Of a stretch of DNA of 64,000 bases, positions 1 to 64,000 are shown one piece after another (the stretch's first letter is position 1; the number at the start of each line of letters is the position of its first letter). A program made the translations under genes and the position numbers. The notes beneath the pieces were generated by a model. The model saw only the letters and a list, made by a program, of their open reading frames with translations. It searched no databases and was not told the DNA's origin. Source of the DNA: an uncultured Idiomarina sp. (GTDB lineage Bacteria; Pseudomonadota; Gammaproteobacteria; Enterobacterales; Alteromonadaceae); contig CAMPHF010000002.1 of the NCBI GenBank assembly GCA_946885915.1, positions 62,001-126,000 of the forward strand, read 5' to 3'.

Positions 1-361
1 CCACTTTAAGCGCATCAACGACGCTCACGGCCACCTAATTGGCGACCAAGTGATCATTCAGGTAGGCGCAGTCCTGCGCGAACATGTGCGGTTAACCGAC
101 CAAGTCGGACGTTGGGGTGGTGAGGAGTTTTTGATCATCAGCCCTGATACCAACCAAGCGGGCGCGCTTGTGATCACTGATAAACTACGTGATGCCTTAG
201 CTCAGGTCGATTTTCCTCAACAGCTTGAAGTCACCCTCAGCTTCGGCATCGCAACGGCAAAGGGCTTAGCACTGCCAGAAGATTTATTGCAAGCCGCAGA
301 CAAACAACTGTATCTGGCAAAAGCCAATGGCCGTAATCAAGCCTTGGCCGTCGAGCTTTGA
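1..361 (+). CDS. Diguanylate cyclase GGDEF domain, C-terminal part (cut by window edge)
   Basis: This is the 3' end of a gene that starts before the window; the reading frame is open from base 2 to a TGA at 359-361. The fragment begins inside a GGDEF domain with the metal/substrate-binding HFKRINDAHGH segment, then RWGGEEF, the active-site loop, so the domain should make cyclic di-GMP from two GTP. An RxxD inhibitory site (RLTD) lies five residues before GGEEF, which suggests product inhibition. The ending (ADKQLYLAKANGRNQ) is the normal C-terminus of the domain. The sensory part is outside the window. Its 3' end overlaps the convergent gene ending at 337 by 25 bases. Confidence 0.93.
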   Translation, partial: HFKRINDAHGHLIGDQVIIQVGAVLREHVRLTDQVGRWGGEEFLIISPDTNQAGALVITDKLRDALAQVDFPQQLEVTLSFGIATAKGLALPEDLLQAADKQLYLAKANGRNQALAVEL

Positions 362-1593
362 AAACTGACGTCTACATCTTCAATGATCAATAACTGATTC
401 ACTGCGCTAACCGGCCGCTCGTGGCGATGTAATTGAAACCATTGCCGCTGTGCCGCCGGCAAGCCTTGATAGGCGGCCAACACTGCATACAGCCACATCT
501 CGGCAGCCCACGGCAGCTGCTGCTGAGACCAATAATCGAGTGCGGATTGAGTCGCAGCGGTCGTGGTTAAAGTCACGAAGAACTGCTCTACGTCTGTTTG
601 TAATTGTTGCTGGCGTGCTGCCACACTGGCGTCATGAGCAGCCAACAACACCGGTGGTGCAACACTTGGGGTGGTGGCACTTGCCCGTGACCGCGACGCT
701 GGAATAGCGTTTAACACAGCCACTATATTTGCATGCTGATCGCGGTTATCTAAGCTCGCAGCCATTGCTGGGCGCAACGGCTTTGCCTTATTCACCAACG
801 CTGGTACACGGGTACGCCAGGCATACTGGGAGATTTCCAAGCTTGGGTGCTGGCGCAAAAAGTCCGCCATATTCTGAATAAGGACACTGCGGGCCTGTTG
901 CTCACGAAAGCGTGTCATTAAACCAACTAAGCGATCTTGCACCGCCAGTAAACTGGCATGATGTTGGCTCATCTGTGCTTGGAATTGAGTCACCAATAGC
1001 TGGCGTAACTTGGGGAAGCCCTCCGCCCACTCAATAAACTGGTGGAAATCGATGAGTGCTAAGCTTTCTAGTAAGCGTTTAATCTGCCCTTGAGCGCGCT
1101 GATTTTCAGCGATTTTTTCGGTTAAGCTAGCCACAAAACCAAAGTGCGAATTTAGCCGTTGCCAGAGACTATGAATCGCCTCATCAAACTGCCCATGTAA
1201 GTCGTAAACGAGCTCGGTTAACCGCTGTTGTTGCACGTTTGCACGCCAGATATCAGCCTGTCGTTGCGCAGCGCGAAAACGCAATACGGCTTGCTCGATA
1301 CGCTCTAAACGCTCCCGAATATCGGTCTGTAAATGGCGTCGTTGCTCATCTTCTAGCATACTCGCGAGTAATTCACGTAAACCGGGCCGCAATACCGGCG
1401 GTGCATCATCTTCAGGTTGGTATATCAATCGGGCTTGCTGTAATTTTTCCAGTGCGCTGGTGCTCAGCTGGGTCGTATCAAGCTCTCCCTCAATATAAGC
1501 CTGAACCAACACCTCAGCATGCCGACCGAGCAAGCTAAGCCGCTCAATGCCGTCCCGTAGCAGTGGGCTGACCCGAACTTTATCGCCTGCCAT
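337..1593 (-). CDS. MukF/MksF-like subunit of an SMC-like complex (third gene of operon)
   Basis: A 418-residue soluble protein with no signal peptide. It has a likely winged-helix N-terminus (about 1-90), a long alpha-helical middle rich in Gln, Leu and Arg (about 90-270), and a helical C-terminus after a low-complexity stretch near 300-325. I assign it by position and architecture: it directly follows a small MukE/MksE-like gene and a large SMC-like ATPase, and the third member of MukBEF, MksBEF and Wadjet (JetABC) complexes is a kleisin-type protein of about this size. It starts two bases after the stop of the preceding gene, so the genes are co-transcribed. Its end overlaps the convergent GGDEF gene. 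The specific family is not certain from sequence reading alone. Confidence 0.62.
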   Translation of the reverse strand: MAGDKVRVSPLLRDGIERLSLLGRHAEVLVQAYIEGELDTTQLSTSALEKLQQARLIYQPEDDAPPVLRPGLRELLASMLEDEQRRHLQTDIRERLERIEQAVLRFRAAQRQADIWRANVQQQRLTELVYDLHGQFDEAIHSLWQRLNSHFGFVASLTEKIAENQRAQGQIKRLLESLALIDFHQFIEWAEGFPKLRQLLVTQFQAQMSQHHASLLAVQDRLVGLMTRFREQQARSVLIQNMADFLRQHPSLEISQYAWRTRVPALVNKAKPLRPAMAASLDNRDQHANIVAVLNAIPASRSRASATTPSVAPPVLLAAHDASVAARQQQLQTDVEQFFVTLTTTAATQSALDYWSQQQLPWAAEMWLYAVLAAYQGLPAAQRQWFQLHRHERPVSAVNQLLIIEDVDVSFQSSTAKA

Positions 1594-1595
1594 GG

Positions 1596-2231
1596 CTACA
1601 ACAACGCCTCTTGTTCAGGCAAGGATTCACTGACCGGCAAGCGCTCTTCATCGCGAATGAAACGCACTAATTCAATCAGGTAGTCGACCTTTCCTGTCAC
1701 TTCGAAATATTGCCGTTCTGCATGAGGTTGGCGCACGTAACCATGCTCTTTCAAGCGCTTGAACACTTGCTTAAGCTGAGCGTCCACCGCCTCCGCCGTA
1801 GAATTAAAAAAGCGATCACTCGCCAGCGCCGCTAACCGTTGGCGTAAATTAGGGTGCTCCTCAGTTTGCAAAATTAAGGTCTGCAATTTAATCGTATCGC
1901 CGGCAGCTAAAGCGCCGTCGCGACCTAATGTTTCTTGTACTAAGCTCATCCAATCAAGCAGTGGCAATAGCGAGTGCAGCGTATCGCTAAACTGTTGCTG
2001 CAAATGCTCACGCGCTTGGTCGTCAAAGTGCAGGTAACTCAAAAAGTACACTTGGCTATCTTGCGCCTGCGCCAAACGCCGATTCAGAGGTTGCAAATAG
2101 TCATTGATGGCCTGCTGCTGAGATTCCTCAGCAAGTAACTTCACCCACTCTGGCTCAGTAATAGGACAGATAAATTCACCCGCCAGCAAGCGCTCTAGTA
2201 ACTCGCTGGGAATCGGCAATCGAATGCTCAT
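1596..2231 (-). CDS. MukE/MksE-like small subunit of an SMC-like complex (second gene of operon)
   Basis: A 211-residue protein without membrane segments, rich in helices, ending with a probable winged-helix segment (about 150-200, including GYVRQPHAERQYFEVTGKV, which reads like the beta-wing of a MukE/JetB-type domain). Its ATG overlaps the stop of the upstream SMC-like gene in an ATGA (2228-2231), a sign of translational coupling. Size and place fit MukE/MksE/JetB proteins, which bridge kleisin and SMC head. Assignment is by context and general features; no catalytic residue can be named. Confidence 0.62.
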   Translation of the reverse strand: MSIRLPIPSELLERLLAGEFICPITEPEWVKLLAEESQQQAINDYLQPLNRRLAQAQDSQVYFLSYLHFDDQAREHLQQQFSDTLHSLLPLLDWMSLVQETLGRDGALAAGDTIKLQTLILQTEEHPNLRQRLAALASDRFFNSTAEAVDAQLKQVFKRLKEHGYVRQPHAERQYFEVTGKVDYLIELVRFIRDEERLPVSESLPEQEALL

Positions 2232-5200
2232 GATAAGGCCTCCTCTGCCACTGCTTGCAGGCGTTCCGCGAGTTCCGAGCGGCGTGGTTCAATGCGCTTT
2301 AATTGCGGTTGTTGGTTAGCGTCCAGCTCAATTAAATAACGCCGATCGAACAACTGTAAAACATCGGACTCGGGGTTTGGGAACGCACCCACCACAAAGA
2401 TCTGATTGGCGCGGCAGGCATTAAACAAGGCTTCGACGTTGTGGTAGGCCAAAGTGCCAATTTCATCAATCGGCCAATGCAAGATCAGCTTGGCATGTTC
2501 AGACCGCAGCATACGAGTAAAGGCAAGTAAGTACTTACATAGAATTAAATAAGCCATACCGTGACTAGAGGACTCGGCAAGTTGACGGTCGTTCCGAATC
2601 GTCAAGTCGCGCCCCCGCTCAGTAATTTTCAGTTCTAATTTAAGCAAAGTTTCAAGATTATACTCTTGCTGCGCGCGCAGTAACCCCGCGACTTCATCCA
2701 AAGTCTGTAAATAAGCCGGCGATGGGAGTGCGGTGGGATTATCGCGCCACTCCCGATAGAGTTGCGTGAGTGTGACCAGCGCGGGCCAGAAATCTAGTTC
2801 ATCAATGGTGGAGCTGATGCGAACTTCAGCTTGCTCAATACTGGCTAGCTGCAAGTCATCGCGAACCGCTGCAGTCAGCCGCTGGGAATACTGATCAACC
2901 TTTTGGTGAATGTCGTTAAAGACCGTAAAGAATTGCTCTAACTGGGTGCCAATGGTATGCCCTTGCTCAATCACTTGTTGGCGCTGATCACTTAACACTT
3001 GCAGAATGTCGGCAAACACCGCCAAGCGCTGTTGGTCGTTAAGTGGCTGCTCACTCTGTCCCGCCGCCTGCGCTAAGCTTTGTTCCATAAATTGGACAAA
3101 TTCTAATTGCGCATCACGCCGTAACTGGCTCTCAAATTGCTCCAGTAGTTCCTGTAATTGGCGACTGCTGACGTGGTAGCTTTGCAATGCCGTTTCCGCA
3201 CGCTGTAAGCGTTCCTCCAAGTCGCCGGAGGATGTTGCAGTGCCAGCCTGAGTTGCTACCGGTAAGGTCGCCATGCGAGCCAGTAACTGTTGTACCGCTT
3301 TACTCTGTTCTTGCGCTTGCTGCTTGGTTTGCTGTAACCGCTGCTGAGTTGCGGCTGCTTGTTGCTTCAGTTCGCGTAGTTGTTGCTGAAGTTGCTCTAG
3401 TTCCAGTTGTTTCAATGATTTGGTTTGCTTAGCGCGCTGCTCGCGCTCCAACAACTGCGGCCGGTCCCGCTCCCAAGCCACCCGCATAAAATCTTGATAG
3501 CGCTCGATTTGGCTTTGTGAGCCAAGTAACTGCTGAATTTTTTCTTGTAGCGCTGCACGCTCTTGTTTGAGTTGCTGCAAGCGGGTGCTATCGACGCCCT
3601 GGTGCGCCAAATCCGTATTGAATTCTTGCTCTAAGTCGGTCAATTGGGCTTTTATCGAGGCCCGCTTTGCTTGCACCGCTTCACGCAACGCCGCCAGTTC
3701 AGCGTCAAGCGCCGCTAGCTCCGCTTGGCCTTCGGCTTCTAGCTCTAGCTGCTGCTCGGTAATTTGCGCTTTTAGTGCTTGCAGCTGTTGCTCCAAGCGC
3801 GCTTGGAGCGTATTGAGCTGACTCTCAACTTCCTGCGCACGTTGTTGCCCTTCGCTCTGTTGCGCCTCACGCAGCTGCTGCTGTTGGGCTTTTAACCGCG
3901 CCTTTGCATCACGGGCATGGGCGACTTCGCGTTCACCACGCTCTTGTTGTTGCTTCACTTGTTGGAGCGCTAGTTGAGCCTGTTCAACCGCTTTACTTGC
4001 CTGCGCGAGTCGCTGTTCGGCCTGTTTTAACTTGGCTTCTGCGGCGCTCACGCTAGCTTGCGCTTGGCTGAGTTGCGCCTGCAGTTGCTGGGCATGGCGA
4101 GCCGGCTCAAGCTGACTCAGATCGAGCTCAACGCCACCCCAATATCCCGCCGCAGCCTCATGCAATACCGGCTGTAAATCAGTCCGCTGTAACAACTCAT
4201 TGGCAAACACTTTGCCATGCTGCTGCTCCCAGTCAGGAATCGCCTGCGCCAAAAATGCCTGGAGCGAATCAGGCGCTGGCTCACAGGCTTGCTCGCTCGC
4301 CTGAAGTGCTTGTTTCGCTTGCTTCAGCGCTGCTCGCTGTAACGCCAATTCCTGCTCTGCTTGGCTTTGTTCACGCTGTAGCTGAGCCACCGTCTCACGC
4401 TGCTGCAAACGCTGTTGCTGTAATTGCTGCAGAGCCTCTTGTTGCGCGGTTAAACGGCTCTCGGCAGCTTCCACTTCATCCCAATCATCGCGGGTTAAAA
4501 AACCCTGTTGCAGTTGTTGCTGCAAACTAATGTGCTGCTGTTGCAACTGCTGTAAGCGCTGCGAAAACTGCTGGCGAACCTGTTCTTGCTGCTCAGCTAG
4601 CTTGTGCCGTAATTGTTCGCGTTGCTGCAATTGCGAAGCGCGCAGGGTGTCACGTTCTACCTGCTTAGCGGCCAGTTGCTGCTCCCGTTGCTGTACGAAC
4701 CGATTTAACTGCTCATGTAGCTTTAACTGTTGTTGCTGCAACTGAGCTTGGGCGTCCCCTTGCTCCGCGGTTAACGCCTGAATATGTGATTGTAAATCAG
4801 CGGCCTCTAACTGCAGCTGAGGTAAACCTTTGAGCGCTCGCGCGAGTGCCGGATAATCTTGCGCCTCGTAGTCATCAAAGCGTTGTTGTAGGTCATCTAG
4901 TTGATTAGATACCGTTTGTAGCTCGGAAGTGGCTGCGCTTAGCGCTTGATTCACGGCATCCTGTTGGCTCTGCAGCGCGGCTTCACCTTGCTCACGCTCA
5001 CTCTGCAAATGAGTCAGTGCCTCGTCGGTATCAGCATAGGTGGTTTGGGCAACACGAAAGTCGCTTTCTAACACCGGTTTGAGCGCCCATAACTCAGCTA
5101 ATTGTTCGGTTTGAGCGGCCGCATAACCGCTCAACCGCTGAAATTGCTCGGTTAATTCGTCTACCCGCAAGCCTTGGCGCATGGACTGGATCCAGCTTTT

Positions 5201-5890
5201 CAATTTGTGCGCTTTGAAGGCATGGCTGGGGCTGCGGTGGCCGTCTTCCTCTAAAATCGCCGCCAGCATGCTTTTCAGGGTATCCATTTTGCCTTCTTTG
5301 GCATGTACTGCGCTTACTAACTTCTCAATATGGCGTAAGCGTTCGGCACCTTGCACTAGGGCAAACCGTTTTACCAAACTGCGAAATTTAGTTTGTTCAC
5401 GAGCAGGTCCGCGGCTGGCTTGCAGGTCGTTTTGTAACACCGCGCGATATTCGCTGGTTGCCGATATTTTGTGGCTCACTTGAATATTGTGATTCTTTAA
5501 CTGACTCAGCCATGCTTGATAACTAAGTGCCGAGCGCTTATTGCCGGTACCCTGCAAATAGTGCTGCGGGTTGTATTCCGCTGCAACAAAACGGTAATCA
5601 ACACCATCAGGGCGCTTAGTTAACACCACTTGCGATGGCTCACCACTTGCACTTTCATAAGCGTAGATAATGTAGCTTGCCGCGGTAGGAAGGTAGTAAA
5701 TATCGAAATTATCACGGGTTTTTGGAACGACTCGGTTCGGCTGTTCGCCATAGAAAACCGGAATTAACCGCTGCAGCGTGGTTTTCCCTGAAGCGTTACT
5801 GCCACAGATGTTGGTGTGTCCCGTCACATCGAGTTCGACCACCCCTTGCAGGTGGCCATTAATCATAATTATTTTATGCAGCTGAGCCAT
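2228..5890 (-). CDS. Large SMC-like coiled-coil ATPase (MukB/MksB-like, DUF3584-type)
   Basis: A 1220-residue protein with SMC architecture: an N-terminal ATPase half with Walker A GSNASGKT (residues 30-37), a long Gln/Ala/Leu/Glu coiled coil (about 245-535), a small non-coiled centre (about 537-600, with GYWGGVELD) in hinge position, a second coil (about 600-960) and a C-terminal ATPase half. The latter carries LILHWPIDEIGTL (1135-1147), a Walker B with D1142-E1143. Where an ABC signature is expected the protein has ESSSHGMAY (1106-1114) instead of LSGGQ. The N-terminal motif CGSNASGKTTLQRLIPVFYGE-like block recalls the DUF3584 family from memory. Proteins of this kind bind and probably extrude DNA loops; a chromosome-organising or plasmid-defence role is inference. 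It is first in its operon, 54 bases after a TPR-GGDEF gene. Confidence 0.8.
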   Translation of the reverse strand: MAQLHKIIMINGHLQGVVELDVTGHTNICGSNASGKTTLQRLIPVFYGEQPNRVVPKTRDNFDIYYLPTAASYIIYAYESASGEPSQVVLTKRPDGVDYRFVAAEYNPQHYLQGTGNKRSALSYQAWLSQLKNHNIQVSHKISATSEYRAVLQNDLQASRGPAREQTKFRSLVKRFALVQGAERLRHIEKLVSAVHAKEGKMDTLKSMLAAILEEDGHRSPSHAFKAHKLKSWIQSMRQGLRVDELTEQFQRLSGYAAAQTEQLAELWALKPVLESDFRVAQTTYADTDEALTHLQSEREQGEAALQSQQDAVNQALSAATSELQTVSNQLDDLQQRFDDYEAQDYPALARALKGLPQLQLEAADLQSHIQALTAEQGDAQAQLQQQQLKLHEQLNRFVQQREQQLAAKQVERDTLRASQLQQREQLRHKLAEQQEQVRQQFSQRLQQLQQQHISLQQQLQQGFLTRDDWDEVEAAESRLTAQQEALQQLQQQRLQQRETVAQLQREQSQAEQELALQRAALKQAKQALQASEQACEPAPDSLQAFLAQAIPDWEQQHGKVFANELLQRTDLQPVLHEAAAGYWGGVELDLSQLEPARHAQQLQAQLSQAQASVSAAEAKLKQAEQRLAQASKAVEQAQLALQQVKQQQERGEREVAHARDAKARLKAQQQQLREAQQSEGQQRAQEVESQLNTLQARLEQQLQALKAQITEQQLELEAEGQAELAALDAELAALREAVQAKRASIKAQLTDLEQEFNTDLAHQGVDSTRLQQLKQERAALQEKIQQLLGSQSQIERYQDFMRVAWERDRPQLLEREQRAKQTKSLKQLELEQLQQQLRELKQQAAATQQRLQQTKQQAQEQSKAVQQLLARMATLPVATQAGTATSSGDLEERLQRAETALQSYHVSSRQLQELLEQFESQLRRDAQLEFVQFMEQSLAQAAGQSEQPLNDQQRLAVFADILQVLSDQRQQVIEQGHTIGTQLEQFFTVFNDIHQKVDQYSQRLTAAVRDDLQLASIEQAEVRISSTIDELDFWPALVTLTQLYREWRDNPTALPSPAYLQTLDEVAGLLRAQQEYNLETLLKLELKITERGRDLTIRNDRQLAESSSHGMAYLILCKYLLAFTRMLRSEHAKLILHWPIDEIGTLAYHNVEALFNACRANQIFVVGAFPNPESDVLQLFDRRYLIELDANQQPQLKRIEPRRSELAERLQAVAEEALS

Positions 5891-5944
5891 GGGTCTCTCT
5901 TGGTTTTTGCCCCAGCTTCGCGGCGGTCGAGACGCGAACCGTCG

Positions 5945-8077
5945 TTAGGGCCCTTCAATGGTATTCATGATAATCCAACCGCGTTCTACCGCGGCTGATA
6001 AATCGGTCTCGAGTGCATCTTTTGCCTGCGCATAAGGCACTTGTAAGGCGGTAACTCCCACCGCACGATTACGACCATGCGCTTTACCCGTATACAATGC
6101 CATATCCGCCACTTGCAACACCCGCTCCCAATCCATTTCTTGTTCGCTCACATTGCCAAATGGCAGGCTTATATAACCAGCGGTGGTGGTCACCTCTAAC
6201 TGTTTACCTTCGTAAGCGATAGGGGTGTCGGCAATCGCCGCCAAAATCCGCCGACAGAGGTTTTCTAAACCTGCATTATCGACATTTTTGACGTAAAAAA
6301 GAAACTCTTCACCGCCCCAACGGATGAGTTTATCGGAGTCGCGGCAAACGTGTTGTAAACGTTTGCTAATCTCTTTCAACACCTCATCGCCCGCGGCATG
6401 GCCATGCTTGTCATTAATACGTTTGAAAAAATCAATGTCAATGAGGACTAAGCCGTCAGCACTGTGCTCATCACTGGCGCGCCGTTGTTGCTGACGTTTA
6501 GCCATTTCCTCTTGTAAGGCACGACGGTTCCATAACCCCGTGAGCGGATCGCGCAGACTTTGGTCTGCGAGCTTCAAATTAGCCTCTTTCAAGCGCAAGT
6601 TAGCGCGCCGCGCGGCACGGTATAAAAACCACATCAGCACTGTGCCGATCACAGCAACAATTCCGAGCAACACGTAAATCAATTGTTTTTGCTCATTAAT
6701 CTCGAGTAACTGTTGTTTTAAATCGTTTTCTTGCTCAAGAATTTGAATTTGCTGTGCTTTATCTTTGTTATCGTACAAAGATTGCAGTTCATTCACAGTC
6801 CGCTGCTGTTCAAGTTTCAGTAAGCTTTGGCCCAATTCACGCTGTTCCATTAAAGTTTGTGCTTGGCGTTGATATAACCCGGCCAGACCATAGGCTTCAG
6901 CTAGCTCCCCCAAAATCGCTTCTAAGTCGGACTTGGTCGCATGCTCACGAAAATACGCAAGCGCCAGCTCCATTTCAGCTAAGCCCTCGCGAAACTCACC
7001 TTGTTTCACATGTATCCAGCCCAAATTAAAGGACACCAACTGGATAGAGTATTCATCACTCAGCTCACGCGCTTGGCTCATGGCCTCATTCAAATAGGTC
7101 TCAGCGCGCGCCAATTGATCCGTTCGAATCGCAAGGTCACCCAAATTATTAAACAAGGTGAGCACAGTCGCTTCTGCTTGCTGCTCATTGGCTAGTTGCA
7201 GAGCCTCCAGTAACGTGGCTTCGGCCTGTTCAAAGCGCTCTTGGGTGGTTTCAATAAAACCTTTGAGTAAGTATAGGCTTGGCAAATCGATCGCCAATTC
7301 GTTCTTCCGGGCAAAAGCAATGGCATCTACCACGGTTTGCATGGCTTGCTCATTCTGACCCAATTCGGTTTGAATCTGTGCAATCGATAGATATAAAAAT
7401 GAGCGTCGCGTGGCAGTGCGCGAGTCGTTGGTTTCATTAATGGCATCAAGTGACGCGATTAAATGTTGGAGCGCTTGTTCGTATTTACCCCAATTGGCGT
7501 AAATGCGTGAAATCAGATTATTAGCGTAATAGCGCACCCGCGGCACCACCGCTCGTTCCAGCGCCACCTCGACGTTCGCAACATACACATAGGCTTCAGC
7601 TTGTTTGCCTTGCCACTGTAAGATTTCAATCCGATTGGCGTACACTTCAGCGGTAACGTCTGGAATCCGCATCCGCTTAGCATAAGCGACTAACTCATCA
7701 CTAAGCGCCAACGCCCGCTCTGCCTTGTTATCAAAAGCGTAAGTTAAAATAAGATAGGTATAGCCGCGGACGTAAGTCACCGGTGCCGTGTCAGCATCAA
7801 GCTTGGCAACAATAGGCTCGATTAACGCTCGGTTGGCAGCACTGTCATTACCTATTTGGGTAAGATAATTATCAATATCTGCTTCTAACTGCGCGTCTTG
7901 TAATTGTGCAAGGGTCCATTCGGTCGGACGAGCAAGTTGATCAGCAAAGGAGGCAACAGTCGGCGCACTGGCAATTTGTGCCATCACTGGCGCACTCTTG
8001 AGCGCTAGGCTGAGCACCATAAGGCAAAGGCTTAGCAGCACGGCAACACTACTCCGAGAAAGCCTTTGTCGATGCAT
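5945..8077 (-). CDS. TPR-repeat transmembrane diguanylate cyclase
   Basis: The protein has an N-terminal signal or anchor (MHRQRLSRSSVAVLLSLCL...), a periplasmic array of tetratricopeptide-like helices (about 60-430), a coiled segment, one membrane helix (about 470-490, LIYVLLGIVAVIGTVLMWFL) and a C-terminal GGDEF domain with DIDFFKRINDKHGH and RWGGEEF. An RxxD inhibitory site (RDSD) lies five residues before GGEEF. It should make cyclic di-GMP in response to a signal sensed by the TPR region. I chose the ATG at 8077 because it gives a classical signal sequence; the frame is open to a TTG at 8101, which would add eight residues. The SMC-like operon begins 54 bases downstream, so read-through is possible. 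Confidence 0.88.
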   Translation of the reverse strand: MHRQRLSRSSVAVLLSLCLMVLSLALKSAPVMAQIASAPTVASFADQLARPTEWTLAQLQDAQLEADIDNYLTQIGNDSAANRALIEPIVAKLDADTAPVTYVRGYTYLILTYAFDNKAERALALSDELVAYAKRMRIPDVTAEVYANRIEILQWQGKQAEAYVYVANVEVALERAVVPRVRYYANNLISRIYANWGKYEQALQHLIASLDAINETNDSRTATRRSFLYLSIAQIQTELGQNEQAMQTVVDAIAFARKNELAIDLPSLYLLKGFIETTQERFEQAEATLLEALQLANEQQAEATVLTLFNNLGDLAIRTDQLARAETYLNEAMSQARELSDEYSIQLVSFNLGWIHVKQGEFREGLAEMELALAYFREHATKSDLEAILGELAEAYGLAGLYQRQAQTLMEQRELGQSLLKLEQQRTVNELQSLYDNKDKAQQIQILEQENDLKQQLLEINEQKQLIYVLLGIVAVIGTVLMWFLYRAARRANLRLKEANLKLADQSLRDPLTGLWNRRALQEEMAKRQQQRRASDEHSADGLVLIDIDFFKRINDKHGHAAGDEVLKEISKRLQHVCRDSDKLIRWGGEEFLFYVKNVDNAGLENLCRRILAAIADTPIAYEGKQLEVTTTAGYISLPFGNVSEQEMDWERVLQVADMALYTGKAHGRNRAVGVTALQVPYAQAKDALETDLSAAVERGWIIMNTIEGP

Positions 8078-8292
8078 GGGTACTATCCATAAATGTGTCA
8101 AATTATGTCAGTGAAATTACTACATCGGCGCTCAGATGACAACAAAGTAACCAACGAATATTGCTTAAAATAGCAGCCGAATTCGCCCGCGGGCAGCAAC
8201 CTCAGTGCTAGATAAAATCGACGCTGTTGGTTACAATGCGCACGATTTTTAGCCTCGGGTTTGCGACCCGAACCGCAGAAGGAAGATAACTG

Positions 8293-9222
8293 ATGTATAT
8301 TTGCGCCGCACTTTATAAGTTTGTGGAGCTTGCCGATTTCGAAGCGCTCCGCCAACCCCTTTACGACACCCTTGTTCAGCATGAAGTCAAAGGCACACTA
8401 TTGCTCGCCCGCGAAGGTATTAATGGCACTATTTGTGGAACCCGCACGGCGATTGATGCAGTGCTAGCATACTTGCGCAGCGATGCGCGCCTGGCCGACC
8501 TAGAGCACAAAGAATCCCCCAGCGATACCCAAGCGTTTTACCGCACCAAAGTAAAGCTGAAAAAAGAGATCGTCACAATGGGCGTGGATTGGGTTGATCC
8601 GAAAAACCTGGTGGGTACCTATGTTGACGCCAAAGATTGGAATCAGCTCATCAACGATCCTGAGGTGTTACTGATCGATACACGTAACGATTATGAATAC
8701 GCGGTGGGTACTTTCAAAGGGGCAGTGAATCCAAAAACAGAAAGCTTTCGCGAGTTCCCACAATATGTTCAAGACCACCTGAACCCGCAGCAGCACAAGA
8801 AAGTAGCCATGTTTTGTACCGGCGGGATCCGCTGTGAAAAATCAACGGCCTACTTGAAAGCCCAGGGATTTGAAGAGGTTTATCACCTAAAAGGCGGTAT
8901 TTTAAAGTACCTGGAGGAAGTGCCTGAGCAAGAGTCAAACTGGGAAGGCGACTGCTTTGTGTTCGACCAGCGGGTAACCGTTAGCCACGGCCTTGCCACC
9001 GGTAATTACGACCAGTGTTATGCCTGTCGAATGCCGATTACCGAAGCCGAGAAGCAATCGGAACATTATCAAAAAGGGGTGTCCTGCCCACACTGCTTTG
9101 CTAAAACGACAATTGAGCAAAAGCAGCGCTTTGCCGAGCGTGAAAAGCAAATACAGTTGGCTAAACAGCGCGGTGAGCAACACATTCGAGATGGTAAAAT
9201 CGATGAAGGTAATCGGACTTAA
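8293..9222 (+). CDS. trhO: tRNA uridine(34) hydroxylase (rhodanese family)
   Basis: A 309-residue cytoplasmic protein of the TrhO/YceA family, which hydroxylates U34 of some tRNAs as the first step of (carboxy)methoxyuridine formation. The N-terminal domain has the typical [14 protein letters not shown]; the rhodanese domain (about 125-220) carries the catalytic loop [10 protein letters not shown]. The C-terminal part contains CYACRMP and CPHC pairs that could bind a metal, as in other members. Length is normal for the family. Start ATG 8293 follows GGAAG. A 6-bp inverted repeat (8255-8271) lies in its leader, and a 12-bp perfect inverted repeat spans its stop codon (9192-9203 and 9227-9238). 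Confidence 0.96.
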
Positions 9223-9327
9223 GCGTTCGATTTTACCAATAATTCACGCTACACTGATTCCCAATTGTTAAGTAACTCAAATGCTTAGGTTTGGGTACAC
9301 ATAATTCACGAGCAACAGGAGTTGGCA

Positions 9328-9801
9328 ATGAAACAGTTAAATGTGATTGGCTTAGAGCAAGCAGATGCTGCGAGTTTAGCCACTAAACTCAATAAGTTGT
9401 TATCGAACTACCAAATCTTTTATATGAACGTGCGCGGTTTCCACTGGAATATCAAAGGTCAGCAATTTTTTGAATTGCATGCCAAATTCGAGGAAACCTA
9501 CAACGACTTGTTGTTAAAGATTGATGAGATTGCGGAACGTATTCTGACCCTTGGTCAACGGCCACAACATGCTTATTCAACTTATATCGACAACAGCGAC
9601 ATTCAAGAAGCAAAAGATGTGCACGAAGGTCGTGATTGCGTCAAGAATATCCTGGAAAGCTACCAAGTGATCATCCGTTTACAGCGGGAATTATTGACCC
9701 AAGCGGCTGACGCTGGCGATGAAGGGACTTCTTCTTTAATGAGCGACTACATTAAAGAGCAAGAAAAAACCGCCTGGATGCTTACCTCTTACTTAGGTTA
9801 A
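9328..9801 (+). CDS. dps: Dps family DNA-binding ferritin-like protein
   Basis: A 157-residue Dps-type mini-ferritin, which oxidises and stores iron with peroxide and protects DNA, forming a dodecamer. The four-helix bundle is easy to follow, with FHWNIKG and FFELHAKFEETYNDLLLKID carrying the conserved inter-subunit ferroxidase His, Asp and Glu residues. The N-terminus is short and has few lysines, so DNA binding may be weak. I prefer ATG 9328 (AGGAG at 9317-9321, six bases away) over the in-frame TTG at 9322. It is monocistronic with a strong terminator at 9828. No regulator site could be assigned with confidence. Confidence 0.95.
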   Translation: MKQLNVIGLEQADAASLATKLNKLLSNYQIFYMNVRGFHWNIKGQQFFELHAKFEETYNDLLLKIDEIAERILTLGQRPQHAYSTYIDNSDIQEAKDVHEGRDCVKNILESYQVIIRLQRELLTQAADAGDEGTSSLMSDYIKEQEKTAWMLTSYLG

Positions 9802-9827
9802 ATAAAACGCAGTCGTGCAAAGATGCA

Positions 9828-9856
9828 GCGGCGCTCTATTGAGCGCCGCTTTTTTT
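9828..9856 (+). terminator. Rho-independent terminator of dps
   Basis: A perfect 9-bp GC-rich stem (GCGGCGCTC / GAGCGCCGC) with a TATT loop is followed by seven T. It lies 27 bases after the dps stop and ends before the convergent TonB receptor gene. Confidence 0.95.
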
Positions 9857-9891
9857 GAAAGGTAGTCATTCCAGTTAACCCCACCCAACCG

Positions 9892-12366
9892 CTAGAACCG
9901 ATAGGTTGCGCGGGCATAGTAGTAACCACCATTAATACCAAATGGTAGGGTTTCCCAACCGTAGTAAAAGCCAGCATCGCTGAATGGAGAACCAGCTTCT
10001 CCCCAAGCATCAGGGTAGGTATCAAATAAATTATTGACCCCCGCCATGACGGTAAATGATTCAGTCACGTTATAGGCCAAAGACACATCAACCAGGGTTT
10101 TAGCTCCCCAAGTGTGTTTTACGCCACTGAACGCTTGGCCGGAGACTTCACCAAAGTAATTTGCCGCCACATAAGCAGTCAAATCGCCTTGCGTCCAACG
10201 CGCTGAAAGTGTGCCTTTCTCGTTCGGTTGTCCCTCTTCTAACCGTAACACTTGGGTATCGTTAAAGATCTGATTGCCCGCAATAAGAGAGGAAACAGAA
10301 TTCACAGCTTCCACATCGGTATTGATAAAACTAGCCGCTGCAGTGAGCATTAACTCTCCGTTAGCAAATTCAGTAGGGTAAGACGCAATCACGTCGAGAC
10401 CCGTGGTGGAGGTGTCTACCGAGTTAGTAAAAAATTGCGCGGCGCCTAACCGATTAGCCGCCAAGATATCAGCGAAATCAGCGCCTACAGCGGCCGTCAG
10501 CGGCTCTGATAAAACGATACGGTCGTCAATATCAATACGGAATAAATCTAGCGTCAAATCAACGCCATTGTCCCATTTTTTCACCAATCCTAAAGTAATA
10601 CTCTGCGACGTCTCTTCTTCCAGCTGGTTAATACCAAACGCTCGCGCGACCTCGGAGTTGTTTGCCACCGTGCCGGTTTCAACCAAAGTACCATTCACAA
10701 TATTTGTCAGTACCTGTGAATAGTAAATTTGTTGTGCGCCAGGAGCCCGGAAGCCGGTAGAGAAAGTACCACGGAATGATAAATCGTCATCAACATCGTA
10801 GCGCGTTGAGAGTTTACCGCTAATATTATCGCCAGCAATGTCGTAGTCCTCGTAGCGCAGGGCGCCAGCCACTAACCAGTCTGGATTGAAATAGTATTCA
10901 GCATCTACATATACGCCAATATTATCGCGGTTGGCGTCGACTTCCTGGTTCGGGCCAAAGCCAGGAAAACCTTGAATACCAGCTTCAGCGAAATCTCCCG
11001 AAGCGGTCAGAATTTCGATAGCTGGATCGTTAGTCCGACCATAAGACCAAGAAACAGGATCTCCGCGATTAATCGCATAACTATCACGGCGCCATTCAAT
11101 GCCAGTTGCTAAATAAAGCAACTCACTACCCACATCAATACTACCGCTTAAATCTAAGTTCACAGTGGTTTGTTCAAACACCAATTCACCATCAAAGGCC
11201 TCAGTAGGCGTTTCGGCATAAATGCCACCGCCCGGAGCTGGCTCATAGTACCAGCTGGTGTTGGCTGAATTTGCACTGAAGAATTTAAATTCATTGCTAC
11301 CATGCACCACACTTGCATCCCACAACCAGTCGACATTCACATCGCCGCGAATACCCACCGCAATAGACTGGTCATCGGTTTCGACGTTTAATTGCGGTAA
11401 AAAACCGTCCGGATAGAGCGCTTCAATAGTCCTCGGGTGATTGCGGCCACGGAAGAAACCAAAAGATTCGTTTTCACGCTGGGAAACACCACCAAACGCA
11501 TATAATTCAGTGCTTCCCCCCAAATTGTAACCAGCATTAAACCATGCGTAGAGGTTTTGAGTGTCACCATCACCAATGTGTAAACGCACGGTAGGATCGC
11601 CATTCGCATCAGTCCAATCGCCGATAAGACCTATTTCTGCTGGAGTTGCACGGTTAGTTTTGCCGCGATCACTAAATTCCAAAGTCGCGTTAATAAATCC
11701 ATCGCCAAAGGTTTTGCCGATGTTCAACCCAGTATTAATGACTTCGCCATCCCCCTCAAAGGTTTGTCCAGTCTCCACATCGAAGCTACCACCGTCACCA
11801 TTTTTCAACGTAATGTTGATGACACCAGCAATCGCATCAGAGCCATATTGCGCCGCTGCGCCGTCACGCAAAATTTCAACCCGTTCTACGGCACTTAACG
11901 GTATGGCGTTAATATCGTAACCGGCGGAACCTTTACCAATAGTTTCCTGGACATTCACTAAGGCTTGTTGGTGGCGGCGTTTTCCATTAATCAACACCAA
12001 CACTTGGTCAGGACCTAAGCCACGCAGAGTCGCCGGCCGAATAGTGTCAGAGCCATCGGAAATGGTGGTGGTAGAGAAATTGAAACTTGGCGCGCTTTTT
12101 TGCAGCGCCACCCCGAGTTCTGTCGCTCCGGTAGCCGCTAACTGCTCACCGGAAATAATGTCAATTGGTGCTGGCGATTCAGTGGCCGTTCGACCATTGA
12201 CCCGCGAGCCAATAGTCGTGATGCGCTCTACTTTGCCTTGGTCAACCGCTTGCTCCGCCTCAGCTTGAGCGGCCGCGCTTAAACTGACGCTGCTCAGCAT
12301 ACTCGCGGACAAAGCAAGTGCAACACAACGGGCTAAATGACCGGATTGCTGGTGATGTTTTTTCAT
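9892..12366 (-). CDS. TonB-dependent outer-membrane receptor, MetJ-type operator upstream
   Basis: An outer-membrane receptor of about 824 residues: signal peptide (MKKHHQQSGHLARC... to AAAQA), plug domain (about 45-190, with LRGLGPDQVLVLINGKRRH and ILRDGAAAQYGSDAIAGVINI) and a beta-barrel ending in the expected aromatic residue (YRF). ATG 12366 has GAGGA upstream; the frame extends to 12408 but that extension spoils the signal peptide. Its upstream region holds MetJ-type boxes, so its substrate may be methionine-related (a methionine peptide, a precursor or a cobalamin-like cofactor); this is inference. It is a single gene, convergent with dps. The ligand cannot be read from sequence. Confidence 0.93.
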   Translation of the reverse strand: MKKHHQQSGHLARCVALALSASMLSSVSLSAAAQAEAEQAVDQGKVERITTIGSRVNGRTATESPAPIDIISGEQLAATGATELGVALQKSAPSFNFSTTTISDGSDTIRPATLRGLGPDQVLVLINGKRRHQQALVNVQETIGKGSAGYDINAIPLSAVERVEILRDGAAAQYGSDAIAGVINITLKNGDGGSFDVETGQTFEGDGEVINTGLNIGKTFGDGFINATLEFSDRGKTNRATPAEIGLIGDWTDANGDPTVRLHIGDGDTQNLYAWFNAGYNLGGSTELYAFGGVSQRENESFGFFRGRNHPRTIEALYPDGFLPQLNVETDDQSIAVGIRGDVNVDWLWDASVVHGSNEFKFFSANSANTSWYYEPAPGGGIYAETPTEAFDGELVFEQTTVNLDLSGSIDVGSELLYLATGIEWRRDSYAINRGDPVSWSYGRTNDPAIEILTASGDFAEAGIQGFPGFGPNQEVDANRDNIGVYVDAEYYFNPDWLVAGALRYEDYDIAGDNISGKLSTRYDVDDDLSFRGTFSTGFRAPGAQQIYYSQVLTNIVNGTLVETGTVANNSEVARAFGINQLEEETSQSITLGLVKKWDNGVDLTLDLFRIDIDDRIVLSEPLTAAVGADFADILAANRLGAAQFFTNSVDTSTTGLDVIASYPTEFANGELMLTAAASFINTDVEAVNSVSSLIAGNQIFNDTQVLRLEEGQPNEKGTLSARWTQGDLTAYVAANYFGEVSGQAFSGVKHTWGAKTLVDVSLAYNVTESFTVMAGVNNLFDTYPDAWGEAGSPFSDAGFYYGWETLPFGINGGYYYARATYRF

Positions 12367-12491
12367 GATCAGTCCTCGGTTCTGGATGAAGTTTGTTGTT
12401 ATTGTCAACTTACGCTAGCGAAATCGGCTAGCGAGCAAACTATGACGTTTATCGTATTTAAGACTAAAAGATGTATATCTTAACCAGATTT

Positions 12492-12515
12492 AGACGTCTA
12501 AACATCCAAAAGTCA
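12492..12515 (-). promoter_or_regulatory. Tandem MetJ boxes upstream of a TonB receptor
   Basis: Read on the minus strand, three adjacent 8-mers match the MetJ consensus AGACGTCT: TGACTTTT (5/8), GGATGTTT (5/8) and AGACGTCT (8/8). A TTGACT that could serve as -35 overlaps the first box, so MetJ with S-adenosylmethionine would block transcription. The boxes lie about 125 bases before the receptor start. More partial matches (AGATGTAT at 12469, TGACGTTT at 12443) lie between the boxes and the gene, but they are out of 8-base register. A very similar array precedes the metT-like gene at 49060, which strengthens the call. Confidence 0.72.
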
Positions 12516-12668
12516 AGGGTTGAATATCTGCAGTTGGACGTCGAGGAAGTGGTAATTTGGGCCAACAATCGCTATGGTGTATTCAGCTGCAACGCGCAAG
12601 CTAAGGAAATTAGGCTGTTAAAACAATCACTAATCGGCAACATTTAGATTGCTAAAAGGAGTGTTAAA

Positions 12669-12866
12669 ATGAATAAAGCCATTGCGTTAGCCTTACTCGT
12701 AGTCGGGATTATTTTGCTGTATTTCGGTTATCAAGAAATGCAATCTGTTGCGTCGCAAACTAAAGAAGTATTAACCGGGCAACCAACGGATAATTCCATG
12801 TGGTTCCTGATCGGTGGTGCAGTTGCTGTTATTTTGGGCTTGTTTGGTTTAATTAAGAAAAAATAA
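12669..12866 (+). CDS. Small DUF3185-like membrane protein
   Basis: A 65-residue protein with two membrane helices (residues about 4-22 and 46-62) and a short polar middle containing TGQPTDNSMW, ending in KKK. The pattern (short helix, loop with TGxPTD, helix with GG and a basic tail) fits the DUF3185 family of small inner-membrane proteins of unknown function. AAAGGAG at 12656-12662 is a good ribosome-binding site for ATG 12669. It is transcribed away from the TonB receptor, and its promoter must lie in the shared 300-base region. Confidence 0.85.
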   Translation: MNKAIALALLVVGIILLYFGYQEMQSVASQTKEVLTGQPTDNSMWFLIGGAVAVILGLFGLIKKK

Positions 12867-12873
12867 CCGGCCT

Positions 12874-12907
12874 GCAAAGCGACAGCGGCTCTGCGTTGTC
12901 GCTTTGC
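12874..12907. terminator. Hairpin between convergent genes, possible terminator
   Basis: An 11-bp perfect stem (GCAAAGCGACA / TGTCGCTTTGC) with a 12-base loop sits between the small membrane gene and the convergent MFS gene. There is no run of T on either side, so termination efficiency is uncertain. Confidence 0.5.
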
Positions 12908-12924
12908 CTTCAAGCATGAACAAC

Positions 12925-14250
12925 TTATACTTTTGGCAAGCTCAGTGCGCGCCAACCCGCCACAATCGCGACACCAGTTAGGGTTGCGAGTACCGCACTC
13001 ACACCCAACCACTGTTCTAATGCTCCCAACCAAATGCCCGCCAGTAATACTAAGCCAATGAGGGTATTGGACACCGCTGTATATTGCGCTCGATTAGCCT
13101 GGTTCGCCATGTCTATAAGGTAGGTTTTGCGCCCGACGCGTGCGCCTTCATGTGCAACCGCCGCCACAAAAATGAGTCCTGCCGCCAGCCACGGACTTGC
13201 TAGCCAAGGCTCTGCGTAACTTAGCAGTAAGGTTGCGGCGCCCATCACTAAAGCCGCTAACCACGCCGCTGCGGCCATTACCTGATGACTTGCCCGATCG
13301 GACCACCGTCCCCACCAACGCCCAGCCAACAAGCCTGCTAAGCCACTCGCCAGCATCATGCTGCCTAAACTAGTGAGACTATTCTCTCCTGCGCGCTCAA
13401 TAGCCACTACTAAATAAGGAATCGCAAACGCCGAGGCGACTAACAGGGCGCGGGCTAACACGAACTGACCAAACTGGCGATCAGTCACGACCAATTTTAG
13501 CGACGCCAAGGCTTCGCTAATAGCGTTGCCTCCGCCGTCAGTCGCGCCCGCTACTTCGGGAACTTGCGCGTAAACTAGGGCCGCCACAAACCACAAGCAA
13601 GCCGCACTGCCAATCAGTGCCACGAACAACAAGGTTGTGCCTTCCAGCGCCAACCATTGCGGCACAAACATAATGGCCAAGGCAGTGAGCACTGAGAGTA
13701 AACCGGATGCCGCCGCCGCTAAACCCGACAACCGCCCGCGTCGAGTTTTCGAGACGGTTTTACCTTGTACATCCTTGATCGCCACCGAGCACACGCCCCG
13801 CGCGAGGCTGAAGATCACCAAAGCAATCACCACCGCCCAGCCGAGCTTGGTGCCTTCAAGGCTAACTAACGCCAGCACCATAGCCACTAGTGCCAAGGCT
13901 TGGCCAATTGAACCCGCCACCCAGAACCATTTACGAATGGGCTGCGCGCGCATCCGCGCGGCGACAAACAGCTGCGGTAGTAATGCCAATGACTCCCGTA
14001 TCGGCACCAGCGCAGCGATGAAACCGCCGCCGGCGCCCAAACTCGACAACATCCACGGCAGCACTAACCGCGCGCTTACCAGCGTATCGCCTAATTTGGT
14101 GAGGGTGAGGGCTAATAAATGAAAAATAAACGCTTGAGGTTGGTCGTTACAGGCGGCGTCGGGGATATCCTTACACACCCGTGCATCTTCATCTTCATCC
14201 GCGAGGCGGCTGTAAGCTTTATCCAGCAGAGGGTTAGTACTATCAGTCAT
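12925..14250 (-). CDS. MFS transporter
   Basis: A 441-residue major facilitator with about 12 hydrophobic segments after a charged N-terminal tail of roughly 40 residues. A basic loop after the fourth-fifth helices (GKTVSKTRRGRLSG) corresponds to the cytoplasmic loop seen in MFS proteins. The substrate is not evident. It starts 36 bases after the stop of the thiamine-kinase-like gene, with GGAG before ATG 14250, so it may be the last gene of the TPP-riboswitch operon. If so it could carry a thiamine-related compound or serve as an exporter; that is inference from position only. Confidence 0.85.
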   Translation of the reverse strand: MTDSTNPLLDKAYSRLADEDEDARVCKDIPDAACNDQPQAFIFHLLALTLTKLGDTLVSARLVLPWMLSSLGAGGGFIAALVPIRESLALLPQLFVAARMRAQPIRKWFWVAGSIGQALALVAMVLALVSLEGTKLGWAVVIALVIFSLARGVCSVAIKDVQGKTVSKTRRGRLSGLAAAASGLLSVLTALAIMFVPQWLALEGTTLLFVALIGSAACLWFVAALVYAQVPEVAGATDGGGNAISEALASLKLVVTDRQFGQFVLARALLVASAFAIPYLVVAIERAGENSLTSLGSMMLASGLAGLLAGRWWGRWSDRASHQVMAAAAWLAALVMGAATLLLSYAEPWLASPWLAAGLIFVAAVAHEGARVGRKTYLIDMANQANRAQYTAVSNTLIGLVLLAGIWLGALEQWLGVSAVLATLTGVAIVAGWRALSLPKV

Positions 14251-14286
14251 AGCTAGCTCCGAGGTCTGGCACGGCAGCTGTTTAGC

Positions 14287-15084
14287 TTAGCCATTGTCGG
14301 TCGCTGCTGCCTGCCGCTGTAATTGGTGATGTAGTTCATACCAGAGTTCGTTGACACAGCTGGCAACTTGTAGCCAAGCATCAAGCTGATCGCGTGCCAA
14401 GGTCAAACCGCTGAAGCCCTCGTACGCATTCACCAACGATTGTGCATCACTGCGGCTATAGCGATTGATCAAAATGCAGTTCGCCAAATCAAATAAGCGT
14501 TCGCCAAACCCGGCATATTCCCAATCAATCACTAAACATGGTCGCGTCGCAAAAATATGATGTAACGCCAAATCATTGTGACAAAACACAGGATGCGCAC
14601 TCCAGCAGTCAAGTTGGCGCTGCAATGGCTTGAATTTTTTCCGTATTTGGGTTGCCGCGTCCCGATCAAAATCCATTAATGCGGCAAGGTATGTGTCGAT
14701 GCGCTCGCGCAAGGACCACAATGGCGCATCCACTTGCACGGTGTGAATTCGCGTCAAAGTTTCTGCCACCTGTCGGATCCGATCAGAATCCGCAATAGGT
14801 GCGCGTTTAAGGTCGGGTTCATGAATAAAAGGCTGCAGCAATAACCCCCGGGCGGCATCAAAATGGAGCACGCTGGGCGCCATACCTTGCGCGGCTAGTT
14901 GTCGCTGTAATGATACTTCTTGTTCACGATTCAAACCGTAAGGGTGGTCGTGGCAAAACACTTTCAACACATAAGTGTCGGTGCTCGCTTGCAGCCGAAA
15001 TACCTGATTCGCAACCCCTTCGTACAAGGGTTCAACCTGTACCGGGCCCTGAATCGGTAATGTCTTCAACCAGTCCGCTTGCAT
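14287..15084 (-). CDS. Aminoglycoside/choline kinase-fold phosphotransferase, probable thiamine kinase
   Basis: A 265-residue phosphotransferase of the APH/choline kinase fold. Visible landmarks are the ATP-binding YVLKVF lysine strand, the catalytic-loop HNDLALHHI (Brenner-type motif with the catalytic Asp) and the metal-binding IDWEYAG. It lies in an operon with a TonB receptor and a PnuT-type carrier behind a TPP riboswitch, so phosphorylating imported thiamine to thiamine monophosphate (as ThiK does in E. coli) is the most likely job. The substrate is inferred from context. ATG 15084 follows the stop of pnuT after 32 bases. Confidence 0.8.
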   Translation of the reverse strand: MQADWLKTLPIQGPVQVEPLYEGVANQVFRLQASTDTYVLKVFCHDHPYGLNREQEVSLQRQLAAQGMAPSVLHFDAARGLLLQPFIHEPDLKRAPIADSDRIRQVAETLTRIHTVQVDAPLWSLRERIDTYLAALMDFDRDAATQIRKKFKPLQRQLDCWSAHPVFCHNDLALHHIFATRPCLVIDWEYAGFGERLFDLANCILINRYSRSDAQSLVNAYEGFSGLTLARDQLDAWLQVASCVNELWYELHHQLQRQAAATDNG

Positions 15085-15116
15085 GCGTCCCTCTCTCCCT
15101 AACTCTACCTAAAACG

Positions 15117-15695
15117 CTAGGCTTCTGGTGACAATTGTCGCCGACCTTGGCGCCATTGCCAAATTGCGTACACCACCATGACTACATAAAGCGCGAACAG
15201 CCCGGCTAATAACCACAGTTGTTGCTGTAGATATAGGTAAATATAAGCACTATCAATGACGAGCCAATACCACCAGTTTTCAATCGCTTTGCGAGTTAAT
15301 AACCAAGTCGCAAATAGGCTATAAATGGTAGTGTAAGTGTCGAGCCAAACGGCTTGTGCTTCAGTGTAGCGCGCTAGGCCGAGCGCCACCAGTGCCGCGA
15401 CGATAGACAATAGTCCTATGGCGATTAAATGCCAGCGCCAACTATATCTTGGCTGTGCGGCTACGGTAGCCGATACCTGGCCTGCACCATAGCGCCACTG
15501 CCACCAGCCATAAACGGCTAACGCCACATAAGTCAGCTGCAAGCCAAACTCGGCGAGCAGTTGTGCTTGCCACATTAGCCACGCAAACCCCCATGAACTG
15601 ATGAACGCAGCGGCCCAGCACCAGAGGCTCTGGCGCGCCGCGAGCCATAAATAAATAAGCGCTAACGCCACCGCTAGCGCTTCTATCAACGTCAT
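15117..15695 (-). CDS. pnuT: PnuC-family carrier, probable thiamine transporter PnuT
   Basis: A 192-residue inner-membrane protein with about seven hydrophobic helices and the family motif YGWWQWRYG (around residues 62-70) plus WYWLVIDSAYIYLYLQQ near the C-terminus. The PnuC/PnuT/PnuX family carries vitamins by facilitated diffusion; trapping inside the cell depends on phosphorylation by a kinase. Here the carrier sits behind a TPP riboswitch between a TonB receptor and a kinase, which marks it as the thiamine-type PnuT rather than nicotinamide riboside PnuC. It begins 24 bases after the receptor's stop. Confidence 0.86.
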   Translation of the reverse strand: MTLIEALAVALALIYLWLAARQSLWCWAAAFISSWGFAWLMWQAQLLAEFGLQLTYVALAVYGWWQWRYGAGQVSATVAAQPRYSWRWHLIAIGLLSIVAALVALGLARYTEAQAVWLDTYTTIYSLFATWLLTRKAIENWWYWLVIDSAYIYLYLQQQLWLLAGLFALYVVMVVYAIWQWRQGRRQLSPEA

Positions 15696-15719
15696 GATTA
15701 AACCTATATGTTGAACGTC

Positions 15720-17855
15720 TTAAAATTGGTACTGCACGCGCACCCCAACTCGGCGGGGTTCACCATATTGCACATAAGTGCGTGGTTCATATTCAATACG
15801 CGGGTCATTACCAAAGAAAAAGCCACGGATCTGCGCGTCATCATCGGTTAAGTTACGCGCAAACAGACTCAATTGCCATGGCCCGGTTGCATAGGCCAAC
15901 TGCGCATGTAATTGGGTGGTGGATGGCGCTCGACTGTTGTGTGAATCGGAGAAATAAAAGCCATCTTTATGATCAAGTTGAATGCTCAAACTTAGCCCTG
16001 AATCCCACTGGTACAAAGTGCCAACGCTCGCCATGTAATTGGGCGCTTGGGCTTGGTCTCGACCACTCATATCCATGCCATCCTCGGTCACAAACCCTTG
16101 AATTTCGCTCTCCAACAAACCGAGATTCAGGTAACCATTCCAGTTTGGCTGGAACTCGTAATCAAGCTGAGCCTCTAAACCATAGCTGTCGCCACTCGCC
16201 GCGTTATCAATAAAGCCGACAAAAGATTGCTCACGATTAACCCAGCTCTTCAACTGCACCTCACGGCGCCAGTTATAAAATACCGAGACTTGCAGCGCTA
16301 ACTTTTCATCGAGCGAAAGTCCTTTATGGCCAAGCTCAAGACTGGTCAGCAACTCAGGCTCAAAGGTCGACTGCGCCAGCAAAAAATCCGAAACTAAGTT
16401 CAATCCTTCATCCTGCGCTTTACCTAATGCTTCGCCATTGACGCCACCGGTCTTATAACCGCGCGCTAGGGTCAGATAGAGTTGCTGCTCTGCACTGAGT
16501 TGATGCTGTAGCGAGAGTCGGCCACCCCACATGGTATCGTTGGGGTTGGCGTCAATGAAGTTGCTATCAACATAATCGTTATCATAGCGCTCGAACCGCA
16601 CCCCGGTGGTGAGTTTGGTCGCACTTGTCAGCGCCGTCTCCAACTGGCCATAAATGGCCTGGCGATGCTCTTGATAATCACTTTGGAAGCGCGCCGGGGC
16701 ATTGGCATCAAAATTAAAGAAATCGCGCGTTAAGCTCACGTTACGCTGGTAGTTGTAAAGCCCAAGCAGCCAGTCGGTCGATACCCCAAGCCATTGCACG
16801 GGCTGCGTCGATAGCCAGCGCCACTCAAGCGTTTGATCTTCCCGTTCGCGCCGGTAGGCGTCGGTAGATGAATACTCCCAGCCCGGTGCGATGCCAACAT
16901 AACTCCAGTCTTCATCGTAACTGTAAGTGGTATCGGCGTTTAGCTGCGCGAAGTGAAACTGCATTTCACTGCTGCTCAACTGACGGGTTAATTGCCACTT
17001 AAACGCATCGCTTTGTAAGTCATCTTGGCCCGGTTCATCGGCTAAGCTTGTCCGATTGTTATCCAGTGAAAACGCGTCATAACCATTGTCGAAATCAAAG
17101 ACATGCAAGGTAGTGTGCAGTTGCCAATCATCATTTAAATCGCTGACGAGATTAAACCGCGCCGAAATTTCATTGCGGTCGTTGGTGTCATCGCGCCCCA
17201 AGAAAGCATTACTGATGAAACCGTCGCTGTTGTGCTGATACACGCTAAAGCGCGCACGACCGAGTGCCCCAAGACCGCTGCCGAGTGCTATTCCCGCTGC
17301 AATTTCGCCGTAGTTGGCTGCTTGTACTTGCCAGCGCCCATCGAAGGCTTCGCCTTGTAAAGTACTATTAAACACCAGCATGCCGGCTAAGCCATCAGCA
17401 CCAAACCGACCACTTTGCGGACCACGGAACAACTCCACTTGGCCGATATCAAAAAGTTGCCCCGCTTGGCCTAGGCCACTGTAATTAATGCCATCAATTA
17501 AAATGCCCACGGCGGGTGAAATGGGGTCGACAAATTGGCTGCGTTCGCCAATTCCGCGCACTTGCAAGAAGCGGGCGCGCGATGCACCACCGCTGAAGTT
17601 CACATTAGGCAAGCGATTCAGCATGGTTTCAATATGTTCAGCGTTGCGTGATTGTAAATCCGCGCGGGTTAAAATTGAGACACTGGCAGGAGTATCGTTC
17701 AGGTCTTGCTCGCGATAATCACCGCGTACGACTAAGCGCTCGATAGCGTCGACCGCTAGCTCATCGTTAGGTGTTGCCGCGACAGGCACTGCCAAAGTGG
17801 CGCTCATTGCAATCGCTAAGTAACGACGCCGAAAAGTGAAGGTGTTGATATTCAT
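15720..17855 (-). CDS. TonB-dependent receptor for thiamine (TPP-riboswitch controlled)
   Basis: A 711-residue outer-membrane receptor: signal peptide (about 1-27, ending VAATP), plug domain (about 40-170, LNDTPASVSILTRADL, LQVRGIGERSQF, ELFRGPQSGRFGADGLAGMLVFN) and a barrel ending VQYQF. It is the first gene behind a TPP riboswitch and followed closely by pnuT and a kinase gene, so thiamine or a phosphate ester of it is the likely ligand; similar TPP-regulated receptors have been described by comparative genomics in Alteromonadales. GAGGAAA eight bases before ATG 17855 is a good ribosome-binding site. Confidence 0.9.
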   Translation of the reverse strand: MNINTFTFRRRYLAIAMSATLAVPVAATPNDELAVDAIERLVVRGDYREQDLNDTPASVSILTRADLQSRNAEHIETMLNRLPNVNFSGGASRARFLQVRGIGERSQFVDPISPAVGILIDGINYSGLGQAGQLFDIGQVELFRGPQSGRFGADGLAGMLVFNSTLQGEAFDGRWQVQAANYGEIAAGIALGSGLGALGRARFSVYQHNSDGFISNAFLGRDDTNDRNEISARFNLVSDLNDDWQLHTTLHVFDFDNGYDAFSLDNNRTSLADEPGQDDLQSDAFKWQLTRQLSSSEMQFHFAQLNADTTYSYDEDWSYVGIAPGWEYSSTDAYRREREDQTLEWRWLSTQPVQWLGVSTDWLLGLYNYQRNVSLTRDFFNFDANAPARFQSDYQEHRQAIYGQLETALTSATKLTTGVRFERYDNDYVDSNFIDANPNDTMWGGRLSLQHQLSAEQQLYLTLARGYKTGGVNGEALGKAQDEGLNLVSDFLLAQSTFEPELLTSLELGHKGLSLDEKLALQVSVFYNWRREVQLKSWVNREQSFVGFIDNAASGDSYGLEAQLDYEFQPNWNGYLNLGLLESEIQGFVTEDGMDMSGRDQAQAPNYMASVGTLYQWDSGLSLSIQLDHKDGFYFSDSHNSRAPSTTQLHAQLAYATGPWQLSLFARNLTDDDAQIRGFFFGNDPRIEYEPRTYVQYGEPRRVGVRVQYQF

Positions 17856-17938
17856 TGGATTATTTCCTCAACTGCAATGCAGTGTGACAAACAGAAACAA
17901 TCCGGTTAAGGCAGGATAAAAATGGAGTTAGTGTTGCT

Positions 17939-18040
17939 ACCATCCCTACGCCAGTATGAACCGGATCAGGTACGAAGGGTCCGCTTATGCATCTCAGCCC
18001 TACTCCGTTGGTTTACCAACCCAGCAGGACACCCCTTGGT
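17939..18040 (-). ncRNA. TPP riboswitch (THI element)
   Basis: Read on the minus strand, this contains the conserved TPP aptamer blocks: GGGCTGAGATGC (pyrimidine-binding CTGAGA), then ACCTGATCCGG and the closing CGTAGGGATGGT, with the outer helix P1 formed by ACCAAGGGG at the 5' end. A variable arm GGGTTGGTAAACCAACGGAG forms its own hairpin. It lies 83 bases before the TonB receptor start. Bound thiamine pyrophosphate would lower expression of the receptor-pnuT-kinase operon. No clear terminator hairpin with a T run follows, so control of translation (or Rho) is more likely than intrinsic termination. Confidence 0.96.
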
Positions 18041-18048
18041 ATGCGCGC

Positions 18049-18078
18049 AGTATATCGCGCGACTTAAATAAACGCCAA
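18049..18078 (-). promoter_or_regulatory. Predicted promoter of the thiamine operon
   Basis: On the minus strand TTGGCG (18073-18078) and TATACT (18049-18054) are 18 bases apart. The expected transcription start (about 18042) falls at the first base of the riboswitch. The -35 element lies inside the 3' end of fre. Confidence 0.55.
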
Positions 18079-18759
18079 CGCGTCGCCATAAAGTTGTGGT
18101 AACGGCAGTCCGCGCGCATGGAAATCGTCGCGTACAACTCGCACCATTTCAAACCGACCCGCGACATAAACATTGGCGGCGGCCAGATCATCTTGTTCGG
18201 CCATCACGGCATGGTGAACCAACCCTAAAGCCCCTTGCCAATTGGCCTCAGCCGCTTCGACAACCGGGCGGTAATGAAAATTCTGGTGTTGCTTCGCAAG
18301 CGCTTGGAGCTGCTCGTGATAGTACAAATCGCTCGGTGCGCGGGCGCCCCAATACAAGGTCATAGGGATTTCACAACCGTTGGCGATATGCGCCTGCAAA
18401 ATCGACCAGGTATAGGAGAAGCCCGTACCGCCAGCCACTAAAATAACTGGCCGGTGCTTATCTGCTCGATAAAATGCTTCACCTAAAGGCGCTTCAATGG
18501 TGATTTCACCCTGTTCGCGCAGTTGGGCGATCACATCCCATGCGTAGCGGTTTTCAGGTGTTGCACCAATATGCAGCTCTAGTTGATCAGTGCCATTTGC
18601 TTGGGGCGCACTAGCAATTGAAAACGGCCGCTTATCTCGCTCGCCCATCACCACTTGCAGATATTGGCCAGCTTGAAACTGTAACTTTTCTGGCAACTTT
18701 AACTGCACCAAATAGACTGCGGGCGTTAACGATTCCAGCTTCAGCAATTTTGCCTGCAT
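18064..18759 (-). CDS. fre: NAD(P)H-flavin reductase
   Basis: A 231-residue ferredoxin-NADP reductase-fold protein. The flavin-binding RPFSIASAP lies near residue 44 and the nucleotide-binding ILVAGGTGFSYTWSI near residue 106. It reduces free flavins with NAD(P)H; in UbiD-containing cells reduced FMN is needed by UbiX to make prenylated FMN. It follows ubiD by 42 bases on the same strand, the arrangement found in E. coli. No terminator is visible before the TPP riboswitch 24 bases downstream, so ubiD-fre transcripts could run into the thiamine operon. Confidence 0.94.
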   Translation of the reverse strand: MQAKLLKLESLTPAVYLVQLKLPEKLQFQAGQYLQVVMGERDKRPFSIASAPQANGTDQLELHIGATPENRYAWDVIAQLREQGEITIEAPLGEAFYRADKHRPVILVAGGTGFSYTWSILQAHIANGCEIPMTLYWGARAPSDLYYHEQLQALAKQHQNFHYRPVVEAAEANWQGALGLVHHAVMAEQDDLAAANVYVAGRFEMVRVVRDDFHARGLPLPQLYGDALAFI

Positions 18760-18801
18760 TACTTACCTCAGTTTAGTTAATCCGTTTCCCACGATGCGCT
18801 G

Positions 18802-20283
18802 TTATGACGCGTCGTTATTCATAATTCCAAGCGAGTCCCACAGCTCGTCGACACGCGCTTTTACCCCGGCGTCCATACTAATGGGTTCACCCCATTCACG
18901 GGTGGTTTCGCCTTCCCACTTATTGGTCGCATCCATCCCCATTTTGGAGCCAAGGCCGGCCACCGGGGAGGCAAAATCTAAATAGTCTATCGGGGTATTT
19001 TCAATCATCACGGTGTCACGCGCCGGGTCCATACGGGTGGTAATCGCCCAAATCACATCTTGCCAATCGCGCGCATTTACATCGTCATCACAAACAATCA
19101 CAAACTTGGTATACATAAATTGGCGCAAAAACGACCATACGCCCATCATCACCCGCTTCGCATGCCCGGGATACTGCTTCTTCATGGTCACCACTGCCAT
19201 CCGGTAAGAACAACCTTCGGGCGGTAAGTAGAAATCGACAATTTCAGGAAACTGCTTTTGCAGCAAGGGCACAAACACCTCATTTAATGCCACCCCAAGT
19301 ATGGCCGGCTCATCAGGTGGACGGCCCGTATAAGTGCTGTGATAAATCGGGTCGCGGCGATGGGTCACATGCGTCACGGTAAACACCGGGAACTGCTCAA
19401 CTTCGTTGTAATACCCAGTATGGTCGCCGTAGGGGCCTTCGGGGGCAGTTTCGTCGGGCGCAATATAGCCCTCGAGAATGATTTCAGCATGCGCCGGCAC
19501 TTGTAAGTCGTTACTCATGCACTGCGCCACTTCAGTTTTACCGTCGCGCAGCAAGCCCGCAAAAGCGTATTCAGAGAGTGAATCAGGCACCGGCGTTACA
19601 GCACCTAAAATGGTAGCGGGATCGGCGCCAAGCGCCACCGACACGGGGAAGTTCTCACCCGGATGTTGCTGGCACCACTCGCGAAAATCAAGCGCGCCAC
19701 CACGATGAGACAACCAGCGCATGATCAGTTTATTTTTGCCCAGCAGCTGTTGCCGATAAATACCTAAATTTTGGCGCTCTTTATGCGGCCCACGAGTAAT
19801 GGTCAAACCCCAGGTGACCAGGGGCGCCACATCGCCTGGCCAACAATGCTGAATAGGCAGTTGGCGTAAGTCTACCTCGTCACCACTCATCACCACCTCT
19901 TGGCAAGGTGGCTTCTTAATTTGCTTAGGTGACATGCTCAGTACTTTCTTGTACACCGGCAATAAGTTTAACGCGTCACGAAAGCCTTTGGGTGGCTCCG
20001 GCTCTTTCAAAAAAGCCAATAATTTGCCGACATCACGCAGCGCAGCCACATTTTCCTGACCCATCCCCATCGCCACTCGATCCGGCGTACCGAATAAATT
20101 AGCGAGCACCGGCATTTGATGCCCTTTAACATTCTCAAACAACAGCGCGGGGCCACCTAGTTTAAGCGTGCGATCCGCTATTTCGGTCATTTCAAGGTAA
20201 GGGTCGATAGGTTGCGTAATGCGCTTCAACTCACCCTTGGCTTCTAACTGGGCAATAAAGTCGCGCAAATCTTGATACTTCAT
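18802..20283 (-). CDS. ubiD: 4-hydroxy-3-polyprenylbenzoate decarboxylase
   Basis: A 493-residue UbiD decarboxylase that removes the carboxyl group of 4-hydroxy-3-polyprenylbenzoate in ubiquinone synthesis, using prenylated FMN. Family features seen are the N-terminal [19 protein letters not shown], the [22 protein letters not shown] block (metal and prFMN phosphate binding), [12 protein letters not shown] (catalytic region with Glu) and the C-terminal [20 protein letters not shown]. Length equals that of the E. coli protein. AGGAG lies before ATG 20283. It heads a two-gene operon with fre. Confidence 0.97.
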
Positions 20284-20328
20284 GAGCGTCTCCTAAAACT
20301 TGCGCGCCAGTATACCTGTTTTTGATAT

Positions 20329-20367
20329 AAAAAACCCGACACCGGCTAGCGCCAGTATCGGGTTTTC
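20329..20367 (-). terminator. Rho-independent terminator of the TonB receptor gene
   Basis: On the minus strand a long hairpin (AAAACCCGA paired with TCGGGTTTT, extended inwards by ACTGGC/GCCGGT with a G-T pair) ends in a T run. It lies just after the receptor stop at 20388 and before ubiD. Confidence 0.85.
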
Positions 20368-20387
20368 AGGTGAGCTAACTAGCTCAA

Positions 20388-23048
20388 TTAGAACGCCCGT
20401 GAGTAACTTAATTCAAATGCAACGCCGCGGGTTTCTGAGCGTAACAAGGTGTCGTTAAATTCAATTTCACGATCCTCATTCAGCAAGTTTTGTAATTTCA
20501 GCGTCACGGTTGAATTAAAGTCTGGATAGTAGCTATACACCAAATCAACCGCATGAAAGGGCTTTTCAAAGGAATCGCCACGCCCATCGATACCTGGAAT
20601 AATAATCCGGTCACCGAACACGTTGTATACCAGTGACGCCGAATGGTTACCATTGTCAGAATCGAAGCCAAGTTGCGCATTCACAACCCATTCCGAGTGA
20701 CCGGTCAAGCGCCGCGTGGTGTTAGTGATACTGGTTGATACGCCTGTTTGTTCAACAATGTTCTGCGTATCTAGAGTAATTTCAGAATCACTTAAGGTAA
20801 GGTTACCGGCGGTGAAGAAGTTATCGCCCAAGCCTTGGAAAAACTCAAATTCCACCCCGTAAACCTCACCAGTTTCAGCATTCGCAATGCGCACTAGCGG
20901 CGGTCCATCTTGCGCCGGTGACTGTACTGACTCAATCGGTTTGTCCATATCTTTGTAAAACAAGCCGACTGAGTAGTTGTCGCCGTTATCGCCATACCAC
21001 TCCCAACGTGCATCAAAGTTGTTGATATTGGTTGTTTCAAGACCGGGCGTGCCACCTACTGGGAACAAGGTGAGCGGATCTAAGTATGTGGAACGTGAAA
21101 CTTCGCGTAAGTCTGGGCGTACCACCGTCGCACCGTAACTAAAGCGCAGTTGCTGCTCACTGGTCAGCTGATAAGTCAGCGCCAGCGCCGGATAAAAATC
21201 ATCCTCAATAAAGGTTAAATCCAACAAGTCATCGGTGGTTGCGCCACTCGGTAAATCGAACTCTCCGGTTTGTGGCACAAAAGGCGCAACGACCTGTTTG
21301 AAATCCTCGTAGCGAACTCCCGCGGTAATCCGCCAATCGCCAATAAAAGTGTCGGCTTGAAAGTAATAAGCATCAATCACTTGCGCAGAGGCGTAATCAT
21401 CACCAGCCACCGTCGTATCGTTTAGCAGCGGTAAGTTCAGATCAGCATTAGCAATCACCTCATCGGTTAAAATAGCACCGAGTTCAGAGCCCTCTAATAA
21501 GGAAGAATCAGCAAATGCACGGGTATTGATATCAAACCGACGATTGCTTGCATAGCGAGTTTTGGTCACCCAATCGGCGCCTGCTTTCAAATCCATTTGG
21601 AGACTCGCTAAAGTCACTGGCATGGTGACATTGAAACCGTAGTTTTCAACCTCATCATCGAGTCGCTGAAAGCTATAGCGCGCGGCCGTAGTAGCGTTAT
21701 TGAGCGTGCTTTCGGTGGTTTTATCAAACATGCCATCAGCATTGACGTCAGTCAGGATAAAGCGTGCTTGCATATTCCCTGGCGCTAACCGACTGGAGCG
21801 AGATTTAGAATACTTCCAATCAAATCCTAAAAAATTCCAATCCGTGAAGGTGTGCATACCCTTAATTTGATTTGCGACTAAGCGGCGCTCTTCGTAAGTC
21901 ACATCATATTCACGAATGCGCTGATTTGAACCAAAGTTGATGTTGTTATTGTTACCGAGCTTTTCACGGAATTGGTCTTCAGTGTCGTTTAACACCACAC
22001 TATTAAAATCAACTCGGTGGCTGGCACCATAGTTCAATCCCATCGCAAACATGCCAGACCATTGCACCGACTGCTCGGTGGACTGCACATCATCCCAACC
22101 GCGGATCAAAGTGTAAGTTCCGTCCTGATTGGCGCGGAAATCTTCCCCTAAATATTGCTCCGACACTTCCCATTCATTGTCGTAAGCACCGGTAGCTAGG
22201 AAGCCAAAGCCCCAGTCATTACCCAAGTCGTAACGATCACCAAAACTTACATCGAAGCCATAGTCTGGATTAATTGACTGCAGTTCAGGGTCGTAATTAC
22301 GATTTACATCAAGCGCTAATTGGCGGTTTTGCTCGAGCGTAATATCGTCTAAAAATACCCGTTGGTTATAATTACTCGCAAAACTTTGCGGCAACGAGCG
22401 AGTACCGTCATCGGTGCCTTTCCACGCGCTACCGCCATCATAAAATAGCGCATCATCCATGTTTTCAGTGTTCCCGCCTACTTCTACCGAAGCATTAAAA
22501 AATCGCTCGCTGGGCGCAGATTTTAGGCGGATATCAACGTTACCCCCACCAAATGAGGCGGGCATGGAGGCTGAATATGATTTCTGTACTGACAAACTTT
22601 CAATAATGTCAGCGGGAAACAAATCTAGCGGAATAACTGCTCGGGTAGGGTCAGGGCTAGGTACGGACATGCCGTTCAATTGCGTGCTTGAATAACGCTC
22701 ACCTAGGCCGCGTACATAAATAAACTTGCCGTCGACTAGCGTTAATCCGGTAATCCGACGTAAGGCGGCTGCCGCATCTGAGTCACCGGTTCGGGAAATT
22801 TGTTCAGCACCTAAAATATCGGCAACAAATGCCTGCTCTTTGCGCTCTTGCACAACGGCAGCGGCACTACCTTGCAGACGGGTTGCTACGGTAACAACTT
22901 CTTCAATGGTGCTAGCCTCAGTTTGCTCGGCTTGAGCATCAACTTCAGTTTCGGCCTGCTGTGCAAAAGCAACTTGAGTACTAAAAGCCATGAGTGCCGC
23001 GCTAATCGCAGCGCTTAACCGGGCTTTTTTAAAGGATGTGGTTCGCAT
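20388..23048 (-). CDS. Large TonB-dependent receptor next to a Pho-regulated lipoprotein
   Basis: An 886-residue outer-membrane receptor. A signal peptide (about 1-29, ending VAFAQ) is followed by an acidic spacer and a plug (about 50-200) of the subtype with ERKEQAFVADILGAEQISR and YVRGLGERYSSTQLNG; the barrel ends in SRAF. The TonB box is probably in IEEVVTVAT (about 48-56). It lies 124 bases downstream of the beta-helix lipoprotein gene on the same strand, separated by a hairpin (23110-23144). Because the lipoprotein gene has a Pho box, the two may form a phosphate-starvation uptake unit for a phosphorus compound; this is inference and the receptor has no Pho box of its own that I could see. 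Confidence 0.92.
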   Translation of the reverse strand: MRTTSFKKARLSAAISAALMAFSTQVAFAQQAETEVDAQAEQTEASTIEEVVTVATRLQGSAAAVVQERKEQAFVADILGAEQISRTGDSDAAAALRRITGLTLVDGKFIYVRGLGERYSSTQLNGMSVPSPDPTRAVIPLDLFPADIIESLSVQKSYSASMPASFGGGNVDIRLKSAPSERFFNASVEVGGNTENMDDALFYDGGSAWKGTDDGTRSLPQSFASNYNQRVFLDDITLEQNRQLALDVNRNYDPELQSINPDYGFDVSFGDRYDLGNDWGFGFLATGAYDNEWEVSEQYLGEDFRANQDGTYTLIRGWDDVQSTEQSVQWSGMFAMGLNYGASHRVDFNSVVLNDTEDQFREKLGNNNNINFGSNQRIREYDVTYEERRLVANQIKGMHTFTDWNFLGFDWKYSKSRSSRLAPGNMQARFILTDVNADGMFDKTTESTLNNATTAARYSFQRLDDEVENYGFNVTMPVTLASLQMDLKAGADWVTKTRYASNRRFDINTRAFADSSLLEGSELGAILTDEVIANADLNLPLLNDTTVAGDDYASAQVIDAYYFQADTFIGDWRITAGVRYEDFKQVVAPFVPQTGEFDLPSGATTDDLLDLTFIEDDFYPALALTYQLTSEQQLRFSYGATVVRPDLREVSRSTYLDPLTLFPVGGTPGLETTNINNFDARWEWYGDNGDNYSVGLFYKDMDKPIESVQSPAQDGPPLVRIANAETGEVYGVEFEFFQGLGDNFFTAGNLTLSDSEITLDTQNIVEQTGVSTSITNTTRRLTGHSEWVVNAQLGFDSDNGNHSASLVYNVFGDRIIIPGIDGRGDSFEKPFHAVDLVYSYYPDFNSTVTLKLQNLLNEDREIEFNDTLLRSETRGVAFELSYSRAF

Positions 23049-23109
23049 GATAATTCTGACCTCTGAATACGGGAGTGACCTACTTTCAAACTCAGTGGCG
23101 GTGATTGCG

Positions 23110-23144
23110 AAAAGCCAGCGCTATAAACTTAAGCGCTGGCGTTT
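23110..23144 (-). terminator. Hairpin between lipoprotein and TonB receptor genes
   Basis: A perfect 9-bp stem (GCCAGCGCT / AGCGCTGGC) with a 9-base loop is followed on the minus strand by TTTTCG; the plus strand has GTTTTCG. The short T tract suggests a partial terminator that would lower receptor mRNA relative to lipoprotein mRNA. Confidence 0.6.
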
Positions 23145-23172
23145 TCGTTAATCACGGCCCAAACGCTCGACT

Positions 23173-25947
23173 TTATTCGAAGTCAATCGTCCAACCGGCA
23201 GTCCAGTCGTCACCGTCGTTAACCGCACCGATAAAGTCGGCATTGTCGAAGAACGCGTTACCACTGAAGTCGTAAGGCGTGGTCGTAGTTTGGATAGTCA
23301 ACACACCATCCAAGACTGCGGCACGGCCACCCGCTTCAACACGGTTCGCGGTTTGGGTATTCAAGAACCAATCTTCGAGGTCAACATCACCTGCGCCAGC
23401 GTCAAACTTGAAGTTTTCGCCGTTTTCACAGGCAAATACTGAGTTGGCAAAGCTAATATCTCCGTCATTGAGGTTGGCTTGAGTAACAGCTTCACTCTCA
23501 ACTTCAAGACACTCACCCATGCCAGCTGAACCAGTCACGATAGTGTTGAAGAAGTTAGCGCCGGTACCTTCACGTAAGTAGATGCCTTCCGCTGCATCGG
23601 TGCCCGCGAAGTCGTTGCCAATCACCGTGAAGTTAGCAATGGTAGGCAATGATTGTGGCTCGGCCGCTGGATTACCACCGTCGTTGTCGGCTTCAATCGC
23701 ACGGTTAGCATCTGAATTGTCTGCCGCATGCTTCACTAATACGTATTGAATGTTGCCTTGCCAGCCGTTATCCCAATCGATGCTGTCGTCTTGAATGCTG
23801 CTGAGCACGACATATTTGAAGTTCACGTTGCCGCCGAACATTTCGATACCATCATCAGCGTTCTGGTGCACTTGTAGATACTCAACCGTGGTGCCTGAAC
23901 CTACGCCACCGAAGGTAATACCATTCAGTTCGTTATCAGGCGCGATTTCGAAGCCACCGTTAGCAACCCGAACGTAGCGTAAGGTGCCTGAATTATCAGT
24001 CGTATCTGTACCACCGAACACCGCACCCGCTTCCACACCTTCTACTTGCAAGGCGCACTCACCAGTTGCAGGACAGCGGTTGGATGGCGCGTTACCTAAC
24101 AGAACCAAGCCACCCCATTGGCCAGCAGCGGTGGTTTCACCATTCACAGCTTGCGAAGAAGTTAGCGTAATCGGCTCCGCGGCAGTACCTTCAGCCATAA
24201 TTTGCGAGCCGCGGCTAATGACTAAATAATCGTTACCGGTACGGCCAAACAAGGTGACCCCTGGCTCCACCGTTAACACGGCAGAGTCGGTATTATCGCC
24301 ACCGATAAAGACCGCTCCGCTAACGGCATACAAATTACCAGCGGATAAGGTTAAGTCGCTGGTGTACACACCTTCAAGCTCACACGTGGTTTGCCCGGCA
24401 ATGGCCGAGATAGCTTCGGTACCTGCAGGACAACCTGCCACTGGCGCTTCTGAGCCGCTCGCCGTCACTTCACCACCGCCGAAGCCAAAGGCCCAGCCTT
24501 CACGCCAATCGGTTTGACCGTCTAAGGCACCCACAAAGTCAGTTTCAGTGAACCAGCCATCAACGGTATTAGCGACGTTTTGACCAGCGCCAAGTAATGG
24601 TGAACCTGTCATTGGCTGGCCATCACTGGCTAACATTACTGACGTACTTACTTGGTTGTTTTGCTGGGTATTTAAGAACCAATCTTCCAAGTCAACATCA
24701 CCCGCCGCGGCATCAAACTTGAAGTTTTCGCCGTTGTTACAGGCCATGAATGAGTTTTCAATGGTGATAGTGCCATCACCTAGGTTCGCTTGGCTCACTG
24801 CCTCACTTTCAACTTCTAAACACTCACCCATTTCTGATGGGCCAGTGACTACCATGTTGTAGATTTGCGCACCTGTACCTTCACGTAACAACAAGCCTTC
24901 TGAAGGGTCGCTACCGGCAAAGTTATTACCAATCGCCGTGAAGTTCGCAATCACCGGGTTTGATTTTGGTTCCGCAGCTGGGTTACCGCCATCGTTATCG
25001 GCTTCAATCACGCGGTTGGCATCACCACCGTTTGGATCTTGCTCGACATACACGTACTGCATCCGACCCTGCCAGCCGTTATCCCAGTCGATGCTGTCGT
25101 CTTGAATGCTGGTGAGGACGACATATTTGAAATCAACATTACCGCCGAACATTTCAATGCCGTCATCAGCATTACCATGCACTTGAATATACTCAACCGT
25201 GGTGCCTGAACCCACACCACCAAAAGTAATGCCGTTCAATTCGTTATCTGGCGCGACTTCAAAGCCGGCGTGTTTCACCACAAGGTAACGCAACGTACCT
25301 GAGTTATCGGCTTCATCCGTACCACCGAACACCGCGCCTTCTTCAACACCTTCAACTTGTAACGCACAATCTGAGCCATCTGCCGGGCACCGATTCGATG
25401 GTGCATTACCAAGCACCACGAAACCACCCCATTGGCCAGCACCGGTTTCTTCGCCCAACACGTCCTGTGAAGAGGTCATGATAATAGGCGCATCTGCAGT
25501 CCCGTCTGCGACGATTTGCGAGCCACGGCTTACCACTAAGTAATCACCGCCTGAGCGACCAAATAGCACCGTTCCAGGCGCAACGGTTAATACCGCAGCA
25601 TCAGTATTATCACCACCAACGAACACCGGGCCGTCCAACGCATACATCACCCGAGTACCATCATCCGCAGCATTAACCAAGGTGGTATCCGCTGTAATGC
25701 GGCCAGCCAGTACTTGCACGTAAATTTCTTCACCTAAAGCTTCAGACGCAGCAAGTGATAATGAACCACTGTTAGTGCCTGGTAAGTTTGCAGTCGGGTT
25801 GCTACCACCGTTATCGCCGCCGTTACCACCGCTATTATCTGGCGTCTCTACACTACCACCGGCGTTAATATTGATGTCGCCGCCACAACCAGCAAGGGCA
25901 AGGGCTGCTGCCACTGCTGATGCTTTAAATAAAGTACTGAGTTTCAT
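23173..25947 (-). CDS. Surface/periplasmic lipoprotein with two tandem beta-helix domains, Pho box upstream
   Basis: A 924-residue lipoprotein. The signal peptide ends in the lipobox LAGC (Cys21), followed by a Gly/Asn/Asp-rich linker (to about 60). Two homologous domains of about 430 residues follow (about 80-490 and 530-924), joined by a linker with a Cys pair (506 and 522). Each domain repeats GGDNTD, SRGSQI, GQWGG, GNAPSNRCPA, DDGIEMFGGN, DDSIDWDNGWQG and ECLEVESEAV in the same order; the rung-like spacing of short beta strands and Asn/Gly turns suggests a right-handed parallel beta-helix. No enzyme active site is obvious, although the conserved Asp-rich DDSIDWDNGW could bind metal. A Pho box 65 bases before the start implies expression under phosphate limitation. 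It may present or capture a substrate for the adjacent TonB receptor. Confidence 0.85.
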   Translation of the reverse strand: MKLSTLFKASAVAAALALAGCGGDININAGGSVETPDNSGGNGGDNGGSNPTANLPGTNSGSLSLAASEALGEEIYVQVLAGRITADTTLVNAADDGTRVMYALDGPVFVGGDNTDAAVLTVAPGTVLFGRSGGDYLVVSRGSQIVADGTADAPIIMTSSQDVLGEETGAGQWGGFVVLGNAPSNRCPADGSDCALQVEGVEEGAVFGGTDEADNSGTLRYLVVKHAGFEVAPDNELNGITFGGVGSGTTVEYIQVHGNADDGIEMFGGNVDFKYVVLTSIQDDSIDWDNGWQGRMQYVYVEQDPNGGDANRVIEADNDGGNPAAEPKSNPVIANFTAIGNNFAGSDPSEGLLLREGTGAQIYNMVVTGPSEMGECLEVESEAVSQANLGDGTITIENSFMACNNGENFKFDAAAGDVDLEDWFLNTQQNNQVSTSVMLASDGQPMTGSPLLGAGQNVANTVDGWFTETDFVGALDGQTDWREGWAFGFGGGEVTASGSEAPVAGCPAGTEAISAIAGQTTCELEGVYTSDLTLSAGNLYAVSGAVFIGGDNTDSAVLTVEPGVTLFGRTGNDYLVISRGSQIMAEGTAAEPITLTSSQAVNGETTAAGQWGGLVLLGNAPSNRCPATGECALQVEGVEAGAVFGGTDTTDNSGTLRYVRVANGGFEIAPDNELNGITFGGVGSGTTVEYLQVHQNADDGIEMFGGNVNFKYVVLSSIQDDSIDWDNGWQGNIQYVLVKHAADNSDANRAIEADNDGGNPAAEPQSLPTIANFTVIGNDFAGTDAAEGIYLREGTGANFFNTIVTGSAGMGECLEVESEAVTQANLNDGDISFANSVFACENGENFKFDAGAGDVDLEDWFLNTQTANRVEAGGRAAVLDGVLTIQTTTTPYDFSGNAFFDNADFIGAVNDGDDWTAGWTIDFE
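23188..25629 (-). repeat. Tandem duplication inside the beta-helix lipoprotein gene
   Basis: Codons for residues about 107-486 (24490-25629) and about 545-920 (23188-24315) encode the same domain twice. Some DNA blocks are nearly identical, for example CAGTCGATGCTGTCGTCTTG near 25085 against its one-base variant near 23775. The offset is about 438 codons. This points to an old gene-internal duplication with local homogenisation. Confidence 0.9.
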
Positions 25948-26011
25948 GGATTGCTCCTGGTTACCAAGTTGTTCGTTGGAAAATCAACGCAAAGGAGCGT
26001 AACGGAGCGCC

Positions 26012-26029
26012 ATGACAAATTTGTGACAA
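26012..26029 (-). promoter_or_regulatory. Pho box (PhoB-binding site)
   Basis: On the minus strand TTGTCACAAATTTGTCAT matches the PhoB consensus of two 7-base repeats (CTGTCAT) separated by four A/T-rich bases, with T for C at both repeat starts and C for T at one end. It is 65 bases before the lipoprotein start, the place where PhoB replaces a -35 element. No good -10 could be named. Confidence 0.8.
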
Positions 26030-26106
26030 CACCGAGGTGTCACCAAATGTTCATGATTGAGTAACAGAACTGACACATAAAAAATGGGCCGCACAAATGG
26101 CGCCCA

Positions 26107-26141
26107 TAAAAAAATGCCAGCAAGTTTTCACTCACTGGCAT
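26107..26141 (-). terminator. Rho-independent terminator of rho
   Basis: On the minus strand ATGCCAG pairs with CTGGCAT around a 14-base loop and is followed by seven T. It lies 25 bases after the rho stop. Confidence 0.88.
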
Positions 26142-26166
26142 TCACTAACCGACAACCAAATAACGC

Positions 26167-27432
26167 TTAACTTCTTTGCCGCTTCATCGCTTCAAAAAAT
26201 TCGTCGTTAGTTTTGGTCATTTGTAACTTATCAATTAAAAACTCCATCGCTTCGATTTCACCCATTGGGTGTACGATCTTGCGTAGAATCCACATTTTTT
26301 GGAGCTCATCAGGTGTGGTCAGCAACTCTTCGCGACGAGTACCTGAGCGATTAAAGTCAATCGCCGGGAATACACGTTTTTCCGCAATCTTACGGTTCAA
26401 GTGCAATTCCATGTTACCGGTGCCTTTAAACTCTTCGTAGATCACTTCATCCATTTTCGAGCCCGTATCAATCAAGGCAGTGGCAATAATGGTTAAACTA
26501 CCACCCTCTTCGACGTTCCGAGCGGCACCGAAGAAGCGCTTAGGCTTGTGCAATGCGTTGGCGTCAACACCACCGGTCAAGACCTTCCCAGAGCTCGGAA
26601 TGACGGTGTTGTAGGCGCGCGCCAAACGGGTAATAGAGTCGAGTAGAATGACCACGTCTTTCTTATGCTCAACCAAGCGCTTGGCTTTCTCAATGACCAT
26701 TTCGGCCACTTGCACGTGACGACTGGCTGGCTCGTCAAAGGTAGAGGCAACCACTTCGCCCTTCACCAACCGATGCATTTCAGTCACTTCTTCTGGTCGC
26801 TCGTCAATCAACAGCACCATTAGCACTGCATCAGGATGATTCGCGGCAATAGATTGCGCAATATTCTGCAGTAATAGGGTTTTACCCGCTTTTGGCGGTG
26901 CCACGATCAAACCACGCTGGCCTTTCCCTATGGGTGACGCTAAATCCAAAATTCGCGCCGTAATATCTTCGGTGCTGCCATTGCCGCGTTCCATCCGGAA
27001 GCGTTCATCAGCATGCAGCGGCGTTAAGTTTTCGAAGAGAATTTTGTTGCGAGAGTTTTCGGGCTTGTCGTAGTTGACTTCTTTAATCTTGAGGAGGGCA
27101 AAGTAACGTTCGCCTTCTTTCGGCGGTCGGATTTTACCTGACAAGGTATCACCGGTGCGCAAATTAAAGCGTCTGATTTGACTCGGTGATACGTAAATAT
27201 CATCCGGTCCGGCTAGGTATGACGAGTCCGCCGAGCGGAGAAAGCCGAAACCGTCTTGCAAGATTTCGAGCACGCCATCACCGTAAATATCTTCACCACT
27301 TTTCGCATGCGCTTTTAAAATGGCAAAAATAATGTCCTGTTTGCGCATCCGCGCCATGTTTTCAAGGCCCATAGTGTCGGCTAGATTCACCAACTCGCTG
27401 ACGGGCATATTCTTTAATTCAGTTAGATTCAT
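26167..27432 (-). CDS. rho: Transcription termination factor Rho
   Basis: A 421-residue hexameric RNA helicase that ends transcription. The N-terminal helical and cold-shock-like RNA-binding domains (about 1-125, with GFGFLR and [10 protein letters not shown]) precede the RecA-like motor with Walker A APPKAGKT (about 178-185), Walker [11 protein letters not shown] and the Q-loop/R-loop region TGGVDANAL and [19 protein letters not shown]. Length is close to that of the E. coli protein (419). The leader between trxA and rho is 243 bases; rho is autoregulated in E. coli through its leader, but I see no defined attenuator here. Confidence 0.98.
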
Positions 27433-27675
27433 AGGGGGGCTGTTGTTGTTGATAAACGGATTTGTGTTAAACGAATTATTGATTAGAAACGGCTAAGGCC
27501 AAGCTTGACATAGGTATTAAGTAGGGATTGACCACACGCCGAGGCGCGCATCTAGCAAGACCGAATTGATGGCAAAGAAGTTAGCACTAAAACTGAGCAA
27601 CGTCTAGTTTTTCGCGGCGGAAGTTTACCGCGGTACGATAAACGCCCGCGGCTCACTGTCCATTAACTCAGTTAC

Positions 27676-28002
27676 TTAGATGTGTTGGTCTAAAAACTCA
27701 GTTAACTGGGTGCGTGATAAAGCGCCCACTTTGGTGCCAACCACTTCACCGTTTTTAAATAAAATTAAAGTCGGGATGCCACGGATACCGAACTTCGGTG
27801 GCGTTTGATTGTTGTGATCGACGTTTAGCTTACCCACTGTCACTTTGCCTTCGTACTCTGAGGCGACATCGTCCAGAATCGGTGCGATCATTTTGCACGG
27901 GCCACACCACTCTGCCCAAAAGTCTACCAGTACTGGCTTATCAGAATTTAATACGTCAGCTTCAAAACTATCATCACTTAGCTGAACAATTTTCTCACTC
28001 AT
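27676..28002 (-). CDS. trxA: Thioredoxin 1
   Basis: A 108-residue thioredoxin with the redox motif WCGPCK (Cys33 and Cys36 approximately) and the conserved cis-proline [14 protein letters not shown]. It reduces disulfides in cytoplasmic proteins such as ribonucleotide reductase. It is divergent from rhlB over 89 bases and upstream of rho, the arrangement known from E. coli (rhlB-trxA-rho). The shared promoter region contains an A/T-rich inverted repeat (AAATAATA/TATTATTT, 28030-28052) of unknown role. Confidence 0.98.
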
Positions 28003-28091
28003 GGTAATCTCCGCTGCTGAAATCGCGTGAAATAATAATTCATCTATTATTTCTGTTTTTGAATGTTAGCGCAAACTGATATGCTTACGCC

Positions 28092-29399
28092 ATGAGTAAA
28101 ACACACCTTACAGAGACACGCTTTGCCGATCTCGACCTGCACCCGCAGGTATTAACAGCCCTGCAAAGTGCTGGATTTGAACATTGTACGCCGATTCAGG
28201 CGCTGAGTTTACCCGTTGCCTTGCAAGGTCATGACGTTGCAGGCCAAGCCCAAACCGGCACGGGTAAAACCATTGCGTTCTTAGTCGCCACTTTTCATCG
28301 CTTGATGCAACAGCCTCGTGCTGAAGGTCAAGCGGTGCCACGTGCGCTTATAATGGCTCCTACGCGTGAATTAGCAATTCAGATTGCTAATGACGCGGAA
28401 TTGTTAGCCGAACACTGCCAATTAAAGATAGGAATTATCTATGGTGGTGAAGGCTACGATGCCCAGCGCGACCGCTTGAATCAGGGCGTAGATATTCTCA
28501 TCGGCACAACCGGGCGCTTGATTGATTATTACAAGCAAGGGCTATACCCACTCGATAAGATTGAAGTAGTGGTGCTTGATGAAGCCGATCGCATGTTCGA
28601 CTTAGGCTTTATCAAAGATATTCGCTACATGTTCAACAAAATGCCGCCCGCCAAAGAACGGCAGAGTTTATTGTTCTCCGCAACCTTGTCACAACGCGTG
28701 CAAGAACTTGCGTATGACCATATGAACTCGCCCACCAAGTTAGAAGTGGAACCGCTGCAAAAAACTGGCGCGCGCATTAGCGAAGAACTCTTCTACCCAA
28801 GCAAGCCAGACAAAATTAAGTTATTGCTGACCTTGATTGAAGAAGACTGGCCAGAGAAAGCCATTATTTTCGCTAATACTAAGCATGTCTGCGAAAAACT
28901 CTATAACTGGCTGGCTGCCAATGAACATCGGGTTGGTTTGTTAACCGGTGATGTTCCGCAGCGCAAGCGCTTGAAAATTTTAGAGCAATTTACCAACGGT
29001 GAGCTCGACTTTTTGGTGGCCACCGATGTCGCGGCACGCGGCTTACATATTCCTGAAGTGAGTCATGTGTATAACTATGATTTACCGGATGACTTCGAAG
29101 ACTATGTGCATCGCATCGGCCGTACTGGCCGTGCAGGTGCAAGCGGTGCAGCGATTAATTTAGCCTGCGAAGAATATGTCTATAACTTGCCAGCGATTGA
29201 GGAATATATTGGCCATGCTATTCCGGTGACCAAATACGACTCAGACGCGCTGCTCCAAGATCTGAAAGCACCGCGCCCACAACATCGTCGCGGTGGTAAT
29301 CGCCGTGGTGGTCAAGGACGCAGTGGCCAAGGCCGAGGCGGTCAGGGTCGCGGTGGGCAAGGTCGTGGTCGCAGTGGCGCACCTCGCCCAAAGAGTTGA
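28092..29399 (+). CDS. rhlB: ATP-dependent RNA helicase RhlB (DEAD-box)
   Basis: A 435-residue DEAD-box helicase; RhlB works with RNase E and PNPase in the RNA degradosome. Motifs in order: Q motif with CTPIQ, motif I AQTGTGKT, Ia [26 protein letters not shown] (LLFSATLS), and the C-terminal domain with [18 protein letters not shown] and [10 protein letters not shown]. The tail (about 400-435) is made of Arg/Gly/Gln repeats ([11 protein letters not shown]), a basic RNA-binding extension. The next gene starts 17 bases after its stop, so they form an operon. Confidence 0.96.
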
Positions 29400-29416
29400 G
29401 GTAGAACCCTCAGGTT

Positions 29417-30352
29417 ATGACAACAGGCCCCTTGTACGCAGCAGTAGATTTAGGTTCCAACAGTTTCCATCTACTGCTGGCAAGGGGGCGTTCAAGCTCC
29501 CTTACCCCACCTGAAATTGTTTATCGTACTCGCGAAAAAGTAAGGCTCGCAGCGGGCCTAGATAGCAACATGGTCGTCAGCGAAGCCGCCATAGCCAGAG
29601 GCGAAGCCTGTCTGCAAAAGTTTGCTGAAGTGTTACAAGGTATTCCCACTCATCATAGTATCTGTGTCGCCACCGCAACCTTACGCAAAGCGAGCAATCA
29701 GGCTGATATTCTAGCGCGTTTTGAACAAGCGCTGGGGCGTTCAATTGAGATCATTAGCGGCAGTAAAGAGGCGGAGCTAATTTATCAGGGCGCGATTTGG
29801 CAACAGGTGCTCCCGGCTAAGCTGATGGTGATCGATATTGGCGGGGCGAGCACTGAAGTTGTGGTGGGGCGCGGCATAAAAACCGAACAACTGCACAGCT
29901 TTGATATGGGCTGTGTGACTTATCAACAACAATTCTTTGCCAGCGGGGCGATTACCACTAGCGCTTGCACAGCTGCCATCGAACAAGCACAAGCAGCCCT
30001 AGAGCCATGGCGAGCACGGTTTTGCCAACTTGGCTGGCAACAAGTGATGGGTGCTTCAGGAACCTTTAAGGCGCTTGAGGAACTACGCCTGAAAGGAAGT
30101 AAACGGGCTGATAGTCCGCCGTTAGCGCTGAGTGCTGACTTTATCGAAACTATTTTACAAAGCTGCATCGAGCAGCAACACCTGGAGCAATTACAACTGC
30201 CCGGCTTACGCGCCGATCGCAAGGCCGTACTGCTCGGTGGTTTATGTATTTTGGTAGCGTTAGTTCGGAGCTTTCAACTGACTGATATTCAGATTGCTGC
30301 CGGTGCGTTACGCGAAGGATTACTCCATCACCTCACCCGCACCACCAGTTAG
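29417..30352 (+). CDS. gppA: Ppx/GppA family phosphatase, short form
   Basis: A 311-residue protein with the actin-like ASKHA domains of exopolyphosphatase/guanosine pentaphosphatase: YAAVDLGSNSFHLLLA (phosphate 1), VATATLRKASN, the catalytic-Glu SGSKEAELIYQGA and VIDIGGASTEVVVG (phosphate 2). E. coli GppA and Ppx have about 500 residues with a C-terminal HD-type domain; this protein ends after the two ASKHA domains, as do short Ppx homologues. Position after rhlB matches gppA of E. coli. Whether it prefers pppGpp or polyphosphate cannot be told from sequence. Confidence 0.88.
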   Translation: MTTGPLYAAVDLGSNSFHLLLARGRSSSLTPPEIVYRTREKVRLAAGLDSNMVVSEAAIARGEACLQKFAEVLQGIPTHHSICVATATLRKASNQADILARFEQALGRSIEIISGSKEAELIYQGAIWQQVLPAKLMVIDIGGASTEVVVGRGIKTEQLHSFDMGCVTYQQQFFASGAITTSACTAAIEQAQAALEPWRARFCQLGWQQVMGASGTFKALEELRLKGSKRADSPPLALSADFIETILQSCIEQQHLEQLQLPGLRADRKAVLLGGLCILVALVRSFQLTDIQIAAGALREGLLHHLTRTTS

Positions 30353-30371
30353 TGTAGACTCCGCAACACCT

Positions 30372-31385
<1,014 letters not shown>

Positions 31386-31395
31386 TCATGACGGG

Positions 31396-33225
31396 TTAAG
31401 CGTTGATTTCGCTCGCAGCTGGGGCAATCGAAAATTGATTGCGACCGGCTTGTTTAGCTTCATATAGGGCTTTGTCGGCGGCGGCAAGTAGCTGTTCGGC
31501 GACTTGATAGTCACCAGCATCAGCATGGGCAACACCAATGCTGATGGTAATTTCGAGCAACCCTGCATCGGTGGAAAACTGATGATTACGCACCGCTTGC
31601 TGCAGCTTTTCGGCAATCTGGCTGGCACCCTCAGTATCCGTATTCGGTAACAGTACCGCGAACTCCTCGCCACCGTAGCGGCATAAGGTATCGCCAGCGC
31701 GTTTCAACTTACGCTTCAACAGCGCGGCCAGTTCAATCAAAATTTGGTCACCCACTAAATGACCGTGAGTATCATTGACGGGTTTGAAATAATCGATATC
31801 AAGCATCAGTAGCGCCAACTGCCCCTGCTGCCGATAACAGCGGCGGAACTCGGTTTCTAACTGCCGGTTTAAATGCCGACGATTGAAGATACCCGTTAAG
31901 CCATCCTCGGAAGTCTTCCGTTCCAATGCCTCGTTCACTTCCCGCAGTTCGCGCAGCGCTATCTCCAGTTCAAAGGTTCGCTCCGACACTTTTTCTTCTA
32001 ACTGTTCATTCAATTCTTGTTGGGCTAGTTGTGCCTCTTCGGCACGGGCTAGCGCTTCCGCCTGAGCTTTGAGTTTCTCGCGGCGCTCTTCGCCGTAGCG
32101 AATAGCAAGCACTAGGGACAGCAATAAAATTTCCGTGCCGGAGCCAATCATGATCGCGTAGCGCTGAATGAAGACGCCGTCAATAAAGCCTAAATAACCG
32201 AGTGAATTGGCGATGACGCTCACCAATAACGTCGCCCACGCGATAGTAAAAATTCGCGCATATTGATGCCCGCGCCGCCACAGGTAGACGCCGGTACCAA
32301 GCAAAAATGCACAGCCACTTATTGCCATTGGCAGCAATAATTTAATGGTAACCGCATAGGGCAAAATGAGGTTAGCAATGAAGACCACGCCGAACAAACT
32401 GGCAAAAATTAGCAACGCCCATTCAATGCGTTTGTTATGCGCCTTTAACTGCAGCAACTGGCTGGTAAAGAGCGCGGCGGCAATGAAGCCTAAACTCGCA
32501 AACAATGGAATGGCTTTGTCTTGCAACCACACCCAGTCCGGCCATAAATAACGATAGCCGCTACCATCGAGCGCCGCCATCAGTAGGCCGATATTCACTG
32601 TGTAAGCTGAGTAAGTAAGGAAGCTGCGTTCGCGGGAGACAAAGAAACCAAATAAATTGTACACGGCCATACAAATGACCACGCCAAAGTAGAGTCCTGC
32701 CGCTTTATTCCCAGTCACTTGGGTTTCCAGAAAACTAGCATGATCCCAGACTGCCACAGGCACCCGCATTGAGCTTGAAGATTGCACCTTCAACAATACC
32801 GTGATGGGGTCTGCATTAATGGCGGGCGGTACGGCAATTACAAAATCTTTGTGCTTAACGGGGCGTTCAGCAAAGGCTTGACGATCGCCAACGCGGACGC
32901 TGCGTAACACACGGTCGGCCTGCATAAAATGTACTTCAACCTGATCCAGCAACGGGTAACTCAGGTGCAACACTCGATCATAAGCCGCCGCCTCGAGTTC
33001 AAACTTAAACCAGTAGGTTGCATCGGTATAACCAAACGAGGGAGTATCTTCCAGCGCCTGCCAACTGCCTGCTGGTCGAGTCAAGATGTCCGTGACCCCG
33101 GCTTTAGCTTCAGCGGTTTGGTAGACCATTGCCGGACGCACAGGCTCGGCCGCCGTCAGCGCTCCGCTCACGGCCCATAAACACATCATGGTCAAGACCT
33201 GCAACAGGCCCACGGCAATTCTCAT
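31396..33225 (-). CDS. 7TMR-DISM sensor diguanylate cyclase
   Basis: A 609-residue inner-membrane protein: signal peptide (about 1-27), a periplasmic beta-sandwich (about 30-170) of the 7TMR-DISMED2 kind, seven membrane helices (about 175-380), a coiled linker (about 385-435) and a GGDEF domain with DIDYFKPVNDTHGH and RYGGEEF. The RxxD inhibitory site (RAGD) is five residues before GGEEF. The periplasmic domain probably binds a small ligand, perhaps a carbohydrate. Its start overlaps the end of tatD in an ATGA (33222-33225), so it is embedded in the ubi-tat operon, which is an unusual place for a signalling gene. Confidence 0.92.
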   Translation of the reverse strand: MRIAVGLLQVLTMMCLWAVSGALTAAEPVRPAMVYQTAEAKAGVTDILTRPAGSWQALEDTPSFGYTDATYWFKFELEAAAYDRVLHLSYPLLDQVEVHFMQADRVLRSVRVGDRQAFAERPVKHKDFVIAVPPAINADPITVLLKVQSSSSMRVPVAVWDHASFLETQVTGNKAAGLYFGVVICMAVYNLFGFFVSRERSFLTYSAYTVNIGLLMAALDGSGYRYLWPDWVWLQDKAIPLFASLGFIAAALFTSQLLQLKAHNKRIEWALLIFASLFGVVFIANLILPYAVTIKLLLPMAISGCAFLLGTGVYLWRRGHQYARIFTIAWATLLVSVIANSLGYLGFIDGVFIQRYAIMIGSGTEILLLSLVLAIRYGEERREKLKAQAEALARAEEAQLAQQELNEQLEEKVSERTFELEIALRELREVNEALERKTSEDGLTGIFNRRHLNRQLETEFRRCYRQQGQLALLMLDIDYFKPVNDTHGHLVGDQILIELAALLKRKLKRAGDTLCRYGGEEFAVLLPNTDTEGASQIAEKLQQAVRNHQFSTDAGLLEITISIGVAHADAGDYQVAEQLLAAADKALYEAKQAGRNQFSIAPAASEINA

Positions 33226-34037
33226 GCAGACTTCCGGGTAAAGAACTCGACACTATTGCGCCAGCTCAAGGATTGTAGTGTTAGTAAGTCTTGCCCACGT
33301 AATTGCGCAACCTGCGCACCAATATGCGCCACAAAAGCCGGTTCATTAAAGGCCGGCTTGATGCCATTATTTTCGGCTTTCGTTAAGGTTCGCGGTAACA
33401 AAAACGGCGCGTCAGTTTCAATTAATATACGGTCGTCAGGAATCATCGGCACGGCTTGGCGTAATGCATCACCACGGCGTTCATCGCAGACCCAACCGGT
33501 AACACCAATATAACACCCCAGTTCGAGATATTTTTCAAGTTGCATGCGGTCGCCGGTAAAGCAATGTACTAATAACCTTGGTAGTTGCGGCGCATAGCGT
33601 TGTAATAACGCATATTGCTCGGCGAACGCATCTCGCTCATGCAAATAAACGGGGAGTTCCAATTCCACTGCCAGCTCTAACTGTTCGCGGAAGACTTTTA
33701 GTTGCTGCGCTGGCGGTGAAAAATTACGATTGAAATCTAGCCCACACTCACCAATTGCCCGCACTTGCGGCTGTTCGGCAAGCAACCTCAACTGGTCCAA
33801 ATAATCGGCGCTAACCGCCGCCGCATCATGGGGGTGTACGCCAGCAGTCGTGACCAGGGTGATGCCAGCAGTTTGGCCGTTTGCCGCAAGCGTTTGGGCA
33901 GCTTGGCTAGTGGCCACATCAGTACCAATCGCCACCAGCTGCTGAACCCCAGCCTGCTGTGCCCGCTGCAAAATAGCGGGCAGTTGGTCATGCAAGCGCG
34001 CGTGGGTAAGATTTACACCGGCATCACACCAAGGCAT
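33222..34037 (-). CDS. tatD: TatD-family metal-dependent DNase
   Basis: A 271-residue TIM-barrel hydrolase. The N-terminus DAGVNLTHARL matches the E. coli TatD type rather than the HxH of YcfH/YjjV. Metal ligands are visible in GECGLDF, LHERDAF, VHCFTGD and IETDAPFL. TatD acts as a 3'-5' exonuclease and is not part of the translocase despite its operon. Its ATG shares one base with the stop of the preceding gene (TAATG). Confidence 0.94.
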   Translation of the reverse strand: MPWCDAGVNLTHARLHDQLPAILQRAQQAGVQQLVAIGTDVATSQAAQTLAANGQTAGITLVTTAGVHPHDAAAVSADYLDQLRLLAEQPQVRAIGECGLDFNRNFSPPAQQLKVFREQLELAVELELPVYLHERDAFAEQYALLQRYAPQLPRLLVHCFTGDRMQLEKYLELGCYIGVTGWVCDERRGDALRQAVPMIPDDRILIETDAPFLLPRTLTKAENNGIKPAFNEPAFVAHIGAQVAQLRGQDLLTLQSLSWRNSVEFFTRKSA

Positions 34038-34594
34038 TAATCAATTCGCTCAACCGCCGTCCGGCTATTAGAATCAGAGCGGCCTAAGAAAAACGCGCTA
34101 AACGCCCCACGCTCAATAAAATATTGAGCATTGTCTGAGAATACGTAAGATTCGGCTGTTTTTTGGCGCCACACTTGACCATTATCAAACTCAATCACCC
34201 AACGCCCTAAGCCATCCCGCTTACGCTCAAGAATAACGACATCAAGACGCTCAATGCGATCCACTGGTGCCACTGTCTTGCCGAAGTTCTCCGAGCTATT
34301 TGGATCGTTTTCGCTACGTTCAGGTGGGTTGTTACGAACGGTTGCAGCTTGCTGCTGACCACGATTTGTAGCTGGCACTTCTTGCGCCACCGCTGGTAAT
34401 TCGCGCCCTTCCATCGCCGCATCAAAGCACACCAAGCGTTTTAGCGCATTCTGAATACGGGTACATTCCCGCAAAGCTTGCTCATCCATCGCTGGCGCTG
34501 TTTGTGCCAAGCTTGGCGTCGACCAACTCAGGAGCGGTACCACTACCGCAACTACACCTAAGGCGCTTGCAAAACCTGCTGTTAACGCTTTCAT
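34037..34594 (-). CDS. Exported hypothetical protein between tatC and tatD
   Basis: A 185-residue protein with a signal peptide (about 1-30, ending SLAQT). The mature N-terminus has LRECTRIQNALKRLVCFDAA, a two-cysteine motif typical of small periplasmic proteins with a CxxI...RLxCFD pattern, which could form a disulfide. A polar low-complexity linker (about 70-105) precedes a beta-rich C-terminal domain (about 115-185). I do not recognise a named family or function. It is translationally coupled to tatD (shared base) and 12 bases behind tatC, so it is a member of the tat operon in this organism, unlike in E. coli. Confidence 0.85.
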   Translation of the reverse strand: MKALTAGFASALGVVAVVVPLLSWSTPSLAQTAPAMDEQALRECTRIQNALKRLVCFDAAMEGRELPAVAQEVPATNRGQQQAATVRNNPPERSENDPNSSENFGKTVAPVDRIERLDVVILERKRDGLGRWVIEFDNGQVWRQKTAESYVFSDNAQYFIERGAFSAFFLGRSDSNSRTAVERID

Positions 34595-34606
34595 CTGTAT
34601 TCCTTT

Positions 34607-35350
34607 TTAGTTCTGTTGTTCATGCGACCCGGAGTCCGCATCGGTACGAGTATACAAACTTGCCACCACTAGCCCCAGTTCAAATAATAAACACATTGGC
34701 ACGGCTAGGAGGGTTTGCGAAATAACATCGGGGGGCGTCAGCATCATCCCAATCACAAAGGCTGCCACAATGACATAGGGCCGTTTTTGTCGCAATGCTG
34801 ACACCGAGGTAAGCCCCGACCAACACAATAAAATAATCAGAATGGGCACTTCAAAAGCAATTCCGAAGGCCACGAATATTGCCAGCACAAAGTCTAAATA
34901 ACGACTGATATCGGTGGCAACTTGCACACCCTCCGGTGCCATCGCGGTGAAAAACCCGAGCACCACCGGCAACACCACGAAGTAAGCAAACGCGACGCCC
35001 GCATAGAATAACAAAGTGCTGCCCACCAGCAACGGTGCCATCAAGCGTTTCTCACGCTGATACAAACCCGGCGCGATAAACGCCCATAACTGCCACAGCC
35101 ACAGCGGCACGGCCAACATAAAAGCCAATACTAAAGTAAGTTTAAAGGGGGTAAAAAAGGGCGCTGCCACATCCGTCGCAATCATGCTGGCACCCGCTGG
35201 CAAATTGCGTAGCAGCGGGTCAGCCAGTAGCGTATAGAGTTCCTGCGCAAAGGGGGCTAGCGCCACAAACACTAAAACAATAGCGGCAACGGCTCGCAGC
35301 AGGCGCTTCCGGAGTTCGAGTAAGTGGCTGAATAACGAGGTATCGCTCAT
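34607..35350 (-). CDS. tatC: Sec-independent translocase subunit TatC
   Basis: A 247-residue inner-membrane protein with six helices. The conserved N-terminal SHLLELRKRLLR and the F-x-x-P segment ATDVAAPFFTPFKL are present. TatC recognises twin-arginine signal peptides together with TatB. Its ATG overlaps the TGA of tatB by four bases. Confidence 0.97.
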   Translation of the reverse strand: MSDTSLFSHLLELRKRLLRAVAAIVLVFVALAPFAQELYTLLADPLLRNLPAGASMIATDVAAPFFTPFKLTLVLAFMLAVPLWLWQLWAFIAPGLYQREKRLMAPLLVGSTLLFYAGVAFAYFVVLPVVLGFFTAMAPEGVQVATDISRYLDFVLAIFVAFGIAFEVPILIILLCWSGLTSVSALRQKRPYVIVAAFVIGMMLTPPDVISQTLLAVPMCLLFELGLVVASLYTRTDADSGSHEQQN

Positions 35351-35694
35351 GAATCGGATGTTGGCTTATCGGATGACTCGGGCGGCGGCTTAGCCTCGGA
35401 TTTAGCGTAGGGTCGTTGAACCCCTGCCGCAGCTTGGCGTAATTCTGCGATTGAACGTTGTAACTCAGGCGGCAATTGATCCTGCGGCAACTGTTCGGCT
35501 TGGCGCAAATGTTCGTGGAGCTCTTTCACGCGTAATTCATGATTTAATTCGGCTTGCATCCGACTCGCAAACTGCCGAGTTTTACTTACCCCACGCTGGA
35601 TCGCACGCAGAGCTCCGGGTAAGCGCTCAGGTCCCAACACCACCAAAGTAATGATGAGGATCAGGATGATTTCAAAAAAGCCCCATTCGAACAT
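35347..35694 (-). CDS. tatB: Sec-independent translocase subunit TatB
   Basis: A 115-residue protein with one N-terminal membrane helix (FEIILILIITLVVLG), the PERLP hinge and an amphipathic helix (ALRAIQRGVSKTRQF), followed by a polar tail. It forms the substrate-receptor complex with TatC. It lies 23 bases after the tatA stop and is coupled to tatC. Confidence 0.95.
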   Translation of the reverse strand: MFEWGFFEIILILIITLVVLGPERLPGALRAIQRGVSKTRQFASRMQAELNHELRVKELHEHLRQAEQLPQDQLPPELQRSIAELRQAAAGVQRPYAKSEAKPPPESSDKPTSDS

Positions 35695-35717
35695 CTGCTG
35701 CCTACCCGGCTATCTAC

Positions 35718-35987
35718 TTAAGATTTTTTCGACGAATCATGCTCATCGGTTGACTTGGTAGCGGGTGAGGATTGCCCCTTATGATGCGCAGATTCATCTT
35801 GACGCAGCTGCGGGCTGTCATCCACTTGGCTACTATCTTGCGCTTTATCCTCGTCGCGCATGGAATCCTTAAAGCCCTTAATAGCACCACCTAAATCTTT
35901 ACCGACATTACGGAGGCGCTTGGTACCAAACAACAGCACCACAATTGCCAGTACAATAAGAAGTTGTACCCAACCAATGTTACCCAT
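35718..35987 (-). CDS. tatA: Sec-independent translocase subunit TatA
   Basis: An 89-residue protein starting [21 protein letters not shown], the membrane helix of TatA, then the [20 protein letters not shown] amphipathic helix and an acidic/Ser-rich tail. TatA oligomerises to make the transport path. The start is ATG 35985-35987 with GGAG upstream; the open frame extends further but lies within ubiB. The first eight bases of tatA overlap the end of ubiB. Confidence 0.95.
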
Positions 35988-37659
35988 GCTTTTCTCCATT
36001 TGCTTTGAGCTGACGCCAACTATGCCAAACTGCGATGCCGCCCACTGCGGCAAACACCAACGTCGGCAACGCTTGTAGCGCATCGTCCACTGGCGCTGAC
36101 GGCCACAACAACGCCCCAATAACCCAGCTCACTAGGCCTAAGCCTTGATACCAGCGCGCTTTAGCGTGCATGCTACTGAGTTCTAAAGCACGCTGTTGTT
36201 GTTGCTGCTGTTGCTGTAAAAAGTGACGTTGATCGCGCAGCGTATCATACAATAGCGCAGGCATTTCTGGCAGCTTTTCTGCCCAGTATGGTGCTTGCGC
36301 TTTGAGGTTTTTTAACACCGCGCGCCAGCCCATTTGCTCTTGCATCCAGCGTTCTAAAAATGGCTTTGCGGTTTTCCATAAATCTAGCTGCGGATACAAC
36401 TGACGACCGAGCCCTTCCACATACAATAACGTTTTTTGGAGCAACACTAATTGCGGCTGCACTTCCATTTCAAAGCGCCGCGCCGTATTGAACAAGTTCA
36501 CCAGCACCTGACCAAAGGAAATATCGGCCAATGGCTTTTGGAAAATTGGCTCACACACGGTGCGAATCGCTGACTCAAACTCTTCCACATTGACGTGGGC
36601 AGGCACCCAACCGGAATCAATATGAAGTTCAGCAACCTTGCGGTAGTCGCGATTAAAAAATGCCAAAAAGTTTTCCGCTAAATAGCGCTTATCTTCGCGA
36701 TTTAAGGTACCGACAATACCAAAATCGATACCAAGATATTGTGGGTCTTCGGGATGCTCAGGCGAGACAAAAATATTGCCTGGGTGCATGTCAGCATGGA
36801 AAAAACTATCGCGGAATACTTGGGTGAAAAACACCTCAACGCCGCGTTCAGCTAACAGTTGCATGTCCACCCCAATGTCTTTGAGACGATCTACGGCGCT
36901 TATCGGAATGCCGTAAATCCGCTCCATCACCATCACATTGGGACGACTATAGTCGGTGTAAACTTCTGGAATATAGAGTAAGTATGAATTATCAAAATTA
37001 CGCCGTAGCTGAATCGCATTGGCCGCTTCCCGAGCTAAATCCAATTCATCTAGTAAGGTTTTCCGATACTCTTTCACGACCTCGCGGGGCTTTAAGCGCC
37101 GCCCATCAGGCAGATGTTTTGCTAACACCTCGGCCAAGGTTTCCATTAACCGTAAATCAGCATCGATAGTACCGCGAATATCCGGTCGAATTACCTTCAC
37201 CACAATATCTTGAGCACGGCCGTCTGGCAGTTGCAAAACGCCGGCGTGTACTTGGGCAATAGAGGCTGAAGCCAGCGGCGCCACGCTAAACTCAGCGAAT
37301 ATCTCATGAATATCGTCAACCCCAAGCGCCTTCTCAATTAATTGTTGGGCTTGCTCACCAGCAAAGGGCTTTACCTTGTCTTGCAGCAAGGCCAACTCAG
37401 TGGCGATATCGGGAGGTAATAAATCACGTCGAGTGGACAGCATCTGGCCAAATTTTACCCACACTGGCCCAAGCGATTCTAATGCAAGCCGCAAGCGGAC
37501 ACCGGCTGGCTCCTGCGGAAACTTATTGGGAAGCCAGAATAATAGCGTTCGACCCATGCGTACCGGCCAGGGTAAAAATCGTACCGGGATGAGGTCATCC
37601 AAGCCATAATTTAAGATGGTTTTGGTAATTTGATATAAACGCTTACTACGTTGGCTCAT
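35980..37659 (-). CDS. ubiB: Ubiquinone biosynthesis kinase-like protein UbiB
   Basis: A 559-residue ABC1/ADCK-type atypical kinase needed for ubiquinone formation. The KxGQ motif reads [14 protein letters not shown] (about 90-104), the Ala-rich loop [13 protein letters not shown] replaces the glycine-rich loop, and [10 protein letters not shown] with IDFGIVG are the catalytic and metal motifs. C-terminal hydrophobic segments (about 505-545) anchor it in the membrane. A run of eight glutamines (encoded near 36190-36215) precedes them. It overlaps ubiJ by four bases and tatA by eight. Confidence 0.97.
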
Positions 37660-38255
37660 GAGAGGGCCCGCTCTAGTTTATCAAGACGTGCGCGCAATGC
37701 TTGCACTTGATCTTTAAAGTGTTGGTACTCGGTGCGGCCAAGCAATAATTGCTTTTCCTCAATCAGCACCTCAGCCAGCCAAGTTTGCTGCGCCTCGCGT
37801 TGCGCTTGCCACCAGCGTTGGCTGCGCTGCCAGGCTTGCAGCAACCAATAAGCCGGCACATCACCAAGCCACTCTGCTAACCGAGCTTCCCAATCGATAT
37901 CTAAATCAGTTAGCAATTTACTCAGTTGCTGAGCCAGTATCGGATCACCCTCAATATCTAATGCATCGGCTTTAATTAAACGGGTGATATTGGCGCTATC
38001 ACGCAGCTCCGGAAGCACCGCAAGTCGGGTAATAATGTGGCAGTCCACCTGGTCGTCAGCCTCGTGCTGCAACGACAACAGTAACCCCTCAGCGGTTACC
38101 GTCACCGTGAGTGGCCGCCCAAGTTCTTGCAGCGTCACCCGCAGCCGCTTACCCGCGAGCTGTTGCAAGCGTCCGGCGCTCTGTTCATCTAACGCGAGTA
38201 ACTGTTGCAGCGCTTGCTCAAGCACTAGCAGTGGCGCCAAACTCAATAATTGCAT
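37656..38255 (-). CDS. ubiJ: Ubiquinone biosynthesis accessory factor UbiJ
   Basis: A 199-residue protein with an N-terminal SCP2-type lipid-binding domain (about 15-115) and a C-terminal helical, partly coiled region. UbiJ binds ubiquinone intermediates and helps assemble the Ubi metabolon with UbiK. Position between ubiE and ubiB, sharing one base with the ubiE stop and four with the ubiB start, supports the call. Confidence 0.93.
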
Positions 38256-39022
38256 TAAAACTTAAACCCTTTGTGCAGCGCGACAATACCGCCGGTTAAA
38301 TTGGTATAACTCACATGCTCATAGCCCACTGCACTCATCATACTTTTTAACGTTTCCTGATCGGGATGCATCCGAATCGACTCCGCTAAATACTGATAAC
38401 TATCAGCATCGCCCGCGACCACTTTGCCCGTGGTCGGTAACACATTAAAGGAGTAAAAATCATAAGCTTGCGACAACCATTGCGGCTCTGGTTTAGAAAA
38501 CTCTAAAACCAGTAAGCGGCCACCTGGTTTTAACACCCGATACATCGACGCTAGCGCAGCACTTTTATCGGTCACATTACGTAAGCCAAAGGCAATGGTG
38601 ATCACATCAAAACTGTCGTCGGGAAATGGCAATGCTTCGGCATCGGCTTGCACATACCGCACGTTATCAACAATACCCAAATTACGCAGTTTATCGCGGC
38701 CAACAGTGAGCATTGAATTATTGATATCAGCCAGCACCACTTCACCAGTGGGACCCACACGCCGACTAAATGCCGCCGTTAAATCGCCAGTTCCGCCAGC
38801 AATATCGAGCACGCGCTGACCGGTTCGAATGGCGCTATTATCAATCGTGAAGCGTTTCCACAAGCGATGGATACCAAACGACATTAAATCGTTCATCACA
38901 TCGTACTTAGCCGCCACGGAGTGAAAAACGCTGGCCACTAAGCCTTTTTTTGCTTGTTTATCAACTTGTTGATAACCAAAGTCGATGGTGTCTTTGGAGG
39001 ATGAATCCGGGTGTTCAGTCAT
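38255..39022 (-). CDS. ubiE: Ubiquinone/menaquinone C-methyltransferase UbiE
   Basis: A 255-residue class I SAM methyltransferase with the family start TIDFGYQQV and motif [15 protein letters not shown] (about 72-86), then [14 protein letters not shown] and the C-terminal [17 protein letters not shown]. It methylates the quinone ring. It is the first gene of the leftward ubi-tat cluster; the 106 bases before it, up to the recG stop, show no other gene. Confidence 0.98.
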
Positions 39023-39128
39023 TTGACATTACTACCTATATTTCATGGGCACGAATGGCCTTGCTATTGCTGCCACAAACGCCAAGTTTACTCTTTATTG
39101 TGGAGCGCAGCCACCGCCGTAACGACGC

Positions 39129-41267
39129 TTATGCTTGGGCAAATATTTCGCGCCGCGGTAGCCAGCGCTCGATTAAAGCTTGGGCCAGCTGCGGATACTG
39201 TTGCCACAGCTGCTGCGCTAAGCGTTGCGCGGGTTCAATTAAATGCGCATGGCGAGTGATGTCGGCCACTTTCATACTCGCGATACCGGTCTGTCGTTGG
39301 CCCAATAGTTCCCCGGGGCCACGCAGCTGAAGGTCGCGCTCGGCAATCACAAAGCCGTCATTACTTTCCCGTAATACGGCTAAACGTTGGCTAGCGGTTT
39401 TCGATAAGGGTGATTGATATAACAATACACAGTGACTCGCCACAGCACCGCGGCCTACGCGACCGCGCAATTGATGCAACTGCGACAAACCCAGCCGTTC
39501 TGGGTTTTCAATAATCATCAAGCTAGCGTTAGGTACGTCCACGCCCACTTCTATCACCGTGGTCGCCACCAATAAATCTAACTCATGGGCTTTGAAGGCT
39601 TGCATCACGGCTTCTTTCTCAGCCGCTTTCAGGCGTCCGTGTACCAGTCCAATGCGCAAATCTGGCAGCTGTTCGGTGAGTAATTCTGCAGTGGCTTCGG
39701 CAGCTTCACATTGCAGCACTTCGGATTCTTCAATTAAGGTGCACACCCAATAAATTTGGCGGCGTTCATCCACCGCCACAGCGCGCACCCGATCAATGAC
39801 TTGTTGGCGCCGCGTTGACGGTACCGCGACGGTACTCACCGGTGTGCGTCCGGGCGGTAGTTCATCAATCACTGAGGTCGCCAGGTCAGCATAAGCGGTC
39901 ATCGCCAAGGTTCTTGGGATCGGGGTTGCCGTCATGATCAACTGATGGGGCTGAAACCCTTGTTGTACGCCTTTCTCGCGCAACTCCAGCCGTTGTCGCA
40001 CGCCAAACCGATGCTGCTCATCAATAATCACCAAGACTAATTGCTGATACTCAACCTCAGCTTGAAACAATGCATGGGTGCCCACAATCAGCTGTGCCGC
40101 ACCACTTTTCACTGCAGCCAATGCCGCCGCTCGCACCTTGCCCTTTTGCTTGCCGGCTAACCAGCCCACCTCAATCCCGAGCGGCTCCAGCCACTGGCGA
40201 AAGGTGAGCGCATGCTGCTCGGCTAACAGCTCGGTCGGGGCCATCACCGCCACTTGATAACCACGCCCCAAAGCGGTAAGTGCAGCGAGCGCCGCCACCA
40301 AGGTTTTGCCTGAGCCCACATCGCCTTGCACCAACCTTAACATCGGTACCGACAGCGCCAAATCTTGCTGAATCTCGGTCACCACACGCTGCTGGGCGGC
40401 AGTCGGGGTAAAGGGTAACTGCGCCAAAAAGCGCTGTTGCAAGGTCGGCTCGGGCAGCACCGCGCGCGCGGCCTGAGACTGCTTTTGTATACGCAATTGC
40501 CCCAAGCTCACTTGATGCGCCAATAGTTCTTCAAATGCCAACCGCTGCTGCGCCGGATGGCTACCATCGAGCAACTGCTGCAGCGACACCTCCAGTGGCG
40601 GTCGGTGTAACAATCGAATGGCCGCTGCTAAGGATAGCTTTGGTGCCGCGAGATCAGCTTGGTGCAACCCTATCGAAGGGCTAGTAAACACCTCAGCTGG
40701 TACTAATTCACTTGGCAATAACTCGGGAATTACCGTGTCATTTAGGTAAGTAAGTGCTTGCTCACTTAATTTCCGCAAAGTGGCTTGTTGAACCCCTTCC
40801 GTGGTCGGGTATACCGGCATTAAGGTGTCTTCTAGAGGGATTTCCGTGCTATCGGTGTACAGCTTATATTCTGGGTGGACCATTTGCGGTCCAGTGGGGC
40901 CACGCTTCGCTTCGCCATATAACCATAGTGCCTGACCCGCCGCGAACTGCTTCAACTGCGCCGCACTAAACTGGAAAAACACCAAGCTCAATTGGCCGCT
41001 CTGATCGCGAACCTTTACTTGCAGCATGCGTTTGCGCCCGTACCGAATATCAGCGCTGACCACCTCTGCGAGTACCGTCGCGGTGGTGCCATCGCGTAAC
41101 TCAGCAATCGGATAAACCCGGGAACGGTCCTCGTAGCGCAAAGGCAGGTGTAACAGCATATCCTGTACTGAATACAAGCCCAGCTTGGCCAGCTTATCGA
41201 CCACTTTAGGGCCCACGCCTTTGAGCGCGGTGAGTGGGATCTGAGCGAGCGTTGAGTGCGCTTGCAT
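39129..41267 (-). CDS. recG: ATP-dependent DNA helicase RecG
   Basis: A 712-residue branched-DNA helicase that regresses stalled forks. It has the N-terminal wedge/OB-fold (about 10-170), then helicase motifs LVQGDVGSGKT, APTELLAEQH, IIDEQHRFGVRQR (motif II DEQH), TATPIPRTLA, VHGRLK and the C-terminal VGVDVPNASLMII with QLRGRVGRG. It starts six bases after trmH, as an operon. Length is slightly above the E. coli enzyme (693). Confidence 0.98.
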   Translation of the reverse strand: MQAHSTLAQIPLTALKGVGPKVVDKLAKLGLYSVQDMLLHLPLRYEDRSRVYPIAELRDGTTATVLAEVVSADIRYGRKRMLQVKVRDQSGQLSLVFFQFSAAQLKQFAAGQALWLYGEAKRGPTGPQMVHPEYKLYTDSTEIPLEDTLMPVYPTTEGVQQATLRKLSEQALTYLNDTVIPELLPSELVPAEVFTSPSIGLHQADLAAPKLSLAAAIRLLHRPPLEVSLQQLLDGSHPAQQRLAFEELLAHQVSLGQLRIQKQSQAARAVLPEPTLQQRFLAQLPFTPTAAQQRVVTEIQQDLALSVPMLRLVQGDVGSGKTLVAALAALTALGRGYQVAVMAPTELLAEQHALTFRQWLEPLGIEVGWLAGKQKGKVRAAALAAVKSGAAQLIVGTHALFQAEVEYQQLVLVIIDEQHRFGVRQRLELREKGVQQGFQPHQLIMTATPIPRTLAMTAYADLATSVIDELPPGRTPVSTVAVPSTRRQQVIDRVRAVAVDERRQIYWVCTLIEESEVLQCEAAEATAELLTEQLPDLRIGLVHGRLKAAEKEAVMQAFKAHELDLLVATTVIEVGVDVPNASLMIIENPERLGLSQLHQLRGRVGRGAVASHCVLLYQSPLSKTASQRLAVLRESNDGFVIAERDLQLRGPGELLGQRQTGIASMKVADITRHAHLIEPAQRLAQQLWQQYPQLAQALIERWLPRREIFAQA

Positions 41268-41273
41268 TAGCAG

Positions 41274-41981
41274 CTACTCATGCGGCAGTACTGCGTTGCG
41301 ACCACGAATTTGCTGCCACCAACTGGTGTCGGCGGCAATTTGCCCGTCGTCATCTAGCGCTGGGTAAGGAATACCGCGCATCCGGCACTGTTTGGCAAAT
41401 ACTGGATGCCCGCCTTCGAATAATACGCGCTGCCGCTCGGCATGACTTAACTGGGGCCGCTGATACATACCGGCAAGTTGCCGTTGCCGCTGCGCTTCGT
41501 ACATCACCACCGCACCCGCCACTGACACATTCAATGATTGCGCCATGCCAACCATCGGGATCACCACTTGATGGTCCGCAGCTGCGATAGCAGCCTCACT
41601 TACCCCAAACTTTTCCTGCCCCAGCACAATACACGTCGGTTGGGTGTAATCGATGTCGCGAAAATCGATCGCACTGTCGGACAAATGGGTGACTAAAACT
41701 TGCATACCCTGCGCTTGCAATTGTTGAATCACCGGCACGGCACTTTCATGTTGGTGATGATGAATCCGCACCCAATTTTGCGATCCCATGGCCGTGCCAC
41801 CTTTGATTCGCCCACGTTTATCAAACCACACCGCATGTACCTCGTGCATACCGACCGCATCAGCACTGCGCACCACCGCAGCTAGATTGTGCTGTTTATG
41901 TACGCCTTCCATACACAACGTTAAGTCTGGCTGGCGTAAATCCAGCAGCTCATTAATGCGCGCAAAACGCTCTGGCGACAT
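41274..41981 (-). CDS. trmH: tRNA (guanosine(18)-2'-O)-methyltransferase
   Basis: A 235-residue SPOUT methyltransferase that methylates G18 of tRNA. Motifs are the N-terminal NLAAVVRSADAVGM, LGQEKFGVSEAA and the knot-forming IPMVGMAQSLNVSVAGAV, plus the TrmH C-terminal extension. It is coupled to recG. In E. coli it follows spoT directly; here spoT is 8.9 kb away. Confidence 0.96.
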   Translation of the reverse strand: MSPERFARINELLDLRQPDLTLCMEGVHKQHNLAAVVRSADAVGMHEVHAVWFDKRGRIKGGTAMGSQNWVRIHHHQHESAVPVIQQLQAQGMQVLVTHLSDSAIDFRDIDYTQPTCIVLGQEKFGVSEAAIAAADHQVVIPMVGMAQSLNVSVAGAVVMYEAQRQRQLAGMYQRPQLSHAERQRVLFEGGHPVFAKQCRMRGIPYPALDDDGQIAADTSWWQQIRGRNAVLPHE

Positions 41982-42122
41982 GCCCTTGCCCTCTTACTTC
42001 ACGATGATTTTGATCGTTATTGATCGCGTAAAAACAGGTACACTGCTTGGCGGCCTGTTAGTAGCCTATTAGTAGCACAGTCCGGCGCGCGATATGTTGA
42101 CGATTCAAACTGAGTATACCTG

Positions 42123-42818
42123 ATGGCAGCACCATTAAAACCTGTGATTTGTCTAACCCATGCGGATTTTTATGTGGTCGAAAAGCCGCCTGGGGCCTCG
42201 ATGCATGCACAACATGGTGCGACCAGCTTCGTTCAACAATGCAGTGCTGCGTTCGACGAGCCGCTATGGCCGGTGCACCGACTCGACCAAGACACCTCTG
42301 GCCTGCTCATTTTAGCCCGTTCGGCGAAGGCTGCCGCCTACTTCGGGGAATTGTTTGCCGAGCGCCAAATCGATAAGTACTACCTCGCGATTGGCACCGG
42401 TAAACCTACCAAGAAGCAGGGTTTAATCGAAGGTTGGATGAGCCCGAGTCGAGGCGGCAACTGGCGCTTATCACGTACTCCCAAAACAACGCCAAAAGAG
42501 CATCATTCGCGCACTCAGTTCTTCAGTTTTGGATTACCTACGCCGGGTTGGCGCGGTTATATTCTGAAACCATTAAGCGGTCGTACCCATCAGTTACGCG
42601 TGCACTTAAAAGCGCTTGGCAGTCCTATATTAGGCGATTCGCGCTATGGCACCGAACCGGCTGAACGGCTATTCCTGCACGCCTGTGCTCTAGTATTTCA
42701 TTATCAACAGCAGCTTTATCAGTGTCAGGTATGGCCAGCGGTTCCACCATGGTTTCCCACAACCACCAGTGAACTAACATTAAGCGCGCCATGGCAGCTA
42801 TCTTGGCCGCGCGTTTAA
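42123..42818 (+). CDS. RluA-family RNA pseudouridine synthase
   Basis: A 231-residue pseudouridine synthase with the catalytic-Asp motif HRLDQDTSGLLILA (about 57-70) and the family motifs YYLAIGTGKP, KPLSGRTHQLRVHL and LGDSRYG. There is no S4 domain, and the length fits small, single-domain RluA relatives. The RNA target cannot be predicted from sequence. It is divergent from trmH across 141 bases. Confidence 0.92.
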   Translation: MAAPLKPVICLTHADFYVVEKPPGASMHAQHGATSFVQQCSAAFDEPLWPVHRLDQDTSGLLILARSAKAAAYFGELFAERQIDKYYLAIGTGKPTKKQGLIEGWMSPSRGGNWRLSRTPKTTPKEHHSRTQFFSFGLPTPGWRGYILKPLSGRTHQLRVHLKALGSPILGDSRYGTEPAERLFLHACALVFHYQQQLYQCQVWPAVPPWFPTTTSELTLSAPWQLSWPRV

Positions 42819-42905
42819 CCACCCAATTAACGGGTTCAGCGTCGCTTGCTGAACGTTCATGAGCCTGACATACTCAAGGTTCAATTGCTAAACTTGGAGA
42901 TTTTC

Positions 42906-44204
42906 ATGGCTCGTTTGTCTGCATCTTTTGGCGCCCTCAGCGCCGCTGTCACAATGGTACTTGGAGTAAGCGTCAGTCCGGTAGTTGCGGCGCAAGTTTC
43001 GATTAGCGATCAACTCGAACAACGGGTCATCGAATGGCGCCGTGATATTCACCAACACCCAGAATTAAGTAACCGTGAATTTCGCACGGCAGCGAAAGTC
43101 GCTGAGCATTTGCGCAGCCTCGGCCTAGAAGTACAAACCGAAGTGGCTCACACCGGCGTGGTTGGCTTGCTAAAAGGCGGAAAGCCAGGACCAACGGTGG
43201 CATTACGCGCTGATATGGATGCCCTGCCAGTGGTTGAAGAGACGGATGTACCGTTTCGCTCCACCGCAGTCTCTGAGTATCGTGGCGAAGAAGTAGGCGT
43301 GATGCACGCTTGCGGCCACGACACACACGTCGCCATGCTGATGGGTGCAGCAGAGTACCTGGCCAAAAATAAAGACCAGTTAGCCGGCAACGTGTTGTTC
43401 ATTTTCCAACCGGCTGAAGAAGGTGCTCCAGAAGGTGAAGAAGGTGGTGCAGAACTGATGCTCAAAGAAGGTTTATTCAAAACCTATGAGCCTGCCGCAG
43501 CATTCGGGATTCATATCACCTCAGGCATGAATACCGGCATGATTGGTTATCGCAAAGGCCCATTGATGGCCTCATCTGACCAATTCGAAATTACGGTCAG
43601 TGGTCGACAAACCCATGGTTCACGGCCTTGGGGCGGGGTTGATCCGATTGTGACAGCTGCCCAGATCGTCAATAACACCCAAACCATTGTCAGCCGCCAA
43701 GTTGATATCACCAAGGCGCCAGCGGTCGTATCCTTTGGCATTATCGAAGGCGGGGTTCGTAATAATATCATTCCTGATGACGTGACCTTAATTGGCACCA
43801 TCCGCAATTTTGATATGGGTATTCGTCAACAGATTTTTGATAAATTGCGTCTTACAGCGGAGTCTACCGCGGTAACCAACGGTGCCGAAGCTCATGTGCA
43901 CATCGATGAAGGCTATCCTGTGACTATGAATGACGCCGGTTTAGTCGAACAAATGTTACCGACCACGCGCGCCGTAGCAGGTCAGGAGCGAGTGGTTGAA
44001 ATGCCGCTTATTACCGGCGCTGAGGATTTCAGTTTCTATGCCTTAGAAGTACCGGGAATGTTTGTGTTCTTAGGCGCAACGCCATGGGATCAAGACGCGG
44101 CAAAAGCACCAAGTAATCACTCACCGCTATTTTATGTCGATGAAAAGGCGTTGAAAACTGGCACCAATTTGTATATTAATTGGGCAATTGATTATTTGAA
44201 TTAG
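42906..44204 (+). CDS. Secreted M20-family amidohydrolase/peptidase
   Basis: A 432-residue M20D hydrolase (the family of aminoacylases, carboxypeptidase Ss1 and indole-acetyl amino acid hydrolases). It has a signal peptide (about 1-29, ending PVVAAQ), then the metal-site motifs HACGHDTH (with the Mn-binding Cys), QPAEEGAPEGEEGG with the catalytic Glu, and GAEDFSFY with SNHSPLF at the C-terminus. ATG 42906 has TTGGAG before it; an in-frame TTG at 42846 would add 20 residues that hide the signal peptide. Probable role: releasing amino acids from N-acyl or peptide conjugates in the periplasm. Confidence 0.92.
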   Translation: MARLSASFGALSAAVTMVLGVSVSPVVAAQVSISDQLEQRVIEWRRDIHQHPELSNREFRTAAKVAEHLRSLGLEVQTEVAHTGVVGLLKGGKPGPTVALRADMDALPVVEETDVPFRSTAVSEYRGEEVGVMHACGHDTHVAMLMGAAEYLAKNKDQLAGNVLFIFQPAEEGAPEGEEGGAELMLKEGLFKTYEPAAAFGIHITSGMNTGMIGYRKGPLMASSDQFEITVSGRQTHGSRPWGGVDPIVTAAQIVNNTQTIVSRQVDITKAPAVVSFGIIEGGVRNNIIPDDVTLIGTIRNFDMGIRQQIFDKLRLTAESTAVTNGAEAHVHIDEGYPVTMNDAGLVEQMLPTTRAVAGQERVVEMPLITGAEDFSFYALEVPGMFVFLGATPWDQDAAKAPSNHSPLFYVDEKALKTGTNLYINWAIDYLN

Positions 44205-44333
44205 CGCTAACTTGCGCGTAGAGAGCGCCGCTTCGGAAACGATCGGCGCTGCTCTTCACCGTCGTTGCAACGCAATGGCATACCGAACAGGGAAGGCCTA
44301 ACCTGTACCACAACAAGGATTAGATGTTGGTTT

Positions 44334-45548
44334 ATGCACTATTCATATATTGCACGACAACCTATCTTCGACCGCAACCTTCAAGTTTACGGTTATGAAC
44401 TTTTATTTCGGGACAGTGAAGCCAATGTCTTTCCTGACACGCATCCTGATGAAGCCACTTCCAAATTATTGTTAGAACAACATCTGTTGGGCGACATCGA
44501 CACAGTATGTTTAGGCAAACAAGCATTCATTAATTTTCACACCAACACTATTATCCACAAGTTTCCTGACTTTTTAGATGCAGAAAAAGTGTGGATTGAA
44601 GTACTCGAAACGGTTGAAGTGAGTCACGAATTAAAACGTGCATGCGAGCTCACCAACCATAAAGGCTATCGACTAGCGCTGGATGACCATGATTTTTCTG
44701 AGCGGTGGAAGCAACTGATGCCGCATATTAATTTGGTAAAAATCGACATTCAGGACCAAGGGTTACAGCTCGCCAAACGGTTGCAGTGGTTTAAACAGCG
44801 CGGTGTACCGATTTTAGCGGAGCGGGTTGAAACACAGGAGCAGTATGAAGCCTGCAGGGAACTCGGCTTTGACTTCTTCCAAGGCTTCTTCTTCGAACGC
44901 CCAGAAATTATCAAACGTGAGTCACTCAGCCCGCAAAAGTCGAACATGCTCACCATTATGAGTGAGATGTTTAAGCCCGAACTTAATTTTCAGAAGCTGG
45001 CGGCGGTCATTCAAAACGATTTGTCGCTCACATACAGCCTGCTGAAACTGATTAACTCACCGGCGTTTGGACTACGCACCCAAGTTCGCGATATCAACCA
45101 TGCACTCACATACTTAGGTGAAGCTGAAGTGAAGAAGTACCTCGCGCTGGTGGTATTGGCTAACTTAAGTCACGACGAGCCAGAAGAGCTCAATATTAAA
45201 TCGCTCACCCGGGCGCGCTTTATGGAGTTAATCGTTGGCCATGGCCGCGCTGGCCGCGAGACGTCCAGTGCATTTATGGTCGGAATGCTATCTCTGCTTG
45301 ATGTCATTTTACGCCAACCCCTCGACCAAATTTTGTTGCAATTACCATTAGTGGCCGAGCTGAATGAGGCGCTCGTTGCGCGTGATGGGAAATTAGGTCG
45401 CATCCTCGCCTTAGTCGAAGCATATGAACAAGCGGATTGGTCTAAGGTGGATGATTTAATGCAGGTCGAGGGCCTGCAACATCTTGATATTGGCCAATAC
45501 TACCTTGACGCCAGCCAGTGGACAGGATTGCTGTTAGAGCACGCCTAG
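44334..45548 (+). CDS. EAL-HDOD regulatory protein (YuxH/CdgJ-like)
   Basis: A 404-residue cytoplasmic protein: N-terminal EAL-type domain (about 1-200) and C-terminal HDOD domain (about 205-390). The EAL motif reads YELLFR (Leu for Ala), and the DDFGTG loop reads DDHDFS, while VKIDI, AERVET and FFQGFFF remain. Such degenerate EAL domains usually do not hydrolyse cyclic di-GMP; the related CdgJ of Vibrio affects motility. ATG 44334 gives the family start MHYSYIARQPIFDR; the open frame before it shows no conserved sequence. Confidence 0.9.
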   Translation: MHYSYIARQPIFDRNLQVYGYELLFRDSEANVFPDTHPDEATSKLLLEQHLLGDIDTVCLGKQAFINFHTNTIIHKFPDFLDAEKVWIEVLETVEVSHELKRACELTNHKGYRLALDDHDFSERWKQLMPHINLVKIDIQDQGLQLAKRLQWFKQRGVPILAERVETQEQYEACRELGFDFFQGFFFERPEIIKRESLSPQKSNMLTIMSEMFKPELNFQKLAAVIQNDLSLTYSLLKLINSPAFGLRTQVRDINHALTYLGEAEVKKYLALVVLANLSHDEPEELNIKSLTRARFMELIVGHGRAGRETSSAFMVGMLSLLDVILRQPLDQILLQLPLVAELNEALVARDGKLGRILALVEAYEQADWSKVDDLMQVEGLQHLDIGQYYLDASQWTGLLLEHA

Positions 45549-45585
45549 CCGCGGCGACGCACAGCTAGGTGTGGCTAACTTCAGT

Positions 45586-47232
45586 TTATTTTTGCAATTG
45601 TTGGCGAATGACTTTTTTGTCTATTTTACCCACGCTGGTGCGCGGAATTTCTTCAACAACAGTCACGCTATCCGGAATCGCCCATTTGGATATTACGCCG
45701 CGCTCCACAAATGGCTGTAAGTGCTCGCGCAAAGCTGCTTCGCTAAATGTCTCGCCCGCTTTTAAAGTGACCATGGCATGTGGGCGTTCGTCCCACTCTG
45801 CATCTGGTAAACCAACCACCGCGGTCAGCTCAATGGCTGGGTGCTGACTGATGAGGTTTTCGATATCAAGCGACGACACCCACTCACCACCAGTTTTGAT
45901 CACGTCTTTAATACGATCGCGAATTTGTAAGGTGTAGTGAGCATTAATGGTGCCGACATCGCCAGTGTGCAGCCAGCCGTTCTGCCACAGCTCAGCACTG
46001 CGCTCAGGCTCTTTTAGATAACCTTGGGTTAGCCATGGGCTGCGCACGACAACTTCACCCATCGCTTCACCATCATGCGCTAAAAACTCACCTTGCTTCC
46101 CAATAATTCGCATATCGACTAATGGCACCGGCACACCGGTTGCCACTCGTGTCTTCACTTGAGTGGCTTCATCTTGCGCGGCGAAATCAGCGGGCAGCCA
46201 AGTCGTACTCAACAATGGGCAGGTCTCTGACATACCATAACCGGTATACACATTGATGCCGCGCGCATTAGCAGCCCGAACCAAGCCTTCGGTTACTGCG
46301 CTACCGCCTAACAATACTTGCCAGCCACTAAAATCAATGGCGGCGGCTTTTTCGCTGCTCAATACCATTTGTAAAATAGTTGGTACGCAGTGGGAGAAGG
46401 TGACTTTTTCTTGCATGAACAAGCGCAGTAGTGTGGGTGGCTCATATTTGCCTGGATACACCTGTTTCAAGCCCAGCATGGTGGCGACGTAAGGCACACC
46501 CCACGCATGCACGTGGAACATTGGCGTGATCGGCATATACACACTGTCAGCCTGTAACAGCTGCATCTGTCCGTTCATGCTGGTAGTCGCGGCCAAAGTC
46601 AGAGTATGTAACACCAATTGCCGGTGTGAGAAAAACACCCCTTTAGGATTGCCGGTGGTGCCGGTTGTGTAAAAGGTGGTGGCAATGGCATTTTCATCAA
46701 AATCGGGGAACTCAAACTCATCACTTGCCGCCGCAAGCAAAGCTTCATACTCACCAAGGCTGTCAAAATCGGCAGCTACCGCCTGCTCGCTATCGGTGGT
46801 TTGAATAAAGCTTTTGACGGTGGTTAAATCATTTTTGACTTGGCCGAGCAATGGCACAAAATCATCGTGTACCAACACCACATCATCTTCAGCGTGATTC
46901 ATGGTGTAAACAATTTGCTCAGGGGCTAAGCGCACATTCACCGTATGCAAAATAGCGCCAATCATTGGAATGGCAAAGAAGCACTCTAAATAACGTGGAG
47001 TGTCCCAATCTAACACCGCAACCGTATCACCAGCTTTCACACCGGCAGCGGTCAGAACATTCGCGAGTTGTTTTACCCGGCGCTCGAACTCTGCGTAGCT
47101 ATAACGCTTGCCGGTAGCACCAGCGACTATTTCGCGGTCACCCGCATAGCGTTGGCTAGATAACAATAATTGTTTGATCAAGAGCGGGTATTGATAGGCT
47201 TCAGGGGTTGGTTTCAGCAATTTTACAGCCAT
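45586..47232 (-). CDS. Fatty-acid/acyl-CoA ligase (AMP-forming)
   Basis: An adenylate-forming ligase of 548 residues. The P-loop-like A3 motif is TTFYTTGTTGNPKGV, followed by YGMSETCPL (A5), GWLHTGDVG (A7), IRDRIKDVIKTGGEWVSS (A8 hinge) and PRTSVGKIDKK (A10 catalytic Lys). The set is typical of medium/long-chain acyl-CoA synthetases of the FadD/AlkK kind, which activate fatty acids with ATP and CoA. I prefer ATG 47232 (AAGGA six bases upstream) to the in-frame TTG at 47238. Confidence 0.93.
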   Translation of the reverse strand: MAVKLLKPTPEAYQYPLLIKQLLLSSQRYAGDREIVAGATGKRYSYAEFERRVKQLANVLTAAGVKAGDTVAVLDWDTPRYLECFFAIPMIGAILHTVNVRLAPEQIVYTMNHAEDDVVLVHDDFVPLLGQVKNDLTTVKSFIQTTDSEQAVAADFDSLGEYEALLAAASDEFEFPDFDENAIATTFYTTGTTGNPKGVFFSHRQLVLHTLTLAATTSMNGQMQLLQADSVYMPITPMFHVHAWGVPYVATMLGLKQVYPGKYEPPTLLRLFMQEKVTFSHCVPTILQMVLSSEKAAAIDFSGWQVLLGGSAVTEGLVRAANARGINVYTGYGMSETCPLLSTTWLPADFAAQDEATQVKTRVATGVPVPLVDMRIIGKQGEFLAHDGEAMGEVVVRSPWLTQGYLKEPERSAELWQNGWLHTGDVGTINAHYTLQIRDRIKDVIKTGGEWVSSLDIENLISQHPAIELTAVVGLPDAEWDERPHAMVTLKAGETFSEAALREHLQPFVERGVISKWAIPDSVTVVEEIPRTSVGKIDKKVIRQQLQK

Positions 47233-47362
47233 GGGCAATCCTTATTTGTTCTGTTTATTCGAAAGCAAAAAATGCGAAAAAACGTGCAAACCTATGCCTG
47301 ACTGACAACGCGCGTTGCGGCAACTTTATGATGAACAGTTGCAACAACGCGCCTAGCCGAGC

Positions 47363-48904
47363 TTACGAGTTAGTGGTTAAGGCAAACTTACGGGTCACCT
47401 CGTACAAGTCGGTACGGCGATCCTTCAAGTTCGTCACCGAACCTTCATGATGTAAATAACGTAGCTCATCCAAATTCAGATCGGAGAAAATGAGCTGTTC
47501 GGTATTCGGCGTAGTTTCCGACATAATGGCATCGTAAGGGAAAGCAAAATCTGACGGAGAAAATACCGCTGATTGCGCATACTGTACGTCTAAACTTTCA
47601 ACTTGGGGGAGGTTCCCCACACTGCCACAGATGACCACGTAGCACTCATTTTCAACCGCCCGGGCTTGGGCGCAATGCCGCACTCGCAGATAAGCGTTAC
47701 GGGTGTCTGTCCAAAATGGGACAAACAGAATTTCGATGCCCTCTGCCGCCATTAACCGGCCTAATTCTGGAAACTCCACGTCATAGCAGATCAAAATGCC
47801 AACTCGACCGGCATCGGTATCAAACACCCGAACTTTATCGCCACCTTCGATGACCCAGTCGCGTTTTTCGTGTGGTGTCACATGCAGCTTACGTTGTTCT
47901 TCCACGGTACCGTCGCGGCGGCACAAATAGGACACGTTATAAATAATACCGTCTTCATGCAACGGCATTGAGCCAGTGATGATATTGACGTTATAACTGA
48001 CCGCCATTTGCGACAATTCCTTTTTGAAACGCGCAGTGTAGCCAGCCAAAAAGCGAATGGCATCCATTTGCTGGCTTTGGTCGGTTAAACCCATTAATGG
48101 CGCATTAAAAAACTCGGGGAACACGGCAAAGTCGGATTGATAGCTCGATAATGCATCGACGAAATATTCAACTTGGCGCAGCATTTCCTCGACTGAATCC
48201 ACTTCCCGCATCTGCCACTGTACCGCGCCGACCCTTACATTGCGCGGACGCGAGGTAATCGCACTTCCCGCTGGCTCGAATAAAAAGTTATTCCACTCCA
48301 GTAGCGTCGCGAAACCTTTTGAGCGTTTGTCCTCGGGTAAATATTTACCCAACAACCGCTTTACACTGAAATCGTTTGCCAGCTGAAAGGTTAAAATAGG
48401 GTCGTAAATTTCCCGCCGCTGCACTTTATCAATGTATTGCCCGGGGGATAGCTCTTCATCATATTTGTGATAATTCACAATCCGGCCACCGGCCAAAATC
48501 GCCCGTAAATTGGTCTGCCGACATAACTCTTTACGCGCGTCATACAGCCGCCGGCCTAACCGATAGCCGCGATAATCAGGGTGAATCAGCACATCTAAGC
48601 CGTACAGTGCATCACCGTTTTTGTCGTTCAAAATATGCTCACGATGGTCCATTAAATCATCGTAAGTGTGGGGGTTACTAAAGCGCGCGTAAGTGACCTT
48701 CACGGTCAACGCCACGCCAATAATCACCCCGTTATCTTCCAAACAAATTTGCCCTTCGGGAAACTCTTTGATGAGCCGCAATATGGTGTGCTCGCCCCAA
48801 GCGCCGCCAATGTCTGGATACACGCGATCCATCACTGATTTTAGTTGCGGATAATCTTCTGGGCGTAAATTGCGTAATTGTAAATGTAACTCATCGGGAC
48901 TCAT
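47363..48904 (-). CDS. GNAT acetyltransferase-nitrilase fusion protein
   Basis: A 513-residue two-domain protein. The N-terminal GNAT fold (about 1-200) has the acetyl-CoA-binding VLIHPDYRGYRLGRRLYD. The C-terminal carbon-nitrogen hydrolase (about 225-490) has the Glu-Lys-Cys triad in FPEFFNAP, RKLHVTPHE and GILICYDVEFPE. Fusions of this type occur in several bacterial groups, but their substrate is unknown; an N-acyl amide or omega-amide of an amino acid is plausible. It stands alone between convergent and divergent neighbours, next to the metT-like gene. Confidence 0.93.
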   Translation of the reverse strand: MSPDELHLQLRNLRPEDYPQLKSVMDRVYPDIGGAWGEHTILRLIKEFPEGQICLEDNGVIIGVALTVKVTYARFSNPHTYDDLMDHREHILNDKNGDALYGLDVLIHPDYRGYRLGRRLYDARKELCRQTNLRAILAGGRIVNYHKYDEELSPGQYIDKVQRREIYDPILTFQLANDFSVKRLLGKYLPEDKRSKGFATLLEWNNFLFEPAGSAITSRPRNVRVGAVQWQMREVDSVEEMLRQVEYFVDALSSYQSDFAVFPEFFNAPLMGLTDQSQQMDAIRFLAGYTARFKKELSQMAVSYNVNIITGSMPLHEDGIIYNVSYLCRRDGTVEEQRKLHVTPHEKRDWVIEGGDKVRVFDTDAGRVGILICYDVEFPELGRLMAAEGIEILFVPFWTDTRNAYLRVRHCAQARAVENECYVVICGSVGNLPQVESLDVQYAQSAVFSPSDFAFPYDAIMSETTPNTEQLIFSDLNLDELRYLHHEGSVTNLKDRRTDLYEVTRKFALTTNS

Positions 48905-48999
48905 AACTACCTTCCTCGGTTGAATGTCGCGTCAGCCTTGCAGATAAGTGTATAGCACTTTATGGTAAATCCGGTCAGCACGCGAACCTAATTCCACTA

Positions 49000-49039
49000 T
49001 TGTCATCACAGAAAAAGACGTTTAAACTTCTGGACGTCT
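49000..49039 (+). promoter_or_regulatory. Promoter with three tandem MetJ boxes before metT
   Basis: TTGTCA (49000-49005) and TAAACT (49023-49028) are 17 bases apart. Three adjacent 8-mers overlap the -10: AGACGTTT (49016-49023, 7/8 to AGACGTCT), AAACTTCT (6/8) and GGACGTCT (49032-49039, 7/8). MetJ bound with S-adenosylmethionine would block this promoter. Confidence 0.85.
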
Positions 49040-49059
49040 AAAATAATGAGTGAGTAAAC

Positions 49060-50406
49060 ATGACTGCTGTTTCTAATTCGTCGCCCGTACAGCCCGCAAG
49101 CGCGACCGCATTGTTACCTTTGGCGCTATTTCTATTGCTGTTTCTCGGCACCGGCATATATTTCCAGCTGACTGGCGTTGATTACGCATTTTATCAGCTT
49201 CCCAGCCCGGTCGCGATTTTACCCGCCATTGCACTTGGCATTTTGCTGAGCAAGCAAGTATTCGAGCAACGTATTGATACTTTTATTGCCGGTATTGGTG
49301 ACCGCAACATTATCACTATGTGCGTGATTTACTTACTGGCCGGTGCGTTTTCTACCGTCGCCGCAGCCACTGGCGGTGTCGATGCCATGGTCGCGCTTGG
49401 TTTAACTATTATTCCCCCTGAATTTCTACTACCCGGCCTGTTTTTAATTGCCGCGGTAGTGTCGACCGCAATGGGTACCTCGATGGGTACTCTTGCGGCA
49501 CTCGCGCCCGTGGCTCTGGGCTTGGGTGAAGCGGCGAACATTGACCTAGCCCTGCTCGCCGGCGTGCTGGTCAGTGGTGCCATGTTTGGTGATAACTTAT
49601 CGATTATCTCCGATACCACCATTGCCGCCACTCGGACTCAAGATTGTGCGATGAGTGACAAATTTAAAGCCAATTTAAAAATCGCCATTCCAGCTGCAGT
49701 GCTCACTCTGATTTGGTTGTTCACCTATGATACGGGCTCACAGGCACCTGAGATCCCCGCCGCCAATGCGTGGCTGAGTATTCCTTACTTCGCCATCATT
49801 GTGCTGGCGGTACTGGGTATGAATGTGTTCGTGGTGCTCAGCCTTGGTATCGTGCTTGCTGCTGTGTTTGGCATGGTCGCGGTAGATTATGAGTGGGTGG
49901 CGTTCAGCCAAGATATTTACAAGGGTTTCGAGAGCATGCAGGAGATCTTTCTGCTGTCGTTACTCATTGGTGGCTTATCGGCACTGATTCGCCAACAAGG
50001 TGGTTTGGCATTCCTTGCCAAAACTGTGGCGCGCGTTACTAAAGCCGTCAGTAAGCAACCACAACAATCTGCGGCGTTTGGCATTAGCGGCCTAACCGCG
50101 CTCACCAACCTGTGCGTTGCGAACAATACCGTCACTATCTTGTTAAGCGGCGAAGTGAGCAAGAAACTCGCAGAAGAAGGTAACTTGGCGCCTCGCCAAA
50201 GTGCCAGCCTGCTCGATATTTGGGCCTGTGTGGTACAAGGTGTATTGCCTTATGGCGCGCAAGCCTTGTTAATGGGAGCGAGCTTTGGGCTGTCGCCATT
50301 GGAAGTGAGTATTCACACCGGTTATTGCTTTATTCTTGGTGCGGTGGCGATTGCGTTGATTATTTGGCGGCGCCCGTTGGAAGCACGCGAACCGGTAGCC
50401 GCGTAG
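49060..50406 (+). CDS. metT: NhaC-family transporter, probable methionine transporter MetT
   Basis: A 448-residue inner-membrane carrier of the NhaC antiporter superfamily with about 11-12 hydrophobic helices. Visible conserved patches are STAMGTSMGTLAALAP, GAMFGDNLSIISDTTIAATRTQ and the C-terminal TNLCVANNTVTILLSG. Several NhaC-superfamily members in gammaproteobacteria were predicted to be methionine transporters (MetT) because of methionine-responsive control. This gene has a tight MetJ operator, which supports sodium- or proton-coupled methionine uptake; the substrate is still an inference. Confidence 0.85.
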   Translation: MTAVSNSSPVQPASATALLPLALFLLLFLGTGIYFQLTGVDYAFYQLPSPVAILPAIALGILLSKQVFEQRIDTFIAGIGDRNIITMCVIYLLAGAFSTVAAATGGVDAMVALGLTIIPPEFLLPGLFLIAAVVSTAMGTSMGTLAALAPVALGLGEAANIDLALLAGVLVSGAMFGDNLSIISDTTIAATRTQDCAMSDKFKANLKIAIPAAVLTLIWLFTYDTGSQAPEIPAANAWLSIPYFAIIVLAVLGMNVFVVLSLGIVLAAVFGMVAVDYEWVAFSQDIYKGFESMQEIFLLSLLIGGLSALIRQQGGLAFLAKTVARVTKAVSKQPQQSAAFGISGLTALTNLCVANNTVTILLSGEVSKKLAEEGNLAPRQSASLLDIWACVVQGVLPYGAQALLMGASFGLSPLEVSIHTGYCFILGAVAIALIIWRRPLEAREPVAA

Positions 50407-50436
50407 CGCAGCTTTGACAACCTAGAATGACGTCCG

Positions 50437-50472
50437 AAAAGCCACAGGCGAATACCGAAGTATTCGCCTGTG
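50437..50472 (-). terminator. Terminator of spoT-ridA with a UUCG tetraloop
   Basis: A perfect 13-bp stem (CACAGGCGAATAC / GTATTCGCCTGTG) closes a loop that reads C-TTCG-G on the minus strand and is followed by GGCTTTTC. It lies 28 bases after the ridA stop. The plus side lacks a T run, so it serves mainly ridA, though it may also stop metT transcripts. Confidence 0.88.
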
Positions 50473-50500
50473 ATAGGTTAACCTGACTACGGATATTGAA

Positions 50501-50893
50501 CTAATTGGTGTTAGGAATTTCCATCACCCCATCAATTTCAATTTGCGCACCCTTAGGCAAGCCTTTCACCTCAATCGCGGCACGGGCTGGATAAGGTTCA
50601 CGAAAAAAGCTTGCCATCACCTCGTTCACAATCGCGAAGTTACTCATATCGGTGAGATAAATTTGTACCTTCACCATATCTTGCAACTCACCACCTGCAG
50701 CTTCACATACCGCACTCAGGTTTTTGAACACTTGTTCGGCCTGCGCTCGAAAATCGTCGCTAATGAATGCCATGGTGCTCGGTACCAACGGAATTTGACC
50801 CGATAAATACACAGTCGTACCAATTTTCATGGCCTGCGAATAGGTACCAATAGCTGCCGGCGCTTTATCTGTATTAATAATGACCTTAGACAT
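50501..50893 (-). CDS. ridA: Reactive intermediate/imine deaminase RidA
   Basis: A 130-residue RidA/YjgF protein that hydrolyses reactive enamines and imines formed by PLP enzymes. The catalytic Arg lies in [22 protein letters not shown]; the N-terminal [18 protein letters not shown] is also typical. It begins one base after the spoT stop, so the two are co-transcribed. Confidence 0.97.
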
Positions 50894-50894
50894 C

Positions 50895-53030
50895 TTATTT
50901 CCTTAAACGCGTCACGCGTTGAACATAGGGCATTTTACGAATATGACGAATGATGTCGGCGAGATGCTTACGCCCGCGCGTTGTTAACGCCACATCAATG
51001 TAGTAAATGTTGGCATCAATCTCTTCGGTTTTAAGCCCATGAATATTGCTCCCTGTGGCCGCAATATTGGCAGTTAATTTGGCTAGAGCGCCTTGATGAT
51101 TGACCACTTCAACACGAATTTCAGTCACAAACTCCGCCGTGGTTTGGGCATCCCATTCAACCGGGAAGTATTTGCCCGGCTCATCTTCATGACCACGGAC
51201 GTTCTTACACTCGCGCCGATGCACGACTAAACCTTTACCGGGGCTGACATGGGCGACAATATCGTCACCTGGAATAGGTCGGCAGCACTTCGCAAAACTG
51301 ACCAACAGACCTTCCGCGCCTTTAATGGCTAATTTGCGCGAGTCACCCGACGGTTCATCTTTACCGGTCAGTTCGCCAAGCAAGCGTTTGGCGATAGCAA
51401 TGGACATCATATTACCCAGCCCAATTTCGCTTAGCAGATGTTCTTTCGAACTCATTTTCGTCTCTTGTAAGACCCGCTTAAATTCGGCCTCAGGAATATC
51501 ATCATAACTGACCCCACCTAACGCAGCGCGAAGTAAGCGCTCACCTAAAACGGCGGCTTCGCGACTTTCTTGGCTCTTCAGGTACTGGCGGATCTTCGCA
51601 CGCGCCTTCCCGGTCACCACGAAATTCAACCAAGCAATATTGGGGCGTGAACCCGGGGTGGTTTTTATTTCTACGGTTTGCCCGGTTTCTAGCGGTTTAC
51701 TTAGTGAATACACCCGATGATTCACTCGTGCGCCGATACAAGTATTACCAATGTCGGTATGCACCGCATAGGCAAAATCAACGGGGGTTGCACCTTGTGG
51801 TAGCTCAATAATGCGGCCATCGGGGGTAAATACATACATCTCTTCGGGGAACAGCTCAGATTTTACGTTCTCAATAAACTCGAACGCATTGCCGGCACTT
51901 TGTTGGAGTTCCAACAGGCTTTGCATCCATTTCCGTGCTCGTACTTGAGCGGTGGTGCCAGTAATCGCGCCGGTGGTGACGCTCGCGGCTGGCTCTTCAT
52001 CAGTTTTATACAGCCAATGTGCCGCGACGCCCCGATCGGCCAGCAAATCCATTTCTTCGGTCCGAATTTGCACTTCTACCGGAATCCCGTGGGGTCCTTT
52101 CAAACTCGTGTGTAGCGATTGATAGCCATTGGTTTTAGGGATGGCAATGTAATCCTTGAACCGGGTTTCAATCGGCTTGTACAAATTATGCAAGGCGCCA
52201 AGCACGCGGTAGCAGGTATCAACCTCTTCAACCACCACACGGAAAGCGTAAATATCCATCACTTCGTCAAACCGCAGCTCTTTATGCAGCATTTTGCGAT
52301 AAATGCTATACAAATGCTTTTCACGCCCATTTACAGTGGCGCGAATACCCACTTCATGTAGGCGTTTCTCAATTTCACCTTGGACTCGCTCAATCAGTTC
52401 GCGGCGATTTCCCCGCGCTTTCCTAACCTGTGATTCAAGCAGCTGCGCGCGCCACGGATACAACGCATAAAAACCCAAACGCTCAAGCTCGTTTTTTATA
52501 TCGTGAATACCCAAGCGATGGGCAAGCGGCGCATAGATTTCGAGGGTTTCGCGGGCAATTCGGCGGCGCTTATCGGGGCGTAGATGACCAATGGTGCGCA
52601 TATTGTGAGTACGATCTGCGAGCTTGATCAAAATCACTCGAATATCCTGCACCATCGCCATGATCATCTTGCGATAGTTTTCGGTTTGCGCTTCTTCTTT
52701 TGACTCAAAGTGCAATTTATCGAGCTTAGACACCCCGTCTACCAACTCCGCAACGGTGGCACCAAATTGCTCGGCGAGATCCTCTTGGGTAATGTCGGTA
52801 TCTTCAATGACATCGTGCAGTAAGGCTGCCATGAGGGTTTCGTGATCAAGCCGCATATCGGCGAGTAACCCCGCCACAGCTACCGGGTGCGTAATGTAAG
52901 GTTCGCCACTACGGCGCTTTTGCTCACGATGGGCGCCATCGGCGACCACAAACGCAGCAGCGACTCGCTCTACCAACTCGGTAGGCAAGTAAGCCGTAAT
53001 TTGCTTGCGTAAACCTTCAAATAAATACAC
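50895..53030 (-). CDS. spoT: Bifunctional (p)ppGpp synthetase/hydrolase SpoT
   Basis: A 711-residue SpoT. The N-terminal HD hydrolase domain has YITHPVAVA and LLHDVIEDT; the synthetase domain contains [12 protein letters not shown] and GYQSLHT; TGS ([20 protein letters not shown]), helical, zinc-finger-like (CCRPIPGDD) and ACT domains follow. It controls the stringent response. A strong terminator lies between rpoZ and spoT (53092-53122), so part of spoT transcription must depend on read-through or on a separate promoter. Confidence 0.97.
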
Positions 53031-53091
53031 CTAATGCACTCCTACTGCGCTCTGAGTGTGTTCTATGAATTTAAGAATAAGGGCTGGCAAC

Positions 53092-53122
53092 AAAAAAGCC
53101 AATGCAATTGCATTGGCTTTTT
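53092..53122 (-). terminator. Bidirectional terminator after rpoZ
   Basis: A perfect 20-base palindrome (GCCAATGCAA / TTGCATTGGC) is flanked by six A on one side and five T on the other, so it can act on either strand. It is 17 bases after the rpoZ stop and 62 bases before spoT. Confidence 0.85.
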
Positions 53123-53138
53123 CGGGAAATCGGTTGGC

Positions 53139-53411
53139 TTACTCGAGACCGCGAATCGCATCTACCGCAGCAAGTTCATCCGCTTCTTGACGACGCATCG
53201 CGGTTTGCTCTTCAGCATCAAGCCGAGCGGCGTCGATATGACCTTCTTCGATTTCGCGTAAAGCAATCACCGTAGGCTTTTCATTTTTCCAAGGCACCAT
53301 TGGATCTTTACCTTGAATTGCCAGCTGCCGCGCACGACGTGCTGCCACTAATACCAAATCGAAACGATTACCGATTTGATCAACCGCATCTTCAACGGTT
53401 ACACGAGCCAT
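53139..53411 (-). CDS. rpoZ: RNA polymerase omega subunit
   Basis: A 90-residue omega subunit with the family start [28 protein letters not shown] and the [13 protein letters not shown] patch. It helps assemble beta' and, in E. coli, forms part of a ppGpp-binding site on RNA polymerase. It lies 48 bases after the gmk stop. Confidence 0.97.
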
Positions 53412-53459
53412 AGCTTTACTCCGAGTTCTTACTAAAAATAGGTCAAGGATTATACGGAA

Positions 53460-54116
53460 CTACGTGCCATTCGCCAAGAGATCTTTTAGCCTTTGTGCGT
53501 GGCGCACCTGCTGTGATGGCATTTGATAGCGCCGTGCCAACACAATTTGTTCAAGCGCCGCTAAGGTTTCTGCAAAATCGTCATTCACTAACAAAAAGTC
53601 GAATTCATGGTAGTGCGACATTTCCGCCTGCGCTTTGGCCATTCGCTTAGCGATAACCTCATCACTATCTTGCCCGCGCAACCGCAAGCGATGCTCAAGT
53701 TCTGCCAAACTTGGCGGTACGATAAAAATAGTCTGCACGGCAGGGTAGGCTTCCCGAACTTGGCGCGCACCCTGCCAGTCAATATCAAGAAAAACATCGA
53801 CGCCGGCGGCTAAGGTATTTTCAATGTAGGTGCGCGAGGTACCGTAGTAATGGTCAAACACTTGCGCCCACTCATAAAACTCGCGCCCCGCAATTTTGGC
53901 TTCAAACGCGGCCTTAGACAAAAAGTGGTAATCCACCCCATCTTGTTCACCCGGACGGGGCGCGCGGGTGGTACAAGATACCGACACTTGCATACTGGCG
54001 TCGTCATGGCGCGCAAGGAGCGCCCGGATCAGGCTCGACTTGCCCGCGCCGCTGGGGGCGGCAACAATAAATAAATTGCCGGTAGCGGCCGGGGTTGCAA
54101 CGGTAGAGTTGGTCAT
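53460..54116 (-). CDS. gmk: Guanylate kinase
   Basis: A 218-residue kinase that converts GMP to GDP. The P-loop APSGAGKSS (about 19-27), the GMP-binding [19 protein letters not shown] and the [12 protein letters not shown] block are present. It heads gmk-rpoZ-(spoT-ridA), divergent from lemA over 158 bases. Confidence 0.97.
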
Positions 54117-54274
54117 TGAATGATGTCACCAGTGGTTACAAAAATCGCGTGCCGAGAGCACGAATTCAACTTGCTAATGACACAAAATCATAGCATGTTG
54201 AATGGGTGGACGCGAGCGCCAGCATGCTCCGCCCTATTGTTTAGCCTACCCCTAACTTAGCGAAGGAGTTCGAC

Positions 54275-54868
54275 ATGAGCACATGGATGATAGTGGCCAT
54301 TGTAGTGGCCGTGGTGGTGATCTGGATCATCGCGATTTACAACAAGTTGGTTGCCCTAAAAAACCAATTTAGCAATGCCTTTGCCCAAATTGACGTGCAG
54401 TTGAAACGCCGTTATGACTTAATTCCTAACCTGGTCGAGACCGCAAAGGCATATATGAGTCATGAGCGCGACACACTAGAAGCCGTGATTCAGGCCCGCA
54501 ACCAAGCATTACAGGCACTCCCGCAAGCGGCAAATAACCCCGGCGATGCCCAGGCATTACAATCACTCAGTGGCGCTGAGTCCCAATTAGGTGCTGCCAT
54601 GAGTCGCTTAAATGTGGTGATGGAAGCTTATCCAGATTTGAAAGCCAATCAAAATATGATGCAGGTATCAGAGGAACTGACGACCACCGAGAACCGCATT
54701 GCATTTGCTCGCCAAGCCTTTAATGACGCGGTCATGACCTACAACACCTACCGCCAATCATTTCCGCCTGTCGCCGTGGCCGGCATGTTTGGCCATAGCC
54801 AAGACGCCAGCCTGCTAGCATTTGAGGATAGTGCGGCCATACAAGCGGCGCCCCAAGTAAAATTCTAA
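54275..54868 (+). CDS. lemA: LemA family protein
   Basis: A 197-residue protein with one N-terminal membrane helix (about 5-21) and a helical body with KNQFSNAFAQIDVQLKRRYDLIPNLVETAKAY, the LemA signature. The function of LemA proteins is not established; they are often paired with an M48 (HtpX-like) protease, as here 19 bases downstream. AAGGAG precedes ATG 54275. Confidence 0.95.
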   Translation: MSTWMIVAIVVAVVVIWIIAIYNKLVALKNQFSNAFAQIDVQLKRRYDLIPNLVETAKAYMSHERDTLEAVIQARNQALQALPQAANNPGDAQALQSLSGAESQLGAAMSRLNVVMEAYPDLKANQNMMQVSEELTTTENRIAFARQAFNDAVMTYNTYRQSFPPVAVAGMFGHSQDASLLAFEDSAAIQAAPQVKF

Positions 54869-54887
54869 CGGTAACTGGGGCTTGGTG

Positions 54888-56555
54888 ATGGTTAATTTCT
54901 TTAACGCACAAACACAGGCGAAACGCCGCACAAGTTTGCTCATCGTTTTGTTTCTATTGGCAGTGGTCGGGTTAGTGGTTGCGACCACCTTGCTCATCGG
55001 GGTTGGCTTTGGCATCTGGCAACCGCCTGCAGCAACCGCAAGCGGCACGCCTTCGAACTTACCGTGGCGGCTGAATTACCAACAAGCACTGCTGATTGGT
55101 GCCGGCGTAGTTGCCCTTATCGGGGTGGTGATGCTATTCAAATGGCTACAGCTAAGACCCGGCGGTAAGGTGATTGCCGAGCGGTTGGGCGGCGTGCTAA
55201 TCGCAACCGATAGTACAGGTCCTGCAGAGCGACGCTTGCTGAACGTGGTTGAGGAAATGGCCATTGCTGCCAATATGCCGGTGCCGGCGGTATATATACT
55301 GCCAGACGAAGCCGGGATTAACGCTTTTGCGGCCGGATACCAAACCCAAGATGCAGTGATTGGTATTACCCGCGGTGCCGTAGAGCATTTTAACCGAGCT
55401 GAACTTCAGGCGGTGGTTGCCCACGAATTTAGTCATATATTAAATGGCGACATGCGGCTTAACATTCGCTTGATTGCGGTTGTTGCCGGGTTAATTGTGA
55501 TCACCCACGTCGGCCGCATCATGTTACGCAGCGGTCGGGTGCGCTCGCGCAACAGTAAAGGCAGCAACCCACTACCTATCATCGGCCTTGGGCTAATCGT
55601 CATTGGCGCCATTGGTGTGCTCTTCGGTAATTTAATTAAAGCGGCGGTCAGCCGCCAGCGCGAGTACCTTGCCGATGCTGCCGCGGTGCAGTTCACTCGT
55701 GATCCAGAGGCGCTTGCAGCCGCATTGAAAAAAATCGGTTCCTTGGCAGCAGCAGGAAACTCGAAAGGCGGCGGCAGCTACATTCAACATCCTAATGCCG
55801 ACGAAAGCGCACACTTATTCTTTGGTCAGGCGCTGAGTCGCTGGTTTAGCCTCATGGCGACACACCCACCCTTAAAACGCCGAATTATGCGACTTGAACC
55901 GCACTGGAATGGTGAATTTCCGCCATTGGTGGCAGCGCCAACGCCAAGTGCAGAAGCGTCATCTTCAGCACCTGCCAATAAATTCTCGGCATTAGCGTTG
56001 CCGGTGATATTACTGGAAGGCCTACACCATGGTGCACAACTTGAAGTTCAGCTCCAACAGGTTATTTTTGCGACACCTGACAGCATTGAGAATGATGCCC
56101 CGCGAGCCGCTTTCGAGTTAACTGCCCAGCAGCGCTTAGCATTAGTCGAAGTGGCCGCGGCTACTTTACGCCAACAGGACGCTGCCGCGCAGTCGAAGTT
56201 GCTGCATAGCCTGCAACAGCGCGCAGCTAGCGCTAGCCTGTTCGAATGGGGTTTAGTGCAATTACTGGCACAGCATGTGCAACCGCAGCAGGCGCCAAAG
56301 CTTTCCTATACCGACGCCGCCGCGGCCACTACCGAAGCGCTACGGCAAGCCGATAGCGTGTCAGCCACAGCTTCGCAACGAGAGTTGTTGGCAAAGGCGT
56401 TTTACACATTAGTACTGGCCTCGCCCCAGCAAAAGGCTGAAACCGTCAACGCCTGGCAACATGCGATTCGGGCTGATGGCAATTTGTCGGACAACGAACG
56501 ACAATTGCTGCTCTGTTTCAGCGCTTTAGCGCAAGCTCCCGTTACTCAATTTTAA
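54888..56555 (+). CDS. M48-family membrane metalloprotease with C-terminal TerB-like extension
   Basis: A 555-residue inner-membrane protease related to HtpX. Four membrane helices (about 16-44, 65-88, 195-215 and 230-255) surround the zinc motif HEFSH (residues 179-183); the third ligand is probably the Glu in [12 protein letters not shown]. The catalytic domain ends near 330. A 200-residue C-terminal part ends in a helical [13 protein letters not shown] segment that recalls TerB/DjlA-like domains. Start candidates are TTG 54882, GTG 54885 and ATG 54888; I use ATG. It forms a lemA-protease pair, likely in membrane protein quality control. Its end overlaps the convergent chemotaxis gene by 14 bases. 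Confidence 0.88.
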
Positions 56556-58668
56556 GCACCTGAATTTGCCGCCGTAACTCGGCGGCAAGCTCACTCAGCC
56601 TGCCGCTAGCGGCGGAGGTTTGGTCGGCACCTTGGCTAACTTGTAGCGCCACATCACCAATAGCTGTCACGTTTTGGTTAATGTCCTCTGACACTTGATG
56701 TTGCTCTTCTGCCGCCGTGGCAATTTGCGTCGCCATGTCATTAATTTGCTCAATCGCATGCACCACATGCTGCAACTGTTCAACCGCCGTTTGCGCTTGG
56801 GTAACCGTAGCATCGGTGGATTCACGACTGGTTTTCATAACGCTCACTGAGCGCTGTACACCATGCTGCAAATTACTAATTAAATTGCGTATTTCTTCGG
56901 TAGATTGTTGGGTTCGCGAAGCCAGTGAACGCACTTCATCGGCCACCACCGCAAAACCTCGTCCTTGCTCGCCGGCCCGGGCCGCCTCAATCGCTGCATT
57001 TAATGCCAACAAGTTAGTCTGCTCGGCAATGCCGACAATGACCGCTAAAATAGTGTTGATACTCTCGCTATGCTGCGCGAGTTCGGCTATCGCGGCCTGG
57101 GTTTCATCTATCTCGCCCGCCAGTTTATTGATGCTTTGGGCCGATTGATCGACCGCAGACTGGGCCTGATGCACTTCATTGCGCGCTTGTTGCGAGGCCT
57201 CCGCCGTCACTTCCGCGTGTTGTGCCACTTCACTCGCGGTCGACGCCATTTCATTCATGGCCGTTGCCACTTGTTCAATACTTTGCCGCTGCTCTTGCAT
57301 ACCGTCGTTGGTTTGGCTGGCAATCGACGCTGAATCTTGCGCTTGCCCAGCAATATCACCAATAGTGCGATTTACCCCTAGCAAAATACCTTGTAACTTT
57401 TCGGTGAACGCGTTGATGCCATGCGCGAGCCCAATCAGTTCGGCATGACTACCCACCGCAACCCGCTTGGTTAAATCACCCGAACCCTCGGCTAAATCTC
57501 GCACCCGATCACGCAGATCAGAAATTGGGCGAACAATGGTGCGAGCAAACACCATCAGTGCTAGTAGCGCCCCTATGGTAACCACAATACCGAGTGTCAC
57601 TTGGCCCGCCAGAGTCGCCGCGAACTGGCTTGCTAAACGCGCATCTAATTCTTCTGCAGCCGCAAAAGCGACGGTTTTCGGTACCCGTAACACAATTCCC
57701 CAAGTGACATTAGTACCGGCAAATTGCATGGGGACTAACACGGCAAGCTCGCTATCAAAGTCTAAAGCTTGGGCGCCGGTTTTTCCGAGTGCTTGCTGGA
57801 CTCGGCCGAATTGACTGGCTGAGTAGAACGCCGAACTGCGTTGGCCAGCTTCAGCTGCGGGATCAGTTGACACCACCAAACGTTCACTAGCTGTGATCAC
57901 ATCTAAGCGGCTTGCACCTTGATATAAATCGGCCGTCGCTTCACTGATCAGCCGGTCGATAAAATCAAGAAACATATCCGTACCCGTCATGCCTAACGTT
58001 TGGCCATTCGCCACAATCGGCACCACCAAACTGGTCATCAGTATGTCTTGGCCTTGCACGGTGTAATAATAAGGGTCGAGCACACAAGCGCGCTGGGTCT
58101 CTAATGGGCACAGATACCACTCCGACTCACGATTACCAAACTCATCGGTAACCGTTGAATATTTGTCGAGTGTTTCTTCATAAGCTAAGGCGCCATCGGG
58201 GGCGCGGCTAAAGTAGATGTCTAAGGTGCCCACCCCGGGCATACTATGTTCGGGACTATTGCGAAATTCAGCGTCGCGACCATCGAACGCATTTGGCTCC
58301 CAATCGGTGTAAATGCCACCGAGGTAGTCACGCGGCGAAATTAGCGCGCGCAGTACCGCTTTCGCATCATCTCGGCTGAGCTCAGGGCCAGCATTTTCAA
58401 CCACATGCTGACGATAAATATCCGCCGCACTTTGCGCAACAGCCAAGCCTCGCTCCACCCGCGCTTGAATGAGTTGGGCTTGCTGGGCCGCCACGGCTTG
58501 CATGCGCGCAACCACCTCTTGCTCTAATAGTTCGCGACTATCGCGCTGTACCTGTTGCTGAGCCTGCGAGCTGCCGTAGTAGGAAAACAGAATAATCACT
58601 AACACCGTTAACACTAAACCCAGTCCGGTCCAGAAAATTAATTTCCATTGCAATGGCCAATTGCGCAT
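56542..58668 (-). CDS. Methyl-accepting chemotaxis protein (dCache type)
   Basis: A 708-residue receptor: membrane helix (about 9-31), large periplasmic sensor (about 32-345) with dCache-like features such as [16 protein letters not shown] and [12 protein letters not shown], second helix (about 350-375), HAMP, and a signalling domain with the hairpin tip [20 protein letters not shown] and [12 protein letters not shown]. The C-terminus (IQVLKIE) lacks a CheR/CheB-tethering pentapeptide. The ligand is unknown. GAGGGGG precedes ATG 58668. Confidence 0.95.
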
Positions 58669-58696
58669 GCAGCCCCCTCACACATCAAAATAGTTA

Positions 58697-59401
58697 TTAA
58701 AATGAGCGGGACACGCTCAAGAGTAAGTGCCGGTTGTCGGTCGGTAGGTTGGTGGATTCAGCACTTACGACTACATCAAACCCATAAAATTGATAGCCAA
58801 GTCCCAACGCCACATGGTTATAACCACGATTCGATGGGCTCCACATAAAGTTTTCGGGGGTCAGGCTGTAGCTACGATCGAGCCGTAGCGTCAGCGCGAG
58901 TTGCTCGGTCAGCATGTGTTGCACACTCAGCGCAGCAATCGCATGCTTAGCGCCGGTACCAGCGTAATCATGAGCGTACCAAAGACGAGCTTCAGCGGAG
59001 GTATCTGCGGCGATCGCGTAATTAATCGCGGCATAAATTTCTTCGTAATTAATATCCGAGCTGGTATCAACACCGTAATAGGTATAGGCAGATATACCCA
59101 CATCAAAACCCCAGCTTTTGTTCAGCAAGTCGGCATAACCGACATAGCCATCAAGCTCCCAGTCGGTGCCTTCGCCAAAGTCGACATTCGACCCCCACAC
59201 CCCGGCGTAGATACCGTATTCGTTAGCGTAATCAACGCTTGCTTGTAAAGCGGGATCGCCCATGGTTTGGCTTACCCCATTAAAGAGATAGTCCGAAACA
59301 GCGGTTACAGTAAGGGAGGTTTGAGCACTTGCACTACTCGGCCAAGCGAGTAGTAGCACAAGCCCGACACCGGCAAACCAAGTACGAGCGATGCTTTGCA
59401 T
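58697..59401 (-). CDS. TorF-family putative outer-membrane porin
   Basis: A 234-residue exported beta-barrel with a signal peptide (about 1-26, ending ASAQT), the family opening VTAVSDYLFNGVSQTMGDPALQ, alternating aromatic beta strands and a C-terminal SRSF. It belongs to the TorF/TIGR02001 group of uncharacterised small outer-membrane proteins. AAGGAG precedes ATG 59401. It is 28 bases before the chemotaxis gene on the same strand, so the two may be co-transcribed. Confidence 0.9.
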   Translation of the reverse strand: MQSIARTWFAGVGLVLLLAWPSSASAQTSLTVTAVSDYLFNGVSQTMGDPALQASVDYANEYGIYAGVWGSNVDFGEGTDWELDGYVGYADLLNKSWGFDVGISAYTYYGVDTSSDINYEEIYAAINYAIAADTSAEARLWYAHDYAGTGAKHAIAALSVQHMLTEQLALTLRLDRSYSLTPENFMWSPSNRGYNHVALGLGYQFYGFDVVVSAESTNLPTDNRHLLLSVSRSF

Positions 59402-59463
59402 AAAAGATCTCCTTGAGGTGACCTTTTAAACATAGCCGCTCGACTGGTTTGCGCAAGATTTAT

Positions 59464-60393
59464 TTAACGCAAACTTAACAAATATTCAGCTAGCTTATCC
59501 ATAGCACCAACCTCAAGCCCAGCGGCGCGCTCAGCAGCCTGATTGTAGTTGGTGTTGGTGTTCACGTCATAGACATAAAGGTCGCCGTTTTGCGCTTCAA
59601 TAAACTCAATCCCGGCCACATCAATTCCAGCCTGCACTAAAAACGCCTGTAACTGGCCCAGCAGCGGGTGTCCGTTGTAGTGGTCAACAATGGTAAACTT
59701 ATCCGTCGGTGCCACCGTCGGGCAAAAGTCATCGCCAATCGCACAACCGTCTGCCGGACAAAGCTCGAAACCATCGGCAGTGCTTACCTGTACGGTGTAC
59801 ACAAACTGCTGACCGATAAACTCAGCTCGGGTAATAAACGGCTGTTTTGGCTCAATGTAAGCCTGTAACAACCAAATGCCGTCCAACGGAGGCTCTTGGC
59901 CTTGTTGTTGTTGAACAAAATTAGCTAACGCCGCGGGGCTATCGACCTTAGTTACGCCTAAACCTTTGCCGCCACGATTTGGCTTCACAATTAACGGCCA
60001 GCGTTGAAACTGCTCCGCCGCTGTTGGCAGGTGTTCGAGCCCGACTACAGCACGGGTTGGCGGGACTCGCAAGCCGGCAGCTTCCAACTGGCGATACTGG
60101 GATAACTTACATACTTCAAGGTAAAGCGCTGCAGTCCCGTTCACGACCGTTGCTTGATAACGCTCTAACCAAGTGAGTGCCATGCGCGTAAGTTCAGGCC
60201 CAAACCGGTGGCCACGAGTGTGGGAGGACGCGCTCATTCGGTTGTAATAAACCGCATCCGTAGGAACTTCGTCGTAAGTCACCACACCGCTATCTAAAAA
60301 CCACTCTTTCGGTTCGACACCACGTTTGGCAAAGGCCGCGCGTAACGGCGCTACCCACTCACTATTTTCATGCATGATCACAACATCGCGCAT
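59464..60393 (-). CDS. Orphan RimK-like ATP-grasp protein
   Basis: A 309-residue cytoplasmic protein with an ATP-grasp fold: a pre-ATP-grasp domain (about 1-95, with YYNRMSASSHTRGH), the ATP-binding VKPNRGGKGLGV (about 136-147), and the metal-binding end GIEFIEAQNGDLYVYDVNTNTNYN (about 261-284). An unusual insertion with three cysteines (Cys212, Cys217, Cys224) precedes the last domain. RimK-type enzymes join a carboxylate to an amine using ATP. No peptide precursor or partner gene lies next to it, so the substrate is unknown. The start could also be Met7. Confidence 0.85.
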   Translation of the reverse strand: MRDVVIMHENSEWVAPLRAAFAKRGVEPKEWFLDSGVVTYDEVPTDAVYYNRMSASSHTRGHRFGPELTRMALTWLERYQATVVNGTAALYLEVCKLSQYRQLEAAGLRVPPTRAVVGLEHLPTAAEQFQRWPLIVKPNRGGKGLGVTKVDSPAALANFVQQQQGQEPPLDGIWLLQAYIEPKQPFITRAEFIGQQFVYTVQVSTADGFELCPADGCAIGDDFCPTVAPTDKFTIVDHYNGHPLLGQLQAFLVQAGIDVAGIEFIEAQNGDLYVYDVNTNTNYNQAAERAAGLEVGAMDKLAEYLLSLR

Positions 60394-60651
60394 ATCGCTT
60401 CATATCTCCTGCGGTTCAGTATTCGTTATCAATGTGGTGGAAACTAACGCCGGCTCGATGCAGACCTTTAAATCGTCCTCATTGATCCCCATTTAGACAA
60501 GTACGCTAATACTCTTTGCAATCTAATGGTGACCGAGGGCGGGCAACACAACCAAACACGTGTAGCCAGCGTTCTACCTGTTACGCTATAAGATACGCAA
60601 CACAAGCCATTCCGGCTTAGACGAAATGATTATGAATCAGAAGGAGTTTGT

Positions 60652-61758
60652 ATGAGCCAAGCTGTAGACACCCTGTATCGACCGTTTTCCGTGAAAAGTT
60701 TGAATTTAAAAACGCGCGTTGTAATGGCGCCCATGACCCGTAGTTTCTCACCCGGTAACGTACCGAATGCAGATAACGTAAAGTATTACGCGAAGCGCGC
60801 GGCCGCAGACGTTGGCCTGATCATTACCGAAGGCACCGAAATTAATCATCCGGGCGCGAGCGGTTATCCGAATGTGCCACATATTTTTGGTGACCAGGCG
60901 ATGGCCGGCTGGCAGCAAGTGGTTGCAGCGGTGCATGAAGCGGGTGGTCAGATTATTCCGCAACTTTGGCATGTGGGCGCGGTGCGCCAATCGAAAACGC
61001 CAGATGCAGCACCTGCGTACAGTCCTTCGGGCTTATTCGCGCCGGGCAAACCCAATGGCGTGGCCATGAGTAAACAAGACATCGATGAGGTGATTGCCGC
61101 ATTCGCTGAATCAGCACGCTTAAGCAAAGCCGCTGGCTTTGATGGCGTCGAAATTCATGGCGCTCACGGCTATTTGGTTGATCAATTCTTCTGGGAAGGC
61201 ACCAACAAACGAGAAGACGAGTACGGCGGTTCATTCGAGAATCGGAGTCGCTTCGCGGTAGAAATTGTAAAAGCCGTACGCGCCGCGGTAGGTGAGGATT
61301 TTGCCATTGTGTTCCGCTTCTCACAGTGGAAGCAGCAGGATTACGAAGCTCGATTAGTTGAATCACCAGAGCAACTCAAAGCATTTTTACAGCCATTAGT
61401 TGATGCCGGCGTGGATGTTTTTCATGCCTCAACCCGACGCTTCTGGGAACCAGAATTTGCCGGCTCTGATCTGAACCTTGCCGGGTGGACCCAAAAGCTT
61501 ACCGGCGTTCCAACCATTACCGTGGGCAGTGTTGGCCTAACTGAAGACTTTATCAGTGGCACCTTTGCCTCAGATAAACCGGCGGTCGAAAAATCGGGTA
61601 TCGATGAATTAGTGAAGCGTATCGATAATCACGAGTTTGAATTAGTCGCGGTGGGTCGCGCCCTGTTGCAAGACGCCGAATGGCTACAAAAGCTGCGCGC
61701 AGGTCGCGAACAAGATATCGAAGCGTTTAGCAAAGCGTCGTTACAAACCTTGAACTAG
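60652..61758 (+). CDS. Old Yellow Enzyme family NADH:flavin oxidoreductase
   Basis: A 368-residue FMN-dependent TIM-barrel reductase. The substrate-binding His pair lies in EIHGAHGYLVDQFF, with NKREDEYGGSFENRSRF next to it; VMAPMTRS near the N-terminus binds FMN and VAVGRALLQDAEW near the C-terminus holds the phosphate. Likely role: reduction of activated C=C bonds or nitro groups with NAD(P)H. AAGGAG precedes ATG 60652. The 258 bases before it show no gene and no operator I can name. Confidence 0.95.
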   Translation: MSQAVDTLYRPFSVKSLNLKTRVVMAPMTRSFSPGNVPNADNVKYYAKRAAADVGLIITEGTEINHPGASGYPNVPHIFGDQAMAGWQQVVAAVHEAGGQIIPQLWHVGAVRQSKTPDAAPAYSPSGLFAPGKPNGVAMSKQDIDEVIAAFAESARLSKAAGFDGVEIHGAHGYLVDQFFWEGTNKREDEYGGSFENRSRFAVEIVKAVRAAVGEDFAIVFRFSQWKQQDYEARLVESPEQLKAFLQPLVDAGVDVFHASTRRFWEPEFAGSDLNLAGWTQKLTGVPTITVGSVGLTEDFISGTFASDKPAVEKSGIDELVKRIDNHEFELVAVGRALLQDAEWLQKLRAGREQDIEAFSKASLQTLN

Positions 61759-61780
61759 GCAAACGCAAAACACCTCGATT

Positions 61781-61821
61781 AGCACATAGGGTAAGCAGTA
61801 GCTTGCTTACCCTATGGTGCT
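61781..61821. terminator. Long hairpin at the convergent end of two genes
   Basis: AGCACATAGGGTAAGCA pairs with TGCTTACCCTATGGTGCT (one-base bulge) around a 6-base loop. There is no T run. The right arm includes the stop codon of the convergent gene ending at 61807. It could end transcription from both sides with help from Rho or protect 3' ends. Confidence 0.5.
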
Positions 61822-62295
61822 GACATTCACCACCATCACTAAATGCAACACCACCACTGCCGTGGTCAAGCGTTGGCGCAATATCCCATATCCCGTTGGA
61901 CAATGACTCGACTGCCCCACTCTTGGGCTCTTTTCAACATGCCAGGTGATAACATAACCGAGCGCTAAAATGGCTAGCGACCATTGCTCTGCCGCGGGTA
62001 TGCGTGACGACCATAAAACGGTGCCCCAAGCTGCCAATGCAATTAAATTAGAGACAATGTAGGCCAGCTGATGGCCACCCTCATCGCCGGCGCTTAATAC
62101 TTTGCCCCATAAAGTGCCCGCCATAAAACTTAATATAATGGCGCTGTAACTAATAAAAATCTGTTCCGCGGCTAGGTTCCACAGCGAGCCTTGCAAAAAA
62201 CTTAGCAATGCGCTGCCAACAAACGGCAGTAACCCCAGATAGCCTAGCGCCGAGGTAATACTGCGTTTACGCGAATCTTCAGTCACCTGATCCAT
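61807..62295 (-). CDS. DUF3429-like inner-membrane protein
   Basis: A 162-residue protein with about five hydrophobic helices. The opening ALGYLGLLPFVGSALLSFL and the middle ISYSAIILSFMAGTLWGKVL match the DUF3429 family of unknown function. It is divergent from the DASH cryptochrome gene over 86 bases; DUF3429 genes often lie near light- or carotenoid-related genes in my recollection, which is not proof of function. Confidence 0.85.
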   Translation of the reverse strand: MDQVTEDSRKRSITSALGYLGLLPFVGSALLSFLQGSLWNLAAEQIFISYSAIILSFMAGTLWGKVLSAGDEGGHQLAYIVSNLIALAAWGTVLWSSRIPAAEQWSLAILALGYVITWHVEKSPRVGQSSHCPTGYGILRQRLTTAVVVLHLVMVVNVSTIG

Positions 62296-62381
62296 CCGAA
62301 CTCCCGTTGCTTTCGTAATAACTACTTAGCAATCGCCAGCTGGCGATACTCTTTATTTACTCAAACGATGAGGCAGGTTTT

Positions 62382-63800
62382 ATGCCGTCTGCTTTTAACG
62401 TGAACAATGCGCCATCAGATCGCTCACAACCACGCTATCGTTCGGCGTTGGTTTGGCTGCACAACGATTTACGTTTGCATGATAACCCAACCCTAGTGTC
62501 CGCCGCGACCCAGAGTGAGCGGTTAACAGTTATCTATATTATTGATCCTGAGCAGTTTCGTCCTAGCCGCTATCAAGCGCGGCCCATGGGCAAGCCCCGT
62601 TGGCGCTTTATTCAACAGGCATTAGCCGATGTCAGCGCGCAATTGCAACAACGCAAGCAGCGCTTAATTATTCGTGTGGGACAGCCCTTGCAAGTCATGC
62701 AACAACTGCTCGGCAGCCACAATTTCGATGCCATATTCAGTAGCGAACATCCCGGTTGGTATGAGCAGGAGCGTTGGCGCTTATTGAGCAAGCGCTATCC
62801 ATTTATTGAGTGGCAAAAAATCCATAGCCATACGCTGTTTTCGCCGTCGCAGCTGCCGTTTTCGATAGCCGAGTTGCCGGGGCAATTTACGCAGTTTCGC
62901 AAACAGCTGGAACGCCTAGCTGAGTTACCGGTGACGGCCCCTTTGCCACCACCGGTGACACTGCCACCACCCGTTGCCGGCATCGCCAGTGATGCCCCGC
63001 CTGCCGCCATTGCTGACTATGCCACTCCTGATCCCTACGATCAAAGCGTGTTTCAAGGTGGTGAAGCGGCTGCTATTGCGCATGTTGAACAATACTTTGC
63101 GGGGCGTTTTGCCAGTACTTATAAAGAAACGCGCAACGCGCTAGATGACTGGTTCAGTTCCACCAAATTTTCACCTTGGTTGGCGCAAGGCTGTCTTTCA
63201 CCACGTTGGCTCTATGCGCGCCTGCGGCGATATGAGCAAGAAGTAGAGGCGAACGAGTCGACCTACTGGATTGTGTTTGAACTACTTTGGCGTGAGTATT
63301 TTCAATGGTATGCCCACCAACATGGCGTGCAGCTATTTAAGTTTCGCGGCATCAAAAATCATAGCCCACAAACTAGCTTTTACCCCGCAAGGCTTGCGCA
63401 GTGGTGCAGCGGTACCACGCCTTACCCCATTGTGAATGCCTGCATGAAGCAGCTTAACGCCACAGGCTACATGTCGAATCGCGGCCGGCAGCTGGTCGCT
63501 AGCTGTTTTGTACATGAGTTGGGGCTCGATTGGCGCTATGGGGCAGCTTATTTTGAGCAACAACTGGTGGATTATGATGTCGCCTCAAATTGGGGAAATT
63601 GGCAATATCTTGCTGGCGTTGGTGCAGACCCGCGCGGCCACCGCCAATTTAATCTCAGCAAACAAACGGAAATGTACGATCCCAAGCTGAGTTTTATTAC
63701 GCGCTGGCAAGGCAGCGCCAGCAGCGGTGGTATTGATCAGGTGGACGCCGCAGATTGGCCCATTACCAACCAAGATAACAAGCCGCCACGCAGCTCATGA
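62382..63800 (+). CDS. Cryptochrome DASH
   Basis: A 472-residue photolyase/cryptochrome: N-terminal antenna domain (about 20-160, starting [17 protein letters not shown]), a Pro-rich linker (about 185-215), then the FAD domain (about 240-450) with [37 protein letters not shown]-like [12 protein letters not shown] and the closing [34 protein letters not shown] block including [17 protein letters not shown] proteins repair pyrimidine dimers in single-stranded DNA and can act as light sensors. Its stop overlaps the next photolyase gene in ATGA. Confidence 0.95.
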
Positions 63801-64000
63801 GCCAGCAACTTTCTCGGCCATCGGTGTCGGTGGTGTGGTTTAAGCGCGATTTACGCTTACGAGACCATCGCCCCTTGCAGGCGGCGATTGAAGCGGGCCT
63901 GCCGGTAGTGTTGCTGTACGTTTACGAACCTTTTTTACTGCAAGATCCGCACTACAGTGAACGCCATTGGCGCTTCATTGCGCAGTCGCTGGCAGACCTA
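63797..64000 (+). CDS. Second photolyase/cryptochrome-family protein, N-terminal part (cut by window edge)
   Basis: Only the first 68 codons are in the window. [20 protein letters not shown] and the following HWRFIAQSL are typical of the start of the photolyase antenna domain; the DHRPL form recalls the iron-sulfur (FeS-BCP/CryB-type) branch rather than CPD photolyase. ATG 63797 overlaps the cryptochrome DASH stop by four bases, so the two are translationally coupled. The subclass needs the rest of the gene. Confidence 0.85.

Follow-up and report, generated by a model that had tools for sequence, protein, structure and literature searches.

A three-gene SMC operon of an uncultured Idiomarina, a probable nuclease-less member of a B-E-F-D family of SMC complexes

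A 64,000-nucleotide stretch of DNA from an uncultured Idiomarina sp. (the window) carries three adjoining genes for an SMC-like complex, and the locus raises the question of what kind of SMC machine they encode and whether it would serve the chromosome or defence. The genes, called B, E and F here, had been predicted from the sequence as three tightly coupled reading frames and are found as such on the minus strand. B (2228-5890) encodes an SMC-type ATPase of 1220 aa from the DUF3584 family, as determined by a match to PF12128 and a 14-row alignment. E (1596-2231) encodes a KITE-like protein of the MksE family with 211 aa, assigned by a match to PF21980 and by Foldseek rows. F (337-1593) is an open reading frame for a kleisin-like protein of 418 aa, named from its position and a weak fold match. 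The stop of B and the start of E overlap by 4 bp in a shared ATGA, and the gap between E and F is 2 bp. All three genes are open along their whole length, and B retains the invariant residues of the ATPase. The order SMC, small subunit, kleisin-like protein was read correctly in the original prediction; it is unlike the F-E-B order of Muk and Mks operons. GGDEF (diguanylate cyclase) genes are located on either side of the operon, at 5945-8101 on the minus strand and at 1-361 on the plus strand. The upstream gene features TPR repeats and has the same orientation as B; with only 54 bp between its end and B, the two might share a transcript. It is considered fairly probable that the trio belongs to an SMC family with B-E-F-D as its fullest gene order, lacks the nuclease, extrudes DNA, and likely acts as an accessory condensin.

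The B protein has the SMC layout that had been described for it, with Walker A at residues 30-37, a non-coiled centre, and Walker B within residues 1135-1147, and this layout is supported by the 14-row alignment and the DUF3584 match. The Pfam model (PF12128) aligns to residues 8-1188 with 724 bits against a cut-off of 31 and is covered from position 1 to 1190 of 1191. In the alignment, G30 and N32-T38 of the Walker A motif GSNASGKTT (residues 30-38; 5777-5803, minus strand) are invariant, as is the WPIDEIG of the Walker B region with the catalytic DE (residues 1135-1147; 2450-2488, minus strand). The non-coiled centre (residues 537-600; 4091-4282, minus strand) includes an invariant cluster at 538-586 and is the probable hinge. 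The ABC signature variant ESSSHG (residues 1106-1111; 2558-2575, minus strand) is invariant in the same rows and is present in 81 of 90 B sequences, including that of the window, so the departure from the usual signature is conserved. An assignment of B as the plain Smc of Smc-ScpAB was rejected, as the canonical SMC model gives only 30.6 bits against 567. Lamassu LmuB was rejected as well; it is the top PADLOC row by E-value, yet reaches 30.4 bits over residues 3-530. With the PADLOC JetC models, the best match to B covers only residues 1-44 (E 9e-7) and the remainder are short or coiled-coil matches, so that no JetC match extends across the whole SMC protein.

E matches the Pfam MksE model (PF21980) with 35.8 bits against a cut-off of 27, which places it in the MksE family, and a Foldseek search with the model of E gave chains of MukEF, MukBEF and JetABC entries as the first rows. 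F is likely a kleisin, based on its gene position and on a predicted structure for which MukEF and MukBEF chains are among the best structural rows, as a weak match. Pfam gave no match between F and the MukF family (KicB, PF03882) at E up to 1, and a profile comparison of F with MukF found nothing. The SMC and KITE subunits that had been proposed are thus confirmed by Pfam, and the kleisin stands as likely. Two relatives of F (P0003 and P0011) bear a UniRef name beginning Phosphoenolpyruvate carboxy, which is most likely a wrong label.

The order B-E-F was found in 32 of 32 loci of named relatives, which come from Idiomarinaceae, Halomonadaceae, Ectothiorhodospira, and two gammaproteobacterial MAGs. 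The GTDB family of the Aliidiomarina genome G002, which the names of relatives suggest is Alteromonadaceae, has 91 genomes with DUF3584; 50 of their loci were read, and all 50 have this order as well. In a tree of 33 SMC heads, the 12 DUF3584 rows form one clade with a support of 100/100 that is separate from MukB, type I JetC, and F-E-B MksB, and the joins between clades are weak or flagged with warnings. The idea of a separate branch of SMC complexes is upheld by this clade together with the B-E-F order throughout, and both the B-E-F order and the ESSSHG signature are traits of the whole branch. SMC-first order is, however, not confined to it, as L106 features a JetD_C gene, an SMC gene, a 530-aa gene, and MksE in that order. 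A survey of MksE genes was made in the order of Halomonas, and 40 of its places were read. These loci feature F-E-B or SMC-before-kleisin arrangements where readable, and L117 is a DUF3584 B-E-F locus. B-E-F loci are under-counted by this survey because it overlooked the E gene of G005, which carries the operon.

In many relatives F is followed by a fourth gene, D (DUF7281, JetD-like), whose site corresponds to positions 1-336 of the window. These 336 bp reach from F to the window edge and are occupied by the end of the convergent GGDEF gene; no JetD-like nuclease gene directly follows F there, and a profile built from the D genes of relatives gave no match in six frames of the 64-kb window. 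The original observation that no JetD-type gene adjoins the operon is correct for the window but does not hold for the branch as a whole. Counted by locus, the D-profile search found D intact after F in 21 of the 32 named loci, and D is present in 17 of the 50 family loci. Among the remaining named loci, D is split in L032, cut by the contig end in L013 (which stops just past F), and reduced to short remnants in L015 and L018, and the profile found none after F in L001, L010, L027, and L029. The sequences of L004, L019, and L020 stop at F and are uninformative on D. In L117 the DUF7281 gene overlaps the end of F. DUF7281 exceeded its cut-off in 11 of 18 genomes that had been selected for carrying DUF3584 and in 26 of the 196 genomes of the G002 family. 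Of these 26, 24 are among the 91 genomes with DUF3584, so D is present in a minority of them, and in 22 of the 24 a single contig carries the two genes no more than 3 kb apart (Fisher p 2e-7); in G839 and G824 they are on different contigs.

The nature of D was examined with a 12-protein alignment, which includes D of nine named loci and of L117, the DUF7281 protein of L105, and the JetD_C protein of L106. An E, a DxD, and two glycines are invariant and are still invariant once type I JetD joins the alignment. The E and DxD motifs, which we take to be the Toprim catalytic residues, were found by pattern in 43 of 45 D sequences or pieces. PADLOC JetD models match three of six D proteins tested, from L003 (3.5e-8), L150 (1.2e-4), and L117 (1.3e-3), and gave no match to those of L149, L154, and L151. 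In a Pfam JetD_C search of 196 genomes, D passed the curated cut-off in 8 of the 17 D loci beside DUF3584 (G812 only with its neighbours counted), and these eight include G694 (L232), a neighbour of the window in the tree. JetD_C was not over cut-off at the D genes of the DUF7281-bearing genomes G004-G007, G082, G199, and G256, and a search of 12 DUF3584 genomes gave one JetD_C match, in G256, away from the operon. Membership of the trio in this SMC family and its link to D are jointly very probable, and D is read as a Toprim protein of the JetD superfamily. A distant TOPRIM partner, which the original prediction suggested looking for, is rare. JetD_C was over cut-off in 3 of 67 DUF3584 genomes of the G002 family without DUF7281 over cut-off, strongly in G779 and G790 and weakly in G690, and a D acting in trans as a general rule was rejected on this count.

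Other genes are found at the position of D. In L214, L216, L217, and L219 the place after F is taken by a small gene (123-146 aa) that starts within 25 bp, and two pairs of these that were compared are 41 and 44% identical. The D-less group L225, L227, L239, and L240 features a 404-aa gene after F on the same strand; the L225 and L227 copies are 89% identical, and the L225 copy resembles window positions 44265-45548 (36%). DUF7281 or D-like genes are also located after the SMC gene of the F-E-B MksB clade in L105, L157, L158, and L161. Among their relatives, L091-L094 lack any same-strand gene immediately downstream of B, which suggests parallel loss of the nuclease in that clade.

There are two possible histories for D, loss and gain. 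In a tree of SMC ends with 74 of 90 B rows and a root chosen by the analyst, the presence of D requires at least 10 changes, 8 of them forced by starred branches, with the doubtful L153 included; L153 was scored as D-less as its F went unfound, and a weak D (25 bits) is nearby. The deepest rows under this root carry D, except L153. The window joins the D-less L237 (support 89) and then the D-bearing L232 and L235 (98). L215 has D inside a D-less group and may have regained it. Given the chosen root and the position of L215, this tree does not by itself separate loss from gain. One gene of 405 aa (84% identical) lies downstream of D in L221 and immediately downstream of F in L223, meaning that a clean loss or gain of D separates the two. 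Pairwise identities of D and B correlate over 41 loci (r 0.81, with none of 2000 permutations as high), although the nearest neighbours by D and by B differ for several loci. This correlation favours co-inheritance with losses, and D was quite probably lost rather than gained. The fullest form of the operon is a Wadjet-like B-E-F-D from which D would have been lost repeatedly, and the ancestral state of the branch appears to be Wadjet-like, the window being a member that has lost D.

A plain MksBEF, the orthologue of the Pseudomonas complex with its genes simply shuffled, is a quite improbable explanation. In its favour, the E protein is over the cut-off of the Pfam MksE model, which also gives matches in the control genomes of E. 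coli and C. glutamicum, and MksE is the NCBI name of many E relatives. Against it, the heads of DUF3584 and of F-E-B MksB are in separate starred clades, and profiles of B, E, and F gave strong matches in L117 alone of the 40 MksE loci, with three other SMC proteins at 16-25 bits. Slightly less probable again is that the trio is what is left of a defence operon in decay once D had been lost. The remnants and broken copies of D in the Halomonadaceae loci L015, L018, and L032 fit such decay, as does the splitting of B and E in L032, whereas the intact reading frames and ATPase residues in the window do not. For the five D-less pairs in which dS was finite, dN/dS was 0.041-0.054 for B and 0.037-0.065 for F; of the 15 pairs, 4 had an infinite dS for at least some genes, and several others had a dS >1.4. 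B, E, and F are under strong purifying selection in D-less relatives. D itself had a finite dS in five D-bearing pairs, and in each of them its dN/dS (0.09-0.37) exceeds that of every other gene of the operon, as expected for a defence effector. These ratios indicate that B-E-F is retained without D and that D is the fastest part of the operon.

The D-less complex could still be a defence system that extrudes and then traps or silences plasmid or phage DNA uncut, or that borrows a nuclease, and this explanation is unlikely but of appreciable weight. In a class-wide draw of 274 genomes, 7 passed the DUF3584 cut-off. The corresponding figures are 91 of 196 for the G002 family and 57 of 151 for the GTDB family of a Halomonas genome, so the distribution within families is patchy. 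The neighbouring genes of the window had no match beside the operon in the nine relatives compared, and synteny was dropped as proof of vertical descent for this reason. In the tree of B, the Ectothiorhodospira genes (L002, L006, and L007) are nested among those of Halomonadaceae, a sign that the operon has moved horizontally. All three features are typical of defence loci. The patchy spread and the unshared neighbours resemble a movable defence locus more than a core condensin; they count against the preferred reading and make a cutting-free defence role possible. The strong JetD genes elsewhere in the D-less G779 and G790 also speak for defence. Against a defence role are the scarcity of JetD_C in the other genomes without DUF7281 and the persistence of D-less groups under purifying selection. 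The preferred reading, an accessory condensin beside Smc-ScpAB, is given slightly better than even weight as the present role of the window complex, by analogy. Canonical SMC was over cut-off in 11 of 12 DUF3584 genomes checked, so the DUF3584 complex is usually a second SMC machine, and a MukF search gave a match in 1 of 12 (G003, 23.9 bits, inside a 1134-aa frame). The genome G199 features a B-E-F-D operon (L151) and no canonical SMC over cut-off; the operon is possibly its only condensin, or the assembly is incomplete. The nearest precedent is MksBEF of P. aeruginosa, for which a chromosome-serving role is reported in two papers (PMC10586767, PMC7485682).

In the proposed mechanism B would dimerise at its hinge, and its heads would be bridged by E and F. 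Like MukBEF and Wadjet, the complex would use ATP binding and hydrolysis to power the extrusion of DNA loops. D, where present, would cut small circular DNA, and D-bearing members of the family probably work like Wadjet; the window complex would extrude DNA without cutting it.

The branch shares features with three known systems. As in Wadjet (JetABCD or MksBEFG), many relatives have their SMC, KITE, and kleisin genes joined in a single operon with a gene for a JetD-superfamily Toprim protein, but the order is B-E-F-D and not A-B-C-D, the DUF3584 SMC matches PADLOC JetC partly and weakly, and the window is without D. Like MksBEF of the P. aeruginosa type, the window has an MksE-family KITE protein and a condensin-like trio without nuclease. 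It differs in its SMC clade, in the length of the SMC protein (1220 versus ~944 aa in the loci read), and in gene order, which is F-E-B(-G) in C. glutamicum and Pseudomonas according to PMC10123090. As for MukBEF, the models of E and F weakly resemble MukEF and MukBEF chains, whereas F is without a MukF (KicB) match, the SMC protein of MukBEF in E. coli has 1486 aa, and the order is reversed.

In a limited literature collection no paper mentions DUF7281, joins DUF3584 with MksB, or treats MksBEF together with gene order, and the five papers that mention DUF3584 are irrelevant by title. The terms type IV Wadjet and new Wadjet type were not used, and titles and abstract openings contained nothing on a DUF3584 B-E-F(-D) family. 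A review suggests a Wadjet-like origin of MksBEF and MukBEF (PMC10586767). The 2023 PADLOC models tried miss the four-gene Wadjet-like operon or match it weakly. The family bears on how SMC complexes passed between defence and chromosome organisation, and it makes the switch directly testable, as its members differ in whether they have the nuclease gene but keep the other genes of the operon intact. It is tentatively proposed, at a little under even weight, that DUF3584 B-E-F-D is an undescribed Wadjet type, marked by a gene order of its own and by DUF7281 as its nuclease, in which repeated nuclease loss has several times made a chromosome condensin out of a plasmid-cutting machine, with the window as one such case. 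If this is true, a switch from defence to housekeeping would be open to study in relatives with and without the nuclease.
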